A stretch of DNA of 33,529 bases from Candidatus Coatesiibacteriota bacterium (GCA_020348885.1 CP070755.1:34206-67734), one strand, 5' to 3'. Positions 1 through 33,529 are shown, counted from the first letter of the stretch. Notes: generated from the letters alone by a model not told the origin. Translations and numbers: made by a program.

Positions 1-1
1 A

Positions 2-1111
2 ATCGTCTATTTGTGAGGTCTGGGCGTTAAGGAGACCGCCAGCGAACACCTACGCAGTCGTCTCTAAACCGGCGAAATCCTGAGCGCCCGGCCCGAGGCG
101 ATTCAAACTATTTGGTTTCGCGCGGGCGTCATTCTCGGTTCAGGTAGCGCGTCTTTCGAGATAATCCGTAACCTCGTGCAGAAAGCGCCTATATTGATAA
201 CGCCGCGTTGGGTCCGTACGCGCACCGAACCCATCGCCGTAACCGACGTTTTATCGTACTTGTCCTCCGCCCGCGAGGTCTACGTGGACGGTAACGTCAT
301 CGTCGATATCGGAGCTGGAATCACTACCTTTGCGGCCATGCTGCAAGGGGCCGCTTCTGTAATGGGATTGCGGCGTCCGCTGGTATCGCTACCGTTTTTC
401 ACGCCCCGTATGGGAGCCTACGGTCTGGTGATGCTTACGCCGGTACCGTACAACATCGCCTCAGCGCTGGTGGAAGGGTTGCGGTCCGAAACGGTGAAGC
501 GGAACGACCACGCCTCGAGGTACTTCCCCGGAATCGAACCGCGGTCTTTCGAACGGGCTTTCCGCGAAGCACTGGCCGAAATAGAGACCGATCAGGTACT
601 GAGCCGCTGGTGCGATGCCTCATTAAACCCGACGTGCGATGTTCGGCCCGTGGCGCGTATCGAGGAAGCGGTTTACGTCGACCGCCGGGAGGTCTCGCTC
701 AACGGTGCGGCGCAGGAAGAGGTCTTCGCCGCCGCCACGACGGTGGGAGGTCGGACCGGGTGGTTCCGGGGGCAATTGTTGTGGCGGTTGCGCGGTTTAC
801 TGGATAAACTCCTGGGCGGCCCGGGATTGGGCAGGGGCCGCCGCGACGGCCGGGAAATCCGGATAGGTGACGCCGTCGACTTCTGGCGCGTGGTCGATTT
901 CCAACCCGACAAACGTTTCCTCCTCGCCTCGCAAATGAAATTACCCGGGAAGGGCTGGCTCGAATTCGCGGTCGACGAAGAGAAACTGGCCGTAACGGCC
1001 TATTTCTATCCGAGGGGCTTGATTGGCCGGACATACTGGTTCCTGACGAAACCGATGCACGCTTTTGCGTTGGGGTGGTTAGCTCGCGACCTTGTTTCCT
1101 CGGCGGGGTAG
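2..1111 (+). pseudogene. Broken NAD(P)-binding (NmrA-like) / DUF2867 protein gene, 5' end outside the window
   Basis: From base 2 one frame reads like the middle of an NmrA-type Rossmann protein, but TGA (14-16) and TAA (65-67) interrupt it. Around the stops the residues still match the family pattern (IVYL-stop-GLG, then SEHLRSRL-stop-TGEIL), followed by the usual FRAGVILGSGSASFE stretch. After base 176 the frame is open to TAG at 1109-1111 and contains a full DUF2867 region, including GWFRGQLLWRLRGLLDKL, DFWRV and the MKLPGKGWLEF stretch. A GTG at 176 could start a 311-residue remnant, but it has no good ribosome-binding site and would lack the nucleotide-binding fold. Both stops are one substitution from sense codons expected there (GGA, GAA). 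I read it as a recently inactivated gene; sequencing error is the alternative. Such proteins often lie near photolyase-type repair genes, which fits the next two genes. Confidence 0.75.
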
Positions 1112-1198
1112 ACCCAATAGTAACTTCCTTGGTCGAAATCGACGGCTAATATCGGAAGTATAATCGATGTACGAACCTGTTTGAAACAAAGGTGCATT

Positions 1199-2167
1199 AT
1201 GCGGGAATTCACGCGACCGGTCGTAGTTATAAGTAAATGCCTGGGATTCGAAGCCGTCCGTTACGACGGTTCGGTCATACACGACGAGTCCGTTCGCGTT
1301 TTCAAGGCACACGTCGATTTCATACCGGTATGTCCCGAGGTCGAAATCGGCCTCGGAGTTCCTCGCGCGCCGGTCCGTATCGTTCAAGACAGCGCGAGAC
1401 GCCGTTTAATCCAACCCGCCACCGGTGCCGACGTGACCGAAAAGATGGAGGCGTTTACTAATTCATTTCTCGACGGCCTGGAGGCGGTGGACGGATTTAT
1501 CCTTAAAAGCCGGTCGCCGAGTTCCGGTATCAAAGACGTAAAGGTTTACGCGAGGGTCGAAAAAGGGGCCCCCGTAAGCAAGGGCCCCGGGTTCTTCGGC
1601 GGCGCCGTCCTGGCGCGCTTCGGACACCTCGCCGTCGAGGACGAGGGCCGTTTGAAGAACCTTCGCATCCGAGAACACTTCCTTACCAAGCTATTCGCGC
1701 TCGCTTCGTTCCGCGAGGTCAAGGTCTCGGGCCGACTCGGAGAACTCGTCAAATTTCATACCCGTAATAAATTTCTATTCATGGCCTACAACCAAACACG
1801 CCTCCGCGCTCTGGGAAAAACCGTAGCCAACCGTGAGCGTTTACCCGCCGCAGAAGTGATACGGGCGTACGAAGAGGATTTCTACGCCGCTTTCGCGAGA
1901 CCGCCGCGTCGTACTGCCAACATTAACGTACTGATGCACGGCCTAGGATATTTCTCCGAACAACTCGGCCGCGAAGAAAAGAGCTTCTTTTTGAACCTCC
2001 TTGACGAGTATCGCGGGGAACGCGTACCGCTGAGTGTTCCGTTAACGGTCTTACGCGAGTACGTCGTCCGATTCGGCGACAAGTATCTCGCTTCGCAGAC
2101 GTTCTTTTCTCCGTTCCCGGCGGAGCTCGTGGATTTAGCGGATTCGGGAAAAGGTAAAACGGAATAA
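1199..2167 (+). CDS. DUF523 and DUF1722 two-domain protein (YbgA-like)
   Basis: A 322-residue protein with an N-terminal DUF523 domain (about 5-155) and a C-terminal DUF1722/YbgA domain (about 165-315). DUF523 marks are SKCLGFE (Cys14), VCPEVEIGLGVPR (Cys45) and the KSRSPSSG loop at 103-110. In the family as I know it this loop normally reads SPSCG; here the codon is tcc, so the third conserved cysteine is serine. DUF1722 marks are FHTRNKFLFMAYNQ, ANINVLMHGLGYFS and QTFFSPFP. The ATG at 1199 has an AAAGGTG-like ribosome site just upstream and is preferred to the TTG at 1181. The function is unproven. DUF1722 is the family of E. coli YbgA, encoded beside photolyase, and the conserved cysteines suggest a metal or Fe-S site. 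The next gene starts 2 nt after the stop, so they are probably one operon. A TATAAT at 1159-1164 has no convincing -35 box. Confidence 0.88.
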   Translation: MREFTRPVVVISKCLGFEAVRYDGSVIHDESVRVFKAHVDFIPVCPEVEIGLGVPRAPVRIVQDSARRRLIQPATGADVTEKMEAFTNSFLDGLEAVDGFILKSRSPSSGIKDVKVYARVEKGAPVSKGPGFFGGAVLARFGHLAVEDEGRLKNLRIREHFLTKLFALASFREVKVSGRLGELVKFHTRNKFLFMAYNQTRLRALGKTVANRERLPAAEVIRAYEEDFYAAFARPPRRTANINVLMHGLGYFSEQLGREEKSFFLNLLDEYRGERVPLSVPLTVLREYVVRFGDKYLASQTFFSPFPAELVDLADSGKGKTE

Positions 2168-2169
2168 CC

Positions 2170-2577
2170 GTGCAGACCTTTCTCCCCTACGACGATTTCG
2201 AAAAGTGCGCCCAGTGTCTGGATTCACGACGGCTGGGCAACCAACGGCTGGAGGCTTTAATAATACTGCGGACTCTAAGGCGGCAGGGACCGCAGGGGTG
2301 GCGACATCACCCGGCGGTAAAGATGTGGAAAGGATACGAAGACGCCCTGGCTCATTATCTCAATTGCATGATCGACGAATGGGTACGGCGGGGATACCGT
2401 AATACAATTCGACGGCGGCGCGTGCGACGGCCGATTTTATTGCCTGCGTGGCTTGGGGACGAAAGATTGCACGCGAGCCACCGAAGCAACTTGCTATGTA
2501 AAGACCCAACCTGGTACGGCAGATTTGGTTGGAAGGAATTACCGGGATTACCATATTTTTGGCCGGTTGCCGGTTAA
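2170..2577 (+). CDS. MSMEG_6728-family protein, possible pyrimidine-dimer DNA glycosylase relative
   Basis: A 135-residue basic protein starting with GTG 2 nt after the DUF523/DUF1722 gene. It shows the pattern of the small MSMEG_6728 family: MQTFLPYDDF at the N-terminus, LDSRRLGNQRLEALIIL (Glu28 in the conserved helix), WRHHPAVKMWKGYEDAL, the HASHRSNLL segment and a PYFWP end. From memory this family is annotated as related to the T4 endonuclease V type of pyrimidine-dimer glycosylase; that is established knowledge recalled, not checked. If so, the protein would cut the glycosidic bond at UV photoproducts in DNA. The coupling to a YbgA-like gene and a nearby DUF2867 remnant supports a UV-damage role. 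Length is normal for the family. The 226-bp gap after it holds only an ECF-type promoter motif. Confidence 0.65.
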   Translation: MQTFLPYDDFEKCAQCLDSRRLGNQRLEALIILRTLRRQGPQGWRHHPAVKMWKGYEDALAHYLNCMIDEWVRRGYRNTIRRRRVRRPILLPAWLGDERLHASHRSNLLCKDPTWYGRFGWKELPGLPYFWPVAG

Positions 2578-2717
2578 CGGCTATGGTCCTCTCGTCGGTA
2601 AAGAGGATTACCCCGTATGGACAACATACAAGAACGACTCGAAGACGACCGAGTCGAACGCAATAATGACTAGCCGAACATAAACCCGAATTAACCGGCG
2701 TCGTCGATAAAATAACC

Positions 2718-2746
2718 GCAAGTTTCTGAGGCTGTACCTGTCTAAA
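2718..2746 (+). promoter_or_regulatory. Putative ECF-sigma promoter (copy 1)
   Basis: GCAAGTT at 2718-2724, a 16-nt spacer and TCTAAA at 2741-2746. The same two elements, same spacer length and same flank (CGATAAA before, T after) recur at 3703-3731 in front of the anti-sigma gene. The layout resembles RpoE-type promoters (AACTT-like -35, TCTRA-like -10). It lies about 58 bp upstream of the secreted protein gene at 2804. Assignment to the sigma factor at 5426 is inference. Confidence 0.6.
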
Positions 2747-2803
2747 TTATTGTAGTATTCCGGGTGGAAGAATCGGACGCCTCAACGGAAACCGGGAGGG
2801 AAG

Positions 2804-3526
2804 ATGAAGGTAAACCTAGTAGTAGCAATGTTATTGGTACCGCTCGTCGCAGGCGCGCAACCGCCGGGGCCGGACGGGCGAGGATTCCCGGGCGAGGGCC
2901 GCCCCGACAGAGAGAATTTCGACCCGAAAGCCATGATGGACGAACTGATGGCCGAGTCTTACGATGCCCGGGGAAAAGTCGATTACGCTGCAGACCTTCT
3001 ATACCCGGCGTCCGAAACCTTATTCGCTCTGGTTAATGAAGTCACGCCGTTACCGGTACTGTCGGTCGGATGGGATGATATACGTACCGCCCTGGCCGAC
3101 GCGTTCGACAACGAAGAATTGGAAGCTGCGGAAAAAAATTACTTAACCTACCTCGAGGAGTCCGGTAACCGCCGGGAGGCGCTCAACGACGCGTGGAAGG
3201 ATAATGACGAGCGAGAACAGATAATAGGCCGACTGGCCGAATCCCAGGACATACTCGTTTCGGTACGGTATGACGTCGAATCCGCCGTAGAGATAAGTAA
3301 AGGCGCGCGGGACGACTTAAAGGAATCGTCGAAAATGATGGAGGAATTAAAATCCATGGCTTCCAGGATGCCCCCGTCCCCACGCGGGGATTCTCGCGGA
3401 CCGGACGAAGACGATATCAAATCTCTTTCGGTCGAAATAGACGCGATGGACGCGGCGGAGGAAAAAGCCGAAACCCAAATCAAATTCGGTAAGGATCTCC
3501 TGAAAAAACTCGGTAAGATACCATAA
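2804..3526 (+). CDS. Secreted helical protein of unknown function, probable ECF regulon member
   Basis: A 240-residue protein with a clear signal peptide (MKVNLVVAMLLVPLVAGA, cleavage likely near residue 18), then a Pro/Gly/Asp-rich segment (19-43) and a mostly alpha-helical, charged body. The start is fixed by GGGAGGG upstream of the ATG. I do not recognise a family. The Pro/Gly-rich mature N-terminus and the charged helices recall the two Spy-like proteins encoded downstream, but no clear LTxxQ motif is visible. There are no cysteines. The putative ECF promoter at 2718-2746 lies upstream, matching the one before the anti-sigma gene, so it is probably induced together with that operon and acts in the periplasm. 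No terminator was recognised in the 223-bp gap that follows. Confidence 0.8.
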   Translation: MKVNLVVAMLLVPLVAGAQPPGPDGRGFPGEGRPDRENFDPKAMMDELMAESYDARGKVDYAADLLYPASETLFALVNEVTPLPVLSVGWDDIRTALADAFDNEELEAAEKNYLTYLEESGNRREALNDAWKDNDEREQIIGRLAESQDILVSVRYDVESAVEISKGARDDLKESSKMMEELKSMASRMPPSPRGDSRGPDEDDIKSLSVEIDAMDAAEEKAETQIKFGKDLLKKLGKIP

Positions 3527-3702
3527 ACGTCTCCATAGCCGGAATAACGAAGCTAAAGGCGGATTAAAAATAACCCTCCTCTTAAAAAGGCGTCATCGCC
3601 GCCCGTAATCGCTTATCAAAAAGGCGTTCCGGTTCTTTCGGCCCAAAACAAACGTTAGATAATTCCGTTGTCGATTTAATCTTCAATCATCGATAAACGA
3701 CC

Positions 3703-3731
3703 GCAAGTTTTCTGCTATAAGCCGGTCTAAA
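3703..3731 (+). promoter_or_regulatory. Putative ECF-sigma promoter (copy 2), autoregulatory
   Basis: GCAAGTT at 3703-3709, 16-nt spacer, TCTAAA at 3726-3731, matching the copy at 2718-2746. The expected start of transcription (around 3738) would give a leader of only about 12 nt, just enough for the GAAGGGG-type ribosome site before ATG 3750. This geometry supports a real promoter and autoregulation of the operon that ends with the ECF sigma gene. Confidence 0.65.
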
Positions 3732-3749
3732 TAGGTGAAGGGGAAAGTT

Positions 3750-4205
3750 ATGGACTGCATAGACAAGAAGAAGATATCGGCATATCTGGACGGCGAAACG
3801 CCCAAAAGCGAACGGGCGCGAATCGAAAAACACCTCGCGGAGTGTCCCGCGTGCCGGACCGAAGCGAACGAACTTGCGGCCGTATCGGACGCGCTGGACG
3901 TTCTCGAAGGGCTGGAACCGGACGCGTATTTCGCCGCGCGCGTCAAGCGGCTCGCGACGGAGCGAAAACAACACGGTTGGTTCGGCCGCGCCCTCGTACC
4001 GGCTGCGGCTACGGTGGCCGCGGCGGCGTTCTTGCTTCTAGGCGGTTTCATCGGACAAGCGCTACATGCCGCGTACCTCGTCGAACGGTCGGAAGCCGGC
4101 GGCGAATTCGCCGAATACGCCGAAACTTCGGCTATCGAAGACTACCCGGAAGGTACCCTCGGCGAAGTTTTGGACGACTTCCCGCTGAACGGAGGTAACA
4201 TATGA
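3750..4205 (+). CDS. Membrane-anchored zinc-binding anti-sigma factor (zf-HC2 type)
   Basis: A 151-residue protein with the anti-sigma zinc fold at the N-terminus: Cys3, then His28, Cys32 and Cys35 in KHLAECPAC. An alpha-helical linker follows, one transmembrane helix at about 81-105 (Ala/Leu/Gly-rich), and an acidic periplasmic tail of about 45 residues. Proteins of this class hold an ECF sigma factor at the membrane until an envelope signal releases it. The ATG at 3750 has a purine-rich ribosome site and sits just after the ECF-type promoter, so I prefer it to the GTG at 3735. Its stop overlaps the next start (ATGA at 4202-4205), so translation is coupled to the CnrX/Spy-like gene. The cognate sigma factor is the fourth gene of the same operon. 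Confidence 0.85.
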   Translation: MDCIDKKKISAYLDGETPKSERARIEKHLAECPACRTEANELAAVSDALDVLEGLEPDAYFAARVKRLATERKQHGWFGRALVPAAATVAAAAFLLLGGFIGQALHAAYLVERSEAGGEFAEYAETSAIEDYPEGTLGEVLDDFPLNGGNI

Positions 4206-4783
4206 AGGATAAAATACTGATAGGCCTAGTAATCGCTCTGATACTATCCCTGGCGTTAAACGTGGGAACGGTCGGTACGTTCATCTTCCTGGCGGTCGTC
4301 AAAACGGAGGTCCACGGCCCATCCGACGGCCTGGGAGAGAAACTGGAGTTGACGCCCGAACAAAAGGAGAAGTTCAAAGAAAATCGGGAAGATATGAAAG
4401 AACAGGCCGAGCCGATAAGACGTGAACTGGACGAGAAAAGGTCCGAAGTAATAGAGCTTTTAAAAGAACCGGAACCGGATACGGCCAGGCGCGACGAGTT
4501 GTTCAAAGAGATAGCCAGCTTACAGGTCCAACTGGAGATACTCGTGTTCGACCACATGCACGAGACGGCGCAAGTACTGACGCCGGAACAACGCGAGGTT
4601 TTCTTCGAACACCTGGAATGTAAATTCGGACCGGGGCGGGGCCCGTTCGAGCAAAGACACCCCCACTTACGCGGTCACTACGGCGGATTACACGGTCCGC
4701 CGCACGGATACGAAGAAGGTTTGGGCCGCCACGGGCCTCCGCCCGGCTACGAGGGCAAACCCCCGCCCCCCGACACGGAATAG
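4202..4783 (+). CDS. Membrane-anchored Spy/CpxP or CnrX-like (Metal_resist-type) periplasmic sensor
   Basis: A 193-residue protein with an uncleaved-looking N-terminal transmembrane helix (about 5-33) and a periplasmic helical domain. The domain has two LTPEQ motifs (50-54 and 126-130), the hallmark of the Spy/CpxP/heavy-metal-resistance superfamily. Between them is a long charged hairpin, with FDHMHE (His118, His120) just before the second motif, a plausible metal ligand pair. The tail after 142 is Gly/Pro-rich with about six histidines. It overlaps the anti-sigma gene by 4 nt. The topology and gene neighbours match CnrX of the CnrYXH nickel/cobalt system, where a membrane-tethered sensor works with an anti-sigma factor on an ECF sigma factor. 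Role as a sensor is inference; metal specificity cannot be read from sequence. Confidence 0.75.
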   Translation: MKDKILIGLVIALILSLALNVGTVGTFIFLAVVKTEVHGPSDGLGEKLELTPEQKEKFKENREDMKEQAEPIRRELDEKRSEVIELLKEPEPDTARRDELFKEIASLQVQLEILVFDHMHETAQVLTPEQREVFFEHLECKFGPGRGPFEQRHPHLRGHYGGLHGPPHGYEEGLGRHGPPPGYEGKPPPPDTE

Positions 4784-4833
4784 AAACGGGTTCGACAACA
4801 ATGGAAATATCTTACGGAAAGGAGTTATGGATT

Positions 4834-5352
4834 ATGGCGGTATTAAAAAAGGCGATCTATTTGTTCCTCATATCGGTCGTCGCGGTAACGATCAGTTCGT
4901 GGGCATTCGGAGGCGGACCCGGCGGCGGGCTACCGACTGACGGACAGAAAGGGCCGAAAGGGCTCTTCGGAATCTTGGACGAGGACCAGCGGGAAACCGT
5001 CAAAGCGATGCTGGAAGAGAACCGCGAAGAAATGGAAGGTCTTCGGGAGGAAATGGATAGCCTACGCGCGGAGTTACACGAACTGATTAAATCCGAAGCC
5101 GGCGCGACGACCCTGGATGCCAAAATCGAGGAAATCGGCGCGCTTCATACCGAGATGATGAAGAATCAGGTGAACCTACGCGTCGAGATCCGCAAGCTGC
5201 TTACCGAAGAACAGAAGGCCCAACTCGACGAGATGGAAGCAGAAATGGGCACCGGCGGGCGCATGGGCGGCCCCGATAAAGGACTAAAGCACGGCAAAGG
5301 CGGGCGCGGACCGGGCGCCGGTTGGCCTCCGCCGGAGGATCTGAGCGAATAA
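4834..5352 (+). CDS. Secreted Spy/CpxP-like periplasmic protein
   Basis: A 172-residue protein with a signal peptide (1-25, ending near SSWAFG), a Gly-rich mature start and a helical hairpin typical of Spy/CpxP. It has a first motif LDEDQRETVKAML (48-60), a Glu-rich coil (61-120) and a second motif LLTEEQKAQLD (122-132). The C-terminus is Gly/Pro/Lys-rich. Spy proteins are periplasmic chaperones and CpxP is a stress-sensor accessory. The ATG at 4834 is chosen because AAGGAG lies 9 nt upstream and it begins a normal signal peptide; ATG 4801 would add 11 residues without a ribosome site. It differs from the preceding gene in being released rather than membrane-tethered and in lacking the His-rich tail. 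It is probably co-expressed with the sigma factor. Confidence 0.8.
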   Translation: MAVLKKAIYLFLISVVAVTISSWAFGGGPGGGLPTDGQKGPKGLFGILDEDQRETVKAMLEENREEMEGLREEMDSLRAELHELIKSEAGATTLDAKIEEIGALHTEMMKNQVNLRVEIRKLLTEEQKAQLDEMEAEMGTGGRMGGPDKGLKHGKGGRGPGAGWPPPEDLSE

Positions 5353-5370
5353 CGGCGATACGACACGCGA

Positions 5371-5397
5371 CGGGCGGCCCCTTAGCGGGGCTGCCCG
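5371..5397 (+). promoter_or_regulatory. GC-rich hairpin between the Spy-like gene and the sigma gene
   Basis: An 11-bp inverted repeat (CGGGCGGCCCC / GGGGCTGCCCG, one G-U pair) with a 5-nt loop. No T-run follows, so it is not a standard terminator. It could be a processing or attenuation element that lowers expression of the sigma gene relative to the upstream genes. Confidence 0.45.
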
Positions 5398-5425
5398 CGT
5401 AAATACGGTATAACGAAACGGCGAC

Positions 5426-5998
5426 GTGGCCAAGTCTACCGACAAAGCAGGGTCGGAACCGAATGACGCGGACCTTATCGCAGCCACCGCGAACGGCGAC
5501 GCTGACGCGTTCGAAACCCTCATAAGGAAGTACGAACGGCGGGTGTTGAGCACGGCGTTCCGTTACCTCGGCGAAACCACCGCCGCCGAGAACGCGGCCC
5601 AGGAGATTTTCTTGAAAGTGTGGCGCAATGCGAAGCGTTTCCGCGGAAAGTCCTCGTTCTCGACATGGCTCTATCGGATCGCCGTCAACCACTGCATTAA
5701 CGCGAAGGCTAAACGCCGGAAAACCGTACCTATTAGCGAAGCCATCGGCGAAGAAGGTCCGAACGTAGAAGAACGGTACGAAAAGGAGAGAACGATTCGG
5801 GCCGTAAGGGAGGCGGTAGACGGCTTACCCACTAAACAAAGGATGGCGTTGGTACTATCGAAGTTCGACGGGCGTTCTTACAAAGAAATAGCCGAGGTAA
5901 TGGGCGTGTCGCTGTCATCTATCGAGGCGCTGATTTACAGGGCCAAACGAAACCTGAGAAGAAAGCTGGCGCCGTTAACGGAAAGAAACGCCTTATAA
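5426..5998 (+). CDS. ECF-family RNA polymerase sigma factor (RpoE-like)
   Basis: A 190-residue sigma-70 family protein with region 2 at about 22-92 (DADAFETLIRKYERRVLSTA, AENAAQEIFLKVWRN, FSTWLYRIAVNHCINAKAKR) and region 4 at about 125-180 (LPTKQRMALVLSKFDGRSYKEI, GVSLSSIEALIYRAKRNLR). No region 3 is present, as in all ECF factors. It begins with GTG and has no strong ribosome site, which, with the upstream hairpin at 5371-5397, suggests low expression. It lies fourth after the anti-sigma and two Spy-like genes. The probable targets in this window are the two matching promoters at 2718 and 3703. A strong terminator follows. Confidence 0.93.
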   Translation: MAKSTDKAGSEPNDADLIAATANGDADAFETLIRKYERRVLSTAFRYLGETTAAENAAQEIFLKVWRNAKRFRGKSSFSTWLYRIAVNHCINAKAKRRKTVPISEAIGEEGPNVEERYEKERTIRAVREAVDGLPTKQRMALVLSKFDGRSYKEIAEVMGVSLSSIEALIYRAKRNLRRKLAPLTERNAL

Positions 5999-6037
5999 CG
6001 TACTGCTTACAAAAACCTCCCCTTCTACTCTGGTACA

Positions 6038-6069
6038 CGGGCGCGGATATTCCGCGCCCGTCGTTTTTT
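6038..6069 (+). terminator. Rho-independent terminator of the ECF operon
   Basis: A perfect 10-bp stem (CGGGCGCGGA / TCCGCGCCCG) with a TAT loop, then TCGTTTTTT. It separates the ECF operon from the AMMECR1 gene. Confidence 0.9.
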
Positions 6070-6159
6070 ACCGGCCGGCCGCGAACGACCCGCATTCCGG
6101 TTGCGCGGCGCGCCTTCTTATGATAATTTAACCGTCCGCTTGCCGGAAAGCGGTACGTT

Positions 6160-6849
6160 ATGAGCACGTGTCGGCGGAAACGAACCGTTTTCTATATTTT
6201 TACACTCGCGGTACCAACCATCGCCGCGCTGACCGCCTGCGGCGAAAAGGAGGTCGAAATGGTCGAGGCGGAAGATACGGGCGAAGTCATATACGAAACG
6301 GCGGACGAGGCTCTTCTCGACATCGCCAGGCGGTCGGTTACAACTATGGTCCGTGACGGCGAGACGTACGAACCGCCGGTCCCGGAAGAGTTCCCCGAGT
6401 TGCTGGAAGAGTCCGGGGTATTCGTTACACTCGAGAAGCGTGGCAACCTACGCGGTTGCATCGGCTACGTCTTCCCGGTAAAACCGTTGTATATAGGCGT
6501 CCGGGACAACGCGATAAGCGCCGCGGTCCGGGACCCCCGGTTTCCGCCCGTCGCCGAAGAGGAATTATACGAACTCGCCGTGGAGATAAGTATAATGACG
6601 CCGCTGGCGGAAACCGACTGGCGGGACATCGAGGTCGGGCGCCACGGGTTGTACATCGAGGGCCACGGCCGCGCTGGGCTGCTGCTCCCCCAGGTCGCGA
6701 CGGATTTGGGCTGGGACGAAGCGACGTTCCTGACTCACGTGTGTTACAAAGCGGGATTGCCGCCCGACGCCTATACGGACCCGGAGGTCAAGCTCTTCAC
6801 GTTCCAGGCCCGGGTCTTCGGCGGGCCGTTAATCGAGAAACCGGCATAA
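6160..6849 (+). CDS. AMMECR1-domain protein, apparently a lipoprotein
   Basis: A 229-residue reading with an AMMECR1 domain (about 45-225), marked by GNLRGCIGYV with Cys100, AAVRDPRFPPV and VEISIMTPL. AMMECR1 proteins are widespread and of uncertain biochemical role. The first 27 residues form a lipoprotein signal: a basic start (CRRKR), a hydrophobic stretch and an LTAC lipobox with Cys27. A second in-frame ATG at 6259 is preceded by a near-perfect Shine-Dalgarno (6245-6253) and would give a 196-residue cytosolic form containing the entire domain. The ribosome site before 6160 is weak. Either start, or both, may be used. The gene heads a co-directional run; the exported 5'-nucleotidase starts 35 nt downstream, compatible with an envelope location for the long form. 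Confidence 0.88.
   Translation: MSTCRRKRTVFYIFTLAVPTIAALTACGEKEVEMVEAEDTGEVIYETADEALLDIARRSVTTMVRDGETYEPPVPEEFPELLEESGVFVTLEKRGNLRGCIGYVFPVKPLYIGVRDNAISAAVRDPRFPPVAEEELYELAVEISIMTPLAETDWRDIEVGRHGLYIEGHGRAGLLLPQVATDLGWDEATFLTHVCYKAGLPPDAYTDPEVKLFTFQARVFGGPLIEKPA
6245..6253 (+). promoter_or_regulatory. Strong internal Shine-Dalgarno site in the AMMECR1 gene
   Basis: AAAAGGAGG, 5 nt upstream of an in-frame ATG at 6259. It is the best ribosome-binding site of this gene and would start translation after the lipoprotein signal, at the beginning of the AMMECR1 part. It could be chance, since it encodes Glu-Lys-Glu. Confidence 0.5.
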
Positions 6850-6884
6850 ACAGGCCGAAACCATATAGAAAGGGAGATCATAAA

Positions 6885-8366
6885 ATGCCTAGTAAATTAA
6901 CCGTTTTTTTAATGGCCGCGCTTACGGCTTTCGCCGCGTTCGCCGGCGAAGGCGACTTCACGATACTACACTTCAACGACCTGCACTCGCATCTCGATCC
7001 GTTCAGTCCCCGTGGCTCCGACGCGGAGGTAGGCGGCGCCGCTCGGCTGGCGTCGGCGATAAACGCCGTCCGGGACGAAAACGCGGCCGCGGGTATCCCC
7101 ACATACCTGCTTATGGCAGGCGACGCGATTACCGGAACGACGTACTCTATCGCGACCCACGGCGAGGCGACCTTTGCGGTCCTGAACGCCATGGGCGTTT
7201 ACGCGATGGTTCTGGGTAATCACGAGTTCGACTACGGGCAAAATAACATGGCCGAACTCATAGATATGGCCGAGTTCCCGGTCCTGAGCGCGAACGTCGT
7301 CAGCGAAGGGTCCCACCCTATGCCGCCCGTGGTGCCCTACATTACGTTCGGCGATGACCCGCGGCTTCTGCTAATCGGTCTCACGACCGAGGAGACGAAG
7401 TTTTCGACGCACCCGAAAAACGTAAAAGGTTTGGTTTTCGAGAACCCGGCCGAGGTCGCGAAAGAGATAATCAACGATCATGGCGGCGAAGCGGACGTGA
7501 TAGTAGGATTAACGCATCTGGGCTTCTACGCCGACCGTAAGCTGGCGGAGGGAGTCCCGGACTTCGATATTATCGTCGGCGGACACAGCCACACGGAAAT
7601 CGATGAACCGGAGTATACGGGCGATACAGCAATCATACAAGCGTATAAATACGGCGAGTACCTGGGTCGCGCCGACTGCCGTTTCGAGAACGGCGAGTTC
7701 GAGATAGTAAATTACGAGTTAATCCCGATAACCGCGGAACTCCCCGACGACCCGACCGTGGCCGAAGTCGTAGCCGTGTACCAGAAAGACCTGGAAGCCG
7801 AGTTCAAGAAGGTGGTCGCGAATACAACCGTCGAGTTGAGTTACGAAGCCGGGCGGAGTCAGGAGACCAACTTCGGCGATCTCCTGGCGGACGTGATGAA
7901 AGAGGTCTCCGGCGCCGACGCGGCGGTAACCAACGGCGGCGGGATGCGCGCCAACATACCCGCCGGCGAAGTAACGGTCGGCGATATCCTTACGGCGCTG
8001 CCTTTCAATAACACCGTCGTAACGCTGGAGATGTCGGGCGCGACCTTGCAAGAAGCACTCGACTACTGCGCCAAGGATGAGTTCGGCGGCGGCGGGTTCC
8101 TGCAAGTTTCGGGGTTGAGTTACACGGTCGTACCGGGTAAAAGCGCCGAGGACGTTTCCGTGAACGGCGCGCCCCTGGACACCGGTAAAACGTACAAAAT
8201 CGCGACGAACGACTTCGTGGCCGCCGGCGGCGACGGCTACGCGATGTTCGCCAATATCGAACCGTACGATACCGGCGTCGTGCTGTACGAAGCCGTAGTA
8301 TCGACCCTCGCCGACGGCCGGGAGTTACCGGCTGAACCGGCCGGACGGATCACTATAAAACAATGA
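6885..8366 (+). CDS. Exported 5'-nucleotidase / 2',3'-cyclic phosphodiesterase family (UshA-like)
   Basis: A 493-residue protein with a signal peptide (MPSKLTVFLMAALTAFAAFA), an N-terminal calcineurin-like metallophosphatase domain and a C-terminal 5'-nucleotidase domain. Metal-site motifs are FNDLHSH (30-36), AGD (78-80), GNHEFDYG (111-118) and the GGHSHTEI motif. The C-terminal substrate domain shows ETNFGDLLADVM, TNGGGMRANIPAGEVT and TNDFVAAGGDGY. It is expected to hydrolyse nucleotides or related phosphoesters in the periplasm. The start at ATG 6885 (AAAGGGAG upstream) gives a proper signal peptide; the frame is open far upstream in the AMMECR1 gene but that part is a shadow. Its stop overlaps the SelA-like start (ATGA at 8363-8366), so the two are translationally coupled. 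Confidence 0.92.
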   Translation: MPSKLTVFLMAALTAFAAFAGEGDFTILHFNDLHSHLDPFSPRGSDAEVGGAARLASAINAVRDENAAAGIPTYLLMAGDAITGTTYSIATHGEATFAVLNAMGVYAMVLGNHEFDYGQNNMAELIDMAEFPVLSANVVSEGSHPMPPVVPYITFGDDPRLLLIGLTTEETKFSTHPKNVKGLVFENPAEVAKEIINDHGGEADVIVGLTHLGFYADRKLAEGVPDFDIIVGGHSHTEIDEPEYTGDTAIIQAYKYGEYLGRADCRFENGEFEIVNYELIPITAELPDDPTVAEVVAVYQKDLEAEFKKVVANTTVELSYEAGRSQETNFGDLLADVMKEVSGADAAVTNGGGMRANIPAGEVTVGDILTALPFNNTVVTLEMSGATLQEALDYCAKDEFGGGGFLQVSGLSYTVVPGKSAEDVSVNGAPLDTGKTYKIATNDFVAAGGDGYAMFANIEPYDTGVVLYEAVVSTLADGRELPAEPAGRITIKQ

Positions 8367-9292
8367 CCTATCGGCTCGACGACGAGGAAAGGAAGTATAA
8401 ACCGGGGAAGGTAATCAACGACGCGTTGTCGCCGGAACAACGGCAAGAGGCCGAGGCCGGAAACCTCGAGGTTTACGACGAATTCGGGCACCTGGTCGGG
8501 CTGGACGGAGCTCTCGAAGATGGTGGTAGTTACTACACCGTCGTCCCCGGGACGCACCCACCGTCCGTCGATAAGTGTTTGGAACACCTGGACGAACCGT
8601 ACCTGAGGGACTTACTGAAGTTCGCGGTAAACGTCGTATTAAGCGACGCGCGAGGATCTAACCGGAGCATATCGCCGCGGCTTGTGGCCGCCCGGGTCCG
8701 GCGCCTTGTAGCAAACTACGACGCCGATTTAATATTTAGATACGCCACCGGCGATAAATACGATTCGGCCGTTTACGACGAACTAACCGCAGAAGTATTA
8801 CTCGGTTTACTACCGCCCGGGCCGATAGTCATCGCCGTCCGCGAAGTGCTGGCTTTAAGCGACGGTTCGTCGATATTATCGGCGGCCGCGGGCAGGGAAG
8901 TCCGGGAAGTCGGTACTACCAATAAAGTCAAAGTCTCTGACTATGCGGGCGCATGCGACGGCGCCGCGGCGATCCTATTCTGTCGGCGGGCCGGTTTCTC
9001 GATAACCGGATTCACGGGCGAACCCGAACCGTCGGAAATAATACACGTAACGACCGACGCGGGGATTACCTCCGCCGCGATACTCGACGGCTACGGCTTG
9101 ATGTCGGACGAATTTCGCGGGGTGTTGAGAGCGGGTTTCGGTTTAATAGCCGCCGTTAACACGCCCGACGCGGCCGAGGCATCGTTCTTGTTCGCCGAAA
9201 CGGGAACAAGGTTCGACCTGGAATCCGACGCGAGAAAAGCCAAAGCGGCCGCCGACGCGTTGTGGGGAAACCTAAAAAACACAGTGAACTAG
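8363..9292 (+). CDS. Reduced SelA-like protein without the PLP lysine (probable pseudoenzyme)
   Basis: A 309-residue protein clearly related to L-seryl-tRNA(Sec) selenium transferase in its middle. PPSVDKCLEHL (66-76) matches the SelA N-terminal PSVDRLL region, GREVREVGTTNKVKVSDY (177-194) matches the SelA VEVGTTNRTHLRDY segment, and FSITGFTGEP (212-221) matches its FRIVGFTEE segment. SelA is normally about 460 residues. Here the segments resembling NATGVVLHTNLGRAPL and VVNNNAAAV are missing. Where SelA has SGDKLLGGPQ with the PLP-binding lysine, this protein reads AAVNTPDAAEASF (263-275); no lysine occurs between residues 190 and 291. Residues 1-60 match nothing I recognise. It therefore cannot be a normal PLP enzyme; a binding or regulatory role is possible. 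The reading frame is intact, in one overlapping operon with the 5'-nucleotidase, and YjbQ follows after 12 nt. Confidence 0.7.
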   Translation: MTYRLDDEERKYKPGKVINDALSPEQRQEAEAGNLEVYDEFGHLVGLDGALEDGGSYYTVVPGTHPPSVDKCLEHLDEPYLRDLLKFAVNVVLSDARGSNRSISPRLVAARVRRLVANYDADLIFRYATGDKYDSAVYDELTAEVLLGLLPPGPIVIAVREVLALSDGSSILSAAAGREVREVGTTNKVKVSDYAGACDGAAAILFCRRAGFSITGFTGEPEPSEIIHVTTDAGITSAAILDGYGLMSDEFRGVLRAGFGLIAAVNTPDAAEASFLFAETGTRFDLESDARKAKAAADALWGNLKNTVN

Positions 9293-9304
9293 AACGGGGG
9301 AACT

Positions 9305-9724
9305 ATGGTGGTATTCCGGGAGACGTTCAGTTTAAATTCGCAGGGCGATTGTGACATTATCGAGATAACCGGTAACGTCGCCGACGCGGTCGGTAAAAGC
9401 GGGATTTCCGAAGGTATCGGGATGGCCTTCGTGTCTCACTCGACGGCGGCGATAAGTTGCGTCGAGTACGAGCCTGGGCTTGTCTCGGACCTGCAGAACC
9501 TTTACGATAAGTTGGCGCCCAAGGGCGCGGGATACGGACACGACGCCCGTTGGGGCGACGGCAACGGCCATGCCCACGTTCGGGCGACTCTACAAGGACC
9601 GTCGTTCGCGTTTCCGGTGTCCGGCGGGCGCCCGGTTCTCGGGACCTGGCAACAGATAATACTTATGGACTACGACAACAGACCGCGAAGCCGGGAAGTC
9701 AGCGTTACAGTGGTAGGGGAATAA
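9305..9724 (+). CDS. YjbQ family protein (UPF0047)
   Basis: A 139-residue protein of the YjbQ/UPF0047 family. Family marks are the SHSTAAISCVEYEPGL segment, the GHDARWGDGNGHAH metal-binding segment, and GTWQQIILMDYDNRPRSRE near the C-terminus. Members form small trimers, and some are annotated as secondary thiamine-phosphate synthases because they can replace ThiE activity when overproduced; the physiological reaction is unsettled. Start: ATG 9305 after a G-rich ribosome site. It sits 12 nt after the SelA-like gene and 14 nt before the creatininase-family gene, so it is probably co-transcribed with both. No thiamine gene is seen nearby. Confidence 0.92.
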   Translation: MVVFRETFSLNSQGDCDIIEITGNVADAVGKSGISEGIGMAFVSHSTAAISCVEYEPGLVSDLQNLYDKLAPKGAGYGHDARWGDGNGHAHVRATLQGPSFAFPVSGGRPVLGTWQQIILMDYDNRPRSREVSVTVVGE

Positions 9725-9738
9725 CGTTCGGGAGACAT

Positions 9739-10485
9739 ATGGCGGAATCAGGACTCCATTTGAAGAACTTGAATTGGCGGGATTTCGGGAAAACCGTTCC
9801 GGAAAAGACCGACACGGTCTTCCTGCCGGTCGGAACAATAGAAGCCCACGGCGTAGTACCGCTGGGAACTGATATATTCATCCCAGAGTACCTATGCGAC
9901 GAGTTGGCGCCGCGCTTCGACGGAATAATCGCGCCGGCCGTCAACTACGGCGTAACCCGGACCCTCATCGCTTATCCCGGGTCTCATACCGTAACGTCGG
10001 CGACCTTCGAAGCGTATTTAACCGAAATACTCACAGGGTTCGGCCAATCCGGCTTTCGCAAAGCGGTCGTGATGAACGGCCATGGCGGGCACATCGGCGA
10101 ACTGAAATCGGCTGCCCGGGCCGCGTACGACGAGACCGGGCTCTTCTCGCTCGTACTTCACTGGTGGGATATGGTACCCGACGCGGCGAAAGAGGTTTAC
10201 GGCGCCGAAGGCGGCCACGCCGCCGCCGAGGAAACGGCCGGAATACTGGCGGTGTACCCGGAACTCGTACGGACGGAGTATATGGAAGAGACGGCCGCGT
10301 ACGTCCGGGGGCCGGGCGTATCGCCGTACCCGGTACCGGCTTCGATACTGGTCGAGAGCGACGAGTCGGCGCTGCCGGACCCGGACGTCGCGAAAGCGAA
10401 AGAGTATATGAAACGCGTAACCGAAGTTTGCGCTGAAACGATAAAAACAGTGTTCGACGGGTGGAAGAAGGAGCTGGGGCGGTAA
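9739..10485 (+). CDS. Creatininase-family metal-dependent amidohydrolase
   Basis: A 248-residue protein with the complete creatininase-family metal site: GTIEAHGVVPLGTD (32-45; Glu35, His37, Asp45), MNGHGGH (112-118) and GGHAAAEETA (158-167). The family includes creatinine amidohydrolase, the ArfB deformylase of archaeal flavin/F420 synthesis and MftE of mycofactocin maturation, so the substrate cannot be deduced; hydrolysis of a cyclic amide or formamide is the common chemistry. The start at ATG 9739 has GGGAGA upstream; the frame is open from 9550 but overlaps the YjbQ gene and is not used. The next gene, a formimidoyltransferase acting on folate, starts 47 nt downstream, so one-carbon or N-formyl metabolism is a reasonable but unproven link. 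Confidence 0.9.
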   Translation: MAESGLHLKNLNWRDFGKTVPEKTDTVFLPVGTIEAHGVVPLGTDIFIPEYLCDELAPRFDGIIAPAVNYGVTRTLIAYPGSHTVTSATFEAYLTEILTGFGQSGFRKAVVMNGHGGHIGELKSAARAAYDETGLFSLVLHWWDMVPDAAKEVYGAEGGHAAAEETAGILAVYPELVRTEYMEETAAYVRGPGVSPYPVPASILVESDESALPDPDVAKAKEYMKRVTEVCAETIKTVFDGWKKELGR

Positions 10486-10532
10486 TACGACAGAGGATCG
10501 AATCATAATAATATCCAAGGAGTGATTTCCGT

Positions 10533-11429
10533 ATGGCCGAGATAATCGAATGCGTACCAAACATAAGCGAAGGGGCGAAGACGGACGTCGTCGAGAAGGT
10601 GGCCGATCGGGTTCGGGCCGTCGATGGCGTGAAGCTCCTGAACATAGCGCCGGACGCCGCCCAGAACCGGACCGTCTTCACGATGGTAGGCGACCGGGCG
10701 AGCCTGAAGGAAGCCATCGACGCGCTCTTCGACGAGACGCTTAAACACGTGGATCTGACCAAACACAAGGGTGAACACCCGCGGATGGGCGCCGTAGACG
10801 TGGTTCCGTTCGTCCCGATAGTCGGCGCCACCGTCGACGACTGCGTCGAACTCTCAAAAGAAGTCGGCGCGATGATCGCCGAGAAATACAACGTCCCCGT
10901 TTTCTTATATGAAGACAGCGCGACGGCGTCGCACCGCAAAAACCTGGCCAAGATACGCAAAGGAGAGTTCGAAGGGTTCGCCGAGAAGATTAAAGAGGAT
11001 GATTGGAAGCCCGACTACGGGCCGGACGAAGTACACCCGACAGCCGGGTGTGTTGCCGTCGGCGCGCGGCCGTTCCTGATAGCGTTCAACGTCAACCTGG
11101 GGACCAATAATCTCCCTATCGCCGAAAAGATAGCCAACGAGGTGCGACATATCGGCGGCGGCCTACGTTTCGTAAAAGCCAAGGGCTTCGAGACCGACGA
11201 CCCGAACGTTATGCAAGTCTCCATGAACCTGACCAACTTCGAAAAGACCCCTATTTTCAGGGTCGTTGAGATGATACGCCGGGAAGCGGCACGCTACGGC
11301 GTTAGTATCGTCGGGTGCGAGGTAATCGGGATGGTTCCGCTTCAGGCGATAATAGACGTGGCCGACTGGTATCTCCAATTAATCGACTTCAGCCGGGACC
11401 AGGTACTGGAGACGATGATATTCGAGTAA
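10533..11429 (+). CDS. ftcD: Glutamate formimidoyltransferase
   Basis: A 298-residue protein covering the formiminotransferase domain only, with no cyclodeaminase half. Hallmarks are ECVPNISEG at the N-terminus, HKGEHPRMGAVDVVPFVP containing the catalytic-region histidines, LYEDSATASHRKNL, the FLIAFNVNLGTN segment and a VIGMVP motif near the C-terminus. The enzyme moves the formimino group of N-formimidoyl-L-glutamate to tetrahydrofolate, the last step of one histidine-degradation route. No other hut gene is present in the window. AAGGAG (10517-10522) lies 10 nt before the ATG. It is the last gene of the co-directional run that begins with the AMMECR1 gene; a short T-poor spacer separates it from the next large gene. 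Confidence 0.95.
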   Translation: MAEIIECVPNISEGAKTDVVEKVADRVRAVDGVKLLNIAPDAAQNRTVFTMVGDRASLKEAIDALFDETLKHVDLTKHKGEHPRMGAVDVVPFVPIVGATVDDCVELSKEVGAMIAEKYNVPVFLYEDSATASHRKNLAKIRKGEFEGFAEKIKEDDWKPDYGPDEVHPTAGCVAVGARPFLIAFNVNLGTNNLPIAEKIANEVRHIGGGLRFVKAKGFETDDPNVMQVSMNLTNFEKTPIFRVVEMIRREAARYGVSIVGCEVIGMVPLQAIIDVADWYLQLIDFSRDQVLETMIFE

Positions 11430-11493
11430 CCAACTAAAAAACCTCGACCTAACGAAGTAACCGTCGGTTAACATCGGGAGGGGCATTTCCGAT

Positions 11494-14400
11494 TTGGATT
11501 GCCCGAACTGCCGCACAACCAACCCTGAAGGCGCGAAGTACTGCGTCCACTGCGGGACGCCGTTAACCGTCGGACTACGCCGCGGCGTCGGGACGAGGGA
11601 AGTAACCTGTCTATCAATCTACGTTAAAGGCTTCGGTAAACTTGAAGGTTTAATTCCGCGCTTAAAAATATCCGAACTGCGGGAAGTCTACCTCGAAACG
11701 ATAGACCGGAACGTAACGTATTTCGGCGGGACCGTTGTTAAACGTTATGGAGCAGGGGCCGACGCCGTTTTCGGCGCGCCGATTACTTGGGAACGCGATA
11801 CGGAACTGGCAGTACTCGCCGCGATAGCCATTAAGGACGATACCGCCGACTTCTCCGACAAGGTATTAAGCGAGTACGGCGTAACCTTAACTACGCGTTG
11901 CGGGATCGACGTCGGGTTGATTACGTACGAAAACGTTCCCGGCGAAAGTACGTTAACCGCGGCGGGACCAACCCTCGAGTACGCGGCGAGGTTAAGAAAC
12001 GCCGCCCGCCCCAACGGAATATTAGTCAGCCATAGCGCTTACGACTTCGTAAGGAACTACTTCGTATTTCGGCCATACGTATTTACGGGCTCCGACGCGG
12101 TCGAAACGCCCGTAACCTCGTACGTCGTTCAACGGCGTAAACCGACCGGCGTTCCTATCCAAATGTTGGCTCGCGGTCCCTTCGTATCCCGTGAAAACGA
12201 GCTAACCCGGTTGACCTCGGTTATCGAAACAGGTACTTCCGAACGAGCCTCGGCGACCCTCGTATTAGGTGAACCGGGTATGGGCAAAACACGTGTCGTG
12301 GTCGAAGCGATTAATAAAGCCGGGTTCGGTAACGTCTTTTGGACCCGTTACCTCCCGAGGTCTAACTTCCTACCATACCTCCCCTATCGTCAATTCCTCA
12401 CGGACCTCTTCGACGCAAAACCGGGAAAAGAACTACTGGAAAGGATCAGGGAGTTTTTCGCGGAGAAAGACAACGCACTCGTTCGGTACTTACCCCTCCT
12501 GGGTTTAATATTCGACCGCGATTTCGGCCGCATCCCCGACGAAGAGGCTATCCCGGAGGACGATAAACGAGGTCTGTTGTACGACTTGGTTTTCAAAATC
12601 GCCGAAGCGGCCGCGGCGGAACGTCCGTTCGTACTGGTCCTCGAAAACGTCCATTGGGCCGACCCGGCTTCAATGGACCTGACAAGGTTTCTATTGCATA
12701 GGTTCAAGAACGAAAATTTGCCTGTCGCCGTAATAATCACGAGCCGCGAAACCGGACACTCGAAAGGGATATCGTACGACGACGTAATATACTTAAAGCC
12801 GCTTAACGCCATTGAAATCGCGGCCATAGGCCGTCGTATTATTCACGAAGACCGATGGGACGAACAGGTAAAGGATGAGATTATCAAACTGGCCCAAGGG
12901 AACCCTATTTACGCCGAGGAATTCGCGCGGGCAATAGCGATTAAACGGCCGGGCGAAAAAACGGTGATACCGCCCGTCGTCAGGATAGGCATTCAGGCGC
13001 GCCTGGACCGGTTATCCGACGAATCGTTATCGTTGATTAAGCTAGCCACGTGCGTCGGCGAGTCTTTTCCGGTAAACCTACTCAACGAACTTTCCGGGCT
13101 CGCACCGGCGGATTACTTCGGAGCGCTGTACGAGTTGTTACAGGAAAAACTGATTTATATTAAAGAAGATAAGGTCCGAATAAAGTCAACTATTACTAGC
13201 GAAATTATTGAACAAGAACTCTTAGAGGGTTACAAAACGCAAATACACGGTGATATCGCTGAAAACTATCGCGCCCGAGGAGGCGACCCATTAATAGTGG
13301 CGCGCCATCTGGTCTCCGCCGGTCGTAAAACTGAAGCCGGTCGATTCCTGATCGAATCCGGCGACGACGCCGGGAAAAACGTACGTTACGACGACGCACT
13401 TCGTTACTACCTCGCGGCCATTGACCTTTTAGGCGGGAAAAAAACGGCGGACGACGGGCAAGAAGACGTAATACGAAAGACCGTAACTATTTACGTCGAG
13501 CTCGGTAGGATAGAAAAGGCACTCGAGTTACTGAAACGCGAATTCGAACGCTCTACGACGGCGGAGTCTAAAGCCGGTTATTTATCTCTGGTCGGGAACG
13601 TGTATAAAGCCGCCGGTCGCCCGGAGACGGCTCTCGAGTACTTGAGCGACGCTGAAGCGCTTTACAAACGACTAGGCGACGAAAAACAGGCGGTCGAAAG
13701 AGGCGTAGATAAAGGGTTCTGTTACTTCAAGCTTAATCGGTTGAACGAAGCCGAAGCTTATGCGAAGGCGAACCTAGATAAACTTGCCGAAACGGACGAC
13801 GTCCAAAACAAAGTTTCATCGTATTATCTATTGGCATTGGTTTCTTTCGAGCGCGGCGACACGAACGGAGCCGTCGATTATGTAAACAAAGCGTATGAGA
13901 TGTGGGATAAGTTAGGCAACACTCAAGGCTGTATAAGTACGTATAACCTGGTGGGCCTGGCGTTGCAAGACCGGGGTAAGATAACCAACGCCGAAACTTA
14001 TTTTAAGAAGAGCGTCGAACTCGCTGAAACGCTGGAAGCCCCGAGAGCGTACTCGGCCGTGGTAGGTAATTACGCTCACTTATTAACGTGCGCCGGCAAG
14101 ATTAGAGAAGCCATTAAACTGCTTACGGTGAAAGCGCTGCCGCTCGCACGCGAAGTGGACTACAAAGACGTGTTGGGCGCCGCGAACAGCGTTCTAAGTT
14201 TCGCATATTTCGCCGCCGGGGAGTTCATACGGGCGGAGGAAACCGGATGCGAAGCCCTCGGTTACGCCGAGGAGATAGGATCGCCCGAACGTATCCTCAA
14301 ATCGTTACGGCGGGTTTATACGGCGAAACTGGGAGCCGGCGCGACGGACGTTACACCGGAAATCGAAAAGTTAGAAAACCTCGGCGCGACCTGGACGTCA

Positions 14401-14820
14401 CGCCCCAACGCTATAGCCCGGGCTTTATGGGAAATTCGAGCCCGGCTAGCTTTGAATACCGGCGACAGGGCGCGAGCCGGGGAGTTACTCGAAACGGTCG
14501 AAACCGTACCTTCCGACGGACGGGACGTGTTGGGCAACTATGAAAAAAGAATACTAACGGGGGAACTGTACGAGTTTCTAGCGAACGCCGAAGCCGCCGA
14601 AGCGGACTATTCGTACGTATATAACGACTCGCGCGGAAACGGCGCGTTCTACTACGCCGGTACGGCCGCTTACGGGCTTGTAAGATTATCCTTAAAATCT
14701 GGCGATAAAGAAGCCGCGGAAAAGTACTTAACGACTCTCGAATCCACCTTCGGCGGCCAGAACCTAGAATATTGGGAAGACGTTATACGGTCGCTTAAAG
14801 ATGAGTTAAATACGGCCTGA
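11494..14820 (+). CDS. Zinc-ribbon / degenerate class III cyclase / AAA-STAND ATPase / TPR signalling protein
   Basis: A 1108-residue protein. Residues 3-20 form a zinc ribbon (CPNC...CVHC). Residues 34-190 are a class III nucleotide-cyclase homology domain. The ATPase part has Walker A GEPGMGKT (259-266) and a VLVLENVHWAD Walker-B-like segment, where family members usually have ED and here EN is seen. From about 600 to the end are tandem TPR-like helical repeats. In the cyclase part both metal-binding aspartates are absent: the position of the first reads IYVKGF, and the GDAVMAVFG segment is GAGADAVFG. The IGDAVNLAARL segment is AGPTLEYAARL, and so lacks its Asp and Asn. The domain is therefore likely non-catalytic and may serve as a ligand-binding or oligomerisation part. 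The start is TTG with GGGAGGGG upstream. The architecture is common for cytosolic regulators; the target is unknown. Confidence 0.85.
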   Translation: MDCPNCRTTNPEGAKYCVHCGTPLTVGLRRGVGTREVTCLSIYVKGFGKLEGLIPRLKISELREVYLETIDRNVTYFGGTVVKRYGAGADAVFGAPITWERDTELAVLAAIAIKDDTADFSDKVLSEYGVTLTTRCGIDVGLITYENVPGESTLTAAGPTLEYAARLRNAARPNGILVSHSAYDFVRNYFVFRPYVFTGSDAVETPVTSYVVQRRKPTGVPIQMLARGPFVSRENELTRLTSVIETGTSERASATLVLGEPGMGKTRVVVEAINKAGFGNVFWTRYLPRSNFLPYLPYRQFLTDLFDAKPGKELLERIREFFAEKDNALVRYLPLLGLIFDRDFGRIPDEEAIPEDDKRGLLYDLVFKIAEAAAAERPFVLVLENVHWADPASMDLTRFLLHRFKNENLPVAVIITSRETGHSKGISYDDVIYLKPLNAIEIAAIGRRIIHEDRWDEQVKDEIIKLAQGNPIYAEEFARAIAIKRPGEKTVIPPVVRIGIQARLDRLSDESLSLIKLATCVGESFPVNLLNELSGLAPADYFGALYELLQEKLIYIKEDKVRIKSTITSEIIEQELLEGYKTQIHGDIAENYRARGGDPLIVARHLVSAGRKTEAGRFLIESGDDAGKNVRYDDALRYYLAAIDLLGGKKTADDGQEDVIRKTVTIYVELGRIEKALELLKREFERSTTAESKAGYLSLVGNVYKAAGRPETALEYLSDAEALYKRLGDEKQAVERGVDKGFCYFKLNRLNEAEAYAKANLDKLAETDDVQNKVSSYYLLALVSFERGDTNGAVDYVNKAYEMWDKLGNTQGCISTYNLVGLALQDRGKITNAETYFKKSVELAETLEAPRAYSAVVGNYAHLLTCAGKIREAIKLLTVKALPLAREVDYKDVLGAANSVLSFAYFAAGEFIRAEETGCEALGYAEEIGSPERILKSLRRVYTAKLGAGATDVTPEIEKLENLGATWTSRPNAIARALWEIRARLALNTGDRARAGELLETVETVPSDGRDVLGNYEKRILTGELYEFLANAEAAEADYSYVYNDSRGNGAFYYAGTAAYGLVRLSLKSGDKEAAEKYLTTLESTFGGQNLEYWEDVIRSLKDELNTA

Positions 14821-14875
14821 TTAGTTCGAATACGACTTGACGACGCCAGCCGCTTTTACCGTACCCCCTATAAGC

Positions 14876-14904
14876 AAAAAACCCCCGTGTTCCGGGGGTT
14901 TTTT
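14876..14904. terminator. Bidirectional rho-independent terminator
   Basis: A-run, CCCCC, a 7-nt loop, GGGGG and T-run: AAAAAACCCCC pairs with GGGGGTTTTTT. It can stop transcription from the large ATPase gene on the plus strand and from the tRNA gene on the minus strand. Confidence 0.92.
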
Positions 14905-14915
14905 ATCATGTTCTT

Positions 14916-14991
<76 letters not shown>

Positions 14992-15002
14992 GCGTACGTA
15001 AT

Positions 15003-15032
15003 TGTATAACACAACGCCGCCCGGGAAGTCAA
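15003..15032 (-). promoter_or_regulatory. Sigma-70-type promoter of tRNA-Ile
   Basis: On the minus strand TTGACT (15032-15027), an 18-nt spacer and TATACA (15008-15003), ending 11 bp upstream of the tRNA 5' end at 14991. Confidence 0.65.
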
Positions 15033-15081
15033 GCGTTTTCGTGCCCGCCGGATTAGCCAATTACGCCAAGGCGGAAAACCC

Positions 15082-15110
15082 TTGACAAAATCGCCGCAGT
15101 TATATAAAAT
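15082..15110 (+). promoter_or_regulatory. Sigma-70-type promoter of the DUF3795 gene
   Basis: A perfect TTGACA (15082-15087), 17-nt spacer and TAAAAT (15105-15110), about 50 bp before the GTG start at 15160. Confidence 0.75.
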
Positions 15111-15159
15111 TAACTCAACGTATGTATAGCTACTCGGGCAAATACAAAGGAGGATCTCC

Positions 15160-16164
15160 GTGGACGACCTTTTCGCGAAATGCGGCGCCAACTGCGGGCG
15201 TTGCCCGTCGTACAGAGAAAACCTCGTAACCGATAAGGACCGGCGGAGGTGCAGCGAAGGGTGGCGAACGTATGTCGGTGCGAACTTTAAACCTGAGAAA
15301 CTCCTAACCTGCGAAGGTTGCCAGGAGCCTTACCGCGAGGACATCGTTCGCTATTACAAACGCGGCTGCATTGTCAGTAAGTGCGCCGAGTACAACGGCG
15401 TCGAGACCTGCGCCAACTGTTCGGCGTACCCCTGCGACGAACTCAGGAACATCTATGGTTTCATGGAAGGCGATGCCCGGGCGAAAGTCGAGGCCAAGTT
15501 TGGTAAGCCGATACCCGATGAGGACTACTTAACCGTTATCGAACCGTACGAAGGTATCAAGCACCTAGACGAGATACGCACGTCTCTAGAACCGGAAGAT
15601 ATCGTCGAGATGAAACCGGTTTCGACGAAAGCAAACGTCGCGCCCTTCCCCGACGAGTTGAACGTACCGGCAAAGGAAGCGCGGGCGTTGAAAGTCGTTT
15701 ACGACGTTATTTCGTCGCTGAAAACGGTAGAGGACGTCTCGTACGCGTTTTCGCTCGCCCTCAAAGACCGTAGCCGGCGCATCATGAAGATACTGTGGGC
15801 GTTCGCCCGTTTGGGCGAACCGGAAAACGGCGGCGGCCTGTCAGTTAAACTGAGTAGCGAAACCTACATAGGCGAAAAACTACAATCGGATTTAACGAAG
15901 GTGGAGGGGTACGCCGAAGCCCTGGCCGAACGCGGCGTGCGGTGCGAAGTCGTCCCGTTGTTGGAAAAGGGCTGGCGTACCGATCGGGGGTCGCTAAGAA
16001 AGACCGGTTGGTATATAAAGATGGGCTTCGACGAAACCGCTGGCAGGGGCGCCGCGCTGGATGCCTTACAGACCTACGCCGTTAAGCTGATCAAGGCCTA
16101 CGGTAAAAACGCGTTCCTCTATTTCGCGAAAGCGGATATGCGCGTATTTAAGGCGGGAGATTGA
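15160..16164 (+). CDS. Cys-rich DUF3795-type protein with a second C-terminal domain
   Basis: A 334-residue protein. The first 95 residues contain eleven cysteines (8, 12, 15, 31, 51, 54, 70, 75, 84, 87, 92), beginning CGANCGRCPSY and ending CANCSAYPCDEL, the pattern of DUF3795 proteins that presumably bind zinc or an Fe-S cluster. A linker (110-175) with EPYEGIKHLDEI leads to a mixed alpha/beta C-terminal part (about 175-330) with GWYIKMGFDE, which I do not assign to a family. The start is GTG at 15160 because a consensus AAAGGAGG precedes it by 6 nt and the Cys motif begins soon after. It has its own promoter and terminator, so it is a single-gene unit. Function unknown. Confidence 0.82.
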   Translation: MDDLFAKCGANCGRCPSYRENLVTDKDRRRCSEGWRTYVGANFKPEKLLTCEGCQEPYREDIVRYYKRGCIVSKCAEYNGVETCANCSAYPCDELRNIYGFMEGDARAKVEAKFGKPIPDEDYLTVIEPYEGIKHLDEIRTSLEPEDIVEMKPVSTKANVAPFPDELNVPAKEARALKVVYDVISSLKTVEDVSYAFSLALKDRSRRIMKILWAFARLGEPENGGGLSVKLSSETYIGEKLQSDLTKVEGYAEALAERGVRCEVVPLLEKGWRTDRGSLRKTGWYIKMGFDETAGRGAALDALQTYAVKLIKAYGKNAFLYFAKADMRVFKAGD

Positions 16165-16189
16165 ATCTTCGTTTGTTATCAACTTCGGC

Positions 16190-16216
16190 CGGCGCGGACA
16201 AACCGCGCCGTTTCTT
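16190..16216 (+). terminator. Rho-independent terminator after the DUF3795 gene
   Basis: An 8-bp GC stem (CGGCGCGG / CCGCGCCG), loop ACAAA, followed by TTTCTT. Confidence 0.8.
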
Positions 16217-16231
16217 ATATTACTAAAACGG

Positions 16232-16260
16232 TTGACGGCGGTAATCGTAAACCGTATAGT
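16232..16260 (+). promoter_or_regulatory. Sigma-70-type promoter of the EamA transporter gene
   Basis: TTGACG (16232-16237), 17-nt spacer, TATAGT (16255-16260), 36 bp before the TTG start codon at 16296. Confidence 0.75.
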
Positions 16261-16295
16261 ACCTCTATTCTGGAAACCCCGGGTTAAGAAGGACT

Positions 16296-17189
16296 TTGGA
16301 AACCGTACCGTATATAGGCGAAACGTTCGCTCTAGCGTCGGCGTTGGTCTGGGCGCTAGCGGTAATATGTTTCAAGAAAAGCGGCGAGACCACGCACCCT
16401 CTGGCGCTTAACCTGTTCAAAGACGTTTTATCTCTCATCCTGTTCGTTCCTACCCTATACTTTTTTGGCGAAACCCTATTCATACCGGCGTCACCCGGCG
16501 AATACGCCGTTTTACTCGTAAGCGGCGTCCTCGGCATTGCGATCGGTGACACCCTATTCCTAAAATGTTTGAATGTCCTGGGCGCGGGGCTCACCGCTAT
16601 CGTAACTTTTTTATACACCCCGTTCACCATCGGTCTGTCGATACTCTTCCTTCGCGACGTACTCACGTTTTACCAGGTTATCGGCGCCGCCCTTATCGCC
16701 TTCGCGGTACTCGTAGCTTCGCTGAAGCCGGGTACAACAGGTCTTACGAAGAAAGCGCTCCTCTACGGCCTCGGAATCGGCTTACTCGCGATAGTCTCTT
16801 CGGCGGCCGGTCTGGTTATGATTAAAAACCTGTTGGACCGGTCGCCTTTGATATGGGTGGTCGAAATCAGGCTCGTAGGCGGCGTGATTGCGCTGCTCGC
16901 TTTCCTCCCGTTCATGCGAAATCGCCGCGCCGTTATATCGTCTATGTTTTCGAAGCAAGGGTTCAAATATACGCTTCTGGGGTCCCTTTCGGGCGCGTAT
17001 CTGGGGATGGTCTTCTGGCTCGCGGGTATGAAGTACTCCCTCGTGTCTATCGCGACGGCCCTCAGTCAGACGAGTAACTTGATGGTATTCGCCTTCGCCG
17101 CGTTGTTGTTGAAAGAACCGATTACCTCGAGACGCCTCGCCGGCATTCTGATGGCGGTGGCGGGTGCGTTGTTGATTACGTTCTTATAA
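16296..17189 (+). CDS. EamA/DMT-family inner-membrane transporter
   Basis: A 297-residue, strongly hydrophobic protein with about ten predicted membrane helices in two EamA repeats (about 8-140 and 155-297). Repeat signs are ALASALVWALAVICFKKSG near the N-terminus, the GDTLFLKCLNVLGAGLTAI segment, a matching late segment MKYSLVSIATALSQTSNLM, and LKEPITSRRLAGILMAVAG before the end. DMT-family members export metabolites such as amino acids or nucleotide-sugar precursors; the substrate cannot be told. The start is TTG with AGAAGGA just upstream, in a single-gene unit with its own promoter. The 3' end meets the clpC operon tail to tail. Confidence 0.92.
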   Translation: METVPYIGETFALASALVWALAVICFKKSGETTHPLALNLFKDVLSLILFVPTLYFFGETLFIPASPGEYAVLLVSGVLGIAIGDTLFLKCLNVLGAGLTAIVTFLYTPFTIGLSILFLRDVLTFYQVIGAALIAFAVLVASLKPGTTGLTKKALLYGLGIGLLAIVSSAAGLVMIKNLLDRSPLIWVVEIRLVGGVIALLAFLPFMRNRRAVISSMFSKQGFKYTLLGSLSGAYLGMVFWLAGMKYSLVSIATALSQTSNLMVFAFAALLLKEPITSRRLAGILMAVAGALLITFL

Positions 17190-17191
17190 CG

Positions 17192-17217
17192 ACACCGCCC
17201 GGTTTATCGGGCGGTGT
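17192..17217. terminator. Hairpin between the convergent eamA-type and clpC genes
   Basis: A perfect 10-bp stem (ACACCGCCCG / CGGGCGGTGT) with loop GTTTAT. T-runs are short on both sides (TTATT on the plus side), so termination may be partial. It serves both convergent genes. Confidence 0.65.
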
Positions 17218-17270
17218 TATTAACAAGGTTATCACCCACAACGAGACCTCAAACGATTCCCACAGTTATT

Positions 17271-19742
17271 TCACCCATTAGTTTCATCTTCCGCCGCTTT
17301 CTTCTTCGCCTTCCCTTTTCCGCCGCCCGCCTTCTCGAATACCAATCGCTCGTCGTCCGCTTCAGCTTGTACCGTATCTCCCGGCCCGAACTCGCCCGAA
17401 AGGATTTTATTCGCGACCGGATTCGCCAGCATCCGGGTTATAACGCGTCTCAGCGGCCGCGCGCCGAAGGCCGGGTCGTAGCCGGTCTCGGCCAACAGTT
17501 CCCGCGCGGCGTCCGTCAGCTCCAGCTTGATGTCCTGGTCCGCAAGCCGTGCTTCCACCTTCGCGACCAACAAATCTACTATCTTGAGCAGGTCGTCACG
17601 GGTCAGCGCGTGGAAGACGATAACCTCGTCGATACGGTTCAGGAACTCGGGCCGGAACGAGTAGCGAAGTTCCTCCGTCGACGCAGCCTTCATCTTCTCG
17701 TATAACTCGTCCGGGCTATCCACGTCGGCCCGCTCGCTCAGCGTCATAATCCGGTCGGCGGCGATGTTCGACGTCATTATTATTATCGTGTTCCGGAAGT
17801 CCACAGTCTTCCCGTGGCTATCGGTCAGTCGCCCGTCATCCAGCATCTGGAGGAGGATGTTGAAGACGTCGGGATGGGCTTTCTCTATTTCGTCCAGCAG
17901 GACCACCGAGTAAGGGCGCCGGCGGATCGCCTCGGTTAGCTGGCCGCCCTCGTCGTATCCCACGTACCCGGGCGGCGCGCCCACCAACCGGCTCACCGTA
18001 TGCCGTTCCTGGTACTCGGACATGTCTATACGAACGATAGCCTCCTCGTCGCCGTAGAGGAATTCGGCAAGAGCCTTCGCGAGTTCGGTCTTACCCACGC
18101 CCGTCGGGCCGAGGAAGATGAACGACCCTATCGGTTGGTTCGGGTCCTTCAAACCGGCCCGGGCCGAACGGACCGCCTGGCTCACCGCGTCCACCGCGAT
18201 GTCCTGCCCGACGATGCGTTTGTGTAGCTCGTCCTCCATCCGCATCAGCTTCGCCTGTTCCTCCTCGGTCAATTCCGAGACCGGAATCCCCGTCCACTTG
18301 CTGACCACCTCGGCGATGTCCTCGGCGGTAACGACCGTGGAAATCTCCTGCTCCTTCTTTTCCGCCTCCCATTTCTCCTTGGCTTCGTCCAGCTTGGCTT
18401 TGAGTTCAAGGTATTCGACGTGGAGTTTGTTGGCAGTCTCGAAGTCGTTGGCCGCGATGGCTTCCTCCTTCTCCCGTTCGAGCCGGGCGACCTCGGCCTG
18501 GGTATCTTGCAAGTCCGGCGGAACCAGCAGGTTCGAGAGGTGCACCCGCGCCGACGCCTCGTCGATTAAATCTATCGCCTTGTCGGGAAGGAACCGGTCG
18601 GCGATGTATCGGGCGGACAGCCTGGCCGCCGCGTCTATCGCCTCGTCGGAGATGGTAACTTTGTGGTGAGCCTGGTAGTTCTCGCGTAGCCCTTTCAGTA
18701 TCTCTATCGTCTCCTCGACGGTCGGTTCGTCCACCATAACCGGCTGGAAGCGCCGCTCCAGCGCCGCGTCTTTCTCGACGTACTTGCGGTACTCGTCCAG
18801 GGTTGTGGCGCCGACGGCCTGGAGGTCGCCGCGGGCCAGCGCCGGTTTCAGGATGTTCGCCGCGTCCACGGACCCTTCGGCCGCGCCGGCGCCCACCAGC
18901 GTATGCATCTCGTCTATGAAGAGGATGTAGTCGCCCGATTCGATTATCTCATCGATAACGTTCTTGAGCCGCTCCTCGAACTCGACGCGGAACTTGGTCC
19001 CGTCGACCAGCCCGCACATGTCGAGGGCCACAACTTGCATGCCGATTAACAGCTCCGGCACGCCCCGGTCCACTATCTTCTGGGCCCGCCCTTCGACTAT
19101 GGCGGTCTTGCCGACGCCCGGGTCGCCGAGTCGCACAGGCTTGTTCTTCGTCCGCCGGGAGCGTATCTGGATGACGCGCTCGATTTCGTCTTCCCGGCCG
19201 ATGACCGGGTCGAGTTTGCCCTTTTCGGCCAACTCGGTCAGGTTCCGGCTGAAGGTCTCGACGGCCGGGGCCTCGGCGTCGGCGGGGGCGCCGTACTTGC
19301 CGGTTTCCTTGCGGCCAAGTAGCTCGAAGACCTTGGCGCGTATCACCTTCGGGTCGGCGCCCTGGCCGACGAGGGCCCGGTACGCGGTCCCGGATGTCTC
19401 GGTGAGGAGCCCTATCAATAAATGCTCGGAGCCGACCTCCTCGGCGTTCATCTCCTGGGCCGCGTCCACCGCGTACCGTATCGCGTTCTTGGCCTTTGGG
19501 CTGAACTCGATTACGGCGCCGGCGGCGCCGGGCTTGGCGGCAGTCATCGTCTTGACCGCGGCGTAAAGTTTGTCGAAGGAAAGGGCCGACTGCTCCAGCG
19601 CTCGCGCCGCGATAGAGCCACGGTCACGGGAAAGCCCAAGTAGGATGTGCTCGGTCCCGATGTTCGCAGAACCGAACTCCCGGGCGAACTCCTGGGCGCT
19701 TCGAATCGCCTCCTGCGCTCGGTTCGAGAAGTATTCTTCCAT
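17271..19742 (-). CDS. clpC: ClpC-type AAA+ protease ATPase subunit
   Basis: An 823-residue protein. It has two Clp N repeats (1-145), D1 AAA+ (Walker A GDPGVGKT 206-213, Walker B ILFIDE 273-278), a short middle region with a UVR-like motif (419-455), D2 AAA+ (GPTGVGKT 545-552, [15 protein letters not shown]) and a C-terminal D2-small domain. The short middle region separates ClpC from ClpB. It unfolds proteins for a ClpP-type protease. Odd points lie in D1 around the nucleotide site. The usual NNPVLIG reads NKPVRLG, EGLAQ reads EGRAQ, and the pore-loop region AGTKYRGEF reads [10 protein letters not shown]2 looks ordinary. The Lys/Gly/Glu tail (805-823) is family-variable. It is the last gene of a five-gene minus-strand proteostasis cluster; no mcsA/mcsB or ctsR lies next to it. 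Confidence 0.93.
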
Positions 19743-19805
19743 TTATATCACCGATAGTGTATCTTTATAGATTCACATTTACGCCACTACGTACAGAGTC
19801 CACGT

Positions 19806-20246
19806 CTATGGCGTAGATACGGCACCACTTATATTAACAACCATCGGCGCGATATAGATTATAAAGAGGACGGCTGAAATCGCGATTAGTAAATAATGCA
19901 AGTACGGCTTTTTGCCCTTATTTCCCGATTTAGACGGTTCGAAATAAACCACTTGCCATAACGAACGCCACAACCAGAAAAAGGCGTAAGACGCGGTTAA
20001 CGCGGCCCCGAGACCGGCGCCGCTGCTGAGTTCGCCAGCGTAGGCCAGCGATATCAGCCCGAAAATGACGAAGAACAAGATTAGGGCGAAGTTTACAGTA
20101 TAGTATATCTTGCTATTCCGGACGGAGACCTTCGCGAAATCGGATTTACAGTCGAACAGCCGGTAGAATAAGAGGTGAAAAACGGCGAATAACAGCGAGA
20201 TTACCCCGCCTGCGGCGATTCCTAATTTCAGTATATTTATAATCAC
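19806..20246 (-). CDS. Small membrane protein of unknown function
   Basis: A 146-residue protein with four likely membrane helices (about 8-28, 48-70, 78-100, 118-140), joined by a basic cytosolic loop containing SVRNSKIYY and a KSGNKGKK loop before the last helix. I do not recognise the family. It begins with GTG at 20246, 19 nt after the dnaJ stop, behind a G-rich stretch, and clpC starts 63 nt downstream. Its position inside the grpE-dnaJ-clpC cluster suggests co-expression with chaperones, but the sequence gives no role. Confidence 0.8.
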   Translation of the reverse strand: MIINILKLGIAAGGVISLLFAVFHLLFYRLFDCKSDFAKVSVRNSKIYYTVNFALILFFVIFGLISLAYAGELSSGAGLGAALTASYAFFWLWRSLWQVVYFEPSKSGNKGKKPYLHYLLIAISAVLFIIYIAPMVVNISGAVSTP

Positions 20247-20265
20247 GCCCGCCGCCCGCCTGTTC

Positions 20266-21402
20266 CTATTCCTCCCACCCCATCGATTTCGAGTACTCCT
20301 CGAAGAGTTTCTTCTGTTCCTTGTTCATCTTCTTGGGTATCTCGACCTCGATTTCGACGTAATGGTCGCCGACGCGCCCCGTCCGTTCGTCCTTTATCCC
20401 TTTCTTCTTGACGCGTATCTTCTTCCCGGACGACGTACCGGCCGGTATCTTTACCTTGACTTTCCCCTGGGTCGTTTCCACCACTTTGCTCGCGCCGCTA
20501 AGGGCCTCGGACAGGTTGAGTTTCAACGTCGACGTAGTGTCCAGTCCTTCCCGTTCGTACCTGTCGGAACCTTTTACGTGGACAGTGATAATCAGGTCGC
20601 CCCGGGCGCCGTACGGGCCGATGTTGCCCTCACCACGGACGCGTATCTTCCCGCCGTCGGATATGCCGGCGGGGATACGGACGCGAATCTTCCGCTTCCC
20701 CGGTTTCGTCCCGGTTCCGCCGCAGTCCGGGCAGGGTTCCTCGACCACCTTACCCCGGCCCGCGCAAGTCGGGCACGCCCGCTTCACGCCGAACTGACCC
20801 AGGCCGACGGTTACGGTCCCCTCGCCGCCGCACTGGGGGCACGGCTTCGTGCTTGTCCCCGCTTTCGCGCCGGAACCGGCGCACGCCAGACACGGCTCAC
20901 CCCGCTTAAGGTTGATTACCGCCGTGCCGCCTTTCGCGGCTGTCTTGAACGGGACGTCTATGTCCATGAAGACGTTGCCGGAGCCGCGGGTGTCTTCTTC
21001 CCTAGGCCGGCCCGCGCCGCCGCCGAAAATCATATCGAAGAGATCGCCGACGCCGCCGATGCCGCCCAGGTCGCCGAGGTCGAAATGGAAGGTCTGGGAT
21101 TGACCCGGTTGAGTGTACTGCGAGAAGTCGAAACCGCCGAACCCGCCGGGGCCGCCAGCGCCGCCGGGCGCGCCGGCGAACGCCCCGTACTTGCGGAGCA
21201 TATCGTACTCGGACCGTTTCTTGCCGTCCGAGAGCACCGAATAGGCTTCGTTCACCGCTTTGAATCGCTCGGCGGCGGCCGGGTCCGGGTTACGGTCAGG
21301 GTGGAGCTCCATCGCAAGTTTGCGGTAAGCCTTCGCGATTTCGTCCTTGCTGGCGTTCTCGCCTACGCCCAGTATCTCGTAGAAGTCCTTATTATCGGCC
21401 AT
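20266..21402 (-). CDS. dnaJ: Chaperone DnaJ (Hsp40, type I)
   Basis: A 378-residue type I J-protein. The J domain is at 5-70 with HPD at 34-36, followed by a Gly/Phe-rich linker (75-130). The zinc-binding domain (171-232) has four CxxCxGxG-type repeats ([32 protein letters not shown]), and then come the two C-terminal substrate-binding domains. It stimulates DnaK ATPase and delivers unfolded proteins. The ATG directly follows the TAA of the preceding gene (TAAATG), so translation is coupled. dnaK itself is not in this window; the gene is separated from grpE by one unknown exported protein. Confidence 0.96.
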
Positions 21403-22035
21403 TTATTCCCGTTCGTTCTTTATTTGCCCTGTATTTAAAACGCCCGGCGGGTAAAAGGCGGAATACGGAAACTCGACCTCCGACGCGGCCAAAACGACGG
21501 CCGTCGGTCTGCCCGGGTCCACGAAGTACGGCACGTCCAGGGTTATAGTCTCGCCGGAACCGACCGGGACCGGCTCGAACGCTACGGCGCCTTTATAAAA
21601 AACCGCGTCCCAACCGCCGTCAGGGTATAGCGGCCGCGGCATCACGCGGTCATAGGTCTCGTCGCCGGTTCGCAGGTTAAACGCGGAATCGGTCATAATT
21701 AAAGCGTGAGCGGTACTCATCGCGACCGGATCGAAGTAAACGACCGCGTACGGTTCCGAGAGATAAACGGGCCTATCAGTTCCGGGGACGTTAACCAGAT
21801 ATTCGCCGTCGCCCGCGTCTTCGACGGGTAACGGCGTCGCCCGGACGCGGCCCACTTCAACCTCGCCGGTTAAACCGCCGTAGAAGACGAGTTCCCGGGA
21901 CGCGTCGGCGGTCCGCGCGGCGGCGGTTGCGGCCTCGAGCTCGGTTGCCGGTTCAACCGGTTCCGTAAGCGTCCCGACGAGGACCGACGCTACGGCGATA
22001 CATAACGATACGGCGAATACTAGCACCCAGGCCAT
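21403..22035 (-). CDS. Exported or membrane-anchored protein of unknown function between grpE and dnaJ
   Basis: A 210-residue protein with one N-terminal hydrophobic segment (MAWVLVFAVSLCIAVASVLV), a signal anchor or signal peptide, then an Ala/Glu-rich linker and a beta-rich body with regularly spaced hydrophobics. The ATG at 22035 is chosen because AGGAGGGG lies 8 nt upstream; the frame is open further, into grpE, but that is not used. There is one Cys, in the membrane segment. No family recognised. Its stop touches the dnaJ start, and grpE ends 32 nt upstream, so it is embedded in the chaperone operon. An exported protein in a grpE-dnaJ operon is unusual. Confidence 0.82.
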   Translation of the reverse strand: MAWVLVFAVSLCIAVASVLVGTLTEPVEPATELEAATAAARTADASRELVFYGGLTGEVEVGRVRATPLPVEDAGDGEYLVNVPGTDRPVYLSEPYAVVYFDPVAMSTAHALIMTDSAFNLRTGDETYDRVMPRPLYPDGGWDAVFYKGAVAFEPVPVGSGETITLDVPYFVDPGRPTAVVLAASEVEFPYSAFYPPGVLNTGQIKNERE

Positions 22036-22067
22036 TCGTGCGACCCCTCCTACGCCCGTTCTTCGGT

Positions 22068-22640
22068 TTAATCGCCGGGGCCCGGTTCCTCCTCGAGGCA
22101 AACCATTACCTTAACCGGAACGAGCAGGCGCCCCTTGAACGTATAACCGGGTTCTAAAACCTTAATAATCGTGTTCGGTTCGAAATCCGGAGTGCACTCG
22201 CCCATCACCGCGTCGTGAACCGTCGGGTCGAAGGGAGTTCCGGGGCCGGCTTCGATGGGTTCGAGACCCTCGGCCCTCAGCACGTCGAAGACCTTCCGGT
22301 CAAGCATCCTTATCGCGTCGACGTGGTGTTGGGGCACGGCAGGGTCGGCGTCAGTTTCGTCAATCGCCCTGGTCAAGTCCGCGAGCGCCGGGAGTATCTG
22401 TTTGATTACCCTCTCCGCCGCCCGCTCCCGGATTTCTGCTTCTTCACGGGCGACCCGCTTCCGCATATTATCCAGGTCTGCGGCTTTCCGCAGGTACTCT
22501 TCGCGGGCCTTTTCGGCTTCGGCCCGCGCGGCTTCAGCCTCGGCTCGGGCAGCCGCGAGTTCTTCCTCCAACTCTGCTAACTTTACTTCCAGCTTTTCTA
22601 CTTTTTTATCGCGGAAATCTACTCTTATCTTATCGGCCAT
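22068..22640 (-). CDS. grpE: Nucleotide exchange factor GrpE
   Basis: A 190-residue GrpE. A long N-terminal coiled coil (about 10-65, Glu/Ala/Arg-rich) leads to YLRKAADLDNMRKRVAREE, followed by the ILPALADLTRAID segment and the C-terminal beta domain (FDPTVHDAV, EPGYTFKGRLLVPVKVMV). It releases ADP from DnaK. The start is ATG 22640 with GAGGA upstream; an open extension to 22802 is rejected because it adds a non-homologous, basic, poorly conserved-looking segment overlapping the promoter. First gene of the minus-strand cluster. Confidence 0.94.
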   Translation of the reverse strand: MADKIRVDFRDKKVEKLEVKLAELEEELAAARAEAEAARAEAEKAREEYLRKAADLDNMRKRVAREEAEIRERAAERVIKQILPALADLTRAIDETDADPAVPQHHVDAIRMLDRKVFDVLRAEGLEPIEAGPGTPFDPTVHDAVMGECTPDFEPNTIIKVLEPGYTFKGRLLVPVKVMVCLEEEPGPGD

Positions 22641-22749
22641 AGTTCCTCGTATATCTTTCCTTTTTATCTCGTTATAAGTCCACCCGACCGCCGGCGTTGC
22701 CACGGTAGCGCGTTCTACCGAAAATGGCCGTGGGCACAATTGAGCCGAA

Positions 22750-22761
22750 CGTACTAGTACG
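22750..22761. promoter_or_regulatory. 12-bp palindrome in the grpE leader
   Basis: CGTACTAGTACG, a perfect palindrome just downstream of the putative grpE -10 box. It could be an operator, but such short palindromes occur by chance. No CIRCE element (TTAGCACTC-N9-GAGTGCTAA) was found in the 327-bp gap between grpE and the divergent gene. Confidence 0.2.
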
Positions 22762-22773
22762 AACGAACGGGTT

Positions 22774-22802
22774 ATTATAACGAAAGTTTTCGGGGAACGC
22801 AA
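22774..22802 (-). promoter_or_regulatory. Putative promoter of the grpE operon
   Basis: On the minus strand TTGCGT (22802-22797), 17-nt spacer and a perfect TATAAT (22779-22774). It would give a leader of about 130 nt before the grpE ATG, which contains the palindrome at 22750-22761. Confidence 0.5.
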
Positions 22803-22890
22803 ACGTTTGGAAGTGAAAACGCGGCGCCTTACCGAATGGAAATAAGCTAGGCGTACCGCCGGAGTACCCCGTTATTCTTGGCCTAACACC

Positions 22891-22919
22891 TTGACATCTA
22901 ATAGTTAATCGGCTAAACT
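22891..22919 (+). promoter_or_regulatory. Sigma-70-type promoter of the propeller gene
   Basis: TTGACA (22891-22896), 17-nt spacer, TAAACT (22914-22919), about 49 bp before ATG 22968, which also has a good GGAGGGA ribosome site. An intact promoter in front of the interrupted gene argues the disruption is recent or tolerated. Confidence 0.65.
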
Positions 22920-22967
22920 GTTTGCCGAGGTTTACAAGTAAATAACCCCGAACCTACGGAGGGACAT

Positions 22968-24353
22968 ATGCGTTGGTTAGCGTTGACGGTAACTATTTTA
23001 GCACTTTGCGTTTCGGCCGCTCCGTACCCGATTTACAAAATCGCCGCTTACTCGTCGGCTCCCTTTTCGGCCGTCGTGGCCGATACGGACAACGACGGCG
23101 GGAACGATATAATTACCCTTGCTAAAAACGGCGGCGATAGTACCGTTTATTTCCTCGAGAACCAACCAACGATGGGATTCGGCCGAATATGGGTCGGGTA
23201 CGAGGTAGACCCCATCGGGCACGATTACGCCTTATACGCAGCCGATTTAGACAGCGCCAACTACCTCGACATCGTACATAGTAACGGAGCCGGATACCTT
23301 AACGGCGGTTCAAGCGACAACTGGACGTCTTTCACCATCGACCCGGAGAATACCATCGTCGTTAAAGGGGCGGCGGATATCAACGCAGACGGGGACGAGG
23401 ACGTTATTTACGAGGCGTCGAACAGAGGCGGTTGGTACGAGAACGCCGGTAACGGTACGAACTGGACCGCGCACGCGGATACTTTTGGACACGTTCCCAT
23501 TACCGCCCTGGACGTCGACGGCGACCACGACTGGGACGTCTTTACATATATAGATAACTTCGGCGCGCCGGACCATTTCTACATCGCCGAAAACACAGAC
23601 GGGAGCGGCGGTAGCTGGAACGAATAAGAGATAACTATTATCAACTATAATATTAACGCTTCCAGAGGAGTCGCCGTACTCGACGCAGACGGCAACTCTA
23701 CCGCCGATATATGCGTCGCGGTCGTCGCCGAAACAGCCGGCAATGTCCTTACGTTAAGCGTAGACGCCGGGTCGAGCGTAGTCTCCGTTGACGAAGGCAC
23801 CGCTTATTCTACAGTTGTCGGCGGGGATTTCGACGGCGACGGGTTCGACGAAGTCGTCGCGTATGACTATTCGGCTAAAACAGCGTACTTATTCGATAAT
23901 TTAACGACTTCGCCGACAAAAACCGAGGTCCGAACCGAATTTAAACCGCTTTGCGCAGGGGACGTTAACAACGACGGCACCGACGACGTGGTCGGTTATT
24001 CGATCGCCGACAGCGTGTTCGTGTGGCTGGACTTCCAGAGGACTTTGTACCCGGACTTCGTTTCGCCGGACCACGTACCGCCAGGCAACGGTACGCTCGG
24101 CACTTTCGAGCTATACCAATCGAAACCGAACCCGTCTTACGGCGACGCAACCATAACCTTCACCGTCCCCGAAACGACCGACGTACGTTTGGCGGTTTAC
24201 GACATCGCGGGACGCAAAATCGCGGTGCTCGCGGACGACGTGCTACCGGCCGGCGAACATACGTACGAAGTATCGGAGCTCCCGGCGGGGGTGTATGTTT
24301 ATCGCCTGGTAGCGGGTTCCTACATCGCTGTCAAAAAGATGGTTGTACTGTAA
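22968..24353 (+). pseudogene. Secreted FG-GAP/VCBS propeller protein with a FlgD-like sorting domain, split by one TAA
   Basis: One frame of 462 codons runs from ATG 22968 to TAA 24351-24353 with a single internal stop, TAA at 23625-23627 (codon 220). Before it lie a signal peptide (MRWLALTVTILALCVSA) and four Asp-rich Ca-binding-type repeats (DTDNDGGNDI, DLDSANYLDI, DINADGDEDV, DVDGDHDWDV). After it come three more (DADGNSTADI, DFDGDGFDEV, DVNNDGTDDV). Seven repeats make a complete seven-blade propeller only if the stop is ignored. The C-terminal 80 residues (from YQSKPNPSYGDATI, with VYDIAGRKI, to the end) are a type-A sorting or FlgD-Ig-like domain. The GAA before and GAG after the stop suggest a lost Glu, Lys or Tyr codon. 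It is either a recent nonsense mutation, a sequencing error or readthrough. Promoter and ribosome site are intact, and the frame remains open downstream, so decay is recent at most. Confidence 0.75.
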
Positions 24354-24372
24354 TAATAAGAACCGCGGAATG

Positions 24373-24402
24373 TAAGGGCGGTAATCCTCTGCCGCCCTTT
24401 TT
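24373..24402 (+). terminator. Rho-independent terminator after the propeller gene
   Basis: AAGGGCGG (24373-24380), 10-nt loop, CCGCCCTT (24391-24398) and a T-run to 24402. Confidence 0.85.
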
Positions 24403-24500
24403 TCGTCGACTGAAGCCGGCGTTCTCGGCGCCCCCGGATGAATCGGGCGGTATCACTCGAACGTCGATAAAGGTACGTCTACCCGCGCCGTTTTTTCTTG

Positions 24501-24529
24501 TTGATTTAACCGCCGCCTTCGAGTATATT
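24501..24529 (+). promoter_or_regulatory. Sigma-70-type promoter of the DUF6064-like gene
   Basis: TTGATT (24501-24506), 17-nt spacer, TATATT (24524-24529), about 84 bp before ATG 24613. No other feature was seen between the terminator and this promoter. Confidence 0.6.
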
Positions 24530-24612
24530 CGCGAAATCCGAACGTTTAACCCGTTGAGCGATGTGAATTCGTAAGCGCGAAATAAACGCCACACGAAGGA
24601 GCGCTGTTTCCT

Positions 24613-25272
24613 ATGATGCCTTTAGAAACGTGGTTATCAATTTACGCTTCCTATAACTCCGCGTTCTTCCCCGCGCACGTCCTCTTCTACGTTATCGCCA
24701 TAGGCGCGTTCGTATTTACATTGGTGAAACCCGGCGCGATAGCCGACATAATAATGAAAAGCGTCCTCGCGCTGCTCTGGGCGTGGACCGGTGTATTGTT
24801 CTTTATACTCCATTACGCGCCCCACAACACCGCCGGGTACACCTTCGGCGTCGTATTCCTGATACTCACTATAATGTTCGTCACCGACATTTTCCTGAAA
24901 AAGCTAGACTTCGACCCGAAGTATAATAAAAACTACACGTACACAGGAATTGGGGTTGCGGCGTGGGCCGCGGTGCTATATCCGGCCCTGAGCCTGGCCC
25001 TGGGCCGTACCTGGCCGTCTATGGCGGCGTTTCCTATTACGCCCGGGCCGCTGGTGATATTCACGTCCGGCGTACTGCTACTCACCCTCAAAGAAAGCCA
25101 CTCGTGGTTCTTCGGCATCCCGTTTATCTGGGCTTTGATTCAAGGTATAGGCGCGCCAACGTACTGGGGTTTATACGAGGACTACTCGATCATCCTCTTG
25201 TGCGGCTTTGCATTCTTCGTCGCGTGGTACTACCAGAGCAAGCAACGGCGGGAAGCCAAGAAAAAGGGGTGA
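24613..25272 (+). CDS. Multi-pass membrane protein, DUF6064-like
   Basis: A 219-residue protein with six or more membrane helices. FPAHVLFYVIAIGAFVFTLV, ALLWAWTGVLFFILHY, TFGVVFLILTIMFVTDIF, IGVAAWAAVLYPALSLALG, VIFTSGVLLLTL and the closing LLCGFAFFVAWYYQ are the clearest. Order and motifs (WAWTG, HYAPHNTAGYTFG, PFIWALIQG) resemble the DUF6064 family from memory; I am moderately sure. No function is known. A GAAGGAG site precedes the ATGATG start. The stop overlaps the SH3 gene start (GTGA at 25269-25272). Its last 48 bases of helix coding (25204-25251) recur at 26475-26522 as a remnant of a second copy. Confidence 0.72.
   Translation: MMPLETWLSIYASYNSAFFPAHVLFYVIAIGAFVFTLVKPGAIADIIMKSVLALLWAWTGVLFFILHYAPHNTAGYTFGVVFLILTIMFVTDIFLKKLDFDPKYNKNYTYTGIGVAAWAAVLYPALSLALGRTWPSMAAFPITPGPLVIFTSGVLLLTLKESHSWFFGIPFIWALIQGIGAPTYWGLYEDYSIILLCGFAFFVAWYYQSKQRREAKKKG
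25204..25251 (+). repeat. Direct repeat unit (paired with 26475-26522)
   Basis: A 48-bp segment ending the DUF6064-like gene, 43 of 48 bases identical to 26475-26522 by eye. The two copies flank the SH3-domain gene. Differences are mostly at third codon positions, so the copies are better explained as paralogous gene ends than as a mobile-element repeat. Confidence 0.8.
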
Positions 25273-26465
25273 ACGAGACGAATTCCCCGCGTAAAAGTTT
25301 TATATTGGTACTATTAGCTACTCCACTCATTTTAATCATTGGCGATGTAAACGAGTGCGCCGCCTCCGATTTCGACGTCATCTGCATAGTGGACGGGGCG
25401 AAGGCATACAAAGATGAAGCGATGTCGGAACCCGTCGCCGAGCTTGCTTATTGGACGGTAGTAAGTTGGGTCGATTGGAGGGAATACGGCTACCAATCTG
25501 TTCGACTGGCCGACGGCAGTATCGTGTTCTCCGATAGCCAGAACTTCGGCCGCGCATTGACCACGTACGTTGACGCCCTGAACGTCCGGTCCCAACCGAA
25601 TCTATCGGGTGGAGTTACAGCCAGAATTGAAAGGGACGAAGAGTTTGCAGAAGCGCCTACAGGGTGGGAATTCGCGGATGGTTACGGCTGGCTTAAGGTA
25701 AAACTCCCGGACGGGAGCGAAGGTTGGGCGGCGAGCATTTACCTTATACCGCGTTCCTATTATCGGGAATTAGAAAAAGCCGAAGCTCTAGCGAAGTCCG
25801 GCGATACCGACGCTTTAATAAAGGAACTCGAAAGCCTGACCGGAATAGTAGAGGGGTTCCCCGACGAGAAAGGGACCGTCGGTGTATCGCCCGACGGAAA
25901 ATATGTAGTTTTTTCGATGGTCGGCGGTATTTTAGTGGTGTTTGAACAGGGAGCCGGTATCACCGCGTATCACGATATTTTCCTCGCCGCTTCGGCTGTC
26001 AAATGGTCGCAGAACTCCCGGTACTACGCTTTTGACGAAGGGTCGTGGATCCTTAGAGGCTTGCACGTTTTTGATACCGAAGACGGGAAGACGGCTTTAG
26101 ACGCCGGGGTCCTACAAGATAACTATTACTTCATCGGCGAAGATCTGTTCGTGTGGGTAGAGTACGACCAGCTATCGTCGGAAACGAAATTCGAAAATCC
26201 CGACGCGGAAGGAATATTCGAAGACGAGAATAAATACCTAGAGGTACCTTCGGTACGGGTCCTTGATCTGCGTACCGGCGAAACGATTACAGTCCTGGAA
26301 CCGAACCCGAATACCTTACGAAAGGACGGGTACCCGATAATGATAAACCTGGCCCCGACGGACGAATTAGAGGGTAATGCCGACCGGCTAAAGCCTATAA
26401 CCGACTTAGATTTATTCAAAGAATACGCGGAGAAACCACAAATATGTATCGAGAGCCAAGCTTAG
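25269..26465 (+). CDS. Exported SH3-domain protein with a beta-propeller-like C-terminal part
   Basis: A 398-residue protein. An N-terminal hydrophobic signal (about 10-32, FILVLLATPLILII) leads to a mature domain. A bacterial SH3 domain lies at about 97-160, with LNVRSQPNLSGGV, followed by WLKVKLPDGSEGWA at its end. From about 175 comes a helical linker, then repeated strands with GVSPDGKYVVFSM and AVKWSQNSRYYAFDEG, reminiscent of TolB/WD-like beta-propeller blades. SH3 domains of this kind often bind peptidoglycan. GTG 25269 is chosen as start because it overlaps the stop of the membrane-protein gene (GTGA) and begins the signal; the frame is open upstream only as a shadow. The two genes are probably one operon. 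The protein is unrelated to DUF6064, although it separates two DUF6064-like ends. Confidence 0.75.
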   Translation: MNETNSPRKSFILVLLATPLILIIGDVNECAASDFDVICIVDGAKAYKDEAMSEPVAELAYWTVVSWVDWREYGYQSVRLADGSIVFSDSQNFGRALTTYVDALNVRSQPNLSGGVTARIERDEEFAEAPTGWEFADGYGWLKVKLPDGSEGWAASIYLIPRSYYRELEKAEALAKSGDTDALIKELESLTGIVEGFPDEKGTVGVSPDGKYVVFSMVGGILVVFEQGAGITAYHDIFLAASAVKWSQNSRYYAFDEGSWILRGLHVFDTEDGKTALDAGVLQDNYYFIGEDLFVWVEYDQLSSETKFENPDAEGIFEDENKYLEVPSVRVLDLRTGETITVLEPNPNTLRKDGYPIMINLAPTDELEGNADRLKPITDLDLFKEYAEKPQICIESQA

Positions 26466-26474
26466 TACCGTTAA

Positions 26475-26543
26475 GGTTTCGCGTTCTTCGCCGCGTGGTA
26501 CTACCAGAGCAAGCAACGCCGGACCACCGAAAAAGCAAAATAA
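26475..26543 (+). pseudogene. 3' remnant of a second DUF6064-like gene
   Basis: Codons from GGT 26475 to the TAA at 26541-26543 read GFAFFAAWYYQSKQRRTTEKAK, nearly the same as the end of the intact gene (GFAFFVAWYYQSKQRREAKKKG). A stop (TAA 26472-26474) stands directly before it, and no start or body is present. Of the five base changes in the 48-bp match, four are silent. A tandem copy once existed under selection and has been lost, leaving its tail after the SH3 gene. Confidence 0.75.
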
Positions 26544-26581
26544 GCATCACTATCTAGGACGACCTATTGAGAGGAGTAACA

Positions 26582-27844
26582 ATGAAATACGCTCTCGCGA
26601 CCTTTATCGTCTTGACGGCCGTACTCGCCGCGGGCGCCTGGGGAAACGGGCTCAACATAAGCGGTATTGGTTCCCGTTCCGCCGCGATGGGCGACTCGTA
26701 CTACGCGGTCGCCGACGACTATACGTCGGTCTTCTGGTGCCCGGCGGGTCTGGCCGAAGTCGACGGAGCCGAGTTCAATGGTACAGTTCTCGATATAATC
26801 CCGACGGCCACGTATAAAAACGCGGCCCTCAACATCAACACCCAGTCCATCGGCGGACAGAACATCTTCCCCAATACTTCCTTCGCCCAGGGCGGGTTGG
26901 CCGGCGGCAAGTTCGGGTACGGCTTCGGCGCGTACGCGTCCGCCGGGAGCGGCGCCGAGTGGGACGGCAACGACCTCAGACCGCTGGCCGGCGGTAACTA
27001 CGGTAAGTGGAAGGGCGCTCTGAAAGTATACGAGTTCGCCGGCGGCGCCGGTTACGCGCCCCATCCGGCCATTTCGATCGGCGGGGCTTTCTACGTCGAC
27101 TACGGACTGATGAGCACTAACGTTCCTGTCCCCCTTTCCGATACGGAGCCCGTTCTTTATGGGAACATGACCGAAGACCTGAAGGGCTTCGGCTTCAGCG
27201 GCGCCGTAGGCGTTAAGGTGCGGCCCCACCGTGTAATCGACCTGGCATTCACTTTCAAGCCGAAGCGTACGATTAAACTCGACGGTACCGCCGAGATACT
27301 CGAACTCCAGCAGTTGGAGATGCCGACGTCGTCCGGTCTTTCCCGGGACGTCTCCCTTCCAATGGAGCTCATGGGCGGCGTCGCGTTAAAACCCTGGCAC
27401 AGGTTATTAATCGCCGTCGGAACCAGATATAACTTCTGGAGCGACGCGGTTGATAGGTTCGTCTCCGTGTACGACGACCCGGCGTGGAGTGGCTTTATGT
27501 CGGGGAGCGGCGCGAACGTCAAAGTACTCGACTGGAAGAACAGCTACATGATAAACGCCGGTTTCGAGTTCAAACTCAACCCGACGATCGACCTGCGCGG
27601 CGGCACATTCTACGATCCATCGCCGGCGCCCGACTCGACGTATGACTTCTTCATACCCAACAGCGACCTGACGGCGATTACCGGAGGTACCGGCATCCAT
27701 TTCAGCGGTTTCGACTTCGACCTGGCTCTCGAGTACGTGAAAGGGAAAGAGAGGAACATAACCGTCCAGACACTGAACAACGTACCGGGTATCCACGGGA
27801 TGACTGTTAAAGTCGTGAACTTCGGCGTAACGTACCACTTGTAG
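26582..27844 (+). CDS. FadL/TodX/OmpP1-family outer-membrane protein
   Basis: A 420-residue protein with a signal peptide (MKYALATFIVLTAVLAAGAWG). The N-terminus NGLNISGIGSRSAAMGDSYYAVADDYTSVFWCPAGLAEV is characteristic of the OmpP1/FadL/TodX family: AMGDS followed by a hatch region with NPAGLA, here CPAGLA. Alternating polar and hydrophobic stretches to the end indicate a beta-barrel, and the final residues (VKVVNFGVTYHL) end in the usual aromatic/leucine barrel closing. Such barrels take up hydrophobic compounds. ATG 26582 is preceded by GAGAGGAG and starts the signal peptide. The kinase-like gene starts 11 nt downstream. Confidence 0.88.
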   Translation: MKYALATFIVLTAVLAAGAWGNGLNISGIGSRSAAMGDSYYAVADDYTSVFWCPAGLAEVDGAEFNGTVLDIIPTATYKNAALNINTQSIGGQNIFPNTSFAQGGLAGGKFGYGFGAYASAGSGAEWDGNDLRPLAGGNYGKWKGALKVYEFAGGAGYAPHPAISIGGAFYVDYGLMSTNVPVPLSDTEPVLYGNMTEDLKGFGFSGAVGVKVRPHRVIDLAFTFKPKRTIKLDGTAEILELQQLEMPTSSGLSRDVSLPMELMGGVALKPWHRLLIAVGTRYNFWSDAVDRFVSVYDDPAWSGFMSGSGANVKVLDWKNSYMINAGFEFKLNPTIDLRGGTFYDPSPAPDSTYDFFIPNSDLTAITGGTGIHFSGFDFDLALEYVKGKERNITVQTLNNVPGIHGMTVKVVNFGVTYHL

Positions 27845-27855
27845 ACACCGAACGT

Positions 27856-28515
27856 ATGCTCGGCGACAAACTGGTAATCAAAGAGCACCACACCCGGGCG
27901 GCCGGTAAGATAACCGAGATTCTAACCCCCCGAGTCGAAGCGTCGGTGGAACGTTACGCCGTCGCCGTCGGCGGCGAATCGGGCTGCGGCAAATCGGAGA
28001 CGGCCCACGAGTTAGCCCGACTCCTGGGCGAAGCGGGGTTCCCCGCGGTCGTGTTGGCCCAGGACGATTACTTCGTCTATCCGCCGCGCACCAACCACGA
28101 AAAGCGGCTCGAGGACGTCAACTGGGTCGGTCCCGGCGAGGTAAAACTGGGGCTCCTCGACGATCACATCGCTCTGGCGAAGGACCCTAACGTAAGCGAG
28201 TTGGTCAAACCTCTCTCTATTATCGAAGAAGACCGGTTGGATGAGGAGACCGTCGACCTGACCGGCGTCCGGGCCATAATAGGCGAGGGGACCTATACTA
28301 ACTCCCTTCAGAACGTCGACTTCCGGGTCTTCATCGACCGGACGTACCACGATACGCTGGACGCCCGGGAAGAGCGGGCCCGGGACGAGCTGGACGAGTT
28401 CTCGGACCAAGTACTGGCGATAGAACACGGTATAATCAAAGTCCACAGGACTCTGGCGGACATAATTATCAAAAAGGACTACTCGGTCGAGGTAGTGTCC
28501 GACGCATTCAAATGA
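27856..28515 (+). CDS. Uridine-kinase/phosphoribulokinase-type P-loop kinase
   Basis: A 219-residue kinase-like protein with Walker A GGESGCGKS (39-47), a QDDYF loop (Asp-rich, typical of the uridine kinase/pantothenate kinase clan, around residue 70), and FRVFIDRTYHDTL near the C-terminal Arg-rich lid (AREERARDEL). The acceptor cannot be read from sequence; family members phosphorylate nucleosides, pantothenate or sugar phosphates. It begins with ATG 11 nt after the FadL-type gene with no clear ribosome site, so translation may depend on re-initiation. The glycosyltransferase gene starts 14 nt downstream. That pairing suggests a role in making a sugar phosphate or nucleotide for glycosyl transfer; this is inference. 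Confidence 0.8.
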   Translation: MLGDKLVIKEHHTRAAGKITEILTPRVEASVERYAVAVGGESGCGKSETAHELARLLGEAGFPAVVLAQDDYFVYPPRTNHEKRLEDVNWVGPGEVKLGLLDDHIALAKDPNVSELVKPLSIIEEDRLDEETVDLTGVRAIIGEGTYTNSLQNVDFRVFIDRTYHDTLDAREERARDELDEFSDQVLAIEHGIIKVHRTLADIIIKKDYSVEVVSDAFK

Positions 28516-28529
28516 CGTAAGCCGAGACG

Positions 28530-29774
28530 GTGGGTAAGCTAAACAACCTGGCAATGTTGAGCGTCCACGGTTACGTGGACGCGGTCCCCGTTCTGGGCGC
28601 CACCGACACGGGCGGCCAGGTCACGTATGTACTTGAACTGGCCAAAGGGCTAGCGAAACTCGGCGTTACGGTGGACCTTTATACACGCCGGTTCGACGAT
28701 AGGGAACCGCTCGAAACCGTCGCCGACGGCGTCCGTATCGTCCGCGTCCCCTGCGGTCCCCCGGAGTTCGTCCGCAAGGAGGACATGCTCCAATACCTGC
28801 CAGAGTACGTGGATAATATGTACGGTTTTATCGAATCCGAAGGGCTGGAATACCAACTGATGCATTCCCATTATTGGGACGCGGGCTTCGCGGCGATGGA
28901 ACTCGCGCCCCGGCTCGGGATACCGTTCATACATACGAGCCATTCACTGGGCGCCTGGAAACGCGAGCGGATGGGCGGCGACCCGGACGAGATGGAACGT
29001 CTCTTCCGCTTCGAGGAGCGTATCGCCACCGAGAGGTTAATCTTCAGCGCGGCCGCGGCCCTGACAGCAACGACGCCCGAGGGCGTCGCCAACTACGAGC
29101 GGCTCTACGGCTTCGAAAGCGACGACATGATCGTCATCCCGCCGGGCGTGGACGTCCACCGTTTCAATCCTGAACCGCAGCCCGGCGAAACCGCGCCGGC
29201 GTACGCGTCCGACGACTTCGTCTTCGCGTTAAGCCGAATCGACTCGAACAAAGGATTGGATTATCTACTCTTCGCTTTCGATAAGGTCCGCGGCGAAAGC
29301 GACGCGAAGCTCGTCGTCGGCGGCGGGTCGAAGAACCCGAAGCAACATGAGTTGGACGTGTTAGCGGCTTTAAACTCGATAATCGACGAACTCGGGCTGA
29401 AGGCCACCGTGACTTTCGCGGGATACGTACCGGATGAGGAGCTTGCACCGTACTACCGGCGCGCGAAAGCGTTCGTCCTACCGTCGAAATTCGAGCCGTT
29501 CGGGATGACGGCGCTGGAGGCTATGGCTTGCGGCACGCCCGTCGTCGCGACGAACCTGGGCGGTATCAAACACAACCTGGACGACGGTGTGAACGCTTTG
29601 CTCGTAGACCCGTCGGACACCCACGAGCTTTCCGGGGCGATACTTACTATACTAAACAACCCCATCGCGGCCGAAAAGCTGTCGAAAGCCGGCCTCAAGA
29701 AGATACGCGACGAGTTCGCCTGGGAGGTCATCGCAAGGAGGAACCTGGGGTTTTTTAAGGGGTATATTTCATGA
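28530..29774 (+). CDS. Sucrose-phosphate-synthase-like GT4 glycosyltransferase
   Basis: A 414-residue GT-B glycosyltransferase of CAZy family GT4. The N-terminal half starts MLSVHGYVDAVPVLGATD and continues with TGGQVTYVLELAKGLAKLG, the hallmark of sucrose-phosphate synthase, sucrose synthase and mannosylfructose-phosphate synthase enzymes. MHSHYWDAG (111-119) is the typical HSHY-type motif. The donor-binding half has SRIDSNKG (235-242; Arg236, Lys241) and the EX7E motif in KFEPFGMTALE (Glu322, Glu330). The likely reaction is transfer of glucose or mannose from an NDP-sugar to fructose 6-phosphate or a similar acceptor, giving a compatible-solute phosphate. No phosphatase gene lies next to it. 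It starts with GTG and ends just before a strong terminator. It is the last gene of the fadL-type/kinase/glycosyltransferase group. Confidence 0.85.
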   Translation: MGKLNNLAMLSVHGYVDAVPVLGATDTGGQVTYVLELAKGLAKLGVTVDLYTRRFDDREPLETVADGVRIVRVPCGPPEFVRKEDMLQYLPEYVDNMYGFIESEGLEYQLMHSHYWDAGFAAMELAPRLGIPFIHTSHSLGAWKRERMGGDPDEMERLFRFEERIATERLIFSAAAALTATTPEGVANYERLYGFESDDMIVIPPGVDVHRFNPEPQPGETAPAYASDDFVFALSRIDSNKGLDYLLFAFDKVRGESDAKLVVGGGSKNPKQHELDVLAALNSIIDELGLKATVTFAGYVPDEELAPYYRRAKAFVLPSKFEPFGMTALEAMACGTPVVATNLGGIKHNLDDGVNALLVDPSDTHELSGAILTILNNPIAAEKLSKAGLKKIRDEFAWEVIARRNLGFFKGYIS

Positions 29775-29798
29775 CTTACCCCGTAACGCGCTAATAAC

Positions 29799-29830
29799 AA
29801 ACCCCGCGCTTCACGGCGCGGGGTTTTCTT
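29799..29830. terminator. Rho-independent terminator between convergent genes
   Basis: AAACCCCGCGC (29799-29809), loop TTCACG, GCGCGGGGTTT (29816-29826) and a T-rich tail. On the minus strand an A-run mirrors it, so it can also serve the repeat-protein gene. Confidence 0.9.
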
Positions 29831-29857
29831 TATATTATTAAGCAGGTTTAAACTACC

Positions 29858-32800
29858 CTACTCCCCTTCCCCTTCTATCTCTATCTCCGGTACTTCGGCG
29901 GGTTGGAGCGGTACTTCGATCTGCCCGGCTTCGCCCGGGTCCTCGTCGTAGGGCGTAGCCCGGAAGAAAATACGACTGCCCTCGAAGACCGTCGGGACGT
30001 CGGCCATACGCTTCCACGTTATTGTACCGGAGCCGCGGACGCCACTCGCCCCCGAAACCGTCGCCGGGTACCAGGTAGCGCCGCCGTCCTCGGAGTACTC
30101 GCAATCCAGGTCCACCGTATCGTTCTCCGGGTCGTTCACCGTGTACGAAACCGTTATATCGCCGGTAGTCGCGTCCTCGGTATAAGACGCAAGGGATACG
30201 CGCGGCGGTTCGTTCAGGTCCACGAGGAACGACGAGTTCTCCGCCGGCTCACCCGGGCCCGAATCCTTCGCCGTTATCCGGAAAACGATATCGCCCGAAT
30301 AACCGGCGCCCAGGTCCGCCGCGGCCCGCCAGTCGGCAGTACCGAAGTATGCAGACGGCGTAATCGAAGCCGTGTTGCCGGACATCGTCGCGGTCCGCCA
30401 CGTGCTCCCGCCGTCGGTGGAGTACTCGCATATCAAGCTGACGGTATCGCCCTCGTTGTCCATTATAGAGTAGTCTATCGGTATCGTATCGCTTTCTTGT
30501 TCCCCGATTACGTCGGCGACGAAGACCTCCGGCGGGAAGTTCGTATCCACCGTGAACGTACCAGAAACGCCGGGTGTCCCCTCCTCGAAGTCGTACGGCA
30601 CGATACGGAAGACCACGTTCGACAACTCCTCGCCCGGTATGTCGGCGCCCGTCGCCCACGTCAAGCTGCCGTCGTAAAACGAGGGCCCTAGGTCCGAAAG
30701 GACGCCGAAAGCCGTAGCCGGTTTCCAGGTGGCGCCGCCGTCGGTCGAATACTCGGCGACGATACTTACGGCGTCGCCTTCATCGTCGGCCAAGTGATAG
30801 CGAACCTCGACCTCGCCGGCTTCAACGGCTCCCAGTGGTTCCACCGACGCCGTCGGCGGATGGTTATTATCGACCCGGAATGGGAGCGTAAACACCGTCT
30901 CGCCGGTATCGTTGTCGGCGGGCGTTACGCGAATGACCGCGTCGGCCAGGTCGAGTCCAGCCCCGTCGGTGGTCGCGCGCCAGACGAAACCGCCGGACCC
31001 GGGACGCAGTCCAGAAGTGGAACCGTCCACCGTCGCGGGCGCGAACGTAAATCCGCCGTCGGCGCTATACTCTACAGTCAAGTTCACGGGATCGGCCTCG
31101 TCGTCCGAAAGCCGGTATCTAATCTCAACGTCACCGGTCGTGTCAGCCACCGCCGGTTCGACCTCTACCGCCGGCGGGCGGTTCGTATCGACGTTTATCG
31201 CCGTCAGCGTATCGCCGGTTCCGGTATCTTTATCGGCCGGCGTTATCCTGAACTGGACCGCGCCCGTATCGACGGAGCCCAAGTCGCGCTTCGCGTCCCA
31301 TATCACGGTGTTTGAGTACGCTAGGCTGGAGATGTTCGACGTATCGCCCGTAACCGACGCGGTCCGCCAGGTGGCGCCGCCGTCTGGCGAGTACTCGACC
31401 GTTACCGACAGAACATCACCTTCAACGTCGTCCAGGTCGTAGTCTATGATTATCTCGTCGCCTTGCTCGCCCTCCAACGGTTGTATCGCCACCGCCGGCG
31501 GGTCGTTCACGTCCACGCGGAACGCGGGCGATACGCCCGATTCGCCTTCGTCCTCGTCCGCCGGCGAGATGCGGAATTGTATATCGCTGGAGTCGGTCCC
31601 GCCGATATCGGCGCGGGCGTCCCATTGCAAGCTACCGCCGTAGCCGACCGAAGATACATTCGATACGGCGCCGGATACCGTAGCGGTTTCCCAGGTTATA
31701 CCGCCGTCGATGGAGTACTCGCAGTTCAAATCAACCGCGTCGCCCTCGGCATCGCTTATCGTATAAGCCACCGATACGGTATCGCGCCCGATTTCGGCGG
31801 GCCCGCGCACCGTTATCGTCGGCGGGTCGTTCACGTCCACGTGGAACGGCGCCGTCGTTCCGGCGGAACCGGTATCTTTATCTGACGCCGTTACGCGGAC
31901 GAGCGCGTCGCCGGTGTCGGTGCCTTTTATATCGCGGTCCGCCAACCACTTAACGGTACCCAGATAACCGCTCGCGCCGATTCCGGTCGTCGTCCCGGAC
32001 AGGGTCGGCTCGTGCCAGGTGGAACCTCCGTCGAGAGAGTACTCGACCGCGATATCGACGTTGTCCGACTCCGTGTCACTCAGGTTATAGTCAATAGTAA
32101 CTTCGCCCGTCTGCTCCTCGTAAATGTTCGCCACGGAGACCATCGGCGGGTCGTTGTTATCCACGTGCATAACCGTAGTAACCGCCGCTTCGCCGGGGTC
32201 GTTGTCGTACGGCGTTACCCGGACCATAACGTTATCGCTGTCCACGCCCGCCACGTCGGCGAAGGACGACCACGTAAACGAACCGCGGTAATCGGCCTGT
32301 GATATAACCGACGTCGGGCCGGTTACCGTCGCTTCGTTCCAGTTAGAACCGCCGTCGGTCGAGAACTCTACCGACAGGTCCACGTCGTTGCCGTCGGTAT
32401 CCGATATGTCGTACGTAAACTCAACGTCGCCCGACAACTCGCCGGTAACGCTCGATAGATTTACGGACGGCGGTTCGTTATTGTCCAGATGGAACGGGCC
32501 CGTTGTATCGCTCAAGCCCTCGTCGTTATCGAGGGGCGTTACCCGGAACCTGACGTCGGTACGGTCCACGGAAGGTTCGTCCCGGTCGGACGCCCAGATT
32601 ATCGTACCCGAGTACCGCGTCGGGTCGATTTCCGTCCGGGTCGCGACCGTCGCTTCCTTCCACGTGAAGCCGTCGTCGGTGGAGTATTCGACCGCTATTG
32701 CGGTGGCGTCGCTCTCCGGGTCTTCCAGACGATACGTGATTTCGACGTTGCCGGTCTGTTTCCCGGTCGGCGTATCCACCGAAATGGTCGACAACTCGTT

Positions 32801-33529
32801 ATTGTCGAGATGGAAGTTGGCCGTCCGCCCCGACGCGCCTTCGTCGTTGTCGTAAGGCGTTATCCGGAACGCGATATCGGTCTGGTCAGTCCCGCCCAGA
32901 TCGGTATCGGAACGCCAGACCAGACTTCCGAGGTAACCGGAACTGTAGATGTCCTCGATTACGCCGTCAACGGCCGCCGGCCACCACGTCGAACCGCCGT
33001 CTTCGGAGAACTCGGGTATGACGTTCAATACGTCGTTCTCAGGGTCGTAAAGCGTATAATCGATGATGATATCGCCCGATTGTTCGCCTTCCAGGTCGAC
33101 CACGTCGATCGTCGGCGGTTCCGAGTTATCTACGTGTATGGGCGGCGAATCGCCGGGTTCGCCCACGTCGTAATCGGCGGCCGTTACGCGGAAAAGAATA
33201 TCCTCTTTATCGACCCCCGGAACGTCCTCACCGGACGACCACGATATAGAATGGGAGCCGGGAATTAAACCCTCCGCGCGCCCCTCGACCGTCGCGGGAA
33301 TCCACGTATGCCCGCCGTCCTCGGAGAACTCGCACGCGATGGCGACGGCGTCGCCCTCGTCATCGAGAATCGTAAACGGTACCGGTATAATTCCCGTCTG
33401 TTCGCCGCCCAGCGACGCGACGTTCACCGAAGGCGGGTTGTTGTTGTCCACAGTGAAGTCCGACGTACTGCCCGGTGTCCCCTCGTCGTTGTCCGACGGG
33501 ATAACGCGGAACCGGGCGTCCTCAACGTG
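29858..33529 (-). CDS. Giant tandem-repeat surface protein (Asp-box-bearing beta-sandwich repeats), 5' end outside the window
   Basis: The frame stays open from the stop at 29858 to the window edge at 33529; the GTG at 33451 is only an internal valine codon of a further repeat. The visible part (about 1220 residues) contains at least eleven complete repeats of about 105-110 residues plus a partial one. Each starts near VDNNxPPxVxV, carries a GEQTG-like segment and a YSTDGGATWxxATV Asp-box motif (S-x-D-x-G-x-T-W), then a W-containing strand and a DVxFRVTPxDNDEG-type acidic turn. The repeats are all different, so they are old. The C-terminus is short, acidic (EIEIEGEGE) and has no sorting domain or membrane segment. 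Likely a secreted or surface-attached adhesin or fibre; the ligand is unknown. Confidence 0.85.
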   Translation of the reverse strand, partial: HVEDARFRVIPSDNDEGTPGSTSDFTVDNNNPPSVNVASLGGEQTGIIPVPFTILDDEGDAVAIACEFSEDGGHTWIPATVEGRAEGLIPGSHSISWSSGEDVPGVDKEDILFRVTAADYDVGEPGDSPPIHVDNSEPPTIDVVDLEGEQSGDIIIDYTLYDPENDVLNVIPEFSEDGGSTWWPAAVDGVIEDIYSSGYLGSLVWRSDTDLGGTDQTDIAFRITPYDNDEGASGRTANFHLDNNELSTISVDTPTGKQTGNVEITYRLEDPESDATAIAVEYSTDDGFTWKEATVATRTEIDPTRYSGTIIWASDRDEPSVDRTDVRFRVTPLDNDEGLSDTTGPFHLDNNEPPSVNLSSVTGELSGDVEFTYDISDTDGNDVDLSVEFSTDGGSNWNEATVTGPTSVISQADYRGSFTWSSFADVAGVDSDNVMVRVTPYDNDPGEAAVTTVMHVDNNDPPMVSVANIYEEQTGEVTIDYNLSDTESDNVDIAVEYSLDGGSTWHEPTLSGTTTGIGASGYLGTVKWLADRDIKGTDTGDALVRVTASDKDTGSAGTTAPFHVDVNDPPTITVRGPAEIGRDTVSVAYTISDAEGDAVDLNCEYSIDGGITWETATVSGAVSNVSSVGYGGSLQWDARADIGGTDSSDIQFRISPADEDEGESGVSPAFRVDVNDPPAVAIQPLEGEQGDEIIIDYDLDDVEGDVLSVTVEYSPDGGATWRTASVTGDTSNISSLAYSNTVIWDAKRDLGSVDTGAVQFRITPADKDTGTGDTLTAINVDTNRPPAVEVEPAVADTTGDVEIRYRLSDDEADPVNLTVEYSADGGFTFAPATVDGSTSGLRPGSGGFVWRATTDGAGLDLADAVIRVTPADNDTGETVFTLPFRVDNNHPPTASVEPLGAVEAGEVEVRYHLADDEGDAVSIVAEYSTDGGATWKPATAFGVLSDLGPSFYDGSLTWATGADIPGEELSNVVFRIVPYDFEEGTPGVSGTFTVDTNFPPEVFVADVIGEQESDTIPIDYSIMDNEGDTVSLICEYSTDGGSTWRTATMSGNTASITPSAYFGTADWRAAADLGAGYSGDIVFRITAKDSGPGEPAENSSFLVDLNEPPRVSLASYTEDATTGDITVSYTVNDPENDTVDLDCEYSEDGGATWYPATVSGASGVRGSGTITWKRMADVPTVFEGSRIFFRATPYDEDPGEAGQIEVPLQPAEVPEIEIEGEGE
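29930..33529 (-). repeat. Protein-level tandem repeat array (about 320 bp per unit)
   Basis: About eleven full repeats and one partial one, positioned by the recurring VD-N-PP start motif and the STDGGSTW-like Asp-box. DNA identity between units is moderate and codon choice varies, so they are not recent duplications; the array is coding and not a CRISPR or satellite. Confidence 0.8.

Follow-up and report, generated by a model that had tools for sequence, protein, structure and literature searches.

Organization of the locus

The window analyzed here is a 33,529-nucleotide stretch of a Candidatus Coatesiibacteriota genome (GCA_020348885.1 CP070755.1:34206-67734). Four of its plus-strand genes encode, in this order, a zf-HC2 anti-sigma factor, a transmembrane (TM)-anchored Spy/CnrX-type protein (called the tethered sensor below, after its proposed role), a secreted Spy-like protein, and an ECF sigma factor (Table 1). 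A sequence-only reading of the window had put forward these parts in this order, and all of them were recovered on the plus strand as open reading frames with Pfam/NCBIfam domains. Pfam matches were strong for the anti-sigma factor (zf-HC2, 3.7e-13), the tethered sensor (Metal_resist, 9.3e-18; LTXXQ, 1.1e-11; scores of 65 and 45.8 bits versus curated cutoffs of 29.2 and 24.3), the secreted Spy-like protein (Metal_resist, 3.3e-11), and the sigma factor (Sigma70_r2, 3.5e-20). With Sigma70 regions 2 and 4 in the one protein and an Hx3Cx2C motif plus a TM helix in the other, the sigma and anti-sigma factors have the features of a class I zinc anti-sigma pair. No Rfam RNA was found in the region.

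Two gene starts probably differ from those listed. The anti-sigma gene probably begins at ATG 3750 rather than 3735, because the -10 element of the promoter before it ends at 3731; a conserved protein start (MxCI...) lies at this ATG, and relatives have the same tight leader. For the secreted Spy-like protein, the start is probably 4834, not 4801.

Table 1. Features of the locus, numbered from the first nucleotide of the window
Feature	Position	Strand	Remark
ECF-type promoter 1, GCAAGTT-N16-TCTAAA, before orphan gene	2718..2746	+	only one further site in the genome
Orphan secreted helical protein, 240 aa, putative second target	2804..3526	+	open reading frame
ECF-type promoter 2, putatively autoregulatory, before anti-sigma gene	3703..3731	+	identical and in the same position in three order relatives
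zf-HC2 class I anti-sigma factor, one TM helix	3750..4205	+	likely start 3750, not 3735
PxG[ST][LIV]G tail motif of anti-sigma factor (IEDYPEGTLGE), periplasmic, proposed sensor-docking peptide	4134..4166	+	conserved
TM-anchored Spy/CnrX-fold sensor (Metal_resist/LTXXQ)	4202..4783	+	Pfam, profile, predicted structure
Secreted Spy-like protein	4834..5352 (ORF listed from 4801)	+	Metal_resist/LTXXQ
Strong GC hairpin between Spy-like and sigma genes	5367..5400	+	
ECF sigma factor	5426..5998	+	Sigma70 r2 and r4

A promoter pair unique in the genome

Both copies of the promoter element that had been read from the sequence, GCAAGTT-N16-TCTAAA, were present, and a genome-wide search showed that the element is not randomly scattered: exact matches to GCAAGTTT-N14-GTCTAAA in the genome (2,599,261 bp) numbered two, one before the sigma operon and one before the orphan gene. 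Identity between the two sites extends to 19 bases, ACCGCAAGTTT-N14-GTCTAAAT, and this form matched only these two places even when up to 3 mismatches were allowed (reversed-pattern control, 1), as did the 15-base form with up to 2 mismatches (controls, 1 and 3). The bare 13-mer at 3 mismatches was at chance level within the window, and therefore weaker sites are not judgeable. A promoter shared by the operon and the orphan gene supports the earlier proposal of autoregulation and of a second target promoter.

The orphan product is a helical protein with a signal peptide that had no Pfam, NCBIfam, or PDB-sequence match and no homologue in 60 other genomes. Its single-sequence model was a helical bundle (mean pLDDT, 69), for which Foldseek returned generic helical bundles only, with poor rmsd. 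We regard the gene as a candidate effector on the strength of its promoter.

Conservation and proposed target replacement within the order

The layout was compared with that of G001, G002, and G003, which represent a different family of the order, and with that of G004, from the same genus as these. The order anti-sigma, tethered sensor, secreted Spy-like protein, ECF sigma was kept in G001, G002, and G003, the G002 contig ending inside the sensor gene, and a perfect promoter stood directly before the anti-sigma gene in all three. About 4.4 kb upstream, the motif recurred, without a mismatch in G001 and G002 and with a single one in G003. In these three genomes this second copy precedes a tolC-macA-ABC ATPase-macB operon (OEP, HlyD_D23, ABC_tran, and MacB_PCD/FtsX by Pfam) that ends right before the sigma operon. 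The slot held by this pump in the order relatives is filled by the orphan gene in the window genome, where no pump was found under the ECF motif and where MacB homologues elsewhere (about 42% identical or less) were without it. One such region of the window genome (L092, 5492-8083, minus strand) carries a tandem pair of MacB-like permeases with no ECF motif nearby.

G004 kept the pump, its MacB being 91% identical to that of G002, and had neither the sigma operon nor the motif there. This amounts to a single event of co-loss, suggestive rather than statistical. G003 had a third perfect copy of the motif, 94 nt before a gene for a secreted 392-aa orphan (contig C67, L061 229-1407, minus strand) that was found in G003 only and would be a second lineage-specific secreted target; no convincing link between it and the orphan of the window genome was found.

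Promoter and pump linkage outside the phylum

A profile of the tethered sensor was compared with 386 diverse genomes, lineages being counted as different families outside the phylum of the window genome. It matched 180 of them, with many of the matches being plain Spy-like proteins; the better-matching loci usually comprised an ECF gene, a zf-HC2 anti-sigma gene, a tethered sensor gene, and often a second Spy-like gene. With the promoter consensus fixed from the order of the window genome and expectations taken from dinucleotide shuffles, 18 of 43 upstream regions of sigma or anti-sigma genes outside the phylum carried the promoter with no more than 3 mismatches (0.5 expected), and 11 of the 43 carried it with no more than 2 (0.05 expected). 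A position-matrix version with simple shuffles agreed. Searched genome-wide in 15 genomes, the exact motif gave 17 sites versus 1 in the control, most of them at sensor operons or a linked pump; one, in G340, precedes a separate, stand-alone gene for a secreted Spy-like protein. The enrichment and the genome-wide sites together indicate that promoter specificity and regulon logic are conserved well beyond the phylum. Another G340 site (C41:200244) was rejected as a target, as it apparently lies inside purF on the opposite strand and is probably due to chance. In G014, an exact motif (contig C50:13955; L179 1501-1590) stands about 60 nt before a gene for a 4Fe-4S polyferredoxin-like membrane protein, a possible extra target.

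Pump linkage was assessed at the 26 loci where an ECF or anti-sigma gene was present and the downstream sequence exceeded 3 kb, a pump being scored when at least 2 of tolC, macA, ATPase, and macB followed in the same orientation within 6 kb. A pump followed at 9 of the 26, often 10 to 50 nt after the sensor gene, and 17 had no downstream pump. Sensor loci without an ECF gene had no pump (0 of 6), a difference that was not significant with so small a control set (Fisher, p = 0.11).

Anti-sigma tail and proposed feedback layout

Across lineages, the periplasmic C terminus of the anti-sigma factor ends in a motif exemplified by EDYPEGTLGE, DDIPEGSLGE, and DDLPSGSLGE, and the P and G were invariant in that alignment. 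Among zf-HC2 proteins sampled from 16 genomes, the motif was present in 7 of 12 encoded beside a sensor and in 0 of 16 encoded elsewhere (p = 7e-4), the counts having been read off a table with the pattern P.G[ST][LIV][GS], which was itself defined on overlapping proteins. Some anti-sigma factors adjacent to a sensor are thus without the motif. We infer from this co-occurrence that the tail may dock on the Spy cradle of the sensor.

The position of the sigma gene relative to the promoter varied. In the order of the window genome it comes last, behind a strong hairpin (z = -2.4); hairpins occupy the corresponding position in G001 and G003, with an extended -10-like TGTTATAAT after them, and after the hairpin in the window there is just a weak -10-like GTATAAC. 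Several other lineages have the ECF promoter placed between the sigma and anti-sigma genes, from where it drives the anti-sigma and sensor genes, not the sigma gene; in others it lies upstream of the sigma gene. Because a hairpin precedes the sigma gene here and, in other lineages, the ECF promoter lies downstream of that gene, the sigma factor is probably supplied largely from a housekeeping promoter, and the auto-promoter would mainly raise the negative regulators.

Fold of the tethered sensor

In the predicted structure of the tethered sensor, a TM helix was accompanied by a three-helix core modeled with confidence (pLDDT of 90-97 in blocks from residue 51 to 140). Its best matches among solved folds were ZraP, CpxP, NccX, Spy, and CnrX, with Foldseek E-values of about 0.003 to 0.2; values of that weak size are expected for short helical proteins. 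By sequence profile, Spy (1.9e-8) and ZraP (4e-7) came ahead of NccX (7e-4) and CnrX (0.16 to 0.7). The kinship with Spy and CnrX that had been proposed from the sequence thus holds, with the profile lying nearer Spy and ZraP, and the locus is well described as a complete ECF circuit that encodes both a membrane-tethered protein of this fold and a soluble Spy paralogue. Proteins with the Spy fold can bind metal, as does ZraP, or unfolded protein, as does Spy.

Proposed mechanism and alternatives

We consider it probable that the module is an autoregulated ECF switch of the CpxP/Spy type for envelope stress, most likely stress in periplasmic proteins. In the unstressed cell, the single-TM zf-HC2 anti-sigma factor would hold the sigma factor, and the tethered sensor would sit on the PxG[ST][LIV]G tail and stabilize this holding state. 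Misfolded protein, or some other hydrophobic ligand, would fill the Spy cradle and release the tail, upon which the anti-sigma factor would let go or be degraded; the freed sigma factor would then transcribe the GCAAGTTT-N14-GTCTAAA promoters. Output from the operon (anti-sigma factor, sensor, and soluble Spy-like protein) would provide negative feedback plus chaperone capacity, and the further output would be a defense gene unit, TolC-MacAB in the relatives and the orphan secreted protein in the window genome. For such a signal, the closest functional precedent is CpxP, an LTxxQ inhibitor that is relieved by unfolded protein (PMC2912261). A wider formulation, which we put forward tentatively and with somewhat more doubt than belief, is that of a widespread, undescribed class of ECF switch with three components: a tethered Spy-type chaperone would monitor the quality of envelope protein by holding the conserved anti-sigma tail peptide, one promoter (GCAAGTTT-N14-GTCTAA) would serve distant lineages, and an ancestral MacAB-TolC output would have had its slot refilled by a lineage-specific secreted protein here.

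The frequent linkage to TolC-MacA-ATPase-MacB, together with the promoter common to pump and sigma operon in the order relatives, would also fit a dedicated drug or toxin response, with the Spy-like sensor binding a pump substrate (an antimicrobial peptide, lipid, or small amphiphile). We think this rather unlikely: the window genome has no pump under the promoter, and the soluble Spy paralogue, often co-encoded and a separate target in G340, points to protein stress. It is also conceivable, if on balance doubtful, that ordinary regulated proteolysis disposes of the anti-sigma factor and that both Spy-like proteins are downstream chaperones and not sensors. Single-TM anti-sigma factors are often cleaved (e.g., RseA and RsiW), and stress responses commonly have Spy-like proteins among their outputs; against this stand the conservation across lineages of the sensor's TM tether and operon position and the occurrence of the anti-sigma tail motif only beside a sensor. 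Very improbable, in our judgment, is the explanation that the duplicated promoter is a recent, functionless copy before an unrelated gene. That the orphan is without a homologue would suit it, yet both hexamers are intact although flanks and spacers differ between the two sites, and a paired upstream target promoter recurs in three relatives.

The sequence-only reading had proposed a CnrYXH-like sensor of metal or misfolding. In the metal version, the sigma factor would be freed once the tethered protein bound metal, and metal defense would be induced. The Pfam Metal_resist match, the presence of CnrX and NccX among the fold matches, the shared cnrYXH order of anti-sigma, sensor, and sigma, and the FDHMHE motif and His-rich tail of this copy all speak for it. 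Its two sequence signatures do exist in this sensor but are not conserved: relatives have FENMCE or FENMRE in place of FDHMHE and do not, as a rule, retain the His-rich tail. In an alignment with authentic CnrX, whose ligands we take to be H42, H46, E63, H119, and M123, H119 alone had a counterpart, His118 of FDHMHE, a position occupied by Asn in each of the three order relatives; H42, H46, E63, and M123 were absent. The ligand set is thus represented by 1 of 5 residues here and by none in the order relatives, the sequence profile is nearer Spy and ZraP, and the pump found in linkage belongs to the MacAB-type ABC exporters and not to the metal RND pumps. CnrY, moreover, is a class II type anti-sigma factor (PMC7406223). 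It belongs to PF17524, and that of the window is a class I zf-HC2 protein with Hx3Cx2C. With a different anti-sigma class and the ligand set missing, the circuit is like CnrYXH in outline and layout, by convergence, and is not a member of that system; metal sensing is probably the wrong assignment, and we rate it as distinctly unlikely.

Relation to known systems

The likeness to CnrYXH (with CnrCBAT) of Cupriavidus metallidurans lies in the order of anti-sigma factor, tethered Spy-fold sensor, and ECF sigma factor and, in relatives of the window genome, in an efflux operon next door. In contrast to that system, the present one has a zf-HC2 class I anti-sigma factor, no CnrX ligand set, an extra soluble Spy-like gene, and an ABC MacAB pump (in the relatives) in place of the RND pump CnrCBA; the sigma factor is 27% identical to CnrH. 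With CpxP, Spy, and ZraP (the LTXXQ/Metal_resist superfamily) it shares the fold and the LTxxQ motifs, and CpxP sets the precedent for a periplasmic inhibitor that misfolded protein titrates away, whereas here the protein is membrane tethered and paired with an ECF/anti-sigma module, not with a histidine kinase. ECF/zf-HC2 class I pairs of the RsiW, RsrA, and ChrR type have in common with it the ECF sigma factor and the Hx3Cx2C anti-sigma factor, but here a third, Spy-fold component and the PxG[ST][LIV]G tail are added. In the available part of one account, an Azospirillum brasilense operon is given as rpoE8, a hypothetical protein, and a periplasmic heavy metal sensor, and appears there as uncharacterized, with no mention of a promoter or a linked pump; it likewise joins an ECF factor and an annotated sensor of this kind in one operon (PMC12826043).

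A literature search found no description of the module, and work on ECF reclassification may already list the association. What appears to be new here, with prior notice possible, is the conserved promoter, the MacAB-TolC linkage, the anti-sigma tail motif, and the feedback layout. To our knowledge, most ECF groups have no known signal. The module offers three connected parts, namely, a promoter specificity that holds across lineages, a sensor with a known chaperone fold, and, as its possible docking partner, a short anti-sigma peptide, and makes answerable the question of whether a Spy-type chaperone can be the direct receptor of an ECF switch. If so, the name "heavy-metal sensor," inherited from CnrX, would be misleading for these proteins.

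Other genes of the window also stood out. By eye, a chaperone cluster (ClpB/ClpC-like ATPase, DnaJ-like, and GrpE-like genes) occupies 17271-22802 on the minus strand, in the same window as the stress circuit. The translation of 11494-14820 (plus strand), likewise read by eye, is a 1,108-aa protein with an apparent zinc-ribbon, nucleotide-cyclase-like, AAA ATPase, and TPR architecture, and 29858-33451 (minus strand) encodes a 1,197-aa protein with many tandem repeats of about 100 residues (DNNEPPSVxV... type), likely a cell-surface repeat protein.
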